Assembly: GCF_023712105.1 (NCBI RefSeq)
Contig: NZ_JAMLJI010000002.1
Location: forward strand, 62,001 to 126,000
Length of the DNA: 64,000 nucleotides
Direction: 5' to 3'
Source: Larsenimonas suaedae
Lineage (GTDB): Bacteria > Pseudomonadota > Gammaproteobacteria > Pseudomonadales > Halomonadaceae
Shown: positions 1-64,000 of the stretch, in pieces
Position numbering within the stretch: position 1 is the first letter of the stretch
Layout of the letters: each line of letters starts with the position of its first letter
The notes under the pieces: model-generated
What the model was told of the DNA's origin: nothing
What the model saw: only the letters and a program-made list of their open reading frames with translations
The model's database searches: none
Translations under genes and position numbers: made by a program

Positions 1-868
1 CGACAATCGAGCCGCGCACCGTGATGCCGTTGAGCACCATGTCAAAGATCGACAGCGAGAACTCGCCCGGCGGCAAGCCGTTGAGCGCGATGGTGCCGCC
101 GCGGCGAACCATGGCCATGGCTTGCGTGAACGCGGTCTCGGACACGGCCGTCACCAGCGCCCCATGGGCACCGCCGATCTCCCGCTTGAGTACCGTACCG
201 GGGTCTTCATTGCGGGCGTTGATGGTGAGCGCGGCGCCCAGTCGTTTCGCAAGCGCGAGCTTGTCATCGGCGACATCGATGGCCGCCACATGCATGCCCA
301 TGGCGCGCGCATACTGCACCGCCACGTGACCAAGCCCACCGATGCCTGAAATCGCCACCCACTGCCCCGGTTTGACCTCGCTCACCTTGAGGCCCTTGTA
401 GACGGTGACGCCGGCGCAGAGAATCGGCGCAATCTCGACGAAATCACTGCCCCTGGGCAGATGCCCGACGTAGTTGGCGTCGGCCAGCACAAAATCGGCG
501 TAGCCTCCATCGACGCTGTAGCCGGTATTGTCCTGCGCTTCACACAGTGTTTCCCAGCCGCCCAGGCAGTGCTCACAGTGGCCACAGGCCGAATACAGCC
601 AGGGCACCCCGATGCGGTCGCCCTCTTTCAGATGCGTGACGCCGGCGCCTACGGCTTCGACGAACCCGACGCCCTCGTGCCCCGGAATGAAGGGAGGGTT
701 GGGCTTGACCGGCCAGTCGCCCTGGGCAGCGTGCAGGTCGGTATGACACACACCTGAGGCTTCGACCTTCATTCGTACCTGCCCGGGGCCGACCTCGGGC
801 ACCGATACTTCGCGAATCTCCAGTGGTTTATTGAACTCGGTTACGACAGCTGCCTTCATGGTCGCCAT
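1..868 (-). CDS. adhP: Zinc-dependent alcohol dehydrogenase (AdhP-like), 3' end cut by the window edge
   Basis: NAD-dependent medium-chain alcohol dehydrogenase that oxidises ethanol or propanol to the aldehyde in the cytoplasm. Seen in the minus-strand translation: catalytic-zinc motif GVCHTDLH near residue 43 with GHEGVG further on, a structural-zinc run with four Cys (SACGHCEHC...TLC), and the nucleotide-binding [11 protein letters not shown]. Start is ATG at 868 behind AGAGGTGG; an in-frame ATG at 859 (MKAAVV) is the alternative. The C-terminus lies outside the window. The aldehyde dehydrogenase gene lies directly upstream on the same strand, which makes an alcohol-to-acid pair likely. 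A terminator separates the two genes, so read-through or a separate promoter is needed. Family assignment is firm; substrate is inferred. Confidence 0.93.
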
Positions 869-888
869 GATCCACCTCTCGCGTCATT

Positions 889-915
889 GAAAAAGGGCAC
901 CGAAGTGCCCCTCTT
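889..915 (-). terminator. Rho-independent terminator of the aldehyde dehydrogenase gene
   Basis: On the minus strand a GGGCAC/GTGCCC stem closes on a TTCG tetraloop and is followed by CTTTTT. It sits between the aldehyde dehydrogenase stop and the ribosome binding site of the alcohol dehydrogenase. Confidence 0.8.
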
Positions 916-1001
916 TTATACGACTTGGCTGATACTTAAACGATGTGGCAAAGCGCCCTATCTGCGATAAATCGATTTTCCATTCGCGATAAAACGCTCT
1001 A

Positions 1002-2522
1002 TCAGTAAAGCCCAGCCGGGTTGCGGTCATAGGAAATGAGCTGACATTTGATCTGCTGGTAATGATCGAGCATCTGCTTGTGGGTCTCGCGGCCAATGCC
1101 CGATTTCTTGTAGCCACCGAAGGCCGCGTGCGCGGGGTATTGGTGGTAGCAGTTGGTCCACACGCGCCCGGCCTGAATCGCACGCCCCATGCGATAGGCC
1201 CGGTTGATGTCGGTGGTCCAGACCCCCGCCCCGAGGCCGAACTCGGTGTCGTTGGCAATCTCGAGCGCCTCGGCTTCGTCCTTGAACGTAGTGATCGACA
1301 GCACCGGCCCGAAGATCTCCTCCTGGAATACCCGCATGCTGTTGTTGCCCTTGAGCATGGTCGGCTGGACGTAGAAGCCACCGGCAAGATCGCCCTCGAG
1401 CGTTGACTTGTCGCCGCCAACGATGAACTCGGCCTGCTCTTCCCGGCCGATCTTCATGTAGGACAGAATCCGCTCGAACTGCTCCCTGGACACCTGCGCG
1501 CCCATCTCGGTCTCGGTATCGAGCGGGTCGCCCTGCTTCAGGGTCTTGGCACGCTCGATCGCGCGATTCATCAGGTCGTCATAGATGTCTTCCTGGATCA
1601 GCGCGCGCGATGGGCAGGTGCAGACCTCGCCCTGGTTCAAAAACGTCATCATCAAGCCTTCAACGCACTTGTTGATGAAGTCTTCGCCATGATCCATCAC
1701 ATCGGAGAAGTAGACGTTAGGCGATTTACCGCCAAGCTCGAGGGTTACCGGAATGATGCGCTCGGCCGCCTTGCCCATGATCATGCTGCCAACCGGGGTC
1801 GAGCCGGTAAATGCAAGTTTTGAGATGCCCTCACTGGACGACAGCGCGTCGCCCGCCTCTTCCCCAAGGCCGTGCACCACGTTGAGCACGCCTTCCGGCA
1901 GCAGGTCCTCGATCAATTCGAGCATCACGCAGATCGAGGCCGGTGTCTGTTCGGCCGGCTTCAAAACAACGGTATTGCCCGCCGCCAGCGCCGGCGCGAT
2001 TTTCCAGGCGGCCATCAGAAGCGGGAAATTCCACGGAATGATCTGGCCGACCACGCCGTAGGGCTCATGGAAGTGATACGCAACGGTATACTCATCGATC
2101 TCACTAATGCTGCCTTCCTGCGCGCGAATGCAGCCCGCGAAATAGCGGTAGTGGTCGATCATCAGCGGGATGTCGGCGGCCAGACACTCACGAATCGATT
2201 TGCCGTTGTCCCAGGTCTCCGCCACGGCAAGCAGCTCCAGGTTCTGCTCGAGCCGGTCGGCGATGCGCAGCAGAACGTTGGACCGTTCGGCCGGTGCGGT
2301 CTTGCTCCAACCGGGAAAGGCCTTTTTCGCCGCCTGTACGGCCTTTTCGATGTCATCGGCGTTTGAGCGCGGCACCTCACAGAACACCTTGCCGGTGACG
2401 GGGGTGACATTGTCCAGGTACTCACCGGACGAGGGCGCAACCCATTGTCCGCCAATGAAATTGTCATAACGGGACTTGAAGGTCACCAGCGCATCAGGGC
2501 TTCCGGGATGGGCATACTTCAT
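1002..2522 (-). CDS. exaC: NAD-dependent aldehyde dehydrogenase (ExaC/AldB type)
   Basis: Cytoplasmic aldehyde dehydrogenase, 506 residues, expected to oxidise acetaldehyde and related aldehydes to acids using NAD+. The translation carries the family hallmarks: N-terminal FIGGQWVAP, cofactor-binding [10 protein letters not shown] and FTGSTPVG, the general-base stretch LELGGKSP, the catalytic Cys in GEVCTCPSR, and the C-terminal [12 protein letters not shown]. The start chosen is ATG at 2522, which has AAGGAG eight bases upstream; a start six codons further upstream would lack this site. It is followed downstream by alcohol dehydrogenase, so the pair likely handles ethanol through acetaldehyde to acetate. 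Family is clear; preferred substrate is inferred. Confidence 0.95.
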
Positions 2523-2630
2523 GAGGGAACTCCTTGGCAAACGTTTCCGGCAGTCACACCGCCTCCAGAATTCACCTTAGGAAGAATCCCGCGCTTTGCC
2601 ACTCCACCTTGGCCGAATGGACCGGCGGAT

Positions 2631-2667
2631 AAAAAAAGAGCACGGCGCGTTTCCTGCGCCGTGCTCT
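2631..2667 (-). terminator. Terminator downstream of lptG
   Basis: Perfect 12-bp stem AGAGCACGGCGC/GCGCCGTGCTCT around a short loop, followed on the minus strand by seven T residues. It ends the lptFG transcript. Confidence 0.9.
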
Positions 2668-2723
2668 TGTTGCATGCCCTTGTTGCGTGCCCATATGGCA
2701 CGTGACGATGGGGCCGTACCTGA

Positions 2724-3785
2724 TCAGCCTGTTCGCCGAAGCATCAAAAACCCGATGGCAAAACATAAAAGCGAAGGTAGAAGCACCGCCCAGATCGGCG
2801 AGAACCCAAAGAGCGTCGAGGCCGGTGCCAGTAGATCCTGCATGTACTTGAACACCAGCCCCGTGATGATGCCGTAAAACACCCGTGTGCCCGCCGCCAC
2901 CGTTCGAAGCGGTCCAAACACGAATGACGCCGCCACCAGCACAAGCCCTGCCAGCACCACGGGCTGCAGCACTTTTTGCCAGAAATAGAGCCAGCTTGTG
3001 GTCGCGTTGAGCCCTTGGTCGTTCAGGTAGCGCCCATAGCGCCACAGATCCGCGATCGACTGGCTTTCCTTGTCATTGATGATCAGCCTCAAGAGCTCGG
3101 GCCGAAGATCGGTGTCCCATTCAGCGCTTGCCTCGGTACTGACTTCAGTGCGGTTATCCGTGAAGTGCGTCACGCGCAGGTTCTCAAGCCGCCAGGCGTC
3201 GCCGTCGTAGACGGCGCGGTCGGCGTGTGAGGCCAGCACCAGCTGATCGCCATCGAACTGGTAGCGGTTGACGTTGATCAGGGTGTTGTCCCCTCGGATC
3301 GAGCCGAAATTGTAGAAACTGTCGCCTTCACGCTGCCAGCCACCGTCCTCACTGACCACGTGGCCCGAGCCCTGCCTGAGCTGGTCACGCCAGCTCGAGG
3401 CGAACTGCTCGGTCTGGGGCGCCACCAGCTCGCCCATCGCCATGGTGATCAGAATCACCAGCCCAAGCGGCTTCATCACCCCCCAGATGATGCGCACCAG
3501 CGAGCGCCCGGCCGAGCGCATGATGGTCAACTCGTTGCTCGAGGCCATCGTGCCAAGCCCCAGAAGTGCCCCGAGCAGCACGCCCACCGGGGCGTACTCG
3601 TAAAACCGGTACGGCAGACGAATCAACAGATACAACAGCACCTCAAACGCGCCGTAATCGCCTCGAACGTCGCCCAGGTCATTGATGTAGGTGATGATGA
3701 AATCGAGCCCGAGAATCAGTAGCTGAACGACCAACATGGCGCTCAGGACATTCCGGGCAATATAGCGATCCAGACGATCAAACAT
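2724..3785 (-). CDS. lptG: LPS export ABC transporter permease LptG
   Basis: One of the two inner-membrane permeases of the LptB2FGC complex that extracts lipopolysaccharide from the inner membrane and feeds it to the periplasmic Lpt bridge. 353 residues with N-terminal membrane helices (LDRYIARNVLSAMLVV...), the family-typical periplasmic beta-jellyroll domain in the middle (about residues 110-250), and three C-terminal helices ending MLRRTG. The start is ATG at 3785, preceded by GAGGAGAC, giving an 8-base overlap with the end of lptF and implying translational coupling. A longer reading frame upstream exists but would start deep inside lptF. Gene order lptF-lptG divergent from pepA is the classical gammaproteobacterial arrangement. 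Confidence 0.96.
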   Translation of the reverse strand: MFDRLDRYIARNVLSAMLVVQLLILGLDFIITYINDLGDVRGDYGAFEVLLYLLIRLPYRFYEYAPVGVLLGALLGLGTMASSNELTIMRSAGRSLVRIIWGVMKPLGLVILITMAMGELVAPQTEQFASSWRDQLRQGSGHVVSEDGGWQREGDSFYNFGSIRGDNTLINVNRYQFDGDQLVLASHADRAVYDGDAWRLENLRVTHFTDNRTEVSTEASAEWDTDLRPELLRLIINDKESQSIADLWRYGRYLNDQGLNATTSWLYFWQKVLQPVVLAGLVLVAASFVFGPLRTVAAGTRVFYGIITGLVFKYMQDLLAPASTLFGFSPIWAVLLPSLLCFAIGFLMLRRTG

Positions 3786-4860
3786 GACGACGTCTCCTCG
3801 GCCGGCCGCGCGTGAACAGGAAAATTCCGATGACAAGATACAGCGCGTGGATCGGCCACATGCCGATCCAGGCTGGCAGTTGCCCCTTGGCCAGCGCGTT
3901 CTGGGCCGCGAGCAACAGACTCAGATAGCTCATGTGCAGGATGATCGCCGGAACCAGCTTGGCAAAGCGCCCGCTGCGGGGGTTGACCCGGGACAGCGGC
4001 AGGGCCATCAGAATCAGGATCGGCACCATCACCACCAGACTGACGCGCCACTGAAGCGCCGATATTGCCTTGTCCGAGCCATCGCGCCAGAGCGCAAGCG
4101 TCGACAGCATTTCCTCGTCATCGATGTCGCCGGTAACGGACGTACGCTCCTGGCGCACGGCGTAGGTATCGAACTGAAGCCGGTCGCCGACCGCCTGCCC
4201 AGGCGTCACGACGTAGCGCTCACCGTTTGAGAGCACCAGAAAGCGGCTGCCGGTATCGGGGTCGTTGGTCTGGTAGCCGCTGTCGGCGCGGGTGACGATC
4301 TGCTCCGGCGCCTGTCCATCGCGCTGCTGGGTTTCAGCAACGAACACGTGCTCGAGCCTTGAGCTGTTGCGAGTGACGCGCTCGGTATAGATGGTGCGAT
4401 CCCCGATTTCCTGGAACCGCCCCGGCGTCAGGGCGCTGAAATCGGCCTGCTGCTGTTGGGCGGTGATCAGACGCTCGTTCTGGGCAAGGCCCATCGGCGT
4501 CAGCCACAGTGAGCACGCCGCCACCATCATCGCAACCAGTGCGCCAGGCCAGAGCGTGACTCTCAAAAGGCGCTTGCGACTGACGCCACAGGCGGTCAGC
4601 ACGGTCATTTCACTGTTGAGGTAAAGCTGCCCATAGGCCAGGAGCACCCCGAGAAACAGCGCCAACGGCAGCACCAACTCCAGAAAGCTCGGCATGTGAA
4701 AGAGCATCAGCGAGCCCAGAAGCCGTGCCGGGATATCCCCATTGGCCGCATCGGTAAAATAGCGGATGAACCGGCTGCCCATGATGACCAGAAGCAGCAC
4801 ACCCGCCACGGCAGACATGGTCACCAGGATCTGCCGGATCAAATATCGGAAAACGATCAA
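3778..4860 (-). CDS. lptF: LPS export ABC transporter permease LptF
   Basis: Partner permease to LptG in the lipopolysaccharide transporter. 360 residues, beginning MIVFRYLIRQIL, with helices at about residues 10-35, 50-75 and 95-120, a periplasmic domain from roughly 125 to 260, and three further helices before the basic tail RPRRRRHV. The periplasmic part has family features such as RFQEIGDRTIYTERV. It is the first gene of the lptFG operon and faces pepA across a 194-base divergent promoter region. Assignment rests on sequence style plus the conserved neighbourhood; both agree. Confidence 0.96.
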   Translation of the reverse strand: MIVFRYLIRQILVTMSAVAGVLLLVIMGSRFIRYFTDAANGDIPARLLGSLMLFHMPSFLELVLPLALFLGVLLAYGQLYLNSEMTVLTACGVSRKRLLRVTLWPGALVAMMVAACSLWLTPMGLAQNERLITAQQQQADFSALTPGRFQEIGDRTIYTERVTRNSSRLEHVFVAETQQRDGQAPEQIVTRADSGYQTNDPDTGSRFLVLSNGERYVVTPGQAVGDRLQFDTYAVRQERTSVTGDIDDEEMLSTLALWRDGSDKAISALQWRVSLVVMVPILILMALPLSRVNPRSGRFAKLVPAIILHMSYLSLLLAAQNALAKGQLPAWIGMWPIHALYLVIGIFLFTRGRPRRRRHV

Positions 4861-5054
4861 ACGTTGACTCCCTAGCCTTCAGGGCATGACCCTTGACGAT
4901 GAGTCAGGTCAGCTCGGTGCATTTGTGCCCATGCAATAGCGATGGCCTTTGCGTACACTGACATGGACACTGTCTGGCGCCATGCGATCACATTCAGACG
5001 CATCATGGGCCTGCATTATCGCGAATCACCTTACCCTTGTCTTGTGGAGACCCC

Positions 5055-6557
5055 ATGGAATTTCCCGTTCTCACCATCAACCCCGCCAAAACGGAAACGG
5101 ATTGCATCGTCGTTCCGGTGCTGGCGGACGCGCCACTCCTGACGGCCACCGAGAAGCTCGATGACGCAAGCGAGCGGCTGATCAACCAGTTGATCGAGCG
5201 CGGCGATTTCGAGCCAAGCCTTGGCAAGACCCAGCTGCTTCCCTTTGCGCCCGGGCTGAGCACGGACCGTCTGCTGCTGGTGGGATGCGGCGCACCGGAC
5301 AAGATGAACCAGGGGAACTATCGCAAGGCACTCGACGCCGCACTTACGCACCTGCTCACGCTCAAGGTCGACAACGCCGCCATCGCGTTTACCGACATCG
5401 ACGTGCCGGACGTGGATACCGCCTGGAAGGCCCGCATGATCGCCGAGGCCGGCATCCGTGCCCTTTATCACTTCGACGACTACAAGACCACCAAGAAGAC
5501 CGCGTATACGCTTGAAACGCTCAATATTCTACTCAGCGACACCAACGCCAAGAGCGACGCCGAAGCAGGCGTTGCCCGAGGTCAGGCCGTGGGCAGCGGC
5601 ATCAATCTGACCCGCCAGCTTGCCAACCTGCCGGCCAACGTCTGCACGCCGCGCTACCTGGCCGAACAGGCCGAAGCGCTTGGCCGCGACTCGGCGCTCG
5701 AGGTCACCATCTTCGATGAGCATCAGCTCGAGGAACTCGGTGCCGGCGCGCTTCTCGCCGTTGGCAAGGGCAGCGCCGAGCCGCCGCGCATGATCGTAAT
5801 GGAATACAAGGGCGCGGCCGACAACGAAGCGCCCTACGTCCTTGTGGGCAAGGGCATCACCTTCGATTCCGGCGGTATCTCGATCAAGCCTGGCGCCGAC
5901 ATGGACGAGATGAAATTCGACATGGGCGGCGCGGCGAGCGTGTTCGGTACCATGAAGACGCTGCTTGAAACCCGACCGGCCATCAACGTCGTTGCCATCG
6001 TTGCAGCCGCCGAGAACATGCCCGATGGCCGTGCGCTCAAGCCCGGCGACATCATCAAGACCCTGAAGGGCCTGACCGTCGAAATTCTCAACACCGACGC
6101 CGAAGGCCGTCTGGTCATGTGTGACGCCCTGGCCTACGCCGAGCGCTACAACCCGGCAACCGTCATCGACATCGCAACGCTTACCGGCGCCTGCATCGTG
6201 GCGCTTGGCGACCACGCCGCCGGGCTTTTGTCCAACGACGACGACGTCGCGCTCGATCTGCTCGACGCCGGCGAACAGGCCTGGGACCGCGCCTGGCATC
6301 TGCCGCTGTGGGACGAGTACCAGAGCCAGCTCGATTCCAACTACGCAGACCTTGCCAACATCGGCGGCAAGAAGGCCGGCACCATTACCGCGGCGTGCTA
6401 CCTGTCCCGGTTTGCAGAGAACTACCCGTGGGCACACCTGGACATTGCAGGCGTCGCCTGGGATGGCAAGAAAGGCGCCACCGGCCGGCCTGTTGGCCTT
6501 TTGAGCCAGTACCTGTTCAACCGCGCCGACGAAATCGTCCAGATCAGCAACGATTGA
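5055..6557 (+). CDS. pepA: Leucyl aminopeptidase PepA (M17)
   Basis: Cytosolic dimanganese/dizinc leucine aminopeptidase, also known in E. coli as a DNA-binding accessory protein (XerCD recombination, carAB control). 500 residues from ATG 5055, which has GGAG eight bases upstream. Metal and catalytic residues line up with E. coli PepA at a constant offset of four: K266, D271, K278, D289, D348, E350 and R352, the last three inside the family signature NTDAEGRL. The C-terminal catalytic domain is complete. It diverges from lptFG, as in most gammaproteobacteria. Downstream order differs from E. coli because ilvE and an SDR gene come before holC. Confidence 0.97.
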   Translation: MEFPVLTINPAKTETDCIVVPVLADAPLLTATEKLDDASERLINQLIERGDFEPSLGKTQLLPFAPGLSTDRLLLVGCGAPDKMNQGNYRKALDAALTHLLTLKVDNAAIAFTDIDVPDVDTAWKARMIAEAGIRALYHFDDYKTTKKTAYTLETLNILLSDTNAKSDAEAGVARGQAVGSGINLTRQLANLPANVCTPRYLAEQAEALGRDSALEVTIFDEHQLEELGAGALLAVGKGSAEPPRMIVMEYKGAADNEAPYVLVGKGITFDSGGISIKPGADMDEMKFDMGGAASVFGTMKTLLETRPAINVVAIVAAAENMPDGRALKPGDIIKTLKGLTVEILNTDAEGRLVMCDALAYAERYNPATVIDIATLTGACIVALGDHAAGLLSNDDDVALDLLDAGEQAWDRAWHLPLWDEYQSQLDSNYADLANIGGKKAGTITAACYLSRFAENYPWAHLDIAGVAWDGKKGATGRPVGLLSQYLFNRADEIVQISND

Positions 6558-6687
6558 TCCAGGCCCGACCGGCCCCGTGCGCCCGCCCTTTCCGGGCGTG
6601 GCGCGCTTATGTCATGCTTAACGGCACAGCCTCACGGCTGGCCTTACCCTTACGTTTATCGCGATGCGTCTAGATGGAGAATGCCCA

Positions 6688-7782
6688 GTGAGCACCGACG
6701 GCTTTTACGTTCGCCCGACCACGACCCCAACCGCCGACTCTCTTCGTGACGGCATTCTGGCCAACCCCGGTTTTGGCACGTACTTTACCGATCACATGGC
6801 ACATGTCCGCTGGACCAAGGCCACCGGCTGGGAGCGCGGCGAAGTCACTCCCTACGGGCCGCTGTCGCTTGACCCGGCGGCGTCCGTGCTTCATTACGCC
6901 CAGGAAATCTTTGAAGGCATCAAGGCCTACCGCCACGCCGACGGCAGCGTCTGGAGCTTCCGTCCTGAAAAGAACGCCGAGCGCTTTCGTCGCTCCGCGC
7001 GCCGTCTTGCACTGCCCGAGCTCGATGACGAAACCTTCCTTGGCTCGGTAAAAGCCCTGGTCGGACAGGACAAGGCCTGGGTCCCCACGCCCAAGGACGA
7101 CTCCGAGGAGTGCAGCCTCTACATTCGCCCGTTCATGATCGCAAGCGAGAAGTTTCTTGGCGTCAAACCGGCCAAGCTGGTGGACTACTACGTCATCGCC
7201 TCGCCGGCCGGGTCGTATTTCAAGGGCGACCTCAAGGCCGTCTCCATCTGGCTGTCCCAGCACTACAACCGGGCCGGGCCAGGCGGCACCGGCGCGGCCA
7301 AGTGCGGCGGCAACTACGCTTCCTCGCTGGTTGCCCAGCAGGAAGCCGAAGCCAACGGCTGCGCCCAGGTCGCGTTTCTGGACGCGGTCGAGCACAAGTG
7401 GATCGAAGAACTCGGCGGCATGAACCTGTTCTTTGTTTACAAGGATGGCCGCATCGTCACCCCCGAGCTGACCGGCACCATTTTGGAAGGCGTGACCCGC
7501 GACAGCATTCTTCAGCTTGCAAAAGACGAAGGTCTAACACCTGAAGAGCGCCGCATCAGCATCGATGAGTGGCGCGACGGCGTTAAAAGCGGTGAGATCG
7601 CTGAAGTTTTTGCCTGCGGCACCGCCGCCGTCATTACCCCGATTGCAGAGCTGGTCACGCCGGAAGAGCGCATCAAGGGCGGTGAAGAGACACGCATCGC
7701 CTCGACCCTTCGCAAGAAACTGCTCGACATTCAATATGGCCGGGCCGAAGACACTCACGGCTGGCTGGTCAAGCTGGCCTGA
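6688..7782 (+). CDS. ilvE: Branched-chain-amino-acid aminotransferase (class II IlvE)
   Basis: PLP-dependent transaminase that interconverts Leu, Ile and Val with their 2-oxo acids in the cytoplasm. The protein is of the longer bacterial/eukaryotic-like type (about 360 residues): RAGPGGTGAAKCGGNYA carries the PLP lysine (AAKCGG), and EELGGMNLFFV and the distal GTAAVITP are family-typical. I place the start at GTG 6688 because GGAGA lies seven bases upstream; ATG 6664 would add eight residues but has no good ribosome binding site. It follows pepA by 130 bases and precedes an SDR gene by 17 bases, so it may share a transcript with the latter. Confidence 0.94.
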   Translation: MSTDGFYVRPTTTPTADSLRDGILANPGFGTYFTDHMAHVRWTKATGWERGEVTPYGPLSLDPAASVLHYAQEIFEGIKAYRHADGSVWSFRPEKNAERFRRSARRLALPELDDETFLGSVKALVGQDKAWVPTPKDDSEECSLYIRPFMIASEKFLGVKPAKLVDYYVIASPAGSYFKGDLKAVSIWLSQHYNRAGPGGTGAAKCGGNYASSLVAQQEAEANGCAQVAFLDAVEHKWIEELGGMNLFFVYKDGRIVTPELTGTILEGVTRDSILQLAKDEGLTPEERRISIDEWRDGVKSGEIAEVFACGTAAVITPIAELVTPEERIKGGEETRIASTLRKKLLDIQYGRAEDTHGWLVKLA

Positions 7783-7799
7783 ATAAAGACGAGGGCATC

Positions 7800-8546
7800 A
7801 TGAATAACGTCATGTTGATCACCGGGGGCAGTCGCGGCATCGGTGCGGCCACCGCACAGCTTGCCTTTGAGGCCGGCTACGCCGTCGCGCTGAGTTACCG
7901 AAGCGACCGCGACGCCGCTTCCGCGGTGGTCGAGGCCATCGAAGCCAAGGGCGGCGAGGCCATCGCCGTGCAGGCCGATATGGCCTCGGAAGCCAACATC
8001 GTACGGCTGTTCGAGGCGGTCGATGAGCGCTTCGGGCGGCTGGACGTGCTGGTCAACAACGCAGGCATTGTCGATCAGGTATCACGCGTCGAGGCCATGA
8101 GCGCCGAGCGCATCGAGCGAATGATGCGCATCAACGTGACCGGGCCGTTTCTCTGTGCCCGCGAGGCGATCAAACGCATGTCGACCCGACACGGCGGAAA
8201 CGGCGGCTCGATCATCAATGTGTCCTCGGCAGCCGCGCATCGAGGGGGCAGCGGTGAGTACGTCGATTACGCCGCGTCCAAGGGCGCCATCGACACCTTC
8301 ACCGAAGGGCTTGCCAAGGAGCTTGCCGGCGATGGCATCCGGGTCAACGCGGTTCGCCCCGGCGTGATCGACACCGAGATCCACGCAAGCGGCGGCAACC
8401 CGGACAAGCCGGAAACATCCTCGGCCAACATCCCGCTCGGGCGCGCCGGCAACGCGCGTGAAATCGCCAGCGGCATTTTATGGCTTGCAAGCGAGGGCGC
8501 CTCATTCACCACCGGTGCGAAGCTCGACATCGACGGCGGCGTCTGA
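7800..8546 (+). CDS. Short-chain dehydrogenase/reductase
   Basis: Classical SDR oxidoreductase, 248 residues, cytoplasmic. Visible elements: nucleotide-binding TGGSRGIG at residues 8-15, NNAG at about 88-91, the catalytic Ser in SSAAAH, the YxxxK pair (YAASK) and the C-terminal LDIDGG. An acidic patch is not obvious after strand beta-2 (SYRSDRD), which favours NADPH. GAGGG precedes the start. The closest recognisable style is YgfF/YjgI-like sugar or keto-acyl reductases, but the substrate cannot be told from sequence. It sits between ilvE and holC, separated by 17 and 7 bases, so it probably lies in one operon with holC. Confidence 0.88.
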   Translation: MNNVMLITGGSRGIGAATAQLAFEAGYAVALSYRSDRDAASAVVEAIEAKGGEAIAVQADMASEANIVRLFEAVDERFGRLDVLVNNAGIVDQVSRVEAMSAERIERMMRINVTGPFLCAREAIKRMSTRHGGNGGSIINVSSAAAHRGGSGEYVDYAASKGAIDTFTEGLAKELAGDGIRVNAVRPGVIDTEIHASGGNPDKPETSSANIPLGRAGNAREIASGILWLASEGASFTTGAKLDIDGGV

Positions 8547-8553
8547 GGCACCC

Positions 8554-8985
8554 ATGACCCAGATCGACTTCTACATTCTGCCGCAGACCACTCTCGAGGC
8601 GCGCTTCGACTTCGCCTGTCGTCTTGCCGAAACCATCTTCTCGAAGGGGTATCGGCTGCACGTGCATTGTGAAGATGAAGCCATGGCGCGGCAGATGGAC
8701 GAACGGCTCTGGACCTTCAAGCCAGAAAGCTACATCCCTCACACGCTGGTGACCGAGCCGCTTACGCCCAAGACGCCGGTCACCATCGGCTGGGACCACG
8801 AGCCGGAACCCGGGGTCGAGGCGCTTTTGAACCTGCACCCGGAGATCCCGAGCTGGTTTTCCCACCTCGAGCGCGTGGCCGAGATCATCAACCAGCACCA
8901 GGAGGTGCTGGTGGCCAAGCGCGCGTGCTGGTCGACCTACAAGGAGCGGGGCTACCCGGTCAAGGCCCATCAGCTCAAGGGCTAG
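8554..8985 (+). CDS. holC: DNA polymerase III chi subunit
   Basis: Chi subunit of the DNA polymerase III clamp-loader complex; with psi it links the clamp loader to single-strand binding protein. 143 residues starting MTQIDFYIL, a typical HolC opening, then RLAETIFSKGYRLHVHC, LWTFKPESYIPH and the C-terminal YKERGYPVKAHQLKG. The start at 8554 is preceded by GAGG and lies seven bases after the SDR stop; the upstream in-frame extension overlaps the SDR gene and is not credible. holC next to valS is the conserved arrangement. Confidence 0.95.
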   Translation: MTQIDFYILPQTTLEARFDFACRLAETIFSKGYRLHVHCEDEAMARQMDERLWTFKPESYIPHTLVTEPLTPKTPVTIGWDHEPEPGVEALLNLHPEIPSWFSHLERVAEIINQHQEVLVAKRACWSTYKERGYPVKAHQLKG

Positions 8986-9017
8986 ATCAAAAGCCAGGCC
9001 CCGCGTGGGCAGGCTCA

Positions 9018-9046
9018 TGACGCCTGCCCCCTTCAAGCGCTATACT
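9018..9046 (+). promoter_or_regulatory. Candidate promoter for valS
   Basis: TATACT at 9041-9046 with ATGACG 17 bases upstream (four of six matches to the -35 consensus), about 70 bases before the valS start. Seen by eye only. Confidence 0.35.
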
Positions 9047-9113
9047 CTCGCCTCGTTTCAGGCCCCACGCCTCGCGGCACGCCCACGACCCATACAGTTT
9101 ACCGAGTCAGTAC

Positions 9114-11951
<2,838 letters not shown>

Positions 11952-11977
11952 TCAACTCGTTAGCGTATCCCTTCAAG

Positions 11978-12006
11978 CGGCTGCTTCATCAGGCAGCCGT
12001 TTTTTA
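11978..12006 (+). terminator. valS terminator
   Basis: CGGCTGC/GCAGCCG stem with an 8-base loop followed by seven T residues, 27 bases after the valS stop. Confidence 0.92.
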
Positions 12007-12135
12007 TGCGCGCCATATGCACTACTTCAATAAAAACGACACTATTAATCTTAATAAATAATTAAGAAACGCTGTTCTGTTTCACGCCGTTACTCTACAA
12101 TAGCGCGCTAACCATTTTTAAGCCCGGCTGCGCTC

Positions 12136-12849
12136 ATGAACCTGACCCGCATTCTCTGCCTCAATGCCCTGGGGGTATTGCTCATCTCGACCTGGTGGAT
12201 TCCACAGTTCACCTTCTGGTCAACCGTCGATGACAGCGTGTTCTGGTTTTTCAATCAGTTCATCACGATGGATAACCCGCATTGGAACGCAACGCTTGCC
12301 GCGCTCAACAACCGCAAGTTCGACCTGTTTGTCATTGCAGGCATGCTGACGATCATGAGCTGGGCGTGTGTACGAGATACCAGGGGCGGCTGGCGGCGCT
12401 GGCTCGGGATCGGTCTAACCATGGTGATCACGGCCGGGCTCATGAACGAAGTCGTTCGCCATCTGCCCTTTCATCACCCAAGCCCTACGCGATTTTTCGA
12501 TGACGCAAGCCTGGTGTCGAACTTCGTGCACTTCACCACCAAGGACAGCGCCGGCAACAGCTTCCCGGGCGATCACGGCGTGATGGCCATGATCTTTGCA
12601 GGCTTCATGCTGACCTTCGGCGACCGCCTCACGCGCGGGGCAAGCATCCTGCTGGTCGCGATTGCCATTGCCCCCAGGGTCATGGTCGGGGCGCATTGGG
12701 TCAGCGACATCATGGTCGGCTCGCTGTCACTGGCGCTGTTGCTGCTGCCCTGGGTGCTGTGTACACCCGTGGCACGGGCGCTAACCACCTGGATCAGCCG
12801 ACGACTGGGCCGACTGTTTCCCACGTCCACCAAGGGAGATCCCTCATGA
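12136..12849 (+). CDS. lpxT: PAP2-family lipid A phosphotransferase, LpxT-like, copy 1
   Basis: Inner-membrane phosphatase-type enzyme. E. coli LpxT moves the distal phosphate of undecaprenyl diphosphate onto lipid A, making the 1-diphosphate form on the periplasmic side. 237 residues, the same length as E. coli LpxT, and close to it in sequence style: WWIP near the N-terminus, FWFFNQ, NNRKFD, then the PAP2 motifs FTTKDSAGNSFPGDHG and APRVMVGAHWVSD with the catalytic histidines. Five to six hydrophobic helices. The stop overlaps the ATG of a second copy by four bases (ATGA), so the two are co-translated. An AT-rich stretch precedes it with TACAAT at 12096 as a possible -10. Confidence 0.88.
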   Translation: MNLTRILCLNALGVLLISTWWIPQFTFWSTVDDSVFWFFNQFITMDNPHWNATLAALNNRKFDLFVIAGMLTIMSWACVRDTRGGWRRWLGIGLTMVITAGLMNEVVRHLPFHHPSPTRFFDDASLVSNFVHFTTKDSAGNSFPGDHGVMAMIFAGFMLTFGDRLTRGASILLVAIAIAPRVMVGAHWVSDIMVGSLSLALLLLPWVLCTPVARALTTWISRRLGRLFPTSTKGDPS

Positions 12850-13547
12850 AACCGATGCACATTCTATTGCTCAATCTGATCGGTGCGGCCCTGTTTCTCA
12901 GCTGGTGGGCGCCGCATCTGACCCTCTGGCCGTGGCTCGACGACAGCGTCTTCTGGTTCTTCAACCAGTTCATCACGCCTGAGCACAACGATTGGACCAC
13001 GGTGCTGGCCATCCTCAACGCTCGCGCCTTTGACATGGTGGCACTTGGCATCATGGGGCTTTTGTTCGTTTTGGCGCTGCGACACGACACAGCGCCCAAC
13101 CGCCTGGTGAAGTGGGCAAGTATCGGGGTGGTGATGCTGTTGACCGGCGGGGTATTGGCACTTTTCACCAACGATGGCATCAGCTACAAGCACGCAAGCC
13201 CGACGCTCTTTTTCGAGCAGGCACGCCTTCTGACCGATGTGGTGTCGATTCCGACCAAGGACAGCGCACACAACAGCTTCCCGGGCGACCACGGTCTGAT
13301 GCTGATGGTTTTCGCTGCGTTCATGCTGAAGTTCGCAACGCCCCGGATCGGGGCCTTGAGTGCTGCACTGGTGGTGGTGTTGAGCGCCCCACGCATCATG
13401 GTCGGCGCGCACTGGTTCAGTGACGTCTATATGGGCTCGCTGTCGATCGCCCTGATCGCCCTGCCCTGGTGGCTCGGCACGCCGCTGGCCTCTCGACTGA
13501 TCGAGCGCATCAGCCGCCTGCTCGCCCGGTTTCGGCCCTACGGCTAG
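12846..13547 (+). CDS. lpxT: PAP2-family lipid A phosphotransferase, LpxT-like, copy 2
   Basis: Second LpxT-type membrane enzyme, 233 residues. It shares the whole architecture of its neighbour: LSWWAP, DDSVFWFFNQFIT, LNARAFD, the PAP2 motif SIPTKDSAHNSFPGDHG, and APRIMVGAHWFSDV with the second catalytic His and Asp. It is slightly nearer to E. coli LpxT in the KHASPTLFF and SIPTKD parts than copy 1. Start is ATG 12846 with GGGAG upstream; the longer upstream frame lies inside copy 1. The arrangement reads as a tandem duplication followed by divergence; the copies are not identical at the DNA level. Confidence 0.88.
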   Translation: MKPMHILLLNLIGAALFLSWWAPHLTLWPWLDDSVFWFFNQFITPEHNDWTTVLAILNARAFDMVALGIMGLLFVLALRHDTAPNRLVKWASIGVVMLLTGGVLALFTNDGISYKHASPTLFFEQARLLTDVVSIPTKDSAHNSFPGDHGLMLMVFAAFMLKFATPRIGALSAALVVVLSAPRIMVGAHWFSDVYMGSLSIALIALPWWLGTPLASRLIERISRLLARFRPYG

Positions 13548-13567
13548 ACGCTAAAGCAGCCCGCGGC

Positions 13568-14680
13568 TCATTCGGCATCGAGTGCCATGATGTCGCTTTC
13601 GCTCTCGGCGCCGACGACTCGATTGCGCCCACGCCGCTTGGCTTCGTAAAGACGGGCGTCGGCCTGTTCGATAATGGCGCCCAGCCCCGCCGTAACCTGA
13701 CGCGAACACGCCGTGCCGATGCTTGCCGTGACCTGGACGCTGACTCCCGGCTTGATGCGACACGGCGTCTTCTCAAGGCGTTGTCGAAGCCGCTCGGCAA
13801 TGAAATCGGCCCCATGCCCGTCGAGGTCCTGCAAAAGCACCAGAAACTCCTCCCCACCGACCCGGCCAATCGCATCGCCTTCACGAACGCTTTGGGTCAT
13901 TAGCCGCGCCAGGTGACGCAGTACATCGTCCCCACAGGCATGGCCGTAGGTGTCGTTGATCGACTTGAAATGATCCACATCGACCAGGAGCACCGCATAG
14001 GGCAGGCCCGAGCGCTGACACCGCTCCCCTTCGGCCATGACGCCACGGCGGTTGAGTACGTTGGTCAGTGAATCCCGGTTGGCACTGCGCTGATACATTC
14101 GCTCGAATCGAAGCGTGACCGCACTCAACCTGTAGAGCATGGCCGCCACTACGACACCACTGTTCAAAAGATTCAAAAGCCACAGGAATTGACGCTGATC
14201 GAAGCCAAGCGGTGCGATGGGTAACCAGTGCGTCAGCATGATGAACGTCCCGACCACAACCATCAAAAACCCACATGAGCACACGCTTTTGATAAAGAGC
14301 GGGAACTCGCTCATGAACAGCAACAGAATCGAGAGCAGCACCGCCACCATGAAGCCACTTTCGAGCCCGAAATGGAGCGTGGCAGCGGTCACATGACCTA
14401 AAAGCGCAGCAGGCAGCATCAGACACGCCACATCGACGTGACCACGCCGAAGACTCAGAAACGACAGTACGCTAACCAGCAGGCTTGCGCCGCCGCTGGC
14501 CGCCACCACCGGCTGCCCCAGCCAGGTATACACGGGAAGGAAAAACACGAGGTGGTCGACAATCAGAATCAGATGAAGCCATACGAAGACTTCGTAACTT
14601 CTGTTTTCTCGGGCGCTCAACGTACCGGGCGCGCGCATCAGCCACTGTTTGAACCCACCAGCGGCGCTTGAATCGTTCAT
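13568..14680 (-). CDS. Membrane-bound diguanylate cyclase
   Basis: Makes cyclic di-GMP from two GTP. 370 residues: about six membrane helices between residues 30 and 190 (HLILIVDHLVFFLPV, LMLPAALLGHV, FMVAVLLSILLLF and others), then a GGDEF domain. The active-site motif is GGEEF at 275-279, preceded five residues earlier by an intact RxxD product-inhibition site (R266-D269). DHFKSINDTYGH is the metal and guanine region. All key residues are present, so it should be active and feedback-inhibited. The N-terminal membrane part is not a sensor family I can name. It converges on the lpxT pair with 20 bases between stops. Confidence 0.93.
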   Translation of the reverse strand: MNDSSAAGGFKQWLMRAPGTLSARENRSYEVFVWLHLILIVDHLVFFLPVYTWLGQPVVAASGGASLLVSVLSFLSLRRGHVDVACLMLPAALLGHVTAATLHFGLESGFMVAVLLSILLLFMSEFPLFIKSVCSCGFLMVVVGTFIMLTHWLPIAPLGFDQRQFLWLLNLLNSGVVVAAMLYRLSAVTLRFERMYQRSANRDSLTNVLNRRGVMAEGERCQRSGLPYAVLLVDVDHFKSINDTYGHACGDDVLRHLARLMTQSVREGDAIGRVGGEEFLVLLQDLDGHGADFIAERLRQRLEKTPCRIKPGVSVQVTASIGTACSRQVTAGLGAIIEQADARLYEAKRRGRNRVVGAESESDIMALDAE

Positions 14681-14917
14681 GAGATCGACCTGATCCGATC
14701 ATGGCATGCGCCATGACGCTTGAATTGAAAAGCCAATGGTCGTTATCGACCAACAAGTGCGATAAGTGCAGGACATCGAGCACGCGCCTTGTTGAAACAA
14801 ATTTTAATTAGATAAAACAGATTAACGCATTCTGAATACGCTGCCCAGTTGGGCGCCTGGAGAAGAGGTCGGGCAGGAAGCGGCGCGCCCGCCTGGAGCG
14901 CGCCACAGAAGCGAGTA

Positions 14918-15361
14918 TTACCAGGAGCCGGTGTTTTCCATCGTATCCCAGGGCGCGCTCTGTGACAGCGCATCGCCCTTCTGAAGCAGCTCGATGGAAA
15001 TGCCATCCGGGGATTTGACGAATGCCATGTGGCCATCGCGCGGCGGACGATTGATCGTGACGCCGTTATCCATCAGCGTCTGACAGGTCTGGTAGATGTC
15101 CTCGACCCGAAACGCCAGATGCCCGAAGTTGCGTGCGCCCTCGGTCAACGTTTCCGGGTCCCAGTTGTAGGTCAGTTCAAGTTCGGGCGCAGTTTCGGCG
15201 TTGGAGCGCGCCTCGTCTTCATCGGCGGCCAGAAAAATCAGGGTAAACCGCCCCTTTTCGCTTTCCTTGCGGCGCACTTCCTTCATGCCCAGCAGTGTGC
15301 AATAGAACTTGAGCGATTCATCGATGTCGGTGATGCGAACCATCGTATGCAGGTATTTCAT
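14918..15361 (-). CDS. gloA: Lactoylglutathione lyase (glyoxalase I)
   Basis: Converts the hemithioacetal of methylglyoxal and glutathione to S-lactoylglutathione, a cytoplasmic detoxification step. 147 residues with the two-module glyoxalase fold: H5 in YLHTMVRI and an acidic residue in LELTYNW supply metal ligands in the first module, GHLAFRVEDIYQTC and the Glu in ISIELLQKGDAL complete the site. The sequence DESLKFYCTLLGM is typical of GloA. AGGAAGAG precedes the ATG. It has no obvious operon partner; the intergenic region downstream contains a GGCGCGC/GCGCGCC stem without a T tract. Confidence 0.95.
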   Translation of the reverse strand: MKYLHTMVRITDIDESLKFYCTLLGMKEVRRKESEKGRFTLIFLAADEDEARSNAETAPELELTYNWDPETLTEGARNFGHLAFRVEDIYQTCQTLMDNGVTINRPPRDGHMAFVKSPDGISIELLQKGDALSQSAPWDTMENTGSW

Positions 15362-15477
15362 GACAGTCTCTTCCTGATTATCGTCGGGTCATACAAACCG
15401 CCACTGGCTAGGCCAGCAGCGAACTGGCATCTTAAATGACGCTAAGCCGCCACGTTCAATGGAGTAAGACTATCGTC

Positions 15478-15885
15478 ATGAAGGTGCTGAATTTCAAGAA
15501 CGACGCTCTCGGGAAACTGCTCTTGCGCACCGCGCTTGGCTTTACGGTTCTGCTTCACGGCGTGGCCAAGGTAGGCGATGAAGCAACCCTTGCCCATATC
15601 GGTGACCGGCTAACACTTTGGCACCTGCCGGACTGGCTCTGCTACGCCGTGTTCATCGGTGAACTTGTGGCGCCGGTTCTGATTCTACTGGGCGCCTACG
15701 TTCGAATGGCCGCGCTCCTTATTGCCATCGATCTTGTCGCGGCGATCGCCCTTTTTCAGTTAAGCCATGTGTTCGAACTCGGTTCAGGCGGTGGTTGGCG
15801 CCTCGAGCGAGAAGCGATGTGGCTTTTCGGTGCCCTGGCGCTGGTCTGCCTCGGCGGCGGGCGGTACGGCCTGCGTCCGGATTAA
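15478..15885 (+). CDS. DoxX family membrane protein
   Basis: Small integral membrane protein of the DoxX/DoxD family, 135 residues with four predicted helices (LLRTALGFTVLLHGVAKV, WLCYAVFIGELVAPVLILLGA, MAALLIAIDLVAAIALF, AMWLFGALALVCLGGG). LHGVAKV in helix 1 and GELVAPVLILLG in helix 2 are family-typical. The biochemical role of most DoxX proteins is unknown; some associate with oxidative-stress or thiosulfate functions. Start is ATG 15478 (GGAG about 12 bases upstream); ATG 15436 would add 14 residues without a clear ribosome binding site. It faces away from gloA across a short divergent region. Confidence 0.85.
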   Translation: MKVLNFKNDALGKLLLRTALGFTVLLHGVAKVGDEATLAHIGDRLTLWHLPDWLCYAVFIGELVAPVLILLGAYVRMAALLIAIDLVAAIALFQLSHVFELGSGGGWRLEREAMWLFGALALVCLGGGRYGLRPD

Positions 15886-15970
15886 GGTCAAAACGCGCTG
15901 TATCAAGGCACCCCTTAAGTGCAAGCGCACGTGTTTCTGTGTAAGATAAGGCCTCAAATAATAGTGAATA

Positions 15971-15985
15971 TCAATAAGATTCGCA
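15971..15985. promoter_or_regulatory. Weak Fur-box-like site before the first TonB receptor
   Basis: TGCGAATCTTATTGA on the minus strand matches 10 of 14 positions of the 7-1-7 Fur consensus in an AT-rich stretch about 50 bases before the receptor gene. Suggestive only. Confidence 0.4.
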
Positions 15986-16031
15986 TTGGCAAGAAGCCAT
16001 CTGCCCAGACGGGACAAGGAACACCACCCCC

Positions 16032-18257
16032 ATGTCATTATCACTCTATGCGCAGGCATCGACCCGACACCCCCTATTGCTGACCGCTCTGCTCGGCACC
16101 CTTTCATCACCGGCGCTGGCAGAGGGCGTCTCGCCACCAGACCCTTCACCCTCCAGAACCTCCAGCACAGCATCAACCGATGCAAAGACGCTGACCGTAA
16201 GCTCGGAGCGGCTGTACGACGCCCTCGGCCCGACCGAGGGCTACAGTGTCACCACCAGCCTCGGTGCGACCAAGACCGATACCGCATTGAACGAGACGCC
16301 GCACTCGGTCTCGGTGGTTACCCGCCAGCAGATCGAGGATCAGGGCGCCGCCTCGGTGCAACAGGCGCTACGTTACACGCCGGGCGTCTTTGCAGGCGGC
16401 CGTGGCGCTGGCGCAAGCCGATATGATTTCATTACCCTGCGCGGGTTCGGCGGCACGAGCACTCTTGATACGACCTATCTCGATGGCTTGAAGCTTCTGG
16501 GCGATGCAGGCGCCTACAACACGCCGCAGATCGACCCGTATTTCCTTGAGCGGGTCGATGTCTTCAAGGGGCCGAGCTCCGTGCTCTACGGTCAGAACCA
16601 GCCCGGCGGATTGGTGGCCCTGACCAGCAAGCGCCCGCGCTTCACGCCCTACCGCGAGCTGCAGGCCACCGTCGGAACCAACGGCCAACGCGCGGCCCGG
16701 CTTGATGTCAGTGGCCCGCTTGATGACGCGCAAACCCTTGCCTTCCGGCTGGTCGGTCAGGCAGACACCTCAGACACCATGTACCACCACAGCGCGCAGG
16801 AGCGCTATACGCTCGCGCCCTCGGTGACCCTTGCCCCGAGCGAGGACACCACGCTGACGCTCATGGCCTACCTGCAACATGACCCCGAGAGCGGGTTCTA
16901 CGGCTTCGTGCCGGCTGAAGGCACCCTTCACGCGCGCAACGGCCAGACCATCAGCCGCCACTTCTTCGATGGCGAGCCGGGCACCAACCGGTTCGACCGC
17001 TATCAGCGCATGGTGGGCTATCACCTCGAGCACCGCATCAACGACGCCCTCACCGCGCGCCAGAACGTTCGCTATCTCTCGATGGACATCGACTACGACC
17101 AGGTCTATGCCCGCACCTTTGAAGGCCAGAGCGACCGGCTCCAGCGCGGCGCGGCGCGTTCCAACGAATCCTTGAGCGCCTACGCCCTCGACAATCAGTT
17201 GCAGCTCGACGTCGATACCGGCCCGGTCAAGCACACCCTGCTGGCCGGACTCGATTATCAGCACCGCCAGAACACCGGCACCTGGCAGTTCGGCACCGCC
17301 AGCGCGCTCGATGCCTTCGCCCCCCGCTACGGCACCCCCGACATCGAGTACGGTGCGCCGACCCGGTGGCGCCACAAGGTCGAGCAGACCGGCATCTATC
17401 TGCAGGATCAACTGGCGCTTGGCGGGTGGCGCCTAAGCCTCGGCGGGCGTCAGGACTGGGCTCGGGCCACCAACGATGCGCGAGACACAGGCTCCAGCTC
17501 ACGCGACAATCAGAGCCAGTTCAGCGGCCGCGCGGGGCTTCTCTACGCCTTCGAAAACGGCCTCTCGCCCTACCTGAGCTATTCGGAATCCTTCAACCCC
17601 AATACCCGCGCAGACGCCAGTGGCGAGGTGCTGGGGCCCACCGAAGGTCAACAGTACGAAGCCGGCATCAAGTACCAACCCCCGGGCACAAAGGACCACT
17701 ACACCGCCTCGCTCTATCGCCTGACCCAGACCAACGTCGCGGAAGCCGCCGACGTGCCCGCCGGCACCCCCACTTACTACGAGGCGGTCGGCAAGGTCCG
17801 CACTCACGGCGTGGAGCTTTCGGCCACCACCCGGCTTACCGAGCAGTTCTCACTCCTGGCGGCCTACACCTACACCGACATGGAATACGTCAAGACCAAC
17901 GACGACACCGAAGGCAATACGCCCTATGAAGTGCCGCGGCACATGGCCTCGCTCTGGGGGCGGTATGACCTGGATGACGGCCTGTTGAACGGCGTCAGTA
18001 TTGGGGCCGGAGCGCGTTACATCGGCAGCAGCTGGGCGGACAGCGACAACACCACTCGCGTGGGCGCCCACACGCTGATCGACGCCATGCTTGCCTATGA
18101 CCTTGGCAAACTCTCGCCCGAGCTTTCTGGACTCAACGCACGCGTCAATGCAACCAACCTGCTCGATGAGACCTACGTGTCGTCCTGCACCAGCCTTCGC
18201 AACTGCTACTACGGCCAGGAACGAAGCATCACCGCGACCGTCAGCTACCAGTTCTAG
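16032..18257 (+). CDS. TonB-dependent siderophore receptor (FhuA/FoxA-like)
   Basis: Outer-membrane beta-barrel receptor for a ferric siderophore, energised by TonB. 741 residues: signal peptide ending near SSPALA (residues 1-30), a TonB-box-like stretch (TLTVSSERL), plug domain with NETPHSVSVVTRQQIEDQGA, RYTPGV, RGFGG and VDVFKGPSSVLYGQNQPGG, then a 22-strand barrel with NPNT, EVGPTEGQQYEAG-type strands, and a terminal Phe (SYQF) for barrel assembly. The Cys pair CTSLRNCYYG close to the C-terminus is typical of ferrichrome/ferrioxamine-type receptors of this group. The ligand is not determinable from sequence, but hydroxamate siderophores are likely. It lies 23 kb from the catechol biosynthesis operon. 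Confidence 0.93.
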   Translation: MSLSLYAQASTRHPLLLTALLGTLSSPALAEGVSPPDPSPSRTSSTASTDAKTLTVSSERLYDALGPTEGYSVTTSLGATKTDTALNETPHSVSVVTRQQIEDQGAASVQQALRYTPGVFAGGRGAGASRYDFITLRGFGGTSTLDTTYLDGLKLLGDAGAYNTPQIDPYFLERVDVFKGPSSVLYGQNQPGGLVALTSKRPRFTPYRELQATVGTNGQRAARLDVSGPLDDAQTLAFRLVGQADTSDTMYHHSAQERYTLAPSVTLAPSEDTTLTLMAYLQHDPESGFYGFVPAEGTLHARNGQTISRHFFDGEPGTNRFDRYQRMVGYHLEHRINDALTARQNVRYLSMDIDYDQVYARTFEGQSDRLQRGAARSNESLSAYALDNQLQLDVDTGPVKHTLLAGLDYQHRQNTGTWQFGTASALDAFAPRYGTPDIEYGAPTRWRHKVEQTGIYLQDQLALGGWRLSLGGRQDWARATNDARDTGSSSRDNQSQFSGRAGLLYAFENGLSPYLSYSESFNPNTRADASGEVLGPTEGQQYEAGIKYQPPGTKDHYTASLYRLTQTNVAEAADVPAGTPTYYEAVGKVRTHGVELSATTRLTEQFSLLAAYTYTDMEYVKTNDDTEGNTPYEVPRHMASLWGRYDLDDGLLNGVSIGAGARYIGSSWADSDNTTRVGAHTLIDAMLAYDLGKLSPELSGLNARVNATNLLDETYVSSCTSLRNCYYGQERSITATVSYQF

Positions 18258-18267
18258 TTCTAGCCCT

Positions 18268-18306
18268 GTCGCTGCGCGGCGGTGTCACGATACGCCGCGC
18301 AGCGAC
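18268..18306. repeat. 14-bp perfect inverted repeat after the TonB receptor
   Basis: GTCGCTGCGCGGCG at 18268-18281 pairs with its exact complement at 18293-18306 across an 11-base loop. There is no T tract on either side, so it is not a standard terminator. It lies between two convergent genes and may stabilise RNA 3' ends. It is followed by two copies of GCGTGGCTGGAGAA. Confidence 0.7.
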
Positions 18307-18356
18307 GTGGGGTGCGTGGCTGGAGAAAGGGGGCGTGGCTGGAGAACGCTGGACGT

Positions 18357-19049
18357 CTAGAGCGTTACGCTGTCCAGGGTCAGTCCGACCTGCTCGAGGC
18401 GCTGCTTCAAAAGCCCGGGAAAGCGTTTATACCAGGTCTGGTTGAGAGGCGATGGATGCGGCAGCGGGTAAAGCGTGAGGGTTCGCGAGGCCCCTTCCTC
18501 GTTGCTCAGGGTGATCTCGCACTGGCGCTCGAAACGGTCGTCCTGGCGCCAGAACGCCTCAAGCTTTGCGCGTACCTCCTTTGATTGATCGATGCCGAAC
18601 CAGAAAAACGCCTCTCGCCCCAGGGTAATTAGGGCGCTGCCGTCCCAATGGTCGATCAGAAGCGTGCGCACCAGCGGATGAAACCGGCGCTTGACCGCCA
18701 TCGACCACGCCTTGTTGCCAACGGGCTTGTACGGCACCGTATTGGCCCAGAACACATGCTCGCCCACGGATTTAGAGGCCTCGAAATCCGGCATGGCCGC
18801 TTGATGGAGGTGCTCATACAGCGCGCGACGCACCAGCTGCCCGCCGGCACCGATAAACGGCTCGCCGTATTTGACCTCATCACGCCCGGGGTCACGCCCG
18901 AAGACGCCGACACGCAGGTTCTGCTGCCCAAGCCCAATGATCGGCGTCAGCGGGTCCTTGTCGTAGCGGTCATAGACCGCCTCATCGATGCCGTCGGTCT
19001 CGGCCGCCGCCTGGCGGAAGCGGCGGATCAATTCTTTTGAAAGCGTCAT
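18357..19049 (-). CDS. Uracil-DNA glycosylase superfamily protein
   Basis: Member of the UDG superfamily, 230 residues; predicted to remove uracil or another damaged base from DNA, or to be a divergent family member of unknown activity. Motif 1 appears as VGVFGRDPGRDEV near residue 47, then GEPFIGAGGQLVRRAL, the conserved WANTVPYKP region, ITLGREAFFWFG and motif 2 as PLPHPSPLNQTW near residue 205. The GxDPG form of motif 1 is distinct from both GQDPYH (family 1) and GEAPG (family 4). The reading frame has only a weak ribosome binding site. It converges with the TonB receptor. Superfamily membership is firm, substrate is not. Confidence 0.82.
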   Translation of the reverse strand: MTLSKELIRRFRQAAAETDGIDEAVYDRYDKDPLTPIIGLGQQNLRVGVFGRDPGRDEVKYGEPFIGAGGQLVRRALYEHLHQAAMPDFEASKSVGEHVFWANTVPYKPVGNKAWSMAVKRRFHPLVRTLLIDHWDGSALITLGREAFFWFGIDQSKEVRAKLEAFWRQDDRFERQCEITLSNEEGASRTLTLYPLPHPSPLNQTWYKRFPGLLKQRLEQVGLTLDSVTL

Positions 19050-19146
19050 GAGTCACAGGCCATCAAGTCGTTGAAAATAATGAGTCTAGCCCAACACGAG
19101 CCTGCTAGGCTGTCACCATTACCGATTTGATCATGAAGGCCACAGC

Positions 19147-20181
19147 ATGGATTCGATGACGCAAGCGGCGCTTGGCGCCACCCTTGGAGGCGCCGTACTC
19201 AGTCGGCCACTGGGCAGAAAGGCCATTATCGGTGGCGCGGTTCTTGGAACGCTTCCGGACCTGGACGTTCTGATCGACCACGGCAGCGCCATTGCCGATT
19301 TCACCTACCACCGGGGCTTCAGCCACTCGCTGTTCGTATTGGCCATTCTTGCAACAAGCCTGGCCTGGCTTCTGCGTCGGCTCGGACCCGAAAGCATCAC
19401 GTTCTCCCGCTGGTGGTGGTTCTGCGCGCTGCCCCTGCTGACCCACCCGATGCTTGACGCCTTTACCACCTACGGCACGCAGCTACTCTGGCCGCTGCAA
19501 TCGCCGCCGGTCGCCTGGAATACCATTTTCATTATCGACCCGCTCTACACCCTGCCTCTGCTGGTCGCGGTGATCATCGGACTCTGGCGCCCCCCCGCTC
19601 GGCGGGCAATCGCGACCGGCCTGATCCTCTCGAGCGCGTATCTGGGGTGGACGATCGTTGCCAAGCAGATCGTCGCGGCCCGGATTAGCCCGATCATGGT
19701 CGAACACCATTGGCAGGATGACGCGCAGTCGATCCAGCCCATGCCGCTCACCTCGCTGCTGTGGCGCGTGGTTGTCCGCGATGGGGATACCCGTCGAGAG
19801 GCCTATGTCAGCCTGCTCGATGCTCAGCCGCCCCGCTTTGATACCTTCGACACTGGAACCTGGCCCGAGCCCATGTGGCCCGAACTCGAACGGCTTGCCT
19901 GGTTCACCGGCGGCCAGCTCTCGTTCAATACCCGCATGGACAACACACTCGTCGCCACCGATGACCGCATGGGCGTGCCGGGGCATCACCCCTTCCGGTT
20001 CGGGGTAGCGAGGCAAACAGAGGACGGCGTGACACCGATCCCCTCCTATACGCTCGACAGCGCCAGTTACAACGGGGCCTTCATTGCTCGCGTGCTGCGC
20101 CGCATTACCGACCCGAGCGCACTATGTCCGGCAGACGATGCCCCCGAAGAGACCGTACGCGCTCGACACTGCCGCCCTTGA
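19147..20181 (+). CDS. Membrane-bound metal-dependent hydrolase, DUF457/YdjM-like
   Basis: 344 residues. The N-terminal half is a DUF457 membrane domain with the His/Asp motif set expected of a metal-dependent hydrolase: DSMTQAALGATLGG, GTLPDLDVLIDHG, YHRGFSHSLF and LTHPMLDAFTTYGTQLLWP, arranged over four to five helices. The C-terminal part (about 180-344) is probably a soluble domain I cannot name. YdjM of E. coli is in the same family and is LexA-controlled; I see no LexA box here. GAAGG precedes the start. It stands alone between two convergently and codirectionally placed genes. Confidence 0.85.
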   Translation: MDSMTQAALGATLGGAVLSRPLGRKAIIGGAVLGTLPDLDVLIDHGSAIADFTYHRGFSHSLFVLAILATSLAWLLRRLGPESITFSRWWWFCALPLLTHPMLDAFTTYGTQLLWPLQSPPVAWNTIFIIDPLYTLPLLVAVIIGLWRPPARRAIATGLILSSAYLGWTIVAKQIVAARISPIMVEHHWQDDAQSIQPMPLTSLLWRVVVRDGDTRREAYVSLLDAQPPRFDTFDTGTWPEPMWPELERLAWFTGGQLSFNTRMDNTLVATDDRMGVPGHHPFRFGVARQTEDGVTPIPSYTLDSASYNGAFIARVLRRITDPSALCPADDAPEETVRARHCRP

Positions 20182-20205
20182 GGGCGACAGACGCGCACTA
20201 ATGAG

Positions 20206-20220
20206 TGACAATCATAATCA
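20206..20220. promoter_or_regulatory. Fur-box-like site upstream of metR
   Basis: TGACAATCATAATCA matches 12 of 14 positions of the 7-1-7 Fur consensus and ends 31 bases before the metR start. It is in the position of a promoter element; a MetR autoregulatory site could also sit here. Confidence 0.5.
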
Positions 20221-20251
20221 ATACTTTAAACCATGAAACAGGCTCATGTTT

Positions 20252-21169
20252 ATGCTGGAGCTTCGCCATCTGCGCACCCTCGTCGCGCTTCGAAACGCAG
20301 GCTCTCTGGTCGAGGCCGCCGAGCGCGTTCATTTGACCCAGTCAGCGCTGTCCCACCAGATCAAGGATCTGGAAGACCGTCTGGGAAGTCCGCTCTTTCT
20401 TCGAAAAACCAAGCCGGTCAAGTTCACCCCGGCCGGCCAGCGGCTGTTGACGCTGGCCGATCAGGTCATGCCCCAGGTGCGCATGGCCGAGCGCGACATC
20501 GCCAAGATGGCAGGCGGTGAAGAGCGCGGTCGCCTGCACATGGCCATCGAGTGTCACAGCTGCTTTCAGTGGTTGATGCCCACCATCGATCAGTTTCGAG
20601 ACCACTGGCCGGACATCGAAGTCGATATCCCGAGCGGAAATGTCTTCGACCCTCTGCCAGCGCTTGCCAAGGGCGAGCTCGATCTTGTGATCACGGCCGA
20701 CCCCCAACCCCTGCCCGATGTGCACTACGAACCACTCTTTCGCTACGAAGGCCAGCTTGCCGTGGCCAAGCAGCACCCGCTGGCCCGGCGCTCGCACATC
20801 GTGCCAGCCGACTTGAGCGATCAGACCCTGATCATCTACCCGGTCGAACACGCCCGCCTCGACGTCTTCACCAAGTTTCTGGTGCCGGCCGAAGTACAGC
20901 CAAGGGAAATTCGCACTGCGGAGCTCACCATCATGATGATGCAGCTGGTTGCGAGTGAACGAGGCGTCTGTGCGCTGCCGAACTGGGCGCTGACGGAGTA
21001 TCTGGAACGGGATTACATTCGTGCCCGGCCGCTTGGAGAAACCGGTCTCTGGAGCACGCTCTATGCGGCGGTGCGGGGGGAGCTGATGGAACACCCGTGG
21101 ATGCACGATTTTCTGTGCACCGCACGGGACACCTCGTTTTCGGTGCTTTCCGGGATTCGCCCGGCCTAA
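20252..21169 (+). CDS. metR: LysR-type regulator of methionine biosynthesis MetR
   Basis: Transcription factor that responds to homocysteine and controls methionine genes in enterobacteria. 305 residues with an N-terminal winged helix-turn-helix (LTQSALSHQIKDLEDRLG) and an effector domain whose sequence follows E. coli MetR closely: RLHMAIECHSCFQWLMP, FDPLPALAKGELDLVITAD, LIIYPVEHARLDVFTKFL and LWSTLYAAVRG. ATG 20252 is preferred over ATG 20246 because CAGG lies nine bases upstream of the former. No met gene is adjacent. It converges with rstB, and the two stop codons overlap by four bases. Confidence 0.9.
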   Translation: MLELRHLRTLVALRNAGSLVEAAERVHLTQSALSHQIKDLEDRLGSPLFLRKTKPVKFTPAGQRLLTLADQVMPQVRMAERDIAKMAGGEERGRLHMAIECHSCFQWLMPTIDQFRDHWPDIEVDIPSGNVFDPLPALAKGELDLVITADPQPLPDVHYEPLFRYEGQLAVAKQHPLARRSHIVPADLSDQTLIIYPVEHARLDVFTKFLVPAEVQPREIRTAELTIMMMQLVASERGVCALPNWALTEYLERDYIRARPLGETGLWSTLYAAVRGELMEHPWMHDFLCTARDTSFSVLSGIRPA

Positions 21170-22812
21170 CGCTCGCCGTTCGAGCGCGTGAGGCGCAGGT
21201 AGTTCGACTCCGTCTCCGAATAGCACGGAATCTCGATGGTGAAACGCGCCCCACTCATGCTGGGTGCGTCACTGACGGTCACATCGCCCTGGTGCCAGAA
21301 CACGATCTTGGAAACGATCGCAAGCCCCAGCCCATAGCCGCCGGAGCGCCGCGCACGACTGTCATCAAGGCGTGCAAACGGCTTGAAGATGCGCTTGCGA
21401 TCGCGCTCGGGTACGCCCGGGCCGTCGTCGTCGATGTGGAAGGCAACCTTGTCGTTTTGCTGCTCGATACTGACTTCCACCCGGCCGCGGGCATGGGCGC
21501 AGGCATTGCCAACCAGGTTCTGCACCGCGCGCTGAAGGTAGCGCTCATCGGCGGCAACCAGCGGCGCCTCCTTGCAGTTGTTGATCAGCTCGAGCTCGGG
21601 ATGGAGCGGGCGCAGGGTTTCGATGACATTCGCCACCACCATTTCACTGTCGACCTCGGTGATGGTCAACGGCACGCGGCCATCGCCGGCGCTGTCGAGG
21701 CGAGCATAAGTCAGAATCTCATCGATCAGATTATCCAGCGCCTCGATGTCGGCATCGATCTCGGCAATCTGCCGCTTGATCGAGGGCGACTCGCTCATGT
21801 CATCGACCATCTGGATCGCGAAGCGAATCCGCGCCACCGGCGTTCGAAACTCGTGCGACACCGCCCGCATCAAATCCTGCTGAGCCGAAAGTACCACCTG
21901 CACCTGAGAGGCCATGGCGTTGAACGCATGACCAAGCTGGCCGAGGTAGTCGTTGGTGTTGACGTTGACCCGCGTATCAAGGTGCCCGGCAGCCAGACGC
22001 GAGGCGGCTTTCTCAAGCCGCTTCACTCTCGACTCGACCCGCCCGACGATCAAATACAGCGCCCCGGCCAGCACCAGCAGCATCGTGATCATCAGGATCG
22101 CGATCGTGGTGGTGGGAATGGGTTCGAACGGATGCAGCGGCCCGGCGGTGATCCACCGGCCGTCGGAAAGCTGGGCGTAGAAGCTGATGAAGGGGCGCTC
22201 GGGGGCGATGCTTATAACGACGTTACCGGCGTTGAGCTGCTCGCTTTGCGCGTCGTTGAGCCCGACCGGCGTTCCGCTGCCCATGCCCATGGGCAAGGCG
22301 CTTGCATCGCGAAGCCGCTTGAAACGGGCCTCACGCTGGTCGACCGGCACCGACTCGAGCCAGCTGCGCAAAAGCGACATCAGTCGCTGGGGCTGCTGTT
22401 CGCTCAGGCCATTGAAATGCGCCACCAGTACCTGATCGGTGTCCTTGAGCGAGCGATACAGCCGCCAGCCGGACTCCCCCTCGACGCGAGCCGCCAACAC
22501 ATGCTGCTTTTCGAGCCGGCGCCTGTCCCAGTAATCGAGCATCAGGGTTTCGGAATCCGACAGCGCAAGCCCAATGCCAAGCGTCTGTTCGTGATCACGA
22601 AGCCACTGGTCGCGCGCGTCATCGGGCTGATTTTGCACCATGAACCCTAAAAGGGACATGGGCGCACTCGCCAGATCCTCCCGGTAGTTCTGGGCCCGCA
22701 TGTCATTGACCAGCGACACCCCGATCAACCCGAGCACGAAAATGATCAGCAGGGCTGCGAAGATCGCAAGATACACATGCAGGAAAACGCCGCCCCGAGA
22801 GGACTGCCTCAT
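21166..22812 (-). CDS. rstB: Sensor histidine kinase RstB
   Basis: Inner-membrane sensor of the RstA/RstB two-component system. 548 residues: helix at about 10-33, a large periplasmic sensor region (35-230), second helix (235-257), HAMP linker (VESRVKRLEKAASRLAAGHLDTRV), HisKA domain with phospho-acceptor H320 in AVSHEFRTPVARIRFA, and the ATPase domain with N box (NLVGNACAHA), DDDGPGV and GGYGLGLAIV. All catalytic motifs are intact. It lies three bases downstream of the rstA stop and is cotranscribed. In enterobacteria the pair responds to Mg and acid via PhoPQ; the stimulus here is unknown. Confidence 0.9.
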   Translation of the reverse strand: MRQSSRGGVFLHVYLAIFAALLIIFVLGLIGVSLVNDMRAQNYREDLASAPMSLLGFMVQNQPDDARDQWLRDHEQTLGIGLALSDSETLMLDYWDRRRLEKQHVLAARVEGESGWRLYRSLKDTDQVLVAHFNGLSEQQPQRLMSLLRSWLESVPVDQREARFKRLRDASALPMGMGSGTPVGLNDAQSEQLNAGNVVISIAPERPFISFYAQLSDGRWITAGPLHPFEPIPTTTIAILMITMLLVLAGALYLIVGRVESRVKRLEKAASRLAAGHLDTRVNVNTNDYLGQLGHAFNAMASQVQVVLSAQQDLMRAVSHEFRTPVARIRFAIQMVDDMSESPSIKRQIAEIDADIEALDNLIDEILTYARLDSAGDGRVPLTITEVDSEMVVANVIETLRPLHPELELINNCKEAPLVAADERYLQRAVQNLVGNACAHARGRVEVSIEQQNDKVAFHIDDDGPGVPERDRKRIFKPFARLDDSRARRSGGYGLGLAIVSKIVFWHQGDVTVSDAPSMSGARFTIEIPCYSETESNYLRLTRSNGER

Positions 22813-22815
22813 ACG

Positions 22816-23526
22816 TTAGAAGTCCTTGACGAAAAGATAGCCTTTGCTGCGCACCGTCTTGATTCGTTGCGGGTGGTGAGGGTCATCACCAATCTTGGGT
22901 CGAATCCGCGATACGCGCACGTCGATCGAGCGATCCTGCCCATCGTACTTGATACCGCGAAGCGCCGAGAAGATTTCTTCACGCGTCAGTACCCGGCCGG
23001 CGTTTGACGCCAACAGCCACAACAGATCGAATTCGGCGCTGGTAAGGTCAATGCGCTCGTTATCGAGCCACGCCTCTCGAGTACCGGAATCGATCACCAG
23101 ATCCCGGAATTCGATGCGGGCATCGGACGAGCTCGGCTCCGGCGCATCGGAACGGCGCAGCAGTGCACGCATACGGGCAAGCAGTACGCGCGGCGGTACA
23201 GGCTTTGGCACATAGTCATCGGCGCCCATTTCCAGGCCAAGCACCTGGTCCATGTCGTCGGTACGAGCCGTCAGCATGAGGATCGGCCCTGCGTACTGAT
23301 CGCGCACTCGGCGACAGATCGACAGGCCATCTTCGTTGGGCAGCATCAAATCCAGAATGACCAGATCGGGACGCAGGGCGAGAATCCGCTCGACGCCGTT
23401 CGCCCCATCATGCTCGACGCTTACTTTGAAGCCATTGCCTTCAAGGTATTCGCAAGTCAGCTGAGCCAGACGTTCGTCATCCTCAATGATCAGAATGTGA
23501 TCCTGGGCGGTGTTGGTGGTATCCAA
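22816..23526 (-). CDS. rstA: OmpR-family response regulator RstA
   Basis: DNA-binding partner of RstB. Receiver domain with acidic pair IIEDDERL, phospho-acceptor Asp in LVILDLMLP (about residue 59), Lys in YVPKPVPP, then a winged-helix effector with SAEFDLLWLLA, LRGIKYDGQDRSIDVRVSRIRPKIGDD and RIKTVRSKGYLFV. The phrases LEMGADDYVPKPVPP and LRGIKYDGQDRS match RstA closely. The start is uncertain: TTG 23526 gives 236 residues, the usual length, behind a weak CGGA; an in-frame ATG at 23592 would add 22 residues and lacks a ribosome binding site. It is first in an rstA-rstB operon. Confidence 0.9.
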   Translation of the reverse strand: MDTTNTAQDHILIIEDDERLAQLTCEYLEGNGFKVSVEHDGANGVERILALRPDLVILDLMLPNEDGLSICRRVRDQYAGPILMLTARTDDMDQVLGLEMGADDYVPKPVPPRVLLARMRALLRRSDAPEPSSSDARIEFRDLVIDSGTREAWLDNERIDLTSAEFDLLWLLASNAGRVLTREEIFSALRGIKYDGQDRSIDVRVSRIRPKIGDDPHHPQRIKTVRSKGYLFVKDF

Positions 23527-23597
23527 GGCGCAGTCCGTCCAATGGTTAGCAAAATGAAAAAACCGATAACCGACCGTAAGGGTCATGCTCATATGGT

Positions 23598-23613
23598 CAG
23601 TACATGTGTACTG
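23598..23613. promoter_or_regulatory. Palindrome upstream of rstA
   Basis: CAGTAC and GTACTG flank a 4-base centre, about 72 bases upstream of the proposed rstA start. The stretch TACATGTGTACTG partly resembles the RstA recognition sequence TACATNTNGTTACA, so autoregulation is possible. Confidence 0.4.
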
Positions 23614-23877
23614 AGTTTACCCCATGGTCATTATGTTGCCGGTCATCGTATCTGATTACCGTCCCCTAACGTCAGGCACACGTTATCAAATACCCGATCA
23701 ATAAACCATTGAGTTGCATTCGCGTCTTGATTGCTTCGGTCAAACGCGCGTTTTATTTAGTTCGAAAATAGCTTGTTGCTATCAAAATTCATTTCAAGCA
23801 ATCGCAAAATCAATAAAAAGCCGCCGCCCGGCATCACACCCGGCTCCGGCCGCATCAACACGTCAATTGCCCACATC

Positions 23878-23886
23878 TTACCCACA
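23878..23886 (+). promoter_or_regulatory. DnaA-box-like site upstream of nrdA
   Basis: TTACCCACA differs at one base from the DnaA box TTATCCACA, 224 bases before the nrdA start. DnaA control of nrdAB is known in E. coli; function here is inferred. Confidence 0.4.
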
Positions 23887-23925
23887 GCTTCACCCCAAGC
23901 GATGTATTGCCTGAAGGCCAAAACA

Positions 23926-23971
23926 ACACTATCTTGTGCTCACTTTGATCCAAGATCCCTACATATAGATT
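23926..23971 (+). promoter_or_regulatory. Paired NrdR-box-like sites upstream of nrdA
   Basis: Against the NrdR consensus ACACWATATATWGWGT, the sequence at 23956-23971 (TCCCTACATATAGATT) matches 12 of 16 positions and that at 23926-23941 (ACACTATCTTGTGCTC) matches 10. The two start 30 bases apart, close to three helical turns, which is the usual spacing of paired NrdR boxes. Confidence 0.55.
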
Positions 23972-24109
23972 TTGGAGCAGCTTTCGCGTTTTTCGTCAAG
24001 CCCCGTTTCGCTAGAAAAAACGGCGACATCACGTCGCAATTCCCACAGCACTTCGGCACGGCCTTGATGACTTCTATCGCTCGCATAACGTTCAAGGGGT
24101 GAGCCCAGC

Positions 24110-26992
24110 ATGAGTTCGACACTATCTGATCAGATCAGTGATATCGGCATCGACGACGTTCCAACGCCCAAGCACTTTCGCGTCATCAAGCGCGGTGGTG
24201 ATGTCGCCGAGTTCGATGCCAGCAAGATTTCGGTGGCCCTGACCAAGGCCTTTCTGGCCGTGGAAGGCGACAACGCCGCGACGTCCTCGCGCCTTCGCAA
24301 CCAGGTGCGCGAACTGAGCGAACAGGTGGTCAACGCCTTTCAGCGTCGCATGCCCGATGGCGGCACGCTGCACATCGAAGATATCCAGGATCAGGTCGAA
24401 CTCGCACTGATGCGCTCCGAGGCGCACAAGGTCGCGCGTGCCTACGTGCTGTACCGTGAAGAGCACGCCCGTGCCCGCGCCGCACGCACTCAGGGCATCG
24501 AGAAGCCCCACCCCACCATCAACGTGACTCAGCCCGACGGCAGCAAACAGCCGCTGGATCTGGGCCGTATTGAAGTGCTGGTGACCGAGGCCTGCACGGA
24601 CCTTGAAAACGTCGACGTCAAGCGCGTGGTCGATGAGTCGCTCAAGAACCTCTATGACGGTGTCACCTCCGACGGCGTCGCCACGGCACTGATGATGACC
24701 GCGCGGATGATGGTCGAGCGCGAACCGAACTACACCTTCGTGACCGCTCGTCTGCTTCAGGATAACCTGCGCCGCGAAGCGCTCTCGTTTCTCGAGGTTG
24801 CCGATGAGGCCACCTACGGCGACATGGCCGAGCTCTACGCGCCGGCCTTCAAGGCCTACATCGAGCGCGGCATCTCGTTCGATCAGCTCGACCCGGCTCT
24901 CAACGACTTCGATCTCGACCGTCTGGGTGCGGCGCTCAACCACGAGCGCGACAGTCAGTTCACCTACCTGGGCCTTCAGACGCTCTATGACCGCTACTTT
25001 CTGCACCGGGACGGCGTTCGCTACGAACTGCCCCAGGTCATGTTCATGCGCGTCGCCATGGGTCTTTCGCTGAACGAGGAAGACAAGAACGCCCGTGCGA
25101 TCGAGTTCTACGAGCTGCTCTCGAGCTTTGACTACATGGCCTCGACCCCGACGCTGTTCAACGCGGGTACCGTGCGCAGCCAGCTTTCCTCCTGCTACCT
25201 GACCACAGTGCCGGACGCACTCGATGGCATCTACGGCGCGATCCGCGACAACGCCATGCTGTCCAAGTGGGCCGGCGGGCTTGGTAACGACTGGACACCG
25301 GTGCGTGCACTGGGCTCCTACATCAAGGGCACCAACGGCAAGTCTCAGGGCGTTGTGCCGTTTTTGAAGGTCGTCAACGACACCGCGGTCGCGGTCAACC
25401 AGGGTGGCAAGCGCAAGGGCGCGGTGTGCTCCTACCTGGAAAGCTGGCACCTGGATCTGGAAGAGTTCCTCGAGCTTCGCAAGAACACCGGTGATGACCG
25501 TCGTCGTACCCACGACATGAACACCTCGAACTGGATTCCGGATCTGTTCATGAAGCGCGTGGTCGATGAGCAGGAATGGACGCTGTTCTCGCCTTCTGAC
25601 GTGCCGGACCTTCATGACCTGTACGGCGCGGCGTTCGAAAAGCGCTACAGCGAATACGAAGAGATGACCCGCACCGGTCAGCTCAAGCTCTTCAAGCGCG
25701 TCAATGCCCGCGACCTGTGGCGCAAGATGCTCTCGATGCTGTTTGAAACCGGCCACCCGTGGATCACCTTCAAGGACCCGTGCAACGTTCGAAGCCCGCA
25801 GCGTCACGCAGGTGTGGTGCACTCCTCCAACCTGTGTACCGAGATCACGCTCAATACGTCCGCGGACGAAATCGCGGTCTGTAACCTGGGCTCGATCAAC
25901 CTGGCGGCGCACGTCGTTGACGGCAAGTTCGATTCCGAGAAGCTCAGCCGCACCGTCAAGACCGCGGTTCGCATGCTCGATAACGTGATCGACATCAACT
26001 ACTACGCCGTCCCGCAGGCCAAGCGCTCCAACTTCCGTCATCGCCCGGTCGGTCTTGGCCTGATGGGCTTCCAGGACGCGCTCTACAAGCAGGGTATCGC
26101 CTACGCAAGTGACGGCGCCGTGACCTTCGCCGACCGCTCCATGGAAGAGATCAGCTTCCACGCGATCCAGGCCTCAAGCGCACTGGCGGCCGAACGCGGA
26201 CGCTATGAAAGCTACGAAGGCTCGCTCTGGAGCCAGGGCGTGCTCCCGATCGACTCGCTTGAGATGCTGGTGCAGGAGCGTGGCGAGCAGTACATCCAGG
26301 TCAACCGCGAGCAGACGCTTGACTGGAACAGTCTCCGCGAGACGGTCAAGGCGCAGGGCATGCGTAACTCCAACGTCATGGCAATCGCCCCGACCGCGAC
26401 CATTTCCAACATCTGTGGCGTCTCGCAGTCGATCGAGCCGACGTATCAGAACCTCTACGTCAAATCGAACCTCTCAGGCGAGTTCACGGTCATCAACCAG
26501 CACATGGTCAATGACCTCAAAGAGGCCGGGCTTTGGGATGAGGTGATGATCAATGACCTCAAATACTACGACGGCAGCGTTCAGCTCATCGACCGCGTAC
26601 CGGACGAGCTCAAGGCGCGCTACGCCACCGCGTTCGAGGTGGAAACCCGCTGGATCGTCGAGGCCGCCGCACGCCGTCAGAAGTGGATCGATCAGGCCCA
26701 GTCGCTGAACCTCTACATCTCGGGCGTGTCGGGCAAGAAACTCGATACCACCTACAAGATGGCGTGGGCGCTTGGCCTCAAGACCACCTACTACCTTCGC
26801 GCCCAGGCAAGCTCGCGGGTCGAAAAATCGACGCTCAAGGGCACCGACGGCAAGCTGACCGGCGTCAAGGTACCGGAGGCGCAGCAAAACGCCCCGGCCC
26901 CGACGCCCGAACCGGACGTTCAGGCACCGCTTGGCTCGGCACCGCCCCAGGCGTGCTCGATCGACGATCCGGACTGCGAAGCCTGCCAATAA
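24110..26992 (+). CDS. nrdA: Ribonucleoside-diphosphate reductase, alpha subunit (class I)
   Basis: Catalytic subunit that reduces ribonucleoside diphosphates to deoxyribonucleotides in the cytoplasm. 960 residues. Two N-terminal ATP-cone regions are seen: residues 20-115 (KHFRVIKRGGDVAEFDASKI) and about 135-225 (NVTQPDGSKQPLDLGRIEVL), the second more divergent. Active-site residues: C362 (LSSCYL), N574-C576-E578 (NLCTEI), C591 (VCNLGSINL), and the C-terminal redox pair CEAC at 956-959. The long, two-cone form is typical of the NrdA subclass that pairs with Chlamydia-like beta subunits, consistent with the gene that follows. AAGGGGTGAG precedes the ATG. Probable control by NrdR and DnaA from the upstream region. 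Confidence 0.97.
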   Translation: MSSTLSDQISDIGIDDVPTPKHFRVIKRGGDVAEFDASKISVALTKAFLAVEGDNAATSSRLRNQVRELSEQVVNAFQRRMPDGGTLHIEDIQDQVELALMRSEAHKVARAYVLYREEHARARAARTQGIEKPHPTINVTQPDGSKQPLDLGRIEVLVTEACTDLENVDVKRVVDESLKNLYDGVTSDGVATALMMTARMMVEREPNYTFVTARLLQDNLRREALSFLEVADEATYGDMAELYAPAFKAYIERGISFDQLDPALNDFDLDRLGAALNHERDSQFTYLGLQTLYDRYFLHRDGVRYELPQVMFMRVAMGLSLNEEDKNARAIEFYELLSSFDYMASTPTLFNAGTVRSQLSSCYLTTVPDALDGIYGAIRDNAMLSKWAGGLGNDWTPVRALGSYIKGTNGKSQGVVPFLKVVNDTAVAVNQGGKRKGAVCSYLESWHLDLEEFLELRKNTGDDRRRTHDMNTSNWIPDLFMKRVVDEQEWTLFSPSDVPDLHDLYGAAFEKRYSEYEEMTRTGQLKLFKRVNARDLWRKMLSMLFETGHPWITFKDPCNVRSPQRHAGVVHSSNLCTEITLNTSADEIAVCNLGSINLAAHVVDGKFDSEKLSRTVKTAVRMLDNVIDINYYAVPQAKRSNFRHRPVGLGLMGFQDALYKQGIAYASDGAVTFADRSMEEISFHAIQASSALAAERGRYESYEGSLWSQGVLPIDSLEMLVQERGEQYIQVNREQTLDWNSLRETVKAQGMRNSNVMAIAPTATISNICGVSQSIEPTYQNLYVKSNLSGEFTVINQHMVNDLKEAGLWDEVMINDLKYYDGSVQLIDRVPDELKARYATAFEVETRWIVEAAARRQKWIDQAQSLNLYISGVSGKKLDTTYKMAWALGLKTTYYLRAQASSRVEKSTLKGTDGKLTGVKVPEAQQNAPAPTPEPDVQAPLGSAPPQACSIDDPDCEACQ

Positions 26993-27076
26993 CGGCCGAC
27001 GCCCCGGCAGGGCTTCCTGCCGGGTTTCCCGAGAATACGCCGTCGCGTACGCGGCGGTACTGAAAGGATGAGAACG

Positions 27077-28171
27077 ATGCAAGCAACCACAGTGGACGAT
27101 CAAATCGACACGTCCGGTCTCGGTGAAATCCAGGCCGGCGCCGGGCGTATCGACGCCAGCGAAAAAAGCATGATCAACGGCCGCAGCGACGTGAACCAGC
27201 TGCTGCCGCTGAAGTACACCTGGGCGTGGGAAAAATACCTCAATGGCTGCAACAACCATTGGATGCCCACCGAAGTCTCGATGCAGGGCGACATCGCCAC
27301 CTGGCGCGCGCCGGTCAACAGCCCCCAGGGCCTGACCGAAGACGAAGTTCGCATGCTCAAGCGCAACCTGGGCTTCTTCGCCACCGCCGAGTCGCTGGTC
27401 GCCAACAACATCGTGCTTGCGATCTATCGCAACATCACCAACCCCGAATGCCGCCAGTACCTGCTGCGCCAGGCGTTCGAGGAAGCGATTCACACGCACA
27501 CGTTCCAGTACATCTGCACCTCGCTCGGCCTTGATGAAGGCGAGCTGTTCAACATGTACCGCGAAGTGCCCTCGATCACCGAAAAGGATGCCTGGGCGCT
27601 TCAGTACACCCAGAACCTGGAAAACAACGAATTCCAGACCGGCACTCCGGAACGTGACCAGGCGTTTCTGCGCGATCTGATCGCCTTCTACGTCATTTTC
27701 GAAGGCATGTGGTTCTACACTGGCTTCGCCCAGATTCTGGCCCTGGGCCGTCGCAACAAGATGGTCGGCATCGCCGAGCAGTACCAGTACATCCTGCGTG
27801 ACGAGTCGATCCACATGAACTTCGGCATCGACTGCATCAACCAGATCAAGATCGAAAACCCGCACCTGTGGACCGAAGAGTTCCAGGAAGAAGTGCGCGG
27901 CATGCTCAAGAACGCCTGCGAGCTGGAAGTGGCCTACGGCCGCGAAACCATGCCCCGCGGCATTCTCGGTCTGAACGCCGATCTGTGCGAGCAGTACATG
28001 CACTTCATCACCAACCGCCGCGCCGAGCAGATCGGGCTTACGCCGCTGTTTGAGGAAGTGGACAACCCCTTCCCGTGGATGTCGGAAATCATCGATCTTC
28101 CGAAGGAGAAAAACTTCTTCGAAACCCGCGTGACCGAATACCAGACCGGTGGCGCCCTGACCTGGGACTGA
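27077..28171 (+). CDS. nrdB: Ribonucleoside-diphosphate reductase beta subunit, class Ic type (Phe at radical site)
   Basis: Radical-generating subunit, 364 residues from ATG 27077 (AAAGGA upstream; ATG 27068 overlaps that site). Metal ligands are E105, E136, H139, E209, E243 and H246. Each lies exactly 16 residues after the Chlamydia trachomatis NrdB ligands (E89, E120, H123, E193, E227, H230). The site of the radical Tyr of class Ia holds F143, matching Chlamydia F127. First ligand is Glu, not Asp. Y145 and Y238 match the Chlamydia radical-relay Y129 and Y222. The C-terminus ends [11 protein letters not shown]...LTWD, also Chlamydia-like. I therefore predict a Mn(IV)/Fe(III) cofactor without a tyrosyl radical. 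Cotranscribed with nrdA (84-base gap). Confidence 0.95.
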
Positions 28172-28203
28172 TGTCACCGGCAACAAAATTGCCCCCAGGC
28201 AAC

Positions 28204-28236
28204 GAAAAAGCCCCGCTAATGCGGGGCTTTTTTTTA
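28204..28236. terminator. Bidirectional terminator after nrdB
   Basis: AAAAAGCCCCGC, TAAT loop, GCGGGGC and a run of T residues. Serves nrdB on the plus strand and can serve the convergent lipoprotein gene. Confidence 0.92.
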
Positions 28237-28283
28237 TGGCGCCTGTGTCATGGCGCCTGCGTCTGGCATCAAGAGCCTCGGGT

Positions 28284-28661
28284 TCAGCCGCAGGAAAACG
28301 CGCTGATCACCGCCTCGTCATCGAGTGTGATATTGAGCCGAGACGGGTCGCTGCCCTCGCCCATCGGGGTATCCGGGCGCAGCATTCGATACGACGTCGC
28401 CCCACTCTCATCGACGATGATCTGACGGTTTTTCTGATCAAGTGGCTGACCGATCAGCGGCTTCAAGCCGTCAGTGGTGCACTGGCCTGTCGCCATCGAC
28501 GCGCCTTGCGTCTGCGCCTCTGTAGACGTCGTCTGCGCAGGCTGTGCGCCGTTGGAGGCGGCAGCCTCGCTGGGCGCCTCACTGGAGCCGCCCTGTGATG
28601 CGCAGCCGCCAAGGGCCATCAGCGCCACTGCCAGTGAACCGAATGTGATCCGAGCCTTCAT
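28284..28661 (-). CDS. Lipoprotein with peptidase inhibitor I78 domain
   Basis: 125 residues. Lipoprotein signal peptide with lipobox LGGC, a low-complexity Ala/Ser/Gln linker (about 22-60), and a C-terminal domain with the I78-family pattern: LKPLIGQPLD, YRMLRPDTPMGEGSDPSRLNITLDDEAVI and a terminal CG that would pair with Cys in GQCTT. Known I78 members inhibit serine proteases such as elastase; the target here is unknown. Start ATG 28661 has AAGGAGAG five bases upstream. The protein probably sits in the periplasm anchored to a membrane. It stands between nrdB and trpA as a single gene. Confidence 0.85.
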   Translation of the reverse strand: MKARITFGSLAVALMALGGCASQGGSSEAPSEAAASNGAQPAQTTSTEAQTQGASMATGQCTTDGLKPLIGQPLDQKNRQIIVDESGATSYRMLRPDTPMGEGSDPSRLNITLDDEAVISAFSCG

Positions 28662-28697
28662 ACCGCTCTCCTTTGATAAACGCATAAAGCCGACAGC

Positions 28698-29546
28698 TTA
28701 CCCGGCTTGCCGGGCGGTGCGCACCCCCTGGGCCAGCGCATGGGTCAGTGAATGCACGCCCTCGATGGCCGCCTGGGGCGATTCGGCCTGCTCGATGGTG
28801 TTGACCAGCGCAGACCCCACCACCACTGCATCCGCAGAGCGGGCAACCATCGCCGCGTGCTCGGGCGTCTTGATGCCAAACCCGACCGCAACCGGCAGCG
28901 TTGAGTGCAGCTTGAGCCGCTCGACCGCCTTTTCGACCGCCTCACTTGACGCCGACCCCGCGCCGGTCACGCCGGCAACCGAGACGTAGTACAAGAATCC
29001 GGACGTATTTTCGAGCACCTTGGGCAGGCGCGCGTCATCCGTCGTTGGCGTGGCCAGACGAATGAAGTTGAGCCCCTTTTCCGCAGCCGGCAGGCACAGC
29101 TCGCCGTCGTGCTCAGGCGGCAGGTCGACCACGATCAGTCCATCGATGCCGGCCTCGGCCGCATCGTTTAAAAACGCCTCGACCCCGTAGCGATAGATCG
29201 GGTTGTAGTAGCCCATCAGGACAATCGGCGTGTCCTGATCGTGCGCGCGGAAGCGACGCACCATCTCAAGCGTCTTGCGCTGATTCTGGCCGGCCTTGAG
29301 CGCGCGCTGGGCGCCTTTCTGAATGGCCGGGCCATCGGCCATCGGGTCGGTAAACGGCATGCCGAGCTCGATGATGTCGGCGCCGGCGGCCGGCAGGCCA
29401 TCAAGAATGGCCTGGGAGGTTTCCGGGTCCGGGTCGCCGGCGGTCACGAAGGTCACCAGCGCCGAGCGGCCTTCGGCCTTCAGGTCTTCAAAGCGCTGTG
29501 TGATGCGCGAGATCGACACGTCGGTTGCGTTTGCCTGTGCTGTCAT
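28698..29546 (-). CDS. trpA: Tryptophan synthase alpha subunit
   Basis: Cleaves indole-3-glycerol phosphate to indole and glyceraldehyde 3-phosphate, channelling indole to TrpB. 282 residues, TIM barrel. Catalytic E60 in [11 protein letters not shown] and D71 in MADGPAIQ keep the 11-residue spacing of E49/D60 in Salmonella. [12 protein letters not shown] and [10 protein letters not shown] form the phosphate site. AAGGAGAGG precedes the ATG. It follows trpB by 11 bases in a trpBA operon under a divergent LysR gene, the arrangement of Pseudomonas. Confidence 0.97.
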
Positions 29547-29557
29547 TGTCCTCTCCT

Positions 29558-30760
29558 TTAAAACGAATCGCCCAGATACTCGGCAACGCTTGTCATGTCC
29601 TTGTCACCGCGGCCGCTGAGGTTCACAACCATCAGGTGATCCTTTGGCAGTTCCGGCGCGCGCTTGGCAATCTCGGCAAGGGCGTGCGCGGTTTCAAGCG
29701 CCGGGATGATGCCTTCCTTGCGGCAGCACAGCTGGAACGCATCGATCGCTTCCTGGTCGGTGATCGAGACGTACTCGACCCGCTTGGTGCTGTGAAGATA
29801 GGCGTGCTCCGGCCCGATGCCCGGATAGTCGAGCCCGGCCGAAATCGAGTGCGCGTCCTGAATCTGGCCGTCGACGTTTTGAAGCAGATAGGTCCGGTTG
29901 CCGTGCAGTACGCCGGGTTCGCCGCCATTGAGGCTCGCCGCGTGCTCGCCGGTCGAAATCCCATGGCCGCCGGCCTCGACGCCGATCATGTGAACGCTCT
30001 CATCCTTCAAAAACGGATGAAACAGCCCCATGGCGTTTGATCCACCGCCGATGCAAGCCACCAGCGAATCCGGCAGACGCTGTTCCTTCTCGAGCATCTG
30101 ATCACGGGTTTCATGACCGATCACGGCCTGAAAGTCTCGTACCATCGCCGGATACGGGTGCGGCCCGGCCACGGTGCCAATGATGTAGAACGTGTCATCG
30201 ACGTTGGTGACCCAGTCTCTGAGCGCCTCGTTCATCGCGTCCTTGAGCGTGCCCATGCCGGACTCGACCGGGATGACTTCCGCCCCGAGCAGGCGCATCC
30301 GGAACACGTTGGCCTGCTGGCGGTCGATGTCGGTCGCGCCCATGTAGACCACGCATTTCATGCCAAAGCGCGCCGCAACGGTTGCGGTCGCCACGCCGTG
30401 CATGCCGGCGCCGGTTTCAGCGATGATGCGGTTCTTGCCCATGCGCTTGGCCAGAAGGATCTGACCAATGCAGTTGTTGATCTTGTGCGCGCCGGTGTGA
30501 TTGAGCTCTTCGCGCTTGAAGTAGATCTTGGCGCCGCCGAAATGCTCGGTCAGGCGTTCGGCGAAATACAGCGGGCTCGGGCGGCCGACGTAATCGCGCT
30601 GAAAATAGGCAAGCTCTTCCCGAAAGGCCGGATCATCCTTGGCCGCCTCATAGCAGCCTTGGAGTTCGAGAATAAGCGGCATCAGCGTTTCGGCCACGAA
30701 CTGGCCACCGAAATCGCCGAAAAAGCCCTGCGGGTCGGGTAAAGCGGATAGTGCGGTCAT
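29558..30760 (-). CDS. trpB: Tryptophan synthase beta subunit
   Basis: PLP enzyme that condenses indole with serine to form tryptophan. 400 residues. PLP lysine is K93 in [11 protein letters not shown], the phosphate loop is GGGSNAMG, and [21 protein letters not shown] and NLSGRGDKD are all present. ATG 30760 with GAGGG upstream is the start; an in-frame extension upstream runs into the promoter region. It is the first gene of trpBA and diverges from a trpI-like regulator across 192 bases, so indoleglycerol-phosphate-dependent activation as in Pseudomonas is likely. Confidence 0.98.
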
Positions 30761-30952
30761 TAACGAGCCCTCGTCATTGGTCGTTCGATGTCCAAAGCAT
30801 GGCAAGAAACGCCCCACTTAGAAAGCGACAATTTATCCCTTTAGCGTGACTTTTACTCACACGTTTTCAAGGTATTCACTCAGAATAATGGGATATATAC
30901 TCGGGACAACATCAAAAAAGGTAACCGATCAGATCGAACGCAAGGACGCCGC
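30761..30952. promoter_or_regulatory. Divergent control region between trpBA and trpI
   Basis: 192 bases with AT-rich stretches around 30880-30905 (GGGATATATACTC). By analogy with Pseudomonas trpI-trpBA it should hold TrpI operator sites and both promoters. I did not resolve individual operators. Confidence 0.5.
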
Positions 30953-31849
30953 ATGTCGAAGCTGCCCCCACTGAACGCGCTGCGCGCGTTCGAAGCCACC
31001 GCCCGCCTTGGAAGTGTCGTCCAGGCCGCGCGCGAACTGAACGTGACCCATGGCGCCGTCAGCCGGCACTTGAAGACCCTGGATGGGTATTTCGAGTGCG
31101 CCCTGTTCGAGCGCGCCGGTCGTCATCTGGCGTTGACCGCCGATGGCCGTCAACTCTACGGCGACGTGCACGAGGGCATCGATCGGCTGAGGCTTGGGTG
31201 TCAGGCACTGCTTGACCGACAGCGCGACGCACCGATCGTCCTGCGCTGCCCGGGCAGTTTTCTCGCCCGCTGGCTGATTCCGCACTGGGCACATCTCAAG
31301 CAGGCCGTCCCCGGCATCGATGTCCAGGTTGCCGCCAGCGACAGCGCCCTGCCCCAGCGCGGCGAGCGAGAGTCGGCGGTCGTGTTTCTGGATCATACGC
31401 CGTCGGGGGCGCTGGTCGAGCGGCTGCTCGAGGAGCGCATCGGCCCGGTCGTAAGCCCGGCCCTTGCCAAACGCTGGCAGGGTGCGCCGCCCTCCGCACT
31501 TGTTGGGACGCCACTCCTTCACACCACCTCACGCGCCGCCGCCTGGACGCACTGGGCGACCGCGCGTGGCCTCGATGCCACCACATTGACCCTGGGCCAA
31601 GGGTTCGAGCACCTTTTCTACCTGCTCGAAGCGGCGGTGTCGGGCATCGGTGTCGCCATCGCCCCGGAGCTTCTGGTCAAGGCCGATATTGATGCGGGGC
31701 GGCTGGTTGCTCCCTGGGGGTTCGAGGCCACCGGCGGGCATCTTTTTCTATGCTCGGGCGGCGCGGTGTCCGAGCGCCGACACCGCGCACTGGCCGAGTG
31801 GTTTCATACAACGCTCGCCACAGAAGGCGCACTCGCTAGGGAAGGCTGA
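30953..31849 (+). CDS. trpI: LysR-type regulator, probable TrpI
   Basis: 298 residues. N-terminal helix-turn-helix (PPLNALRAFEATARLGSVVQAARELNVTH, GAVSRHLKTLD) of the GcvA/TrpI/AmpR group, followed by a periplasmic-binding-protein-like effector domain (VLRCPGSFLARWLIPH, SGIGVAIAPELLV). TrpI of Pseudomonas binds indoleglycerol phosphate and activates trpBA. Divergent position next to trpBA supports that role here, while sequence alone only gives the subgroup. Its last 14 bases overlap the convergent amidase gene. Confidence 0.82.
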   Translation: MSKLPPLNALRAFEATARLGSVVQAARELNVTHGAVSRHLKTLDGYFECALFERAGRHLALTADGRQLYGDVHEGIDRLRLGCQALLDRQRDAPIVLRCPGSFLARWLIPHWAHLKQAVPGIDVQVAASDSALPQRGERESAVVFLDHTPSGALVERLLEERIGPVVSPALAKRWQGAPPSALVGTPLLHTTSRAAAWTHWATARGLDATTLTLGQGFEHLFYLLEAAVSGIGVAIAPELLVKADIDAGRLVAPWGFEATGGHLFLCSGGAVSERRHRALAEWFHTTLATEGALAREG

Positions 31850-33491
31850 GTCGCTGATACCAGCCTGGAGCGAGCTCTGGCGTATAGCGCGGCGCAGGCG
31901 ACTGCTTGAAAAGCGCCTGACCGAGCGCGAACAGCGTGTTCTCCTCGAACGGCCGGGCCAAAAGCGATACGCCGAACGGCATGCCCGCCTCGGTCATGCC
32001 AAGCGGCAGCGTCAGCTCCGGGGCGCCGGTCACGGTCGCCAGATACCCGATCGGGTCGTGATCGACCCTGGTGCACGTAAAGCCCGCCTTGCCAGACGGC
32101 GTGCGCGGGTGGGCCGGGCACTCCCGGGTCGGAAAGATCAACACGTCCAGATGCTGCTCGTCCATCAGCGCAACCAGCCGCTCTCGGAGCTTGGGCAACG
32201 TATAGGAGAGCGTATCCAGGTAATCGGGGGATACGGTATCGCGGCGCCCGAGGGTGTGCTCCATGCCCTCGATCCGCTCGGGATTGACCTGCTGATGCGG
32301 GTTGTGGCGATTGTTTTCCTCGCAGCGCGCGATGATGTCGTTCATGTTCGGTGGCGCGCCCGTGACGCTGTTGCCCAGAAAGCGCTCCATCGCAGGCCGG
32401 AACTCGGCGTTTTGAACCGGCGCGATCACCCGGGACCACAGCCGGTCGAACGCCCTGGGAAGCTGCACCGGCGACACCACCGCCCCGCCCTGTTCAAGCG
32501 AGGCCACAAGCGGCGTCATGGCGTCATCGATCTGGGCATTGCCTCCGTCAAGGCCGGTCACCCGGCCGACCTTGAGCCCTTCAAGCGTCGCCGGGCCGAC
32601 CTTGCCAAGCGTCTTGAGCATCGAGGCCGTGAGCCGCTCGGTCGCGTCATCGTCCGAGTCGGTGCCCGCCATCACGCGTGTAATCAGCGCGCTCCCGGAA
32701 ACGCTTCGAGTCAACGGGCCCGGGGTATCGAAGGTCGGTGACAGAGGCAGAATCCCGCTTCGGCTAATCAGGCCATAGGTCGGCCTGAGCCCGACCAGGC
32801 CAGTCACACTTGCAGGCCCCCGTACCGAGCCTTCGGTGTCGGTACCTACCGCGAACGCGGCCAGATTGGCCGCAACGCCCGCCGCCGGGCCGCTGCTGGA
32901 GCCTGAGGCGTAACGGTCCGGGTTATAGGGGTTTCGCGTGGTGCCGCCGAGAGAGCTGTACCCGGGCTGGCCGAACGACGCCGCGAACTCGGTCATGTTG
33001 GCCTTGGCCAGCACAATCGCCCCGGCCCGCCGCAACCGCTTGATCAAAAAGGCGTCGTCTCGCGGCATCGCGTTTCGAAGCGCCACCGAGCCTCCGGTGG
33101 TGGGAAGCCCCTGAACGTTGATGTTGTCCTTGACCAGAAACGGCACCCCGGCAAGCGGCCCGACCTCGTCGCCTCGCGCCCGGGCGCGATCAATGGCGCG
33201 AGCCTGATCGAGTGCCCGCGGGTTGACGCGCAGGATGGCATTGACGCCGGGGCCGGTATCATCAAAGGCCCGAATTCGACGCAGATACCACTGCACCAGC
33301 TCGGTCGAGCTGATACGGCCATCGTTCAAGGCCGCCACCAACTCCGGAACCGTTTTCTGAAACGGTGAAAACCCATCGGCGCGGCTGTCGCTTGCCGAGA
33401 CCATCGACGTCAAAAGCATAACCAGGGCGATGATCAGGCCAAGGATTGAGCGATGAATGCCGCGTGGGTAAACACTGCGCGGGAGCGCCAT
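31836..33491 (-). CDS. Exported amidase-signature hydrolase
   Basis: 551 residues. Signal peptide (about 1-38: LGLIIALVMLLTSMVSASDSRADG) suggests export to the periplasm. The amidase signature domain has catalytic Lys in PFLVKDNINVQG, cis-Ser in GSSSGPAAGVAAN and nucleophile Ser in GTDTEGSVRGP. The usual GG before the nucleophile is EG here. Members hydrolyse amides, peptide amides or nitrile-derived substrates; the substrate is not clear. GGAGA precedes the ATG. The gene is single and its end overlaps trpI by 14 bases. Confidence 0.9.
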   Translation of the reverse strand: MALPRSVYPRGIHRSILGLIIALVMLLTSMVSASDSRADGFSPFQKTVPELVAALNDGRISSTELVQWYLRRIRAFDDTGPGVNAILRVNPRALDQARAIDRARARGDEVGPLAGVPFLVKDNINVQGLPTTGGSVALRNAMPRDDAFLIKRLRRAGAIVLAKANMTEFAASFGQPGYSSLGGTTRNPYNPDRYASGSSSGPAAGVAANLAAFAVGTDTEGSVRGPASVTGLVGLRPTYGLISRSGILPLSPTFDTPGPLTRSVSGSALITRVMAGTDSDDDATERLTASMLKTLGKVGPATLEGLKVGRVTGLDGGNAQIDDAMTPLVASLEQGGAVVSPVQLPRAFDRLWSRVIAPVQNAEFRPAMERFLGNSVTGAPPNMNDIIARCEENNRHNPHQQVNPERIEGMEHTLGRRDTVSPDYLDTLSYTLPKLRERLVALMDEQHLDVLIFPTRECPAHPRTPSGKAGFTCTRVDHDPIGYLATVTGAPELTLPLGMTEAGMPFGVSLLARPFEENTLFALGQALFKQSPAPRYTPELAPGWYQRLSLP

Positions 33492-33626
33492 GTCGTCTCC
33501 GAACTCGTAAAGCGTTTGGAGCGAGACTTAACCGGAACGGTGAAAAAATGACCACATCGACGAACGTCTAACCGCCCTGGCGGCCGCAGGGCGCTGGGGG
33601 CCAAGCGCTGTTTAAAAATGTATCCG

Positions 33627-33651
33627 GGCCGCCGCCTGGGAAATGGCGGCC
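33627..33651 (-). terminator. Possible terminator after the fdh operon
   Basis: GGCCGCC/GGCGGCC stem, with five T residues eight bases after the stem on the minus strand. The gap before the T tract makes it a weak candidate. Confidence 0.4.
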
Positions 33652-33671
33652 GCCGTGAGAGGCGTCAACGC

Positions 33672-33947
33672 CTAGAAAGAGCCCATCGAGGTGCGTGCAA
33701 CGTCAGTCAGCGCAAGGGCAAGTCCCGGGCTGCGCCCTGACCGCGCCGTACTCACGACCCATGCCTTGCGCTCAAGCTCGAGTGCACTGCGGTACACCAG
33801 CGCGTGCTCGAGCTCAAAGGCCCGGGCAAGCCGGCCGGTATCGCGCCCGACGCCGTCATCAAGCGCGGTAACGATCAACGCCTCGAGCGGTGCAAGATCG
33901 CTTCGATGCTCAAGCAGCGCATGCGCCTTGTTGACGGTGTCGTTCAT
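33672..33947 (-). CDS. Small protein in the fdhD operon, possible winged-helix fold
   Basis: 91 residues, no recognised family. The middle (LEALIVTALDDGVGRDTGRLARAFELEHALVYRS) looks like a helix-turn-helix, followed by KAWVVSTARSGRSPGLALALT, which could be the wing. Its ATG overlaps the stop of the molybdoenzyme gene by four bases (ATGA), so it is translationally coupled to it. That coupling suggests a role in maturation or control of the enzyme, but the function is unknown. Confidence 0.75.
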   Translation of the reverse strand: MNDTVNKAHALLEHRSDLAPLEALIVTALDDGVGRDTGRLARAFELEHALVYRSALELERKAWVVSTARSGRSPGLALALTDVARTSMGSF

Positions 33948-36229
33948 CAGGCCAGCCGCTGGCTTTTCACCAGCCGAACCGCCACCGATTTGGAGTTGGG
34001 CGTGTTGCTTTCGATGCCAACGCTGTCCAGCGGAATCAGCGGATTGGTTTCGGGGTAATAGGCCGCGGCGCAGCCCGCCGGCGTATCGTAGCGCACGACC
34101 TTGAACGCGGCCGCACGCCGAGTTTGACCATCCGATTCATCGCCGATCAGATCCACGAACTCGCCGGCTTCGAGCCCGAGGCGGGCCATGTCCTCCGAAT
34201 TCACGAAAATGACCTGACGCTGACCTTCCACGCCGCGGTAGCGGTCGTTGTAGCCATACACGGTGGTGTTGTACTGATCGTGGCTTCGAAGGGTCTGAAG
34301 CGTGAGCCAGTTCGAGCGCGCCCTGAGTTTCTGATGAAGCACCTCGGCCGGCAGCGCCGCTGCACTGAACCGGGCCTGTCCGGTCTCGGTCGGAAAGGTG
34401 CGCGAGACGTTGGGGTTATCGAGCCAGAAACCGCGCGGGGCGCGAACGCGCTCGTTGAAGCCGTCAAAGCCCGGGATCACCCGAGCGATGTGCTCGCGGA
34501 TGACGTCGTAGTCGGCGCGAAGCGCGGCCCAGTCGACCACATCATTCCCGAGCACCCGCTCGGCGACCTGCGTGAGAATCTCGACTTCACTGACAAGCGT
34601 GCTGGCGGCCGGCTTATGGATGCCCGCCGAGCCGTGGACCATGCTCATCGAGTCCTCGACCGTGATCAATTGCGGCGTGCCATCGGCCTTGCGATCGACC
34701 TCGACCCGCCCGAGGCAGGGCAAAATCAACGCGTCCTGGCCAGTCACCAGGTGGCTGCGGTTGAGCTTGGTCGAGATGTGCACGGTCAGATTGCATTGTT
34801 TAAGTGCCCGCTCGCAGACCGCGCTGTCGGACGTGGCGCGGGCGAAATTGCCGGCAAGGCCAATAAAAAGCTTGGCGCGCCCCTCATCCATTGCCCGCAC
34901 GGCGTTGACGGTATCCACCCCGTGCGCTCGCGGCATCGGCGTGTGGTAGGCCGCCTCCAGCGCATCGAGAAACTCGGGCGCCGGCTTCTCATAAATGCCC
35001 ATGGTGCGATCGCCCTGCACGTTGGAATGCCCCCGCACCGGGCAGGTGCCGGCGCCGGGCTTGCCGATGTTGCCCTTGAGCAGCAACAGATTGACCACTT
35101 CTCGAATCGTTGCCACCGAGTGCTCGTGCTGGGTCAGCCCCATCGCCCAGCAGATGATGGTGGCGTTGGAGCGCATGTAGACCTCGGCGGCCTCGATGAT
35201 CTCCGAGCGCGCAAGCCCTGACTGATCCTCGATCGCCGCCCAGGGCGTCGCCGCCACCTCGGCGCGATACGCTGCAAGCCCGTCGGTGTGGCGGGCGATA
35301 AAGGCGTGATCGAGCGCCTCACCCGTGACGTCATCGCGCTCGAACAGCACTTTCGCCATGCCGCGCACGGCGGCCATGTCGCCGCCGAGTTTCGGGCAAT
35401 AGTAGAACGTACTGACCCGGCCGCTGCCGTTGGTGGCCATTTCGAGCTTTCGCTGCGGGTCGGCGAACCGCTCCAGGCCGCGCTCCTTCAGCGTATTGAA
35501 GGCAACGATCTCACAGCCGCGGTCGGCGGCCTCCCTGAGCGTGCCAAGCATGCGCGGATGGTTGGTGCCGGGGTTCTGACCGAAGGTAAAAATCGCCTCG
35601 GCCTCTTCGAAATCCTCGAGCAATACGCTGCCCTTGCCCACACCGAGCGAGGCCTCGAGCGCCGCACCGCTGGCCTCATGGCACATGTTGGAGCAGTCCG
35701 GCAGATTATTGGTGCCAAAAAGCCGGGCCAGGAGCTGGAACACGTAGGCCGATTCGTTGCAGGCCTTGCCGGAGGTGTAGAACACCGCCTCGTTCGGACC
35801 CTCAAGTGCCTTCATGTGGTCGGCGATCAGGTCGAACGCCTCGTGCCACTCGATGGGCTCGTAATGGTCGGTGGCGGCGTTATAGCGCATTGGCGCGGTC
35901 AACCGGCCCTGATCCTCGAGACGAAAATCATCCCACCCCATCATCTCGCTGACACTGTGGCGCTTGAAAAAACGGGGCGTCACGCGTTTGGCGGTGGTTT
36001 CCCAGGTAACGGCCTTGACGCCGTTTTCGCAGAATTCGAACGACGAGCCGTGTTCGGGGTCGCCCCAGGCGCAGCCGGGGCAATCGAAGCCATCGGGCTG
36101 ATTGAGTTTCAAAAGCGCCCGAACGTTTGAAAGCGGTGCGCGGCTTTCGGCGATGAACTTGCCAACGGACTTGAGGGCGCCCCAGCCAGCGGCCGGGTGG
36201 TGGTACTCGTGGATGCGTTCTTTACTCAT
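33947..36229 (-). CDS. FdhF/YdeP-family molybdopterin oxidoreductase
   Basis: Large catalytic protein of the molybdopterin oxidoreductase superfamily, 760 residues, YdeP type (E. coli YdeP is linked to acid resistance). Features: an N-terminal CPGCAWGD Cys pair in place of a full four-Cys cluster motif, SGKACNESAYVFQLLARLFGTNN, the possible Mo-ligand region SNMCHEASG, FGQNPGTNHPRM, a middle pterin-binding part (GQGDRTMG), and a C-terminal aspartate-decarboxylase-like beta domain (LRSHDQYNTT...GYNDRYRG). No separate Fe-S or cytochrome subunit lies next to it. Start ATG 36229 with AAGG upstream. FdhD immediately upstream (45 bases) should sulfurate its cofactor. Substrate is unknown; formate is plausible. 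Confidence 0.9.
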   Translation of the reverse strand: MSKERIHEYHHPAAGWGALKSVGKFIAESRAPLSNVRALLKLNQPDGFDCPGCAWGDPEHGSSFEFCENGVKAVTWETTAKRVTPRFFKRHSVSEMMGWDDFRLEDQGRLTAPMRYNAATDHYEPIEWHEAFDLIADHMKALEGPNEAVFYTSGKACNESAYVFQLLARLFGTNNLPDCSNMCHEASGAALEASLGVGKGSVLLEDFEEAEAIFTFGQNPGTNHPRMLGTLREAADRGCEIVAFNTLKERGLERFADPQRKLEMATNGSGRVSTFYYCPKLGGDMAAVRGMAKVLFERDDVTGEALDHAFIARHTDGLAAYRAEVAATPWAAIEDQSGLARSEIIEAAEVYMRSNATIICWAMGLTQHEHSVATIREVVNLLLLKGNIGKPGAGTCPVRGHSNVQGDRTMGIYEKPAPEFLDALEAAYHTPMPRAHGVDTVNAVRAMDEGRAKLFIGLAGNFARATSDSAVCERALKQCNLTVHISTKLNRSHLVTGQDALILPCLGRVEVDRKADGTPQLITVEDSMSMVHGSAGIHKPAASTLVSEVEILTQVAERVLGNDVVDWAALRADYDVIREHIARVIPGFDGFNERVRAPRGFWLDNPNVSRTFPTETGQARFSAAALPAEVLHQKLRARSNWLTLQTLRSHDQYNTTVYGYNDRYRGVEGQRQVIFVNSEDMARLGLEAGEFVDLIGDESDGQTRRAAAFKVVRYDTPAGCAAAYYPETNPLIPLDSVGIESNTPNSKSVAVRLVKSQRLA

Positions 36230-36274
36230 GATAAGCCTTGCGCGCCGCCAGGGCGGCGCATCACCGTTCAAACA

Positions 36275-37033
36275 TCAATCGGGGTCCCGGCCGCGACTCA
36301 GCAACTGAAGCCTGTGCCCGCGATGGCAACAGATGAGGTTGAGTCCGCACAGACGGGCGGTTTCCACGGCGAGCGTCGAAGGCAGCGACAGTGTGCCAAG
36401 CGAGGTCACGCCTGCACGCACGCTCTTTTGAATCAGCTCGAGGCTGCATCGGCTCGAAATCAGAACCGTCTGCGGCATCGTGCCCAAAAGCCCCTTGCCA
36501 AGCAGCTTATCCAGCGCGTTATGGCGCCCGATGTCGCGACCTGATGTGAGACGCGCCTGATCATCGACCCCAAGCGCCACGTGATAGCCGGCCTGACTGC
36601 GCGCATTCAGCGCCTCAAGCAGGGTCTGCCACTGCTCGGGGGCGGGCAACCCTGCCGGCGGAAGCTGGCGCAGCCCTTCGAACATCAGCCCTTCCTCGGC
36701 CGTGCCACAGCGCCCGCAGCTGCTGGTAGAGGCACCAACCCGCCGACGCTCTCGGGCCTGCGCCTCCAGATGCTCAGGCACGGTAAGTCGCACCAGATGG
36801 CCGTGTCGCAGCGGTCGTTGATCGATGGCCTCTATCTGACTGACGTGTCGAATCAAGCCTTCGCTGAACGCGAATCCGGTGGCCCAGGCCTCGAGGTCTT
36901 CGGGCGAGGCCAGAACGGAGGCAAAGGCCATCTCGTTCAGGGCAAGCGTTACCGCCTGCTCCTCCGGGCCATTCAGGCTCTCTGGCCGCAAATCAACGGC
37001 CCATTCGTAGACGTTTGGCGTTTTAGAAGACAT
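36275..37033 (-). CDS. fdhD: Formate dehydrogenase sulfurtransferase FdhD
   Basis: Cytoplasmic protein that transfers sulfur from IscS to the Mo-bis-MGD cofactor of formate dehydrogenases. 252 residues with the active CxxC as SSCGRCG near residue 106, plus ATGFAFSEGLI, GRDIGRHNALDKLLG, SSRCSLELIQK and RAGVTSLGTLSLPSTLAVE, all family-typical. Its adjacency to a YdeP-type molybdoenzyme indicates that enzyme is the client. It leads the three-gene operon fdhD-ydeP-small protein. The ribosome binding site is weak. Confidence 0.95.
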   Translation of the reverse strand: MSSKTPNVYEWAVDLRPESLNGPEEQAVTLALNEMAFASVLASPEDLEAWATGFAFSEGLIRHVSQIEAIDQRPLRHGHLVRLTVPEHLEAQARERRRVGASTSSCGRCGTAEEGLMFEGLRQLPPAGLPAPEQWQTLLEALNARSQAGYHVALGVDDQARLTSGRDIGRHNALDKLLGKGLLGTMPQTVLISSRCSLELIQKSVRAGVTSLGTLSLPSTLAVETARLCGLNLICCHRGHRLQLLSRGRDPD

Positions 37034-37213
37034 AACAGGGACTCACGTTGGGGTCGGTTCGAGCCGCCGTGTACCACTAAAGTTTACGGCGATAACAACA
37101 AGCAGGCTAATCAACAGCGCCGATATCGACATAGAGCGTATCTATCAAAAGTGGCGCCAGGCCCGCGCTGGCGTGTTTGAGGATAGAACGCGAACGCCCG
37201 CACGGGCCGGCGC

Positions 37214-38071
37214 TCAAAAGACACCAAGCACCGCACTGAGGCGGGCAAGCTGGTAGTCGCGCCGCTTCCATAAAAGCCCCAGCCGCGATGGCGCAGGCAG
37301 CGATGGCAGCGCATGGCACGTCAAGGGTTCGTCGGTCAGCGTGGCCGCCAGACGCTCGGGCACCACGGTCACGGCGCGGTCCTGCTTCAAGAGCACGATC
37401 AGCATCGCCATGGAGTCGACCTCGACCACCGCCTCGGTATTGGCACCCTCGCGCTCGAGGCGCGCACGGATCAACTGGTGCTGCTGCATGTCGGAGGTCA
37501 GCATGTAAAGCGGCTGTCCGGCAAGTGAGGCCCAGTCCACCGGCTCGGAAAGTTCAACCGAGGGCGAGGCCAGCACGCTGTACTGCTCCTCGAACAGCGG
37601 CCGCGCCACAAAAGGCTCCGCCGCCGGCAAATCCAGATAGCTGATCGCGAGATCGACCTCCTCGTCGGCAAGCGCCTGCATCAACGCAAGCGCGGTGTAC
37701 TCGCGAACGCGGAGTCGAAGCGACGGGAACGCGGTGCGAAGCCCAGCCAGGCGCGAGGCGACCTCACCGAGCGCCGAGGGCACGATGCCGATGGTCAACC
37801 AACCGCTTGGGCCCTGGGTCGGGTCCAGCTCGGCGTAAAGCTCGTCGAATTCCGACAGGATGCGGCGGGCGTGCGCCAGCACTCGCTGACCTTCCTGGGT
37901 AAACCCTTCAAAGCGGCGCCCACGGCGAATGAGCGGCGTGCCCAGTTCCTGTTCGAGCTGCTTGAGCCGGGCAGAGAGCGTCGGCTGGGTGACGTTGACG
38001 CGCTCGGCCGCCCGCCCGAAGTGGCGCTCGCGCGCGAGTGCAACCAGAAAGCGGAGCTGGCGATGATCCAT
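37214..38071 (-). CDS. LysR-family transcriptional regulator
   Basis: 285 residues. N-terminal winged helix (RQLRFLVALARERHFGRAAERVNVTQPTLSARLKQLEQELGTPLIRRGRR) and a substrate-binding domain (WLTIGIVPSALGEVASRLAGL, YSVLASPSVEL, LIVLLKQDRAVTVVPERLA). Its regulon is not identifiable from sequence. It lies two bases downstream of a HAD phosphatase gene on the same strand and upstream of fdhD, so it could control the fdh operon; that is inference from position. A GC-rich hairpin with four T residues lies downstream (about 37150-37175). Confidence 0.88.
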   Translation of the reverse strand: MDHRQLRFLVALARERHFGRAAERVNVTQPTLSARLKQLEQELGTPLIRRGRRFEGFTQEGQRVLAHARRILSEFDELYAELDPTQGPSGWLTIGIVPSALGEVASRLAGLRTAFPSLRLRVREYTALALMQALADEEVDLAISYLDLPAAEPFVARPLFEEQYSVLASPSVELSEPVDWASLAGQPLYMLTSDMQQHQLIRARLEREGANTEAVVEVDSMAMLIVLLKQDRAVTVVPERLAATLTDEPLTCHALPSLPAPSRLGLLWKRRDYQLARLSAVLGVF

Positions 38072-38073
38072 GC

Positions 38074-38739
38074 TCAGGCGAGCCGGTGCGCTTCGATCCA
38101 GCCAAGCGCGGCGGTCATGTCATGTGCAACGAACACCGCCCCGCTGAAGTCATGCGCGGCCGAATACGCGTTTGGAATGGCGATCACCTCGACGCCGGCG
38201 CGCACGGCCGACGTGACCCCGTGCGAGGTGTCCTCAAGCGCGATCGCCTCGTGGGGCGCCAGTCCCATCACGTCAAGCGCGCGGGTATAGCTTTCCGGGT
38301 CGGGTTTACTGCGCGCCACATCCTGGCGCGCGACTCGCACCTCAAACGCCTGCCCATGCCCCAGGTTTTCAAGAATCGCATCGACTTCCTCATGGCCGCT
38401 GCCGGTCACCAGCGCGCGCCGAAGCCCAAGCGCCTCACAGCGCGCAAGGGTTGCCTCGACGCCTTCGAGCATGGCCAAGGGGGAGCGCCGGAAGCATTCG
38501 GCGGTGCGCGCGGTCTTTTCATTGATGAGCACCTCGTCAGCCACATCCAGCGCCGGATGCAGCTGTTTCAGACGCTCGACACTGGTGGTCACGGGGTTGC
38601 CGGAGTAATGCGCCTTGTACTCGTCCTCGTCGATGTGAACCTCGTACGGGGCAAGCACATCGTTCCACACCGCCCGGTGCGCGCTTTCGGAATCGACCAG
38701 GGTGCCGTCGCAGTCGAACAGGATGGCCTTGAGCGTCAT
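38074..38739 (-). CDS. HAD-family hydrolase (beta-phosphoglucomutase/phosphatase-like)
   Basis: Cytoplasmic phosphatase or phosphomutase, 221 residues. HAD motif I is LFDCDGTLVDSE, motif II is RRALVTGSG, motif III K is in RSKPDPESY and motif IV is IALEDTSHG. The four-helix cap between motif I and II is of C1 type, as in PGMB and 2-deoxyglucose-6-phosphatase. Start ATG 38739 with AGGA upstream; an in-frame ATG at 38766 adds nine residues. It is operonic with the following LysR gene (two-base gap). Substrate is unknown. Confidence 0.88.
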   Translation of the reverse strand: MTLKAILFDCDGTLVDSESAHRAVWNDVLAPYEVHIDEDEYKAHYSGNPVTTSVERLKQLHPALDVADEVLINEKTARTAECFRRSPLAMLEGVEATLARCEALGLRRALVTGSGHEEVDAILENLGHGQAFEVRVARQDVARSKPDPESYTRALDVMGLAPHEAIALEDTSHGVTSAVRAGVEVIAIPNAYSAAHDFSGAVFVAHDMTAALGWIEAHRLA

Positions 38740-38818
38740 TTGAGGGTCCTTAAAGTCAGAGATCACATCGGAAAGCCCAACAGTAGCATGGCGCCCACGG
38801 GACAGCGACGCCGCGCCT

Positions 38819-38869
38819 CACCCGGCTACTGCCGTCACCCGGCCATCGCCCTCACCCGGCCATCGCCCT
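38819..38869. repeat. Three 17-bp tandem repeats upstream of the DHB operon
   Basis: CACCCGGCCATCGCCCT occurs twice in perfect tandem at 38836-38852 and 38853-38869. A diverged copy (CACCCGGCTACTGCCGT) lies directly before at 38819-38835. Located between the HAD gene start and the Fur box of the DHB operon. Confidence 0.9.
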
Positions 38870-38934
38870 CACGCGGAAGGCTCGACATCCGGGCGGCAAT
38901 GAAAGGCACTACCAAAAAGCAAGGCAAATGATTT

Positions 38935-38949
38935 TGATAACTCTTCTCA
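38935..38949. promoter_or_regulatory. Candidate Fur box upstream of the DHB operon
   Basis: TGATAACTCTTCTCA matches 11 of 14 positions of the 7-1-7 Fur consensus and lies about 60 bases before the first gene of a siderophore operon. Confidence 0.6.
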
Positions 38950-39008
38950 TTTGAAATAGGATAGTCGTTACACCATTTCATCGGGTCACTGCAGGAGGCT
39001 GCCTTCCT

Positions 39009-40247
39009 ATGAGTTCCATCATGTTCGACGGTGAGTCCGGGGGACACACGGCCGTGCAAGACACCCCCATGGATCTGATCGAATCGTTTCAACTCAACGA
39101 TTTCCTGTTCAGCTCACCGCATCGAACGCTGCTCGCCAAAGGCTGCCTGTTCAACGCCCACAGCAACCGGCCGGCAACGCCCGAGACCCTCGACGAGCAG
39201 GTCAGCGCCCTGTTCAGCCGCGCGCGGCGCGAGGGCCAGACCAACCCGGTAGTGGTCGGCGCCCTGCCCTTCGACACGACCCAACCTGCGCACCTTTACG
39301 TTCCGAAGCACTGGTTCGAAACATCGGCGCTGAGTCTTGAAGCACGCCATGACCTGAGCCGCACGCCAGTGCGCGTAACGCCGACCGAGCACGCGCTATT
39401 CCCGCGCCCTCAGGGCTATCGCGACGGCGTCGAACAGGCGCTGGAAGCCATGCGGCAGGGCCGGGTCGAAAAGATCGTGCTGGCCCGAACGCTTGAGATG
39501 AACACCGACCAAAGCGTCGATCTCAAGCCGCTCATCAAACGATTGATCGCCATTAACCCGCGCGGCTACAGCTTCTCACTGCCAATGACCCCCGAGCAGC
39601 CCGACAGCGCCCCGGCCCATGCCTTCATCGGCGCAAGCCCGGAGCTTCTGGTCCGCCGCGAGGGCAATCAGGTCATCGTCAACCCGCTGGCCGGCTCGAT
39701 CCCGCGTCATTCGGACGAGAGCGAAGATCAACGCCGGGCAAGTGAGCTGGCCGCCTCCGACAAGGACCGTCGCGAACACGCGCTGGTGATCGACGCCGTC
39801 ATCGACGGCCTTTCGCCCTACTGCGCCCATCTCGACATCCCGGACGGCCCCTCGGTGATCGGCACAGACACCCTGTGGCATCTGTCGACCACCATCGTCG
39901 GCGAGCTCAAGGACCCCGACACCACCTCGCTTGAGCTGGCGGCCGCCATGCACCCCACCCCGGCGGTGTGCGGGCATGCACGCCAGGCGGCCTACCAGGC
40001 GATTCATGACATCGAACCGTTCAAGCGCGGTTATTTCGCCGGCGCCGTCGGCTGGTGCGACAGCGAAGGCAATGGCGAGTGGTCGGTGGCGATTCGCTGC
40101 GCCGATGTCCACGACACCCACGTTCGTCTGTACGCCGGCGCCGGGCTCGTTCCGGGCTCGGACCCACAAAAGGAGCTGGTCGAAACCGGCACGAAACTGA
40201 AAACCATGCTCAACGCCATGGGACTGGACGCACTGAATACATTATGA
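39009..40247 (+). CDS. entC: Isochorismate synthase
   Basis: Converts chorismate to isochorismate, the first committed step to 2,3-dihydroxybenzoate. 412 residues, chorismate-binding fold. Conserved parts include EKIVLARTLEM, FIGASPELLVRREGNQV, NPLAGSIPR, HLSTTIVGEL, HPTPAVCGHAR, GYFAGAVGWCD and RLYAGAGLVPGSDP with metal-binding Glu following. AGGAGG lies about 11 bases before the ATG. It heads a six-gene operon; its stop overlaps the ATG of the ligase gene by four bases. A Fur box upstream suggests iron repression. Confidence 0.96.
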   Translation: MSSIMFDGESGGHTAVQDTPMDLIESFQLNDFLFSSPHRTLLAKGCLFNAHSNRPATPETLDEQVSALFSRARREGQTNPVVVGALPFDTTQPAHLYVPKHWFETSALSLEARHDLSRTPVRVTPTEHALFPRPQGYRDGVEQALEAMRQGRVEKIVLARTLEMNTDQSVDLKPLIKRLIAINPRGYSFSLPMTPEQPDSAPAHAFIGASPELLVRREGNQVIVNPLAGSIPRHSDESEDQRRASELAASDKDRREHALVIDAVIDGLSPYCAHLDIPDGPSVIGTDTLWHLSTTIVGELKDPDTTSLELAAAMHPTPAVCGHARQAAYQAIHDIEPFKRGYFAGAVGWCDSEGNGEWSVAIRCADVHDTHVRLYAGAGLVPGSDPQKELVETGTKLKTMLNAMGLDALNTL

Positions 40248-41920
40248 GCACCAACGACTACACCGCCGCCGACCTGGACGACATTCGCGCCAAATCACCG
40301 GACTACCCCGAGGCGTTCAAGCAGCACTACCGCGATCAGGGCCTCTGGAGTGATCAGACCTTCGGCGCGCTTTTAAAAACGCAGGCCGAGCGCTTCGCCG
40401 CCGACCCGGCTCTGATCGAAGGTGAGACACGGCTGAGCTACCGCGCCCTCGACGCCCGAGTCGATCGCCTGTGCGCAGGCCTTCAACGAAGCGGGCTCAA
40501 AAAGGGTGACCGCGTGGTGGTGCAGCTTGGCAACCGGGCCTCGTTCGTCGTCACGACGTTCGCGCTTTTCCGGCTCGGCCTCTTGCCGGTGTTCGCACTG
40601 CCGGCGCACCGCGCCAAGGAAATCACTCACTTCTGCACGGCATCAAACGCCCGCGCGCTGATCACCATGGCCGACCGCGTCAGCGGCCAGCCGCGCTTTG
40701 ACTTCAGAACCCTTGCCCGCGAGGTCAAGGCCGCCTGCCCGGCGCTCGAGCAGGTCTACATCGACGGGGCGCCCGAGGAGTTCAACGCGCTCGAGTCGCT
40801 TTCGTGCGACGCGCCGCTGATCGAGGACTGGCCGGTCGTGGGCGCCGACGATCTGGCGTTTTTCCAGCTCTCCGGCGGCACCACCGGGCTTTCCAAGCTC
40901 ATCCCGAGACGCCATCAGGATTACCTCTATAGCGTGATCGGAAGCCTGGCACCGTGCGGCTTCGATGAACGCACCACCTATCTGGTCGCCCTGCCGGGGG
41001 CGCACAACTTCCCCATGAGTTCACCGGGCTTTCTCGGCGTGATCGCCGCCGGCGGCTGCATGGTGATGGCCCCCGAGCCCTCACCGACCACCTGTTTCGA
41101 GCTGATCGAGCGCGAAGGCGTGACCCACACGGCGCTGGTGCCACCGCTTGCGATGCTGTGGCTCGACGCCGCCCCGCACACCCAGCGCGATCTATCCTCA
41201 TTGAGCGTGCTTCAGGTCGGCGGCTCGAAGATGAACTCGGAAGCGGCCAAGCGGGTCGGTCCGATACTTGGCTGCACGCTTCAGCAGGTATTTGGCATGG
41301 CCGAGGGCCTGGTGAACTACACCCGCCTCGACGATGACGAGGACGTGATCCTCTACACCCAGGGCCGACCGATCTCGGCGCTTGATGAAGTGCGCATCGT
41401 CGATGACCACGGTCAGCCGGTCGCCCCGGGCACCCCCGGCAATCTTCAAACCCGCGGGCCCTATACCATTCGCGGGTATTTCGATAATCCGGACGTCAAC
41501 GCCAAGAGCTTTACCGAGGATGGCTTCTACTGCACCGGCGATGTGGTCGCCCAGACCCCGGCGGGCTATCTGATCGTCGGCGGACGCGAAAAGGATCAGA
41601 TCAACCGCGGCGGCGAGAAGATTTCGCCGGAAGAGGTGGAAAACCTGATCCTCGCCCACCCGGACGTCTTCGATACCGCGGTGGTGGCGATGCCGGACGA
41701 CTTTCTCGGTGAGCGCCCCTGCGCCTTCGTGATTCCAAGGAAAGGCGCCACTGCCCCCGACACGCCGACGCTGGTCGACTTCCTGAAAACAAGGGGCCTG
41801 GCCACGTTCAAACTGCCGGATCAGGTTCGCACGATTGACGCCTTCCCCCACACAGGGGTGGGCAAGATCAGCAAGAAGGCGCTCCGCCAGGCCCTCAAGG
41901 ACACCTATTTCTCGGCCTGA
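40244..41920 (+). CDS. entE: 2,3-dihydroxybenzoate-AMP ligase
   Basis: Adenylates 2,3-dihydroxybenzoate and loads it on an aryl carrier protein. 558 residues, ANL superfamily. Seen: P-loop-like QLSGGTTGLSKLIPR, aryl-binding region with HNFPMSSPGFLG, QQVFGMAEGLVNYT, YCTGDVVAQTPAGYLIVGG, hinge and RGGEKISPEEVENL, with the catalytic Lys near TGVGKISKKALR at the C-terminus. The true start is ATG 40244, overlapping the entC stop (ATGA); upstream frame is inside entC. It is full length, so DHB activation should function. The carrier partner is two genes downstream. Confidence 0.96.
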   Translation: MSTNDYTAADLDDIRAKSPDYPEAFKQHYRDQGLWSDQTFGALLKTQAERFAADPALIEGETRLSYRALDARVDRLCAGLQRSGLKKGDRVVVQLGNRASFVVTTFALFRLGLLPVFALPAHRAKEITHFCTASNARALITMADRVSGQPRFDFRTLAREVKAACPALEQVYIDGAPEEFNALESLSCDAPLIEDWPVVGADDLAFFQLSGGTTGLSKLIPRRHQDYLYSVIGSLAPCGFDERTTYLVALPGAHNFPMSSPGFLGVIAAGGCMVMAPEPSPTTCFELIEREGVTHTALVPPLAMLWLDAAPHTQRDLSSLSVLQVGGSKMNSEAAKRVGPILGCTLQQVFGMAEGLVNYTRLDDDEDVILYTQGRPISALDEVRIVDDHGQPVAPGTPGNLQTRGPYTIRGYFDNPDVNAKSFTEDGFYCTGDVVAQTPAGYLIVGGREKDQINRGGEKISPEEVENLILAHPDVFDTAVVAMPDDFLGERPCAFVIPRKGATAPDTPTLVDFLKTRGLATFKLPDQVRTIDAFPHTGVGKISKKALRQALKDTYFSA

Positions 41921-41961
41921 GCCCTCGCTTTATTCGACCCACATGCTCAAGGAGTGTTTCG

Positions 41962-42624
41962 ATGACCATCCCCGCAATTGCAAGCTACCCCATGCCGAGT
42001 GCGGCCGACCAGCCCGACAACCGGGTCGACTGGCAGGTCGAACCAGACCGGGCGGTACTTCTGATTCACGACATGCAGGAGTACTTTCTCAACAAGTTTG
42101 ATCGCAGTCAGGCCCCGATTCCGGCGCTGATCGAGAACATCGCCGCCCTTCGCGCCATCGCCGACCGTGCCGGCATCCCGGTGGTCTACACCGCGCAGCC
42201 GACCGATCAACCGGACGGCGACCGCGCCCTGCTCAACGACTTCTGGGGCCCGGGTCTGCCCGCTGCGCCCGAACAGGCACCCGTCGTCGATAGACTCGCG
42301 CCGAGTGCGAAGGACACGGTGCTGACCAAGTGGCGCTACAGCGCCTTTCAGCGCTCACCGCTTCGCGACATGATGCGTGAGCAGGGCCGAGATCAACTGA
42401 TCGTGACCGGCGTCTACGCCCACATCGGCTGCCTGGCCTCGGCGCTGGAGGCCTTCATGCAGGACGTCCAGCCGTTTTTCGTGCTCGACGCCCTGGCGGA
42501 CTTCTCCCTCGAGGAGCACCTGATGGCCACAAGCTACGTTGCCAAGCGCTGTGGCGTGACCCAGACTCGCGCGACCATTACCAACGCACTGACCCATCAC
42601 GCCACCAGCGAGACCGAGGCATGA
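41962..42624 (+). CDS. Isochorismatase (EntB N-terminal type, no carrier domain)
   Basis: Hydrolyses isochorismate to 2,3-dihydro-2,3-dihydroxybenzoate and pyruvate. 220 residues, cysteine-hydrolase-like isochorismatase fold: AVLLIHDMQEYFLNKFD, GIPVVYTAQP, LTKWRYSAFQRS and LIVTGVYAHIGCLASALEAF, all matching the EntB/DhbB N-terminal domain. It ends after this domain (AKRCGVTQTRATITNAL...TETEA); the aryl carrier domain that is fused in EntB and DhbB is missing. That domain appears instead as the next gene, which overlaps the stop by four bases. Activity is confident from conserved residues. Confidence 0.94.
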   Translation: MTIPAIASYPMPSAADQPDNRVDWQVEPDRAVLLIHDMQEYFLNKFDRSQAPIPALIENIAALRAIADRAGIPVVYTAQPTDQPDGDRALLNDFWGPGLPAAPEQAPVVDRLAPSAKDTVLTKWRYSAFQRSPLRDMMREQGRDQLIVTGVYAHIGCLASALEAFMQDVQPFFVLDALADFSLEEHLMATSYVAKRCGVTQTRATITNALTHHATSETEA

Positions 42625-42845
42625 CCGATACGCTTTCAATGCTCAAGGCCGAGCTCGACCCCTTGATCGAACACGACGTCTCAACGCTCGCCCCCAGCGA
42701 CAACCTGTTGTTCATGGGGCTTGATTCCATGCGCATGATGACGCTTGCCGAGCGCTTGAGTCGTCATGGCTACAGCGTGTCCTTCATGGACCTGGCCGAA
42801 AACCCGACCCTCGATGATTGGGTTGCCTTGCTCGACAACACCTAA
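42621..42845 (+). CDS. Free-standing aryl carrier protein
   Basis: 74 residues, phosphopantetheine carrier fold. The attachment serine is S36 in FMGLDSMRMM. It matches in style the C-terminal carrier domain of EntB/DhbB. ATG overlaps the isochorismatase stop by four bases, so the two parts of EntB are made from adjacent cistrons rather than one polypeptide. It needs a 4'-phosphopantetheinyl transferase, which is not in the window. Predicted acceptor of the DHB group from EntE. Confidence 0.92.
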   Translation: MTDTLSMLKAELDPLIEHDVSTLAPSDNLLFMGLDSMRMMTLAERLSRHGYSVSFMDLAENPTLDDWVALLDNT

Positions 42846-42863
42846 CAACTACGCAGGACCGCC

Positions 42864-43718
42864 ATGACCACGTCAACTCACATCGCCGCGGCGCCGGCGC
42901 CCACTCGGAAAAAGCGCCCACCGCGGCTTCTGGAAGTCACGCGGACCGAGCCGCTCTCCGAGCACATGGTGCGCATCTTTTTAGGGGGCGAGGCGCTGGC
43001 AGGCTTTCCCGACAACGCTCCGGGCGGCCACTTGAAGGTCTTTCTGCCCCGCGATCACCAGAGCACGCCCAGTCTGCCGGAACTGACCGCCGACGGCCCG
43101 ATCTGGCCCGAGCCCGAGGAACGGCCGATCACCCGCACCTATTCAGTGCGACAGATGGACACCGAGCGCGGTGAGCTTGCCATCGATTTCGTGCTGCACG
43201 GCGATAACGGCCCGGCGTCGCGCTGGGCCGCCCGGGCCACCCAGGGCGATCTCATTGGCATTTCCGGCCCCGGCGGCCCACTGCCGCTTTTAAAGCCGGC
43301 CGATCACTACCTGCTGGCAGGCGACCTCTCGGCCCTGCCCGCGATGATCGCGCTGTGTGAAGCGCTGCCAGGTAACGCTTCGGGTCATGTGTTGATCGAG
43401 GCGATCGATGAGCGTGATCACATCGACTTCGAGCATCCGCCCGGCCTTAAAATCCACTGGCTCTACCGTGGCGCCCAGGCGGCTTGCGAGTCGATGCGCC
43501 TGATCGAGGCCGCCCGCGCCCTGTCGTTTGACGAAAACGCTGTGGTCTTTGGCTGGGCCGGCGGCGAGAACAGCGCCGTCCTCGCCCTGCGTGATCATTT
43601 TCGAAACACACTCGCCCTGCCCAAGGGGCGCTTCTACGCTGTGCCGTACTGGAAGGATCAATTCAGCGAGGAGCGCTACCACCAGGAGCGCCATCGCATC
43701 ATGGATGAAAACGAATGA
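42864..43718 (+). CDS. Siderophore-interacting protein (NAD(P)H ferric-siderophore reductase)
   Basis: Cytoplasmic flavin reductase that releases iron by reducing ferric siderophore after import; family of ViuB/YqjH. 284 residues. FAD-binding motif RTYSVR near residue 92, FVLHGDNGPASRWA, GDLIGISGPGG and the C-terminal nucleotide part VFGWAGGENSAVLALRDHFR and YAVPYWKDQFSEE. The gene stop overlaps entA start by four bases. Placement inside the operon links it to the DHB-derived siderophore. Confidence 0.94.
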   Translation: MTTSTHIAAAPAPTRKKRPPRLLEVTRTEPLSEHMVRIFLGGEALAGFPDNAPGGHLKVFLPRDHQSTPSLPELTADGPIWPEPEERPITRTYSVRQMDTERGELAIDFVLHGDNGPASRWAARATQGDLIGISGPGGPLPLLKPADHYLLAGDLSALPAMIALCEALPGNASGHVLIEAIDERDHIDFEHPPGLKIHWLYRGAQAACESMRLIEAARALSFDENAVVFGWAGGENSAVLALRDHFRNTLALPKGRFYAVPYWKDQFSEERYHQERHRIMDENE

Positions 43719-44509
43719 CCCAGGCTTTCGATCAACAGTTCAGCGGGCGTGTCGTCCTCGTCAGCGGCGCCGCCCAGGGCATCGGCCGAACCCTGATGGA
43801 GCGTCTGCTGCATGCGGGGGCGCATGTGGCTGCGCTCGATATTGATGCCAAGGCGCTGGCTCTGGCGGCCGGCACCCTCAATGCGGGGGATCGCCTGAGC
43901 GTTCATGGCGTCGATGTCAGCGACCCGGCGGCGGTCGAACACGCGGTCGCGGCCGCCGAGACCCATCACGGCCGGATCGACCATCTGGCCTGTGTCGCCG
44001 GTACGCTTCAGATGGGACGCCTGCTCGAATTGAGCGACGCCCAGTGGCAGAACGCGTTTCGCGTCAATACCGACGGGGTGTTCTATCTAACCCGCGCGGT
44101 AGGCAAGCGCATGATGACGCGCCGGGAAGGCTCGGTGGTGGTAGTCAGCTCCAACGCGGCGTCCACACCTCGAATGTCGATGGGCGCGTACTGCGCCTCG
44201 AAAGCGGCAGCCACGCAGATGACGCGCTGTCTGGGCCTGGAACTTGCCGAGTACGGCATTCGCTGCAATGTGGTCTCACCGGGCTCCACCGACACGGAGA
44301 TGCTGCATGGCATGTGGCAGTCGCCGGCCGACCGCGACACCACTCTCGAGGGCTCGCTCGAGACCTACAAGGCCGGCATTCCACTCAAGCGCATTGCTGC
44401 CCCGGATGACATCTGCGAGGGCATCCTTTATCTGCTCTCAGACAGCGCGCGCCACATCACCCTGCATGACCTGCGTCTCGATGGCGGCGCGACCCTCGGG
44501 CAGATCTAG
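43715..44509 (+). CDS. entA: 2,3-dihydro-2,3-dihydroxybenzoate dehydrogenase
   Basis: NAD-dependent SDR that oxidises 2,3-dihydro-DHB to 2,3-dihydroxybenzoate. 264 residues. Nucleotide-binding SGAAQGIG (residues 17-24), DIDA after beta-2 favouring NAD, CVAG at the NNAG position, catalytic Ser in SSNAAS, and YCASK. These are EntA-like (VSSNAA, RMSMGAYCASKAA). Last gene of the operon, coupled by ATGA to the preceding gene. Together the operon makes DHB and loads it on a carrier. Confidence 0.93.
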   Translation: MTQAFDQQFSGRVVLVSGAAQGIGRTLMERLLHAGAHVAALDIDAKALALAAGTLNAGDRLSVHGVDVSDPAAVEHAVAAAETHHGRIDHLACVAGTLQMGRLLELSDAQWQNAFRVNTDGVFYLTRAVGKRMMTRREGSVVVVSSNAASTPRMSMGAYCASKAAATQMTRCLGLELAEYGIRCNVVSPGSTDTEMLHGMWQSPADRDTTLEGSLETYKAGIPLKRIAAPDDICEGILYLLSDSARHITLHDLRLDGGATLGQI

Positions 44510-44523
44510 CGACTGATCGCCCC

Positions 44524-44552
44524 GTGATCGCCCGCAATCGGCGGGCGATCAC
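44524..44552. repeat. 12-bp perfect inverted repeat between convergent genes
   Basis: GTGATCGCCCGC, loop AATCG, GCGGGCGATCAC. It overlaps the stop codon of the YqaA-like gene. There is no T tract, so it may act as an RNA end stabiliser or a Rho-related end. Confidence 0.7.
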
Positions 44553-45151
44553 GAATGCACCCGCCCAAACAGATAGACGCCACCCACCACTAGACAGGCA
44601 AGCGCCCCGAGGCCCATCGCCGCCCGGCCGTGCCGGCGCGCGGCAGTGAGCGCCGGCTCACCGCCCACACGCACTAGAAGCGCCAGCCCGTAGAACCGCG
44701 CGCCTCGCCCCAGCGCGCAGGCCAGTAGAAACAGCGCCAGCGGGTACTGAGCCGCGCCAGCCCCTAGAAGCGCGACCTGAAACGGCACCGGCGTGAACGC
44801 CACCATGACGATGGCCCAGAAGCCGTGGGCCTGCATGGTAGCAACGAAGGCCTCGAAATGATCGAGCGTGCCGGTCCAGCTCAGAAGCGAATGCCCGATG
44901 CTCTCCATCGCGAGCGCCCCCACCCCGTAGCCGATCAGCGCCGCCAGCAGATTTCCCGCAAGCGCAATCGTTGCAAGCCACATGCCGCGGCGCGGGTTGG
45001 CAAGCATCCACGGCACCAAAAGTGCGTCGATCGGCAGGGGCAGAATCAAAATTTCGCACAGCGCCGCCAGAAACAGCACGGCATTGGCCCACCTCGCTTG
45101 TGACGCGGCCTGAAGACGCTGAAACAACGCATAAATCCGAGACGACGCCAA
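44549..45151 (-). CDS. YqaA/DedA-like VTT-domain membrane protein
   Basis: 200-residue membrane protein with five to six helices: AVLFLAALCEILILPLPIDALLVPW, IALAGNLLAALIGYGVG, FWAIVMVAFTPVPFQVALLGAGAA, YPLALFLLACALGRGARFYGLAL and GAACLVVG-type C-terminal helix. LPLPIDALLVP and FTPVPFQV form the VTT-domain re-entrant motifs. Start is likely TTG 45151, with AAGGAGT six bases upstream. ATG 45193 would have to be translated through the terminator hairpin that follows the TonB gene. DedA relatives act in lipid recycling, but the role here is unknown. Confidence 0.85.
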   Translation of the reverse strand: MASSRIYALFQRLQAASQARWANAVLFLAALCEILILPLPIDALLVPWMLANPRRGMWLATIALAGNLLAALIGYGVGALAMESIGHSLLSWTGTLDHFEAFVATMQAHGFWAIVMVAFTPVPFQVALLGAGAAQYPLALFLLACALGRGARFYGLALLVRVGGEPALTAARRHGRAAMGLGALACLVVGGVYLFGRVHS

Positions 45152-45171
45152 GGCCGTACTCCTTTCAATGA

Positions 45172-45199
45172 AAAAACCCCGATGCGAACGCATCGGGGT
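45172..45199 (-). terminator. Terminator after the second TonB receptor
   Basis: AACCCCGATGC/GCATCGGGGTT stem with GTTC-type loop, six T residues on the minus strand. It lies 63 bases past the receptor stop. Confidence 0.9.
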
Positions 45200-45262
45200 T
45201 GTCGTGATACCACGGGGCCCAGAGCCAGACAAGCGCCGGCCCGGCTCGAGGCCTACGCTCGA

Positions 45263-47521
45263 TCAGAAATCGTAGCGAAGCGAGGCCATCACGTTCGACG
45301 GCGCGCCGTACATGTTGAACGCATTAAGACCGCCCACACGCTCGTAGTATTTCTTGTCGAGAATGTTGTTGAAGTTGAGCTGCCCCTTCAGGTTCTGCGA
45401 GAAGTCGTAGCCGACCATGGCATCGACCACGACGTACCCCGGTGCCTCGACCGCTGGCGTATTGGCCGTCGAGGTCGAGTTGAAGTCGCTCAGCGCCGTG
45501 ATGCCAGCGCCAATGTGGAAGCCATCGAGGGCGCCACCGTCAAAGCCGTACTGCGTCCAGACATTGGCGATGTTCTTCGGCATCAGCAGGAAAATACCGT
45601 CGTCACGTGTGGATGACGCTTCCTGCACCTCGGTATCCATGTAGGTGTAGCCGGCGATGATGTCCCAGTTGGGCAGCGGTGAGCCGGTGACCTCGAACTC
45701 GGCCCCCTGTACGCGGATTTTGCCGGCGGCCACGGAATACCCGGAGTCTCCGTTGGCCGGCGTGGCCGCACGGTTTTCGTCGTACATGCGGAAGGCACTG
45801 ACGCGCGCGTTCAGGTCGCCGTCGAAGTAGCTGCCCTTGGCCCCGACCTCGTACTGCGTCCCTTCGCGCGGCTTGAGCAACTGCCCCTGCTGATTGTTGC
45901 TGGTCTGCGGATTGAAGACTTCCGAGTAGCTGGCGTAGAGCGAGTGGTGACTGTCGACGTCGAAGACAAGCCCTGCGTAGGGCGTGAACTTGCTGTCGTC
46001 GGAGCGGCTGTCCACAGTGCCGCCGGCGCGGTCGGTCGCGCGCACGTCATAGGCACTGACCCGGCCGCCGGCGATCAATGCCAGAGGCTCGAACGGGCGG
46101 AAGGTCAGCTTGGAGTACAGGCCGTACTCTTCAAGCGTCGTGCGCTGGTCGGTGTAGTTGCTGGTTCGAGGCTGGCCTGCCCGCGCCGCGTCGAGCACAT
46201 CGACGTAGGCAATGCTGCCGGAATCGACGTTGCCCACGTTGAGGCTTGTATAGTAACCCCCGTTGCCATCGGGCAGTACGGAATAGCGCCCCTGCTCGGT
46301 CTCGGTTTCGTAGCGCTTGTAGTCGGTCCCGACCACGAACTCACTGACGTTGCCGAAGGTTTCGAACGGCTGGCTGTAGCTCGCATCAAGTGAGGTTGAC
46401 TCCTGATCGACGTCGCCGCCAAGCCCCATCATGGGGCTGTTGCCGTTTTCATCGATGCCAGCGGCAGGCCCGCCCGCGCCAAAGGCGTAGTTGTAGCCTG
46501 CATTTCGCGTGGAGAAGCGCCCAGCGATGCGGCCGTAGCCGCCGTTGTCAAACCGGTGCGTCAGCTCGGCAATGTAGTCATTGCTCTGCATCTCGAAGTT
46601 GTTCCAGTCGGCACCGAAAAAGGTGGAGCGGGTGTAATCACCGAGGCTGCCATCCCGGTTTACCGGCAGACCATTGTGAACCGTCATGTCCTTGTGCTGA
46701 CGCAGGAACGCAAGACCCAGGGTGGTGGCCTCATCAAGGTCGATATCAAGCGCCCCATAGAACGTCTGGCGCTTGTTGTCGTTTTCGTCAACGAAGCCGT
46801 CGGAGCCGGTGTTGCTGACCACCATGCGGCCGCGCACACGGCCGGCCTGGTCGATCGGGCCGGACAGATCGACCTCTTCATAGTGCTGGTCCCAGCTGCC
46901 ATAGCGGCCGGTCACGTGGCCCTGAAAGGTATCGGTGCCGCGCTTTCTGACCAGATTGACGATGCCGCCCATCTCGCTTGTGCTGTTAAAAAGACCCGAG
47001 GGGCCACGCATGATCTCGACCCGGTCGAACGCGGACAGGTTCGGCACCGTCCCGTTGATGCTCGCCATCGGCGCCGGCAGACCGTCGATGTTGTACTCGT
47101 CGTACTCATAGCCGCGGGCATAGATCGAGGAGCGCCCTTCGTCGTTGGAGAGCACGCGCATGCCCGGCGTGCGCTTGGCAAGCCCATCGAGGGAGTCGAA
47201 GTTCTGATCATCCATCGCCTCGCGCGTTACCACGCTCACCGACTGCGGAATATCGCGCAGTGCGGCCGGTGTCTTGGTACCGACCGTGGCTGCATCCGCG
47301 CTGTAGCCGCCGTTTTGTTCGGTGGACACCATGTCGTAGAGCCGGTTGCCCTGCACCGTGATGGTGTCTTCACGATCGCCGCTTGTGGCCGTGGCCGTTG
47401 TTGATGTGGTCGTCGTGGTGACCGGAGCCGCATAGACGGCGAACGAGGTCGCAGACACGGCCAGACCGACAGCAATCGCCAGCGGCGTGCGTGAGAAGCG
47501 CTGAGAAGAAGTTGAGTTCAT
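45263..47521 (-). CDS. TonB-dependent siderophore receptor (FhuE/FpvA-like)
   Basis: Outer-membrane ferric-siderophore receptor, 752 residues. Signal peptide ends near FAVYAAPV; a Thr-rich linker (TTTTTTSTTATATSG) follows, then TonB-box-like TITVQGNRL, plug domain with DIPQSVSVVTREAMDDQ, TPGMRVLSNDEGRSSIYARG, VEIMRGPSGLFNSTSEMGG, and a barrel of about 22 strands ending in Phe (LRYDF). The plug phrases and DYNIDG-type region resemble FhuE/FpvA/FoxA more than catechol receptors, so its ligand need not be the DHB product encoded nearby. A strong Fur box lies 148 bases upstream of the ATG. Confidence 0.94.
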   Translation of the reverse strand: MNSTSSQRFSRTPLAIAVGLAVSATSFAVYAAPVTTTTTSTTATATSGDREDTITVQGNRLYDMVSTEQNGGYSADAATVGTKTPAALRDIPQSVSVVTREAMDDQNFDSLDGLAKRTPGMRVLSNDEGRSSIYARGYEYDEYNIDGLPAPMASINGTVPNLSAFDRVEIMRGPSGLFNSTSEMGGIVNLVRKRGTDTFQGHVTGRYGSWDQHYEEVDLSGPIDQAGRVRGRMVVSNTGSDGFVDENDNKRQTFYGALDIDLDEATTLGLAFLRQHKDMTVHNGLPVNRDGSLGDYTRSTFFGADWNNFEMQSNDYIAELTHRFDNGGYGRIAGRFSTRNAGYNYAFGAGGPAAGIDENGNSPMMGLGGDVDQESTSLDASYSQPFETFGNVSEFVVGTDYKRYETETEQGRYSVLPDGNGGYYTSLNVGNVDSGSIAYVDVLDAARAGQPRTSNYTDQRTTLEEYGLYSKLTFRPFEPLALIAGGRVSAYDVRATDRAGGTVDSRSDDSKFTPYAGLVFDVDSHHSLYASYSEVFNPQTSNNQQGQLLKPREGTQYEVGAKGSYFDGDLNARVSAFRMYDENRAATPANGDSGYSVAAGKIRVQGAEFEVTGSPLPNWDIIAGYTYMDTEVQEASSTRDDGIFLLMPKNIANVWTQYGFDGGALDGFHIGAGITALSDFNSTSTANTPAVEAPGYVVVDAMVGYDFSQNLKGQLNFNNILDKKYYERVGGLNAFNMYGAPSNVMASLRYDF

Positions 47522-47668
47522 GCGTAATCCTGATTGAATCCCTGATCCGACTCGGGCCCCCTGGCGAAGGCGAGACGGTTTATTGTGTGCTTCGAGCTAA
47601 CAGCGAATATGATGTCAACGCACCGAGTCAGGTCCGGCGTGATCGTTGTCGGGCCAAAATAAAAAGAA

Positions 47669-47683
47669 TGATAAACATTATCA
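47669..47683. promoter_or_regulatory. Fur box upstream of the second TonB receptor
   Basis: TGATAAACATTATCA is a perfect TGATAA-N3-TTATCA palindrome in an A-rich stretch. It fits the 7-1-7 Fur consensus at 13 of 14 positions. Confidence 0.85.
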
Positions 47684-47761
47684 AGCGTAAATATGAAACG
47701 AACGCGAAAAAAAATTGTCCGGCCGCTCCTGCGACGTCAGAGTGACCTTTCGACAGACATA

Positions 47762-47796
47762 AAAAAAGCCGCCGAGCGGAGCCCGGCGGCTTTTTC
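47762..47796. terminator. Terminator after the entericidin gene
   Basis: AGCCGCCG/CGGCGGCT stem with T runs on both strands. On the minus strand it lies 16 bases after the entericidin stop. Confidence 0.9.
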
Positions 47797-47811
47797 GTCG
47801 ATGTACGCGGC

Positions 47812-47943
47812 TTAGTCGGCGGCGTTCTGGATGGCTTCGCCACCCTCCTCAACGTCCTGTCCTGCACCGTGCATTGTGTTGCACCCTGCCAGAATACTCA
47901 TGGCCATCAAGGCACTTGCTAGCATCAAAAACGGTTTCTTCAT
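47812..47943 (-). CDS. Entericidin A/B family lipoprotein
   Basis: Very small (43 residues) lipoprotein. Lipid-attachment peptide MKKPFLMLASALMAMSILAGC, with lipobox LAGC, and mature part starting CNTMHGAGQDVEEGGEA, which is the entericidin signature (GxGxDxxxGGExI). In E. coli ecnA/ecnB form a stationary-phase toxin-antidote pair; here a single copy is present, and the function in this group is not clear. It may be a sigma-S-dependent envelope protein. Its own terminator follows, and the start has GTACACC upstream without a strong ribosome binding site. Confidence 0.88.
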   Translation of the reverse strand: MKKPFLMLASALMAMSILAGCNTMHGAGQDVEEGGEAIQNAAD

Positions 47944-48045
47944 GGTGTACTCCGTATCGTTCTGATTGAATGGCGTCCATGCATTTCAAAGCGTAGCAGC
48001 TTTGTCACACTTTACCGCCTACTTCAAAACCGGGGTGCGTCACAC

Positions 48046-48468
48046 ATGACCTTCACGCTGGATGAACGCCTTCGGGCCGACACTCATCACCTGACAACGC
48101 TTGCGCTCAGCGAGCGCGTGTCCTGTCAGGTTCGATTGTTCGACGATACGCGCTATTGCTGGCTGGTCTTCATCCCGGAATATCCGGAATGTGTGGAACT
48201 TTTCGAGCTTCCAGATACCGCGCAGCAGGCCCTTTGGCGCATCCTGGCCGAATGGGGACAATGCCTGAAGGGCCACTTCAATGCCGATAAGCTCAACGTG
48301 GCCTCGCTGGGCAACCTGGTCCCCCAGTTTCATGTGCATCTGGTGCTTCGCTTCAAGCAGGACCCCGCCTGGCCAGGGCCCGTATGGGGCCACTCCCCGG
48401 CCGAACCCATGACGACCGAGGTGCTTGCCGGGCGCATGGAAGAGCTCAAGGTGCTGTTACTGCCCTAG
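48046..48468 (+). CDS. HIT-family (histidine triad) protein
   Basis: 140 residues, nucleotide-binding HIT fold. Motif is QFHVHLVLR near residue 94; the third His of the triad is Val, which is common in this bacterial subgroup. DPAWPGPVWG follows and is family-typical. WLVFIPEYPECVELFEL forms the N-terminal strand region. Members hydrolyse nucleotide phosphoramidates or AMP derivatives; the target is unknown. The 3' end overlaps a convergent lipoprotein gene by 23 bases. Confidence 0.88.
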   Translation: MTFTLDERLRADTHHLTTLALSERVSCQVRLFDDTRYCWLVFIPEYPECVELFELPDTAQQALWRILAEWGQCLKGHFNADKLNVASLGNLVPQFHVHLVLRFKQDPAWPGPVWGHSPAEPMTTEVLAGRMEELKVLLLP

Positions 48469-48829
48469 CCCCGGGGAGTTTCTGAGCAAGTGCCTCGACC
48501 AGGCCCGTTAGCCGCGTACCGGCAAGCCAGGTCGTACCACGGCGTGCACGAAGCTCAAGTCGAGTGCCGGGCGCCCCTGGCCGGCACTCACCCTCGACAT
48601 GAAACGGCGGCCGCGCGGCAAAATGCGCACTCAGGGTGCATAGATCATGATCGGCATGATCGATGGTAAAGCCGCGCTCGACCAGCACCCCGGTCAACGC
48701 CGTTTGCGTCTGAAGCGGCGACGCAGTGGTGGCGACAACCACCGGCGCTGGCGGCGTGGACGATACGCCTGCACACCCGGTCATCAATAAAAGCAACAGC
48801 GCACAAAACGGCCATGAGCGTACGTTCAT
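48446..48829 (-). CDS. Small lipoprotein of unknown function
   Basis: 127 residues with a lipoprotein signal peptide ending in lipobox LMTGC. No known domain recognised. The mature part has two Cys (HDLCTLSAHF, VEGECRPG) that could pair. Its ATG overlaps the stop of the upstream lipoprotein gene by four bases, so the two are cotranslated and likely work together. Its end overlaps the HIT gene on the other strand. Confidence 0.75.
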   Translation of the reverse strand: MNVRSWPFCALLLLLMTGCAGVSSTPPAPVVVATTASPLQTQTALTGVLVERGFTIDHADHDLCTLSAHFAARPPFHVEGECRPGAPGTRLELRARRGTTWLAGTRLTGLVEALAQKLPGARAVTAP

Positions 48830-49374
48830 CGCGCGCCCTCCTTGAAATCAAGCCGATTGGCAACGGCATCCAATAACGCGACACAGAACCCGCTTTGCGC
48901 CGTGGGGCGCGCGTCGATCGGGAAATTTCGATCCGACATCACGGTCGTGCCCCGGGTGAGCCGCAGCTCGCCGCCATCGTTGAAGAGCGTCACCCGGTCG
49001 ATGCGCCGCGGATCACCGCGAAACACCTGCCACGGATCGCTGAGTCGGCCCTCGGCGTGGTACATGCCCGGAAAGCCATCGAGCCCGGAGACGAGTTCGG
49101 TCGCCCCAAGCCCTGGCAATGATCGAACCCGGCGGGCATTGAGCACGCCAAGTTCCGCGTCACTGTCGGAAATGTGATAGTGCTGGGCCTTGAGCGCCTC
49201 TGACGCTGCGCGCATCCAGTCAACGTTGGTGGCCGCGCGCTCGAGCGCCAGCCGGCACCCCGCCTGGGGCTCCGGCGCAGGGCCACTGGCAAGCGGGTCA
49301 GTGCCCTGAAGCGCACAGCCACTTAAAAGCGCGGCCCCGACCCCAGCGATCATGCCGCGGATTCGACCATTCAT
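48826..49374 (-). CDS. Lipoprotein of unknown function
   Basis: 182 residues. Lipobox LLSGC after a short signal peptide, then a domain with Cys residues (GCRLALER, GFCVALLD) and the strand-like segments GVLNARRVRSLPG and DRVTLFNDGGELRLTRG. No named family recognised. The start is ATG 49374 with AGGAGAG upstream; a longer in-frame upstream segment is antisense to glycerate kinase and is rejected. First of a two-lipoprotein operon. Confidence 0.78.
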   Translation of the reverse strand: MNGRIRGMIAGVGAALLSGCALQGTDPLASGPAPEPQAGCRLALERAATNVDWMRAASEALKAQHYHISDSDAELGVLNARRVRSLPGLGATELVSGLDGFPGMYHAEGRLSDPWQVFRGDPRRIDRVTLFNDGGELRLTRGTTVMSDRNFPIDARPTAQSGFCVALLDAVANRLDFKEGAR

Positions 49375-49488
49375 GTGCACTCTCCTGACAAGGCGTGGAG
49401 TTCTCAGTGTACGTCGCTGGTCAGCCGGTCGCACGGTGCTAAGGTAGTTAAAAGGTGGGAAAGGCCAACACTCAAGGAGAGGCGCGTC

Positions 49489-50646
49489 ATGATTATATTG
49501 GCACCGGACAGTTTCAAGGACGCCCTCGGCGCCAGAGCGGCAGCCAACGCCATGGCCGAGGGTATCCGACGGGCCGACCCCGACTGCGAGGTGCTGATCT
49601 GTCCGATGGGCGATGGCGGCGAAGGCACGCTCGACGCCGTGATCGAGGCAACCGGCATGACCCGAAGACGGGCTCACGTGGTCGATGCCTTGAGGCGCCC
49701 CATCGACGCCGACTGGGGCTGGGACGCAGCCACCCGGACCGCGTTCATCGAGCTGGCCGAAGCGGCCGGCCTTCAACACCTCAAGCGCGAAGAACGCAAT
49801 GTGCGCCACACCACTACAGAAGGTGTTGGCCTGCTCATCCTTGAGGCACTCGATGCCGGCGCAGAGCACATCGTGCTGACGCTTGGCGGCAGCGCCACCA
49901 ACGACGCCGGCAGCGGCATGATGCACGCACTCGGCATGGCGTTTCTCGATGAGCGCGGTGACCTACTGCCACCCGGCGGTGCAGCGCTCAGAAACCTTGC
50001 ACGCATTGATGCACAGGGTCTTGATTCCCGTCTTGCCGGCGTGCACTTCGAAGCCGCCGTGGATGTGACCAACCCCCTGTGCGGGCCACGTGGCGCAAGC
50101 GCCGTGTTTGGCCCGCAGAAAGGCGCCGATGAGGCAGACATTGCCGAGCTCGATGAGGCGCTTGCCATCTTTGCCCGCGTTGTGGCCGAGCACACCGGCA
50201 CCGACGCTCAAACCCACGAGGGGGCGGGAGCGGCCGGCGGCATGGGCTTTGCCGCGCTTTCCTTTTTTGACGCAGAACTTGCGCCCGGCATCGACCTGGT
50301 GATGAAGCACGTCAAATTCGATCAGGCGCTCAGTACCGCCGAGCTCGTGATTACCGGCGAGGGCCGCCTTGACGGCCAAAGTCTTGCCGGCAAGACGCCG
50401 ATCGGTATCGCTCGGCGTGCCGCAGTGAACCAGGTTCCAACGATCGTACTGGCCGGCTGCCTCGACGCCGGCTGGGAGTCCGCACTCGAGGAAGGCGTAA
50501 CCGCAGCGTTTGCACTCGCCGACCGTCCGATGACGCTCGAGGAGGCGCTCGAGCGCTGCGGTGAACTGCTCGCCGACCGCTCGGAAGCCGTGTTTCGGCT
50601 GTGGCGCGCAGGCATTGGCGGCACGGAATCCTCGACCGAGGATTGA
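49489..50646 (+). CDS. garK: Glycerate kinase
   Basis: Phosphorylates D-glycerate, to 2-phosphoglycerate in the GarK type, in the cytoplasm. 385 residues: MIILAPDSFKDAL at the N-terminus, ICPMGDGGEGTLDA, LTLGGSATNDAGSGM, VVDVTNPLCGPRGASAVFGPQKGAD, and TGEGRLDGQSLAGKTPIG. All are hallmarks of the class II (GarK/GlxK) family. Start ATG 49489 has AAGGAGAG upstream. It stands between the lipoprotein operon, which points the other way, and dps, and no glycerate pathway gene is adjacent. Confidence 0.96.
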   Translation: MIILAPDSFKDALGARAAANAMAEGIRRADPDCEVLICPMGDGGEGTLDAVIEATGMTRRRAHVVDALRRPIDADWGWDAATRTAFIELAEAAGLQHLKREERNVRHTTTEGVGLLILEALDAGAEHIVLTLGGSATNDAGSGMMHALGMAFLDERGDLLPPGGAALRNLARIDAQGLDSRLAGVHFEAAVDVTNPLCGPRGASAVFGPQKGADEADIAELDEALAIFARVVAEHTGTDAQTHEGAGAAGGMGFAALSFFDAELAPGIDLVMKHVKFDQALSTAELVITGEGRLDGQSLAGKTPIGIARRAAVNQVPTIVLAGCLDAGWESALEEGVTAAFALADRPMTLEEALERCGELLADRSEAVFRLWRAGIGGTESSTED

Positions 50647-50710
50647 AATGTCGAGAGCGGGCAACCACATTTGCCTAGGTAAGACGTGTTCAACGCTCAA
50701 GGAGAGGTCA

Positions 50711-51187
50711 ATGACGTCCACCAACGCCATCGGTTTACAGTCATCGAACGCCAATCAGCTGGCCGAAAAGCTCAATGAGCTTCTGGCGAACTATCAGATG
50801 TTTTACATGAACGCGCGCGGCTGCCACTGGAACGTAAAAGGCCCCCAGTTTTTCGAGCTGCACAACCAGTTCGAGGTGATCTACACCGACCTTCTTACCA
50901 AGGTCGACGAGATTGCCGAGCGCATTTTGACGCTTGGTCACACGCCACTGCATGCCTACAGCGATTACGCCAAGGTCAGCACCGTCAAGGAAGTGGTCGA
51001 CGTCAGCGACGGCGATGCGTGTGTGAAGACAATGGTGAGCGGCTTTTCCACGCTGCTTGAGATACAGCGAAGCGTTCTGAGCGCGGCCAATGACGCCGAT
51101 GACGAAGGCACCGCCTCTCAGGTGAGCGACTACATCCGCGAGCAGGAAAAGACGGTGTGGATGCTGTCGGCCTATCTCGGCAAGTGA
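50711..51187 (+). CDS. dps: Dps/ferritin-like DNA-protection protein
   Basis: 158 residues, dodecameric mini-ferritin that oxidises and stores iron and can protect DNA. Ferroxidase residues appear in CHWNVKGPQFFELHNQFEVIYTDLLTKVDEIAERI (His, and Asp/Glu across the dimer interface). AAGGAGAG precedes the ATG. The N-terminus lacks a long Lys-rich tail, so DNA binding is uncertain. It is followed by a bidirectional terminator shared with the convergent transaldolase gene. Confidence 0.95.
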   Translation: MTSTNAIGLQSSNANQLAEKLNELLANYQMFYMNARGCHWNVKGPQFFELHNQFEVIYTDLLTKVDEIAERILTLGHTPLHAYSDYAKVSTVKEVVDVSDGDACVKTMVSGFSTLLEIQRSVLSAANDADDEGTASQVSDYIREQEKTVWMLSAYLGK

Positions 51188-51210
51188 GCCGGCCAGCATT
51201 CACTGGATCT

Positions 51211-51238
51211 AAAAAACCCCGCATTCGCGGGGTTTTTT
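51211..51238. terminator. Bidirectional terminator between dps and talB
   Basis: AAAAAACCCCGC, ATTC loop, GCGGGGTTTTTT. Works in both directions for the two convergent genes. Confidence 0.95.
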
Positions 51239-51256
51239 GTGTCAAAGGCAAAGGCC

Positions 51257-52207
51257 TTACAGCATTTCGGCGATGCGCTGCTCGAGTGTGTCCTGATCTT
51301 CAGCAAACTTGCGAATGCCTTCGGCCAGCTTGTCATTGGCCATGGCGTCTTCGTTGTGCTGAAAACGGAACTCGCTTTCGGTCATGCGCGGCAACGTCTT
51401 GTCGCCGGCGCCGGTGTCGCTGACCTTGCGCTCGACCGAGCCTTCGCTGCCATTAAGCTCTTCGAGCAGCTGCGGCGAAATAGTCAGGCGGTTGCAGCCG
51501 GCAAGCGCCAGGATCTGACCGGTATTGCGGAAGCTTGCCCCCATCACGACCGTTTCGTAGCCGTAGTCGCTTGCGTACTTACAGACGCCGCGTACGAACT
51601 GAACGCCCGGATCTTCCTCGGCGCTGTAGTCCTTGCCGGTTTCCTTCTTGTACCAGTCGGTCACGCGACCAACGAACGGCGAGATCAGAAAGACTCCGGC
51701 TTCAAAGCAGGCGCGAGCCTGAGCATCTGAGAACAGAAGCGTCAGGTTGCAGTTGATGCCTTCCTTCTCGAGCTGCTCGGCGGCGCAGATGCCTTCCCAG
51801 GTGGATGCCAGCTTGATCAGAACGCGATCACGCGTGATGCCCTTTTTCTCATACAGATCGATCAGGTGATGCGCCTTCTCGATGCTTGCGTCCTTGTCGA
51901 ACGAGAGCTTGGCGGACACTTCTGTCGAAACTCGACCAGGTACGATGCCCGCAATCTCGGTACCGATGGCGACCGCCAGGTGGTCTACCGCAGAGGCAAC
52001 CTGCTCATCCTTGTCATTCGATTCTTCCTTGACCTGAGAGATGACGTTCTTGATCAGGTCCTGGTAGCTTTCAAGATCGAAGGCCTTGAGAATCAAGGAT
52101 GGGTTGGTGGTTGCATCCATCGGCTGATACTTGCGGATCGCATCGAGGTCGCCTGTGTCGGCAACCACATGAGACAGCTCTTTCAACGCTTCCAGCTGCG
52201 TTGTCAT
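51257..52207 (-). CDS. talB: Transaldolase
   Basis: Pentose-phosphate pathway enzyme that transfers dihydroxyacetone units between sugar phosphates. 316 residues. Schiff-base lysine is K132 in [53 protein letters not shown] and [12 protein letters not shown] are conserved. It shares a terminator with dps and has an upstream region of about 360 bases before the K+ channel gene. Confidence 0.97.
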
Positions 52208-52568
52208 AACGTTCCTCCAGAGATTCAGGATTCGACCTTGTTGATGACTGGCACTCGATTAAACGTGTCAGAAGTTCCTCTACAGCATAGCTGTTTTGGG
52301 CGCGGTCGAGATAGTGGGCACGGCCGATTGTCTCTTATCCACGTAATCAATGCGTTACGGAGGCTAGACACGGGCCATGGAAAACACGAGATTAAGAAAA
52401 ATTGAATTTATTCCAACAGGCGATTTACTTTTAGAACCCTCTAATATTTAATGATTCGGCAACCAAGGTCCGGCCTGTTGTGCTGTGGCATCCCAGGAAG
52501 GATCACGCTTCAGGGTGAAGCAAGCAGCAAGGAAGAAACACCGCCAAGGATGGCTCTCTAACTCGATT
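52208..52568. other. Intergenic region between talB and the K+ channel gene
   Basis: 361 bases with no credible gene. Includes the talB ribosome binding site (GGAACG region) and presumably its promoter, and an AT-rich part near 52385-52450. No RNA gene or repeat was recognised. Confidence 0.6.
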
Positions 52569-53405
52569 TTAGTGACGCCCCGGTGCGTCCGACCCGGCCA
52601 CTTTTTCAGCGCCCTCCTCCTCGCTGCGCCTGGACGCTCGAGCCTCGGCAAGCTCCTCTCTCAAAAGCGCCACCTCCTTGCCCAACCCATCGATCTGACG
52701 ATTCAAATGACGCATCATCTCCCGGTTTGCTCGATGCTGGCGGTCGGCATCGTCGTTTTCATCCGCGACGAACAGGGAACCGACGTACGCGGCAAAGCTT
52801 CCGAACATGCCCACGCCTCCGATCATGACCACGACTGCAACCAGCCGTCCGCCCAGTGTCACCGGGTAATAGTCGCCGTAACCGACAGTGGTCACCGTGA
52901 CAAACGCCCACCAGAGCGCCTCCTCTGCCGTATTGATCTGGCTTTCCGGGACAGGCCCCTCGATCAAGAGCATCGCGATCGCACCGAATGCGACCAACAG
53001 CATCGTGGCCGAAGCCGCCGTGACGAACACGCCTTCGGCGCGGTTTCGAAACACCACGTCGACCAGGGACTTGATCGAGCGCAGCGCGCGAACCAGCCTG
53101 AAGATCAAAACGACCCTGAAAAGACGCGCGGCCTGGAACTGGCTCATCAGCGGAACACACGCAAGCAGGTCGATCCACCCCCATTTCATATAACCAAGCT
53201 TGCTGTCGGCGCGCTTGAACCTCAGGCAGAAATCGATGAAAAAGAACCCGCAGACAATGTAATCGAGGTAGCGAAAGAGTCGCTGAAGTTCACGGGGGAG
53301 TTGGAAAAACGTTTGAGCCCCGATGGCGATCAGGACATAAAACGATAGGAACAATAGAAAAATCTGAAACGGGGAAAGACGTTCTTGACCCGGCAATTCG
53401 AGCAC
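52569..53405 (-). CDS. Voltage-gated-type potassium channel
   Basis: 278 residues with six membrane helices: four in a voltage-sensor-like part (LSPFQIFLLFLSFYVLIAIG, LDYIVCGFFFIDFCLRF, WIDLLACVPLM, and an S4-like RLFRVVLIFRLVRALRSI with regularly spaced Arg), then the pore with selectivity filter TVTTVGYGDYYP and the final helix. A C-terminal coiled coil follows (NREMMRHLNRQIDGLGKEVALLREELAEA). GTG is the start at 53405. Ion selectivity for K+ is from GYGD; physiological role unknown. Confidence 0.92.
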   Translation of the reverse strand: MLELPGQERLSPFQIFLLFLSFYVLIAIGAQTFFQLPRELQRLFRYLDYIVCGFFFIDFCLRFKRADSKLGYMKWGWIDLLACVPLMSQFQAARLFRVVLIFRLVRALRSIKSLVDVVFRNRAEGVFVTAASATMLLVAFGAIAMLLIEGPVPESQINTAEEALWWAFVTVTTVGYGDYYPVTLGGRLVAVVVMIGGVGMFGSFAAYVGSLFVADENDDADRQHRANREMMRHLNRQIDGLGKEVALLREELAEARASRRSEEEGAEKVAGSDAPGRH

Positions 53406-53516
53406 CTCGCCATCTTCGGCTCAATCTTGGTTTAGGCTGAAGGCATGGCGAACCATGGAACGCACAACCTGTGGCATAGTCCTACCATACATCACATCAC
53501 GACTCAGTGAGGCTCC

Positions 53517-53840
53517 ATGACCGCATTTCGCTCACAGAACACCTGGCAGCGTACGCTGGACTTTAAAAGCCACCTTCATCAAAAGGCGCAGCGCTCGGGC
53601 ACCAATCCGCTCAAGCGCGCCTTGATGCTCTTGGGTGTGGCCGCTTTTGTCATATTCGGGCTTCTGGTCGCGGCCTTCGTGATCGTGCTCGGCACATTGA
53701 CCGCGCCCTTCCTGAAACGCCGGATGCAAAAAGCCCAACAGGGCGGACATACCTTCGAAGGTCGGACCGAGCGCACACACGCCGCACACACTGACCCGTC
53801 GCTCAATGTCATCGACGGCGAGTTCGAGACCAAGCGCTGA
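53517..53840 (+). CDS. Small single-helix membrane protein
   Basis: 107 residues, no recognised family. One strong hydrophobic segment (ALMLLGVAAFVIFGLLVAAFVIVLGTLTAPF, about 35-65) between a basic N-terminus and a polar, charged C-terminus. It is divergent from the K+ channel gene and 93 bases before a flavin-dependent oxidoreductase. Function unknown. Confidence 0.7.
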   Translation: MTAFRSQNTWQRTLDFKSHLHQKAQRSGTNPLKRALMLLGVAAFVIFGLLVAAFVIVLGTLTAPFLKRRMQKAQQGGHTFEGRTERTHAAHTDPSLNVIDGEFETKR

Positions 53841-53933
53841 TCACAGCGATCAAACGGTTGTAAAACTCGGCCAAGCCCCCCATCCTGCCCTACATTGTAA
53901 GCACGCTAACGTTTATTGCAGGACGGGGGGATC

Positions 53934-54926
53934 ATGTCATCACTTTCAACACTTCCACTATCAGTGCTCGACCTTGCGCCCATTCGCGCAGGCGGCAGTG
54001 CTGCCGAAACCTTCAGAAATTCGGTGCACCTTGCCCAGGAAACCGAAGCCCTCGGCTTCAACCGCTACTGGCTGGCTGAACACCACAATATTTCGGGCAT
54101 CGCCAGCGCCGCCACCTCGGTTCTAATTGGGCATATCGCGCAACAAACGACGCACATGCGCATTGGATCAGGCGGCATCATGCTTCCAAACCATCCGCCG
54201 CTGGTGATCGCCGAGCAATTCGGAACGCTTGCCACCCTGTATCCCGATCGAATCGATCTGGGCCTGGGCCGAGCCCCCGGAAGCGATGGCGCGACCATGC
54301 ACGCGATGAGGCGTGCACCGCAGGCCGGCGTGGATGACTTTCCCGACCAGCTTGCCGAGCTTCAGCGTTATCTGGGCACCCCCGAACCGGGTCAGCGCGT
54401 TCAGGCCATACCAGGTCAGGACACGCATGTGCCCGTCTGGCTACTGGGTTCGAGCGGTTACAGCGCTCAACTTGCCGGGCGGCTCGGCCTGCCGTTCGCC
54501 TTCGCGGGGCAATTCGCGCCGGGCTACATGTACGAGGCGCTTGACCTTTATCGAACCAATTTCAGGCCTTCACATGTTCTTTCGGCGCCATACGCCATGC
54601 TCGGCATCCCGATGATCGTTGCTGAAACCGATGAACGCGCCCAGTGGCTTGCCACTACGCAACAACAGAAATTTCTCAACCTGATCCGAGGTCAAACCAC
54701 GCGCCTCCAGCCACCGGTAGACACACTTGACTGGTTGCCCCATGAGCGCATCGCCGTCGAGCGGCACCTGGGGGCTTCCATTGTCGGGTCCCCTGAAACC
54801 GCACGCGCCCAGCTCAAGCAGCTGATCGAACGTACGCAAATCAATGAATTGATGATCAATACCGACGCCTTCGACATGAACGATCGATTGAACAGCTACC
54901 GTCTTCTTGCAAAACTAAGAGAATAA
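53934..54926 (+). CDS. Luciferase-like flavin-dependent monooxygenase
   Basis: Bacterial-luciferase-family (LLM) protein, 330 residues, of the MsnO8/YhbW type. It starts [21 protein letters not shown], followed by [38 protein letters not shown] and [23 protein letters not shown], all typical. Uses FMNH2 supplied by a reductase. Substrate unknown. Start ATG 53934 with GGGGGG upstream, which is an unusual ribosome binding site. It stands alone on the plus strand. Confidence 0.9.
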
Positions 54927-55131
54927 CGCCCTGTCGGCACACGAGGGAGAGGCGCCCGCACGCCGATGTGGTCTGATGGTATTCATGGGGTACTTGGCAG
55001 CATGCGTTTATTTTATAAACTATATCTAATAAAAAGATATTCTGCCGATAGTCCATTTAACAGGGTTCAGGGAGCGAAGCCTGATGACACTATCCGATAC
55101 GTGCGAATCCTCCTTCAGCAAGGAGCTATAC

Positions 55132-56943
55132 ATGCGACTCGATAACGGCGCTGTTCCAGCGGATCCTCATCCCCAGGAAACCCGGCGGCTCAACGAGCTC
55201 AGGCATCTTTCCATTCTCGACACCGCCCCGGAACAGCGCTTCGACCGGTTGACCCGCCTGGTCAGCCGAACGTTTGACGTGCCGATCGTTTTGATCTCAC
55301 TGGTCGATGAGTACCGCCAGTGGTTCAAGTCGCGCGTCGGCCTGACCGCCCGCGAGACGCACCGTGACCTCTCCTTTTGCGCACACGCGCTTAATGAGCA
55401 GGAAGACCTGATCATCGAGGATGCGCTTCAGGACCCTCGGTTTGTATCCAATCCGCTTGTGACCGGGCCACCCCATATTCGGTTCTACGCCGGTGCGCTG
55501 ATTCGAGCGTCCAACGGGCTGCCGCTTGGCACGCTGTGCCTGATCGATGATATTCCACGCCGCTTGAGTCCGCACAAGCGTGAACTGCTCCATGAGTTCG
55601 CGACCTTTCTGTCCCATGAACTTACCAATGACCTGACGCTTAACAACGAACGCAACGACGCCAAGCTTCGAAACTCGCTCGACCCATTGACGCACTACCT
55701 CTACCCCGGTCGCTTCATGGAACGCATTGACGAGTTTCTGAACGACGAAGTCCATGCTGACAGCCACTATTCGCTGGTCATGGTGGATCTGCCCAACCTC
55801 GAGCAGGTGCGCGCCCGCTATGGCATCGATCAGGCCACCAAGGTCACCATCGAGGCCTCGCGCCGACTCAGGCAATCCTTTCGAGGCCACGGGCTGCTCT
55901 TCGGGCGGCTGGGCAACACCGTTATGGCGGTCCTGTTCGAAGCCGCAACGCCTGCCGGGCGCGAACAGCTGGTCGAGCGGGCAGCGGATGCCCTGCATGG
56001 CGCCTACGATCATCCTGAAGACCCCTTCGGCTGCGCCCCCAGACTTAACTGGTTAAGCGATTGCCGATTGTTTGAACGTGCAAGCCATATCATCTCTCAC
56101 ATGCAGTACACGCTCGAGCACGACAGCGTCGCCATCCCCGCCTTTCATCAAATCGATGCCGAACACCATCGACAGGATCTTGTACGAAGCGCAACGATTA
56201 CACGTCTTCTTCCCCAAGCGTTCCGGGAAGAGCGCATTGCCCTGGCCTATCAGCCGGTCTACGCACTCGGCGATAACTCGGTTTCAAGTCTTGAGGCTCG
56301 AATCGGGTGGTATGACACCGAACTTGGTGAGGTAACGCGGGAAGAAATCGTGGACGCGTGCGAGCGGCTCAACCTGACCGAAGCCATGGATCGGTGGGTG
56401 CTTACTGCCATCGCGGGCCGAATCGCTGCGTGTCAGCGCAAAAAGACGCCCTGCCCGTCCATTGCATTCAACGTCAGTCGAGCCTGGTGCATTCAAGCCG
56501 ACTTCAGTGATTCGGTCGTCAACCTACTGAACAGACATGGAATTTCGCCAAACACATTGATCATCAACCTGCCCGAGAACATCCTGGCCCACACCGACAC
56601 TCAGTTGAAGCGCCATATCCGTTCACTGGCAACGATCGGCGTGCGGTTTAGCTTGAGTGACTTTGGCCTTAGCCACGCACCGCTGTTTGAACTGCTGACA
56701 CTGCCCATTTCATCCGTGCAACTGCCGCGGCAGTGGGCAGACAAGCTTCAGGAAACGCAGGCCGCGATCTCAAGTACCCTGGCGCTTGCGCACAGCGCAC
56801 AGTGGCGCGTCGTGGCGCCAGGCATCGACAACGACACCCAAAAGGCTCAGCTGCTCGAACTCGGCTGTGACGAAGGCCAGGGCGACGTGTTCGCCCCGGC
56901 CCTGTCATTTGACGACGCTATCGATCTCGTTCGGGTGACGTAG
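55132..56943 (+). CDS. GAF-GGDEF-EAL protein with degenerate catalytic motifs
   Basis: 603 residues. GAF domain (RRLNELRHLSILDTAPEQRFDRLTRLVSR, residues about 18-160), then a GGDEF domain (about 185-320) whose active site reads RLGNTVMAV instead of GG(D/E)EF, and an EAL domain (350-600) with EAR for EAL. The second Asp of the DDFG region and the catalytic Lys and later Glu are lost; Asn in FNVS and the C-terminal GQG remain. Neither cyclase nor phosphodiesterase activity is likely; it may bind c-di-GMP or GTP or act as a protein partner. ATG 55132 is chosen because AAGGAG is six bases upstream; ATG 55084 would add 16 residues. Its last 26 bases overlap the TRAP gene. Confidence 0.88.
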   Translation: MRLDNGAVPADPHPQETRRLNELRHLSILDTAPEQRFDRLTRLVSRTFDVPIVLISLVDEYRQWFKSRVGLTARETHRDLSFCAHALNEQEDLIIEDALQDPRFVSNPLVTGPPHIRFYAGALIRASNGLPLGTLCLIDDIPRRLSPHKRELLHEFATFLSHELTNDLTLNNERNDAKLRNSLDPLTHYLYPGRFMERIDEFLNDEVHADSHYSLVMVDLPNLEQVRARYGIDQATKVTIEASRRLRQSFRGHGLLFGRLGNTVMAVLFEAATPAGREQLVERAADALHGAYDHPEDPFGCAPRLNWLSDCRLFERASHIISHMQYTLEHDSVAIPAFHQIDAEHHRQDLVRSATITRLLPQAFREERIALAYQPVYALGDNSVSSLEARIGWYDTELGEVTREEIVDACERLNLTEAMDRWVLTAIAGRIAACQRKKTPCPSIAFNVSRAWCIQADFSDSVVNLLNRHGISPNTLIINLPENILAHTDTQLKRHIRSLATIGVRFSLSDFGLSHAPLFELLTLPISSVQLPRQWADKLQETQAAISSTLALAHSAQWRVVAPGIDNDTQKAQLLELGCDEGQGDVFAPALSFDDAIDLVRVT

Positions 56944-59101
56944 CCTCAGACCCTGGGGTGCGCCGCCCGGCCAGGTAGAGCATCCCCAGGATCACGATCC
57001 CGGCCGCGTCACTGATCGCGCCGGGATACATCAACGCAAGCGCCCCGACAAGCGCCACCCCACGCAGCACCATATTGATAGGCCGTCGGAAATACCCCTC
57101 GACGGCAATTGCCAGCATCAATACCCCCGCAAGGCCTGTGGCAACGACCCACACGACGTCCAGTACGTTGACGTCGATCATCAGCATGCTGTGCGCAAAC
57201 ACGAACATGTACGGCACTACGAACCCGGCAATCGCAAGTTTCATCGCCTGAACACCGGTCGCATTCGGCGAGCCACCGCTGATACCGGCGCCTGCGTAGG
57301 CCGCCAGCGCGACCGGCGGCGTCAGGTTGGCAAAGATTCCGAAATAGAACACAAACATGTGCGCCACGAACATCGCGGTATCGCTGCTGCCGGCAAGCGA
57401 GGTAAACAGCGGCAGATTCAGAAGAATCGGCGCGGCCATGGTGCTGGTAATGATGTAGGTCGGAATGCTCGGAAGCCCCATACCAAGTACGATCGAGGCA
57501 ATCATGGTCAGCATGAGCGTGACCAGAAGCTGGAGCATCGGCCATTGAATCTGGCTTCCCAGCTGCACAACCGCATCCGCGGCCTCGAGCGCGATGCCAG
57601 TGAGCGTTGCAACCCCGACCACGATGCCGACCGCGCCACAGGCGATCGCCACCGGAATGGCGTTACGCACGCCATCGGTCATGGCGTCCTTGCAGGCAGG
57701 CAAGTCCATGGTCTCGGCCACAAGCCCCAGTCGTGCCCGCACCAGATTGATCACGGCCGGCACGAAGATGATGCCAAAGAGCCACCAGCGGCTTGACGGC
57801 AGTGACGGCAATGCCTGCCCGGCCAACGCTGCCCGCCAGAGCGGCTCGAGAATCAGTGCGGTCAGAATAAGGCTTGCACCGATAAGCACGCGCGGCGTCG
57901 CGCAGATCAGAACCGTCGCCGCGATCGACCAGAAGGCTGCAAAAAATGGCGCCCGCCCTTCAAACAGCAGCCAGAGCAGCACCGCCATCGGCACCAATAG
58001 ATGGCCGCGCGCCACAAGCACTTGCTTGACCGGTGTCAGCTCGCTGCGCGGTATGCCCTCAAGCCCATTGCGAGAGGCCCTGAGATGGACCTGAAATAGC
58101 ACGCCCGCGTAATAAAGAAGCGCCGGAATGATGCCTGCAAGAATGACCTGGGTGTACGGCACCGACAGAACTTCGGCCATGATGAACGCCGCCGCACCCA
58201 TGATCGGAGGAAGAATCTGCCCGCCAACGCTTGCCGACGCCTCGACGGCGCCGGCGAAGTTGGCGCGATACCCGGTCTTTTTCATCAAGGGGATCGTGAA
58301 GGCGCCGGTAGTGACGACGTTGGCAATGGCCGAGCCGTTGATCGACCCCAGAAAACCGCTGGCAAGCACCGCCACTTTTGCAGGCCCGCCTCGGGTGTGG
58401 CCCGCCACTGCCAGTGCCAGATCATTGAAGAGCTGACCAAGCCCGGATTTGCCCAGGAAGGCGCCGAACAGAATGAACAAAATGATGTAACTTGCCGATA
58501 CCGCCACTGCCGTACCCAGGACGCCTTCAGTGATGAAGACCAGATGTGAAATCACCTGACGACCAACGGCCATGACAATGTTTTCGTTGAGCGCCGGATA
58601 AAACGACAGCTTGGCGTAGACCCCGTAGGCCAGAAAAAGAACGGCCAGAATCGTCAATCCCCAGCCGGTCACGCGGCGGGCGGCGTCCAGGACAAGGAGC
58701 AAGGCTATAACGCCCACCCACATGTCCGTTGGGGTAATACGCCCGGCGGAGGCGATGACCCGATCGGCCGCCAACAGCATGTAGATACCGACCCCGAACG
58801 CGGCCAGCGCAAGCAATGCGTCGATCCAGGGCAGACGGTCCTTGGCGCCCTTGCGGGTCGCCGGATACAGCACGAACGCAAGCCCCAAAAGGGTATAGAG
58901 ATGAATGCTTCGCTGGGCGACATCGACCAGCGGGCCGGAAAACGCTGTATAAAGATGAAACAGCGCCAGTGCAATACTTGCGTAGATGACAAACGTACGA
59001 ATGGCTCGTGGCAGGGTGTGCCGGATGGCACTTTCCCGGTCGAGCTGTTCGAGGGTTTGTTGCACGCTGTCCTGATCGGAGGTGGGGGACGGCGACGACA
59101 T
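56918..59101 (-). CDS. TAXI-type TRAP transporter, fused permease (4TM-12TM)
   Basis: Inner-membrane secondary transporter of the TRAP family, TAXI subtype, in which the small and large permease parts are one polypeptide. 727 residues with about 16-18 helices. Conserved parts include GFLGSINGSAIANVVTTGAFTIPLMKKTGY, GGQILPPIMGAAAF and the second-half MGLPSIPTYIITSTMAAPIL and FGIFANLTPPVALAAYAGAGISGG. AGGAGA precedes the ATG. It uses the binding protein encoded two genes upstream. Substrate is probably an organic acid or amino acid such as glutamate, but unproved. Confidence 0.95.
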   Translation of the reverse strand: MSSPSPTSDQDSVQQTLEQLDRESAIRHTLPRAIRTFVIYASIALALFHLYTAFSGPLVDVAQRSIHLYTLLGLAFVLYPATRKGAKDRLPWIDALLALAAFGVGIYMLLAADRVIASAGRITPTDMWVGVIALLLVLDAARRVTGWGLTILAVLFLAYGVYAKLSFYPALNENIVMAVGRQVISHLVFITEGVLGTAVAVSASYIILFILFGAFLGKSGLGQLFNDLALAVAGHTRGGPAKVAVLASGFLGSINGSAIANVVTTGAFTIPLMKKTGYRANFAGAVEASASVGGQILPPIMGAAAFIMAEVLSVPYTQVILAGIIPALLYYAGVLFQVHLRASRNGLEGIPRSELTPVKQVLVARGHLLVPMAVLLWLLFEGRAPFFAAFWSIAATVLICATPRVLIGASLILTALILEPLWRAALAGQALPSLPSSRWWLFGIIFVPAVINLVRARLGLVAETMDLPACKDAMTDGVRNAIPVAIACGAVGIVVGVATLTGIALEAADAVVQLGSQIQWPMLQLLVTLMLTMIASIVLGMGLPSIPTYIITSTMAAPILLNLPLFTSLAGSSDTAMFVAHMFVFYFGIFANLTPPVALAAYAGAGISGGSPNATGVQAMKLAIAGFVVPYMFVFAHSMLMIDVNVLDVVWVVATGLAGVLMLAIAVEGYFRRPINMVLRGVALVGALALMYPGAISDAAGIVILGMLYLAGRRTPGSEATSPERDR

Positions 59102-59113
59102 GAGAGAAATCTC

Positions 59114-59635
59114 CTAGGAAAACACGTTCAGCGCTTTGTTTATTTTTAGAAGCCAGGGACGCACCAGGGAGGGTGCGAAGTGAATCAGGGTGCCGCGGGT
59201 TGCTGTGATATGCACAAGGGAGGCACGCTCTGGAAAATAAAACGGAAACCACGCCCCGCCCCACCCGAGGGCATAGGTTTCATCAGGCGCAACCTGTATC
59301 CAGAGCGGATCAACACGACGCGAGAATCCACGCATCACGACAAACCCATCGACCAGCTCGGTACGGGCTCCTCCCTGCGACGGCACCCCGGCACCAAAGG
59401 TCTTGAAACGGGTCTGGTCGAGCATGAGTGCTGCGTGCTCGCGCCGATAGGTTTCATACCAAACCTCTTTTTCGACCGAATGACGCCAGCGCATCTGAAA
59501 CGTTGTCTGCTCCGGCATCACGAAGGCGTAGTAAGGGAGGTTGTCGTGGTTAACGACCAGAAGCGGCAAGGGCACGGCTCCGGCCGCCAGCGACAACGCG
59601 CTGACAACCAGAGCCGACACTGCAACACGCCTCAT
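59114..59635 (-). CDS. DUF1850 protein of the TAXI-TRAP operon
   Basis: 173 residues with an N-terminal signal peptide or helix (VAVSALVVSALSLAAGAVPLPLL), then the DUF1850 domain: PEQTTFQMRWRHSVEKEVWYETYR, HAALMLDQTRFKTFGAGVPS, DPLWIQVAPDETYAL. DUF1850 genes are regularly found between TAXI binding protein and permease genes, which is the case here. Function in transport is not known. Probably periplasmic. It follows the binding-protein gene by four bases. Confidence 0.85.
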   Translation of the reverse strand: MRRVAVSALVVSALSLAAGAVPLPLLVVNHDNLPYYAFVMPEQTTFQMRWRHSVEKEVWYETYRREHAALMLDQTRFKTFGAGVPSQGGARTELVDGFVVMRGFSRRVDPLWIQVAPDETYALGWGGAWFPFYFPERASLVHITATRGTLIHFAPSLVRPWLLKINKALNVFS

Positions 59636-59639
59636 TTGG

Positions 59640-60683
59640 TCACTTTGACGTAGAGAGGGTTTCGTAGAACGCTTTCGCGCCCGGATGCACCGGCAGAACC
59701 AGATTCTGGTTCATGGTGTCGCGCTCGACACGCTTGAGCGCCCCGACCGAGACCTTGTCGGTGCCGAGATACTCGTAGAAGCGCTTGGCCAGATCCTTGG
59801 CCACATCGTCGTTCATGCTGTCAGGCACGATCAGCAGATTGCGGATGGCCACTGTCTCGACCGCCTGATCGAGGTTGTAGCGCTCCGGGGCCTTGGCTGG
59901 CAGTGTGAAGGTTTCGTAGTACGGATACTTCTCGAGCAGGCTCTTGGCGGTATCACCCTCGACCGGCACGAACGTGATGTCGTTAGACTGCATCAAGCCG
60001 GTAATACTGCTGTTGGGCACGCCAGAGGTGAAAAAGGCGGCATCGAGATTGCCGTTGCTCATTTCGGTGACGCTGTCGGCGTAGCCCGTATGGCTCACCC
60101 GCCCGAGATCCTCAGTGGAAAGCCCGGCGGCTTCAAGGACCTTGAGCGCACTTTGCTCGACCCCCGAGCCAACCTTGCCCACGCCTACGCGCTTGCCGGC
60201 CAGATCCTTGATCGATGAAATGCCACTCTCCTCGGTCGCCACCACCTGAACGACATTGGGATAGAGGCCGGCAAGTGCGCTGATTTTCGCCGGCTGGCCT
60301 TCGAATTGACCCTGACCGTTAAGCGCATCAAAGGCTACATCGCTCATTACAATCGCAATCTGGTTGAGCCCATCGCTGATGTTGTTGATGTTCTGAACCG
60401 AGGCGCCGGTCGAGACAACCTGTACGTTATCGACCAGATCACTCTGCTCGAAGACGGTCTTGAGCGCGCCGCCGATGGGGTAGTAGCTGCCGGAGGTGCC
60501 GCCGGTTCCGAAGATGAGGTTGACCGTCTCGGCCGCCGTCGACGTGCCGTCATTGCCGCCCTGTTGCTTGCTCTGGGTCGAGGCCTGCGACGACGTCTTG
60601 TCGTCACCGCCATCGCCACACCCCGCCAGTGCCAGTGCACTCAGCAGCGCGATCCCACTCAGCTTCATTGTTATTGAAGGCAT
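59640..60683 (-). CDS. TAXI-family TRAP transporter solute-binding lipoprotein
   Basis: 347 residues. Lipoprotein signal with lipobox LAGC, then low-complexity linker, then the TAXI domain: FGTGGTSGSYYPIGGALK, VVSTGASVQNINNISDGLNQIAIV, VVQVVATEESGI, GVGKVGSGVEQSALKVLEAAG, DAAFFTSGVPNSSI. It captures a solute in the periplasm and passes it to the fused permease. AAGGGA lies seven bases before ATG 60683. First gene of the operon. Ligand of known TAXI proteins includes glutamate and related acids; here unknown. Confidence 0.95.
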   Translation of the reverse strand: MPSITMKLSGIALLSALALAGCGDGGDDKTSSQASTQSKQQGGNDGTSTAAETVNLIFGTGGTSGSYYPIGGALKTVFEQSDLVDNVQVVSTGASVQNINNISDGLNQIAIVMSDVAFDALNGQGQFEGQPAKISALAGLYPNVVQVVATEESGISSIKDLAGKRVGVGKVGSGVEQSALKVLEAAGLSTEDLGRVSHTGYADSVTEMSNGNLDAAFFTSGVPNSSITGLMQSNDITFVPVEGDTAKSLLEKYPYYETFTLPAKAPERYNLDQAVETVAIRNLLIVPDSMNDDVAKDLAKRFYEYLGTDKVSVGALKRVERDTMNQNLVLPVHPGAKAFYETLSTSK

Positions 60684-60751
60684 CGTTTGTTCCCTTGTGT
60701 GTTGTTGGTAAGCCGCAAGTCAGCCTACAGGGTGGGGGCTTATATCGGCCA

Positions 60752-60779
60752 TTGGGCATGATGTCGACTTTAGTATAAT
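60752..60779 (+). promoter_or_regulatory. Possible promoter ahead of the small lipoprotein gene
   Basis: TATAAT at 60774-60779 with TTGGGC 16 bases upstream, about 200 bases before the lipoprotein start. Weak -35 match. Confidence 0.35.
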
Positions 60780-60976
60780 CTTTGTGAACTAACGCCGTTC
60801 GATGCGCCATTTCGAACCATTCACAGCCCGGCAAATACGTTTAACTGAACACATCATCCCATGACTGGCACCCTGACCGCTTAGCTCTTAAGATGAACAC
60901 CTTATTTGATACGCCCGTTCGAATGCGTCTGCGCTTTCATTTCTCTTCGACCCGACGATGCTTTGAGACACTTGCC

Positions 60977-61480
60977 ATGATGAAGTCGATTTCACGGTGG
61001 GCACGCTACCCCCTCATCCTGCTTGCACTGGCGCTGACCGGCTGCGCCTCGGGCCTCAACGCCCAACAGCAACAGGAATACGCCATGTATAAGGAACGCG
61101 GCCAGGTCCAGGTGGTCAAGGACCCGGACTCGAGCGCCATTCTCGGCATGCTCCCTGGCGGCGGTTCCTGGTACACCGGCAATTACGGCGTAGCCGCCCT
61201 GAACACCGCGCTGTGGCCCCTGTCGATGTTGTGGGATCCGGCCAACGGCTATAACGCCGCAACGTCTGCCAATTACCTGGCCACCCGGTCCTACCTGCAG
61301 GAGCAGCAGCGCAAGGAAGAAGCCCGTCTGAAAACCAGACGTGCCACCGGAAAGCTCTCTGAAAAGGACTACGCCAAGGCCTTGAAGGAGTTGAAGGCCA
61401 AATACACCATCACACCCATGAATCAGATCCTGACCCAGCCAGACACCCACCAGGAACTGGCAAGCAACACGCACCGCTAA
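60977..61480 (+). CDS. Lipoprotein of unknown function
   Basis: 167 residues. Signal peptide with lipobox LTGC, and a mature part with Gln-rich NAQQQQEYAMYKERGQV, then GMLPGGGSWYTGNYGVAALNTALWPLSMLWDP, a hydrophobic central segment, and a basic coiled-coil C-terminus (EARLKTRRATGKLSEKDYAKALKELKAKY). No family I can name with certainty. Start ATG 60977 (in front of an MMKS); upstream in-frame ATG 60893 lacks a signal peptide. It is followed by a bidirectional terminator. Confidence 0.75.
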   Translation: MMKSISRWARYPLILLALALTGCASGLNAQQQQEYAMYKERGQVQVVKDPDSSAILGMLPGGGSWYTGNYGVAALNTALWPLSMLWDPANGYNAATSANYLATRSYLQEQQRKEEARLKTRRATGKLSEKDYAKALKELKAKYTITPMNQILTQPDTHQELASNTHR

Positions 61481-61506
61481 GCCTAAGTCGGGCCTTCGTG
61501 CACATT

Positions 61507-61539
61507 AAAACGCCCGGAGATCACTCTCCGGGCGTTTTT
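61507..61539. terminator. Bidirectional terminator between lipoprotein and dat
   Basis: CGCCCGGAGA, TCAC loop, TCTCCGGGCG and T run, with A residues at the left end, for both convergent transcripts. Confidence 0.93.
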
Positions 61540-61575
61540 ATAATCACGCGTTTTTATCCCCATGAGAGAGCCTGA

Positions 61576-62433
61576 CTACATCGCATGCGCCCGACTGTGC
61601 TCGAGATAGTGCGCCCGAAGCTTATCCGCCACAGGGCCGGGGGCGCCGCTTCCGATCAAATGACCATCAACGCTTATGACACTGGTCACCATCGAGGTGG
61701 CCGAGGTCATGAACGCCTCCCGAGCCGATTTGGCCTCATCCGGCGTAAAGGCACGAAGCTCGATCGCAAGGCCCTCGTCCTCGGCAAGCGAGATCACCGC
61801 AGCGCGCGTGATGCCGTGCAGTAAATCCGTCGATAGTTCCCGCGTCACCAGCACGTTGTCCTGAGTCAGGATAAAGGCGTTGCTCGAGGAGCCTTCGGTC
61901 ACGTACCCCTCTTCGACCAGCCAGGCGTCGTCGGCGCCGGCGGCTTTCGCTGCCATCTTGGCCATGGAGGGATACAGAAGCTGGGTGGTCTTTATGTCAC
62001 GACGATGCCAGCGCAGATCGGGCTGTGTCGCGACCCGAGCGCCGCGCTTTGCAAGCGCGCTCTCGACAATGGCCTTGTCCTGGGTGAACGCCACAAGCGT
62101 CGGCGGTGTGTCTTCAGGCGGATAGGCGAAGTCGCGGTCGACCACGCCCCGCGTCAGCTGCAGGTAGACCAGCCCCTCGTCAAGCGCGTTTTTCTCGATG
62201 AGCGTGCGGTGCATCTCAAGCAGCGCGTCATCACTTAGTTCAAGGTTCATGGAAAGCTCGGCCATCGACCGCCTGAGTCGGGTAAAGTGGCCCTGACAAT
62301 CGATCAACTTGCCCTCCAGCACTGCACAGACTTCGTAGATGGCGTCAGCCATCAGAAACCCGCGATCGAACACGGAAACCGTGGCCTGCGCTTCGGGCAG
62401 GTACTGCCCGTTGATGTATACCGTACGCGTCAT
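61576..62433 (-). CDS. dat: D-amino-acid aminotransferase
   Basis: PLP-dependent transaminase that moves the amino group of D-alanine or other D-amino acids to 2-oxoglutarate, yielding D-glutamate. 285 residues, fold-type IV. NGQYLPEAQATVSVFDRGFLMADAIYEV opens the protein, PLP Lys is in RRDIKTTQLL, with VTEGSSSNAFIL and LHGITRAAV. ATG 62433 is the start; a short upstream extension is possible. It is 20 bases after dgcA, so the three genes form one operon. D-Glu from this enzyme could enter the dgcN-dgcA route. Confidence 0.93.
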   Translation of the reverse strand: MTRTVYINGQYLPEAQATVSVFDRGFLMADAIYEVCAVLEGKLIDCQGHFTRLRRSMAELSMNLELSDDALLEMHRTLIEKNALDEGLVYLQLTRGVVDRDFAYPPEDTPPTLVAFTQDKAIVESALAKRGARVATQPDLRWHRRDIKTTQLLYPSMAKMAAKAAGADDAWLVEEGYVTEGSSSNAFILTQDNVLVTRELSTDLLHGITRAAVISLAEDEGLAIELRAFTPDEAKSAREAFMTSATSMVTSVISVDGHLIGSGAPGPVADKLRAHYLEHSRAHAM

Positions 62434-62453
62434 CGTTTTCTCGCCTCGCTGTA

Positions 62454-63443
62454 CTAGCCCCAAAGTGCCGGCGATGCCGGATGAATGCCCGCGTCGTCAA
62501 ATTGCATGGGCAGCGCCCGGTCCTCGGCCAGAAGCAAGGGCGCGTCGAGATCGACGACATCAACCCCCTGCGCGACCAGAAGCGCCGGTGCCATGGAAAG
62601 CGACGAACCCACCATGCATCCGACCATCACGCGAAACCCGAGCGCCTCGGCCGCTCGTTTGAGCGCAAGGGCCTCGGTCAAGCCCCCGGTCTTGTCGAGC
62701 TTGATGTTGATCATGTCATAACGACCACGAAGCGTTTCAAGCGTCGAGCGGTCATGGCAGCTCTCATCGGCGCACACAGGCAGGTCACGCGTCAGTGTTT
62801 CAAGCGCGGCGTCCTGATCGACCGGCAGCGGCTGCTCGACCATTTCGACCCCAAGCGCCACCATCACCGGAGCCAGAAGCCGATAGTCCTCGAGCCGCCA
62901 CCCTTCATTGGCATCGATGATGATGCGCGCGTCGGGCGCGCCCGCCCGCACGGCACGAAGGCGTGCGATGTCCTCATCCCCTTCACCGCCGAGCTTTAAC
63001 TTGAGCAGCGGCCGATGAGCGTGGCGTACGGCTTTATCGTGCATCGCGCTGGGCGCATCGAGCGACAGGGTATAGGCCGACACCACCGGCTCCGGTGGTG
63101 AACTCAGCCCGGCCAGTGCCCAGACAGGGGTTCCTGCACGCTTGGCCTCGAGATCCCACAGCGCGCAATCAAGGGCATTTCGGGCCGCCCCGGCCTGAAG
63201 CACCGTTTGAAGCTCCTCTCGGGTCATGCCGGCCGCCAGCCGGTCACGCAAGCTCTTGATCGTTGCCATCACGCTTTCAACGGTTTCGCCGTAGCGCATA
63301 TACGGCACGCACTCGCCCTGCCCGCGATGGCCGGCCTCATCGTGAAGCGTGACCGTGACGGTACGTGCCTGTGTTCGAGAACCTCTGGAAATGGTAAACG
63401 CGTCGGCGAGTGCAAAGACCGTTTCCTCGACCTCGAGTTTCAT
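62454..63443 (-). CDS. dgcA: Enolase-superfamily racemase DgcA (dipeptide-epimerase-like)
   Basis: 329 residues, muconate-lactonizing-enzyme group of the enolase superfamily. Catalytic KxK is in LKLKLGGEG, metal ligands are Asp in IIIDANEGW, Glu in MVEQPLP and Asp in VCADESCH, and the second base is K in INIKLDKTGG. Members are annotated L-Ala-D/L-Glu epimerase, but with an adjacent dgcN gene the likely role is racemising N-acetyl-D-glutamate to N-acetyl-L-glutamate. Start is ATG 63443, overlapping the dgcN stop by four bases (ATGA). Confidence 0.9.
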   Translation of the reverse strand: MKLEVEETVFALADAFTISRGSRTQARTVTVTLHDEAGHRGQGECVPYMRYGETVESVMATIKSLRDRLAAGMTREELQTVLQAGAARNALDCALWDLEAKRAGTPVWALAGLSSPPEPVVSAYTLSLDAPSAMHDKAVRHAHRPLLKLKLGGEGDEDIARLRAVRAGAPDARIIIDANEGWRLEDYRLLAPVMVALGVEMVEQPLPVDQDAALETLTRDLPVCADESCHDRSTLETLRGRYDMINIKLDKTGGLTEALALKRAAEALGFRVMVGCMVGSSLSMAPALLVAQGVDVVDLDAPLLLAEDRALPMQFDDAGIHPASPALWG

Positions 63444-64000
63444 GACAGAAGCGCCTCCGCCAATCGGTCGGCGCCATGCCGAAATGGGTCGACGCATGGC
63501 AGTCCCAGCCGCTGCTCAAGTTCATCAAGATAAGAGCGCGCCTCATCGTCATCAAACGCGGCGGTATTGACCGACACGCCGATGACCCGGCAGGCCGGAT
63601 TGACGATCTGCGCCAGCGGCAAAGCCGTGTCTCGAAGCTGCTCGAGGGTTGGAAGTTCGTAGTGAGGGAGCCCGCGCATGTGGGTTCGGGTCGGCTCGTG
63701 GCAGAGCACCAGCGCATCGGGCTGTCCCCCGTGAATCAATGCCATTGTCACCCCGGAAAACGAAGGGTGGTACAGGCTGCCCTGCCCCTCGATGATGTCC
63801 CAGTGATCTTCGGCGTTGGCCGGCGATAGCCATTCGACCGCGCCGGCCATGAAATCGGCGACCACCGCATCAAGCGGCACCCCCTCACCCGTGATCAGGA
63901 TGCCGGTCTGCCCGGTCGCCCTGAAATCGGAAGGCACCCCGCGCGCCTTGAGGGCCGCATCCAGGGCAAGTGCGGTGTACATCTTGCCGACGGAACAATC
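63440..64000 (-). CDS. dgcN: DUF1611 protein DgcN, 5' end cut by the window edge
   Basis: C-terminal 186 residues of a DUF1611 protein. The visible start of the segment is DCSVGKMYTALALDAALK, a P-loop-like stretch, followed by GQTGILITGEGVPLDAVVADFMAGAVEWLSP, HWDIIEGQGSLYHPSFSGVTMALIHG and LCHEPTRTHMRGLP. DgcN proteins described in marine bacteria are N-acetyltransferases acting on D-glutamate, and the gene next to dgcA matches that arrangement. The N-terminal part lies beyond the window. Coupled to dgcA by a 4-base overlap. Confidence 0.9.
   Translation of the reverse strand, partial: DCSVGKMYTALALDAALKARGVPSDFRATGQTGILITGEGVPLDAVVADFMAGAVEWLSPANAEDHWDIIEGQGSLYHPSFSGVTMALIHGGQPDALVLCHEPTRTHMRGLPHYELPTLEQLRDTALPLAQIVNPACRVIGVSVNTAAFDDDEARSYLDELEQRLGLPCVDPFRHGADRLAEALLS

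Follow-up and report, generated by a model that had tools for sequence, protein, structure and literature searches.

The window, that is, the whole stretch of 64,000 nucleotides of Larsenimonas suaedae DNA that was analysed, carries two overlapping genes of the LpxT type, here called lpxT-A and lpxT-B, which belong to two old and separate lineages and are both under purifying selection. The combination of lineages in this pair is different from that in every other pair we found. The reading that we prefer, tentatively and with somewhat less than even confidence, is that the two genes encode functional LpxT phosphotransferases, old paralogues that may have been kept together for differing acceptor preference; the donor and the lipid A acceptor would follow by analogy with E. 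coli, and the difference in acceptor would be suggested by the sequence comparisons described below.

Organization of the lpxT pair

The window genome is a Larsenimonas genome of 3.22 Mb in 8 contigs. In the window, two PAP2 genes lie on the + strand, to which all window coordinates given here refer, between valS (9114..11951) and a convergent GGDEF gene (13568-14680). The ORF of lpxT-A (12136..12849) starts with ATG and encodes a PAP2 protein of 237 aa, assigned to type 1 and lineage A1 as defined below, and lpxT-B (12846..13547), read from the ATG at 12846, encodes one of 233 aa, assigned to type 2 and lineage B, on the evidence of Pfam and the phylogenetic trees. The first-pass annotation had described a head-to-tail pair with a 4-base overlap, and this was confirmed: the stop codon of A and the start codon of B share the ATGA at 12846..12849, and the same spacing of -4 is present in three of three Larsenimonas genomes. 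A Shine-Dalgarno-like AAGGGAG (12832..12838), read from the sequence, lies within A, 7 nt before the ATG of B. The ORF listing also allowed an upstream TTG start that would give a B protein of 283 aa, and the ATG was preferred because the alignment of A with B and the relatives favour it.

Folding revealed, downstream of valS and ahead of the pair, a terminator-like hairpin with a T-run behind it (11975..12005; -18 kcal/mol, z -4.46), which is absent from the list produced by the consensus scan. Because this hairpin with its T-run follows valS, the two lpxT genes probably form a transcription unit of their own, and co-transcription with valS is unlikely. The consensus scan gave no promoter upstream of A.

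Assignment of both proteins to the LpxT family

A and B share 46% identity over 231 columns (E 2e-66), far above chance, and the common architecture that had been noted from the sequence holds for their length, their motifs and the order of their predicted helices. Both passed the Pfam PAP2 (PF01569) cut-off of 27.2 bits, A with 37.4 and B with 34.8. In the NCBIfam profile search, neither protein reached an equivalog cut-off, no LpxT model matched either of them at E<=0.1, and the best-scoring model, the YbjG-type equivalog NF008813, gave 44 bits for A and 27 for B against a cut-off of 229. With E. coli K-12 lpxT, pgpB and ybjG, taken by coordinates, as reference sequences, the identity to E. 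coli LpxT was 38% for A and 44% for B, and the matches to YbjG were marginal (E 4e-5 and 8e-4). For scale, E. coli LpxT is 24-29% identical over 212-242 columns to five presumed LpxT proteins of Pseudomonadaceae, and 36-38% identical over 80-83 columns to three others. The Pseudomonadaceae loci are those of family f21, which we take to be this family from neighbour genes recognised as Hsp33 and Hsp15.

A maximum-likelihood tree of 111 rows, rooted at the midpoint and with no LpxE or LpxF sequences among its rows, placed the 78 Halomonadaceae rows together (support 93/93). Together with the sequences of E. coli, Brenneria, Aeromonas and a delta MAG, they formed a clade of 83 rows (98/97), and other gammaproteobacterial and presumed Pseudomonas LpxT proteins occupied the next branches. 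PgpB, YbjG, the YbjG-like protein of the host genome and a host PAP2 protein of 181 aa fell outside the LpxT clade, so that a grouping of both copies with a non-LpxT PAP2 family, which would have contradicted the original assignment, was ruled out with respect to these four. This tree omits loci L073, L078 and L079, four of the 21 order-level loci (L155, L159, L161 and L163) and a second match of genome G789 for which there is no locus, and a fused protein of genome G109 was entered as two halves. The 83-row tree used below is the same set minus 28 outgroup or distant rows.

The equivalents of E. coli LpxT K139, H150, R184, H190 and D194 are invariant in all of the 99 LpxT rows, a count from which the long-branch sequence L148 was excluded. 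By alignment, the motif-2 histidine (H150 in E. coli) is His147 in A (12574..12576) and His149 in B (13290..13292), and H190, described as a conserved residue in the predicted active site of E. coli LpxT in the available part of PMC7356881, corresponds to His187 in A (12694..12696) and His189 in B (13410..13412). The LpxT identity of both copies is thus borne out by tree, identity and invariant residues.

The predicted models had a mean pLDDT of 84 for A and 78 for B. Sequence searches of solved structures returned weak matches only, the best PAP2 protein being YodM (5jki, E 0.17), and LpxE was absent from the matches of the profile search at E<=10. Neither model had a Foldseek match at E<=0.001, and YodM 5jki was again the best (E 0.020 for A and 0.0077 for B). 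Structural comparison by Z-score, which covered the A model, ranked acid phosphatase 7f17 first (Z 12.0; 4.1 A, 186 aligned), with YodM 5jki (Z 11.0; 4.6 A, 186 aligned), LpxE 6ebu (Z 10.5; 3.7 A, 159 aligned) and PgpB 5jwy (Z 9.4; 5.2 A, 184 aligned) among the other neighbours; these best neighbours of A are enzymes of the PAP2 type, and all of these Z values lie below about 13, which is weak for helical bundles.

Distribution and pairing in Halomonadaceae

LpxT-like proteins were found in 105 of 275 Halomonadaceae genomes at E<=1e-15, and 19 of these genomes hold two copies; relaxing the threshold to 1e-5 adds a faint, partial hit (E 8.9e-6) in genome G017. Loci were taken for all 105 genomes (60 loci of 59 genomes and 46 more). 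A single lpxT gene is present in the other 86. In 18 of the 19 two-copy genomes the copies are adjacent and on the strand of valS, which is the upstream neighbour of all 18 side-by-side pairs; in the remaining one, G032, they lie on two contigs. Seventeen of the pairs consist of separate genes, spaced by -4 nt in the three Larsenimonas genomes and by +10 to +72 nt in the 14 others. In G109, a one-contig genome, both types are joined beside valS in one uninterrupted ORF of 490 aa (L084, C1:446173-447645), whose N-terminal half belongs to lineage C and whose C-terminal half belongs to lineage B.

Two wider samples were also searched. An even sample at the level of the class had matches in 12 of 369 genomes, two of which are Halomonadaceae with pairs, including the window genome. 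In the order-level sample, which had matches in 28 of 390 genomes, only G789 outside Halomonadaceae had two, on different contigs.

Five lineages, two types and a diagnostic residue

The Halomonadaceae sequences fall into five lineages. A1, B, C and S were supported in both trees; D was a clade in the 111-row tree (94/95) and no clade in the 83-row tree, where its monophyly was not rejected (p 0.322). The 18 pairs comprise eight of C with D, six of C with B together with the fused gene of G109, and three of A1 with B, the last in Larsenimonas only. First place is always taken by C (15) or A1 (3) and second place always by B or D, and in all 19 two-copy genomes the two copies are of different lineages. 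We therefore group A1 with C as type 1, and B with D and S as type 2, the E. coli-like type; since the types were defined using the positions in the pairs, the finding that every pair combines both types follows in part from the definition and does not count as independent evidence. Two observations do not follow from it: the lineages never swap places, and the dispersed copies of G032, which are S and A1, likewise mix the types. As the only copy, type 1 occurs in 15 genomes (A1 in 9, C in 6) and type 2 in 71 (B in 22, D in 3, S in 46), with the lineage assigned by the tree or, for 46 of the 105 genomes, by the best BLAST hit of the tblastn stretch.

In the 83-row tree, forcing A1 and C into one clade cost 2.0 log units (p-AU 0.451), forcing B and D cost 3.4 (p-AU 0.324), and forcing B, D and S cost 3.5 (p 0.41). 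Ten alignment columns separate A1+C from the rest with a balanced accuracy above 0.9 when lineages are weighted equally, compared with five columns each for A1+S and B+D and at most three for the remainder of the other nine two-lineage unions, 7 to 20 for single lineages and 31 for the E. coli group of five rows; naming of the groups followed the tree and preceded the column count, which makes no correction for relatedness. Type 1 is thus a candidate group that ten alignment columns support and that the tree neither supports nor rejects.

One column, chosen out of 211, splits A1+C from the rest without overlap, and it is the only one to do so. In the numbering of A this is residue 151, which is Ala or Ser in 34 of 34 type-1 sequences, whereas all 118 other sequences carry Leu, Val, Met or Ile (152 rows, 211 columns, again without L148), a split that may reflect one or two ancestral changes. 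A carries the small residue, Ala151 (12586..12588), four residues after His147, and B the large one, Leu153 (13302..13304). In the predicted model of A, residue 151 lies at the start of a helix (147-161) and probably faces the same side as His147, close to the active site.

History of the pair at the valS locus

The check proposed in the first-pass annotation was a phylogeny of both copies, and it placed A and B in separate supported clades, each common to other genera, which indicates an old divergence. A tandem duplication within Larsenimonas was rejected on the same evidence. The picture of a plain tandem copy also proved too simple in another respect. A1 is found at valS in all three Larsenimonas genomes, and none of the 10 genomes that have A1 outside Larsenimonas has valS in the flanks taken, which mostly spanned some 3-4 kb, or less where a contig ended; 31 of 47 S-lineage loci likewise show no valS, for which a longer gap to valS is a possible explanation. 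Either an A1-type gene entered the first place in Larsenimonas, or A1 left that place elsewhere.

The content of the locus also varies within a genus. Of the nine genomes of genus g15, seven have D at the valS locus (C+D in six, D alone in one) and two have B there (C+B in G168, B alone in G170). The first copy of G168 groups with the first copies of g4, g10 and G109, as might result from replacement of the pair as a whole in G168.

Selection on both copies

Against genome G002, the dN/dS values were 0.085 for A, 0.018 for B and 0.043 for valS. Against G001, they were 0.16, 0.17 and 0.073, respectively, where dS was above 1 for both lpxT genes, so that these ratios are rough. Compared with L. 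salina CCM 8464, the B protein was 100% identical (rounded), with one nonsynonymous difference counted. We rejected the idea that one copy is dead or decaying, as dN/dS is low for both and the catalytic residues are intact.

Envelope genes of the host and surroundings of LpxT relatives

The host genome encodes BacA, a DUF368 translocase, a YbjG-like PAP2 protein (L002) and two Wzy_C proteins over the cut-off, and the pair would therefore not be needed for carrier recycling. No EptA_B_N match was obtained in the host genome. Two adjacent ArnT-like matches of partial length, 28% and 26% identical to E. coli ArnT, lie at C4:209071-211827. At L003 (C1:385471-385812 and around), an ORF of 486 aa has a C-terminal PAP2 match and an N-terminal half that looks DedA-like by eye.

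Among the 10 A1 loci away from valS, the A1 gene directly follows an O-antigen-ligase gene (PF04932) in three (G088, G095 and G099, at L133:1815-3895, L134 and L203), and no such ligase was seen in the other seven. The A1 proteins of these three genomes are close relatives; in G088 (L133) the ligase and lpxT genes overlap by ATGA, and the ligase of L203 was identified through its 80% identity to that of L133. A WaaL-type ligase would set C55-PP free on the side of the membrane on which LpxT acts, which fits a link through the donor.

More distant relatives adjoin other genes. At L072:671-2193 (G520), lpxT is immediately preceded by a BacA gene, with which it overlaps by 4 nt, and an M1 aminopeptidase gene lies downstream; L078 (G404) has seemingly similar neighbours and a part-length lpxT match in a frame of 110 aa, perhaps a remnant. 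A DedA-like gene (VTT domain) lies directly upstream of lpxT at L074:808-2229 (G622). At L073:1471-3168 (G389), an ORF of 565 aa joins an LpxT-type PAP2 domain (104-217), 34% identical to E. coli LpxT, to a DUF368 domain (272-515, E 1e-78), and a second genome of the same order contained only a fragment at a contig end.

Possible functions of the pair

Under the reading that we prefer, A and B would sit in the inner membrane as phosphotransferases whose active sites face the periplasm. Each enzyme would move the terminal phosphate of undecaprenyl pyrophosphate onto a phospho-lipid that has been exported, presumably lipid A, which would become lipid A diphosphate, and the transfer would recycle undecaprenyl phosphate. 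Type-1 A and type-2 B would be old paralogues whose co-translation and joint retention would stem from different acceptor preferences, for example if they distinguish the 1-phosphate of lipid A from the 4'-phosphate, or one form of lipid A from another. We infer the donor and the lipid A acceptor from E. coli LpxT, which, according to the available part of PMC2229476, takes phosphate from C55-PP and transfers it to Kdo2-lipid A, producing the 1-diphosphate. Different acceptors, which the first-pass annotation had also suggested, are plausible for A and B because the order of the lineages is fixed and a residue switches near the motif-2 histidine. Several points weigh against this reading. One old duplication without a new function would give the same pattern, 86 of the 105 genomes manage with one gene, and seven of the 10 non-valS A1 loci are without an O-antigen ligase. 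Two enzymes are also not needed for two sites, because P. aeruginosa LpxT alone adds phosphate at both 1 and 4' (PMC13142001, in the portion available) and its presumed relatives have the large residue. A bolder form of the proposal, which we consider rather doubtful, is that type-1 LpxT might be an undescribed lipid A kinase of Halomonadaceae with an acceptor of its own, for instance the 4'-phosphate or an O-antigen-bearing form of LPS; together with type 2 it would make up a two-site pyrophosphorylation module, fused in at least one species, in which the choice would be set near the residue four positions after the motif-2 histidine.

The main rival to a difference in acceptor, to which we give a smaller but appreciable chance, is that both enzymes have the same activity and are kept for its level or for different conditions, their divergence being mostly neutral after an old duplication. 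The identical catalytic residues of A and B agree with this, as does the fact that either type can stand alone (type 1 in 15 and type 2 in 71 of the 105 genomes), so that each presumably does the core job, and so does the turnover of gene content at the locus, as in genus g15 with D in some genomes and B in others. However, simple dosage accounts poorly for the complete split at residue 151, or for copies only 46% identical in a family where no two-copy genome holds two of one lineage. A further possibility is that A and B form one complex with two active sites, its stoichiometry set by co-translation. The 4-base overlap in Larsenimonas and the natural in-frame fusion of C and B halves in G109 speak for such a heteromer, and the fusion leaves room for the version raised in the first-pass annotation; yet this fusion occurs in one genome only and its single chain is predicted from the ORF, the other pairs are spaced by 10-72 nt, and one type occurs by itself in 86 of 105 genomes. 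As type 1 stands alone in 15 of them, an obligate heteromer is unlikely, and we hold the heteromer as a whole to be the least probable of the explanations considered.

Lastly, one copy or both might act mainly as an undecaprenyl pyrophosphate phosphatase in carrier recycling, with lipid A transfer lost or minor. E. coli membranes overexpressing LpxT had more C55-PP phosphatase activity, as cited in the available part of PMC2229476, and the distant LpxT-family relatives adjoin genes of the carrier cycle, as in the DUF368 fusion, the BacA neighbour of L072 and the DedA/VTT neighbour of L074. These neighbours, however, are those of distant relatives rather than of the valS locus, BacA and a YbjG-like PAP2 protein are already available in the host, and A and B are of the LpxT and not the YbjG sequence type, so that we regard this explanation as improbable.

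Two functional LpxT enzymes with different acceptors thus remain our preferred reading. In the literature searched, we found no lipid A structure for Larsenimonas, and a search for Halomonas lipid A diphosphate returned nothing relevant among the matches listed, judged by titles and the beginnings of abstracts. By the same parts of the records, no paper on LpxT with Halomonas was about the enzyme, and wording on LpxT homologues, paralogues or two LpxT proteins led to the 2007 E. coli paper only; in both searches subscription papers were mostly outside the range covered.

The pair bears on how a PAP2 scaffold chooses the position on lipid A, or between hydrolysis and transfer. Naturally adjacent LpxT enzymes of two types, told apart in full by a single residue close to the motif-2 histidine, offer a direct handle on this choice, and the pair may inform how halophiles tune the charge of their outer membrane. 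We regard the interest of the pair as moderate, the difference between A and B being testable by a few assays.

Comparison with known systems

A and B resemble E. coli LpxT (YeiU) in length and PAP2 type, lie in the same 83-row clade and have in common with it the motifs SP, K-D-[SA], SFPGDH and PR...GAHW..D. They differ from it in their setting, as lpxT of E. coli K-12 stands alone between yeiR and mepS, whereas Larsenimonas has two genes beside valS, and A differs in having Ala151 where E. coli LpxT has Leu154. P. aeruginosa LpxT (PA5194) belongs to the same family, and its presumed relatives in f21 share the invariant catalytic positions; they lie farther from A and B than does E. coli LpxT, are single in each of the 11 f21 genomes with a match, and have a large residue at the type-1 column in eight of eight cases.

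Fusions of PAP2 domains are also known. DedA-PAP2 and PAP2-DUF368 fusions were reported by Sit et al. 2022, and the available portion of that paper (PMC9876793) does not name the LpxT type for its PAP2-translocase fusions. What L073 would add to the known PAP2-DUF368 architecture, judging from its sequence, is a PAP2 domain that is LpxT-like. As far as that portion of the paper goes, its fusions, like L073, unite PAP2 with an undecaprenyl phosphate translocase, whereas the window pair and the G109 fusion bring PAP2 together with PAP2.
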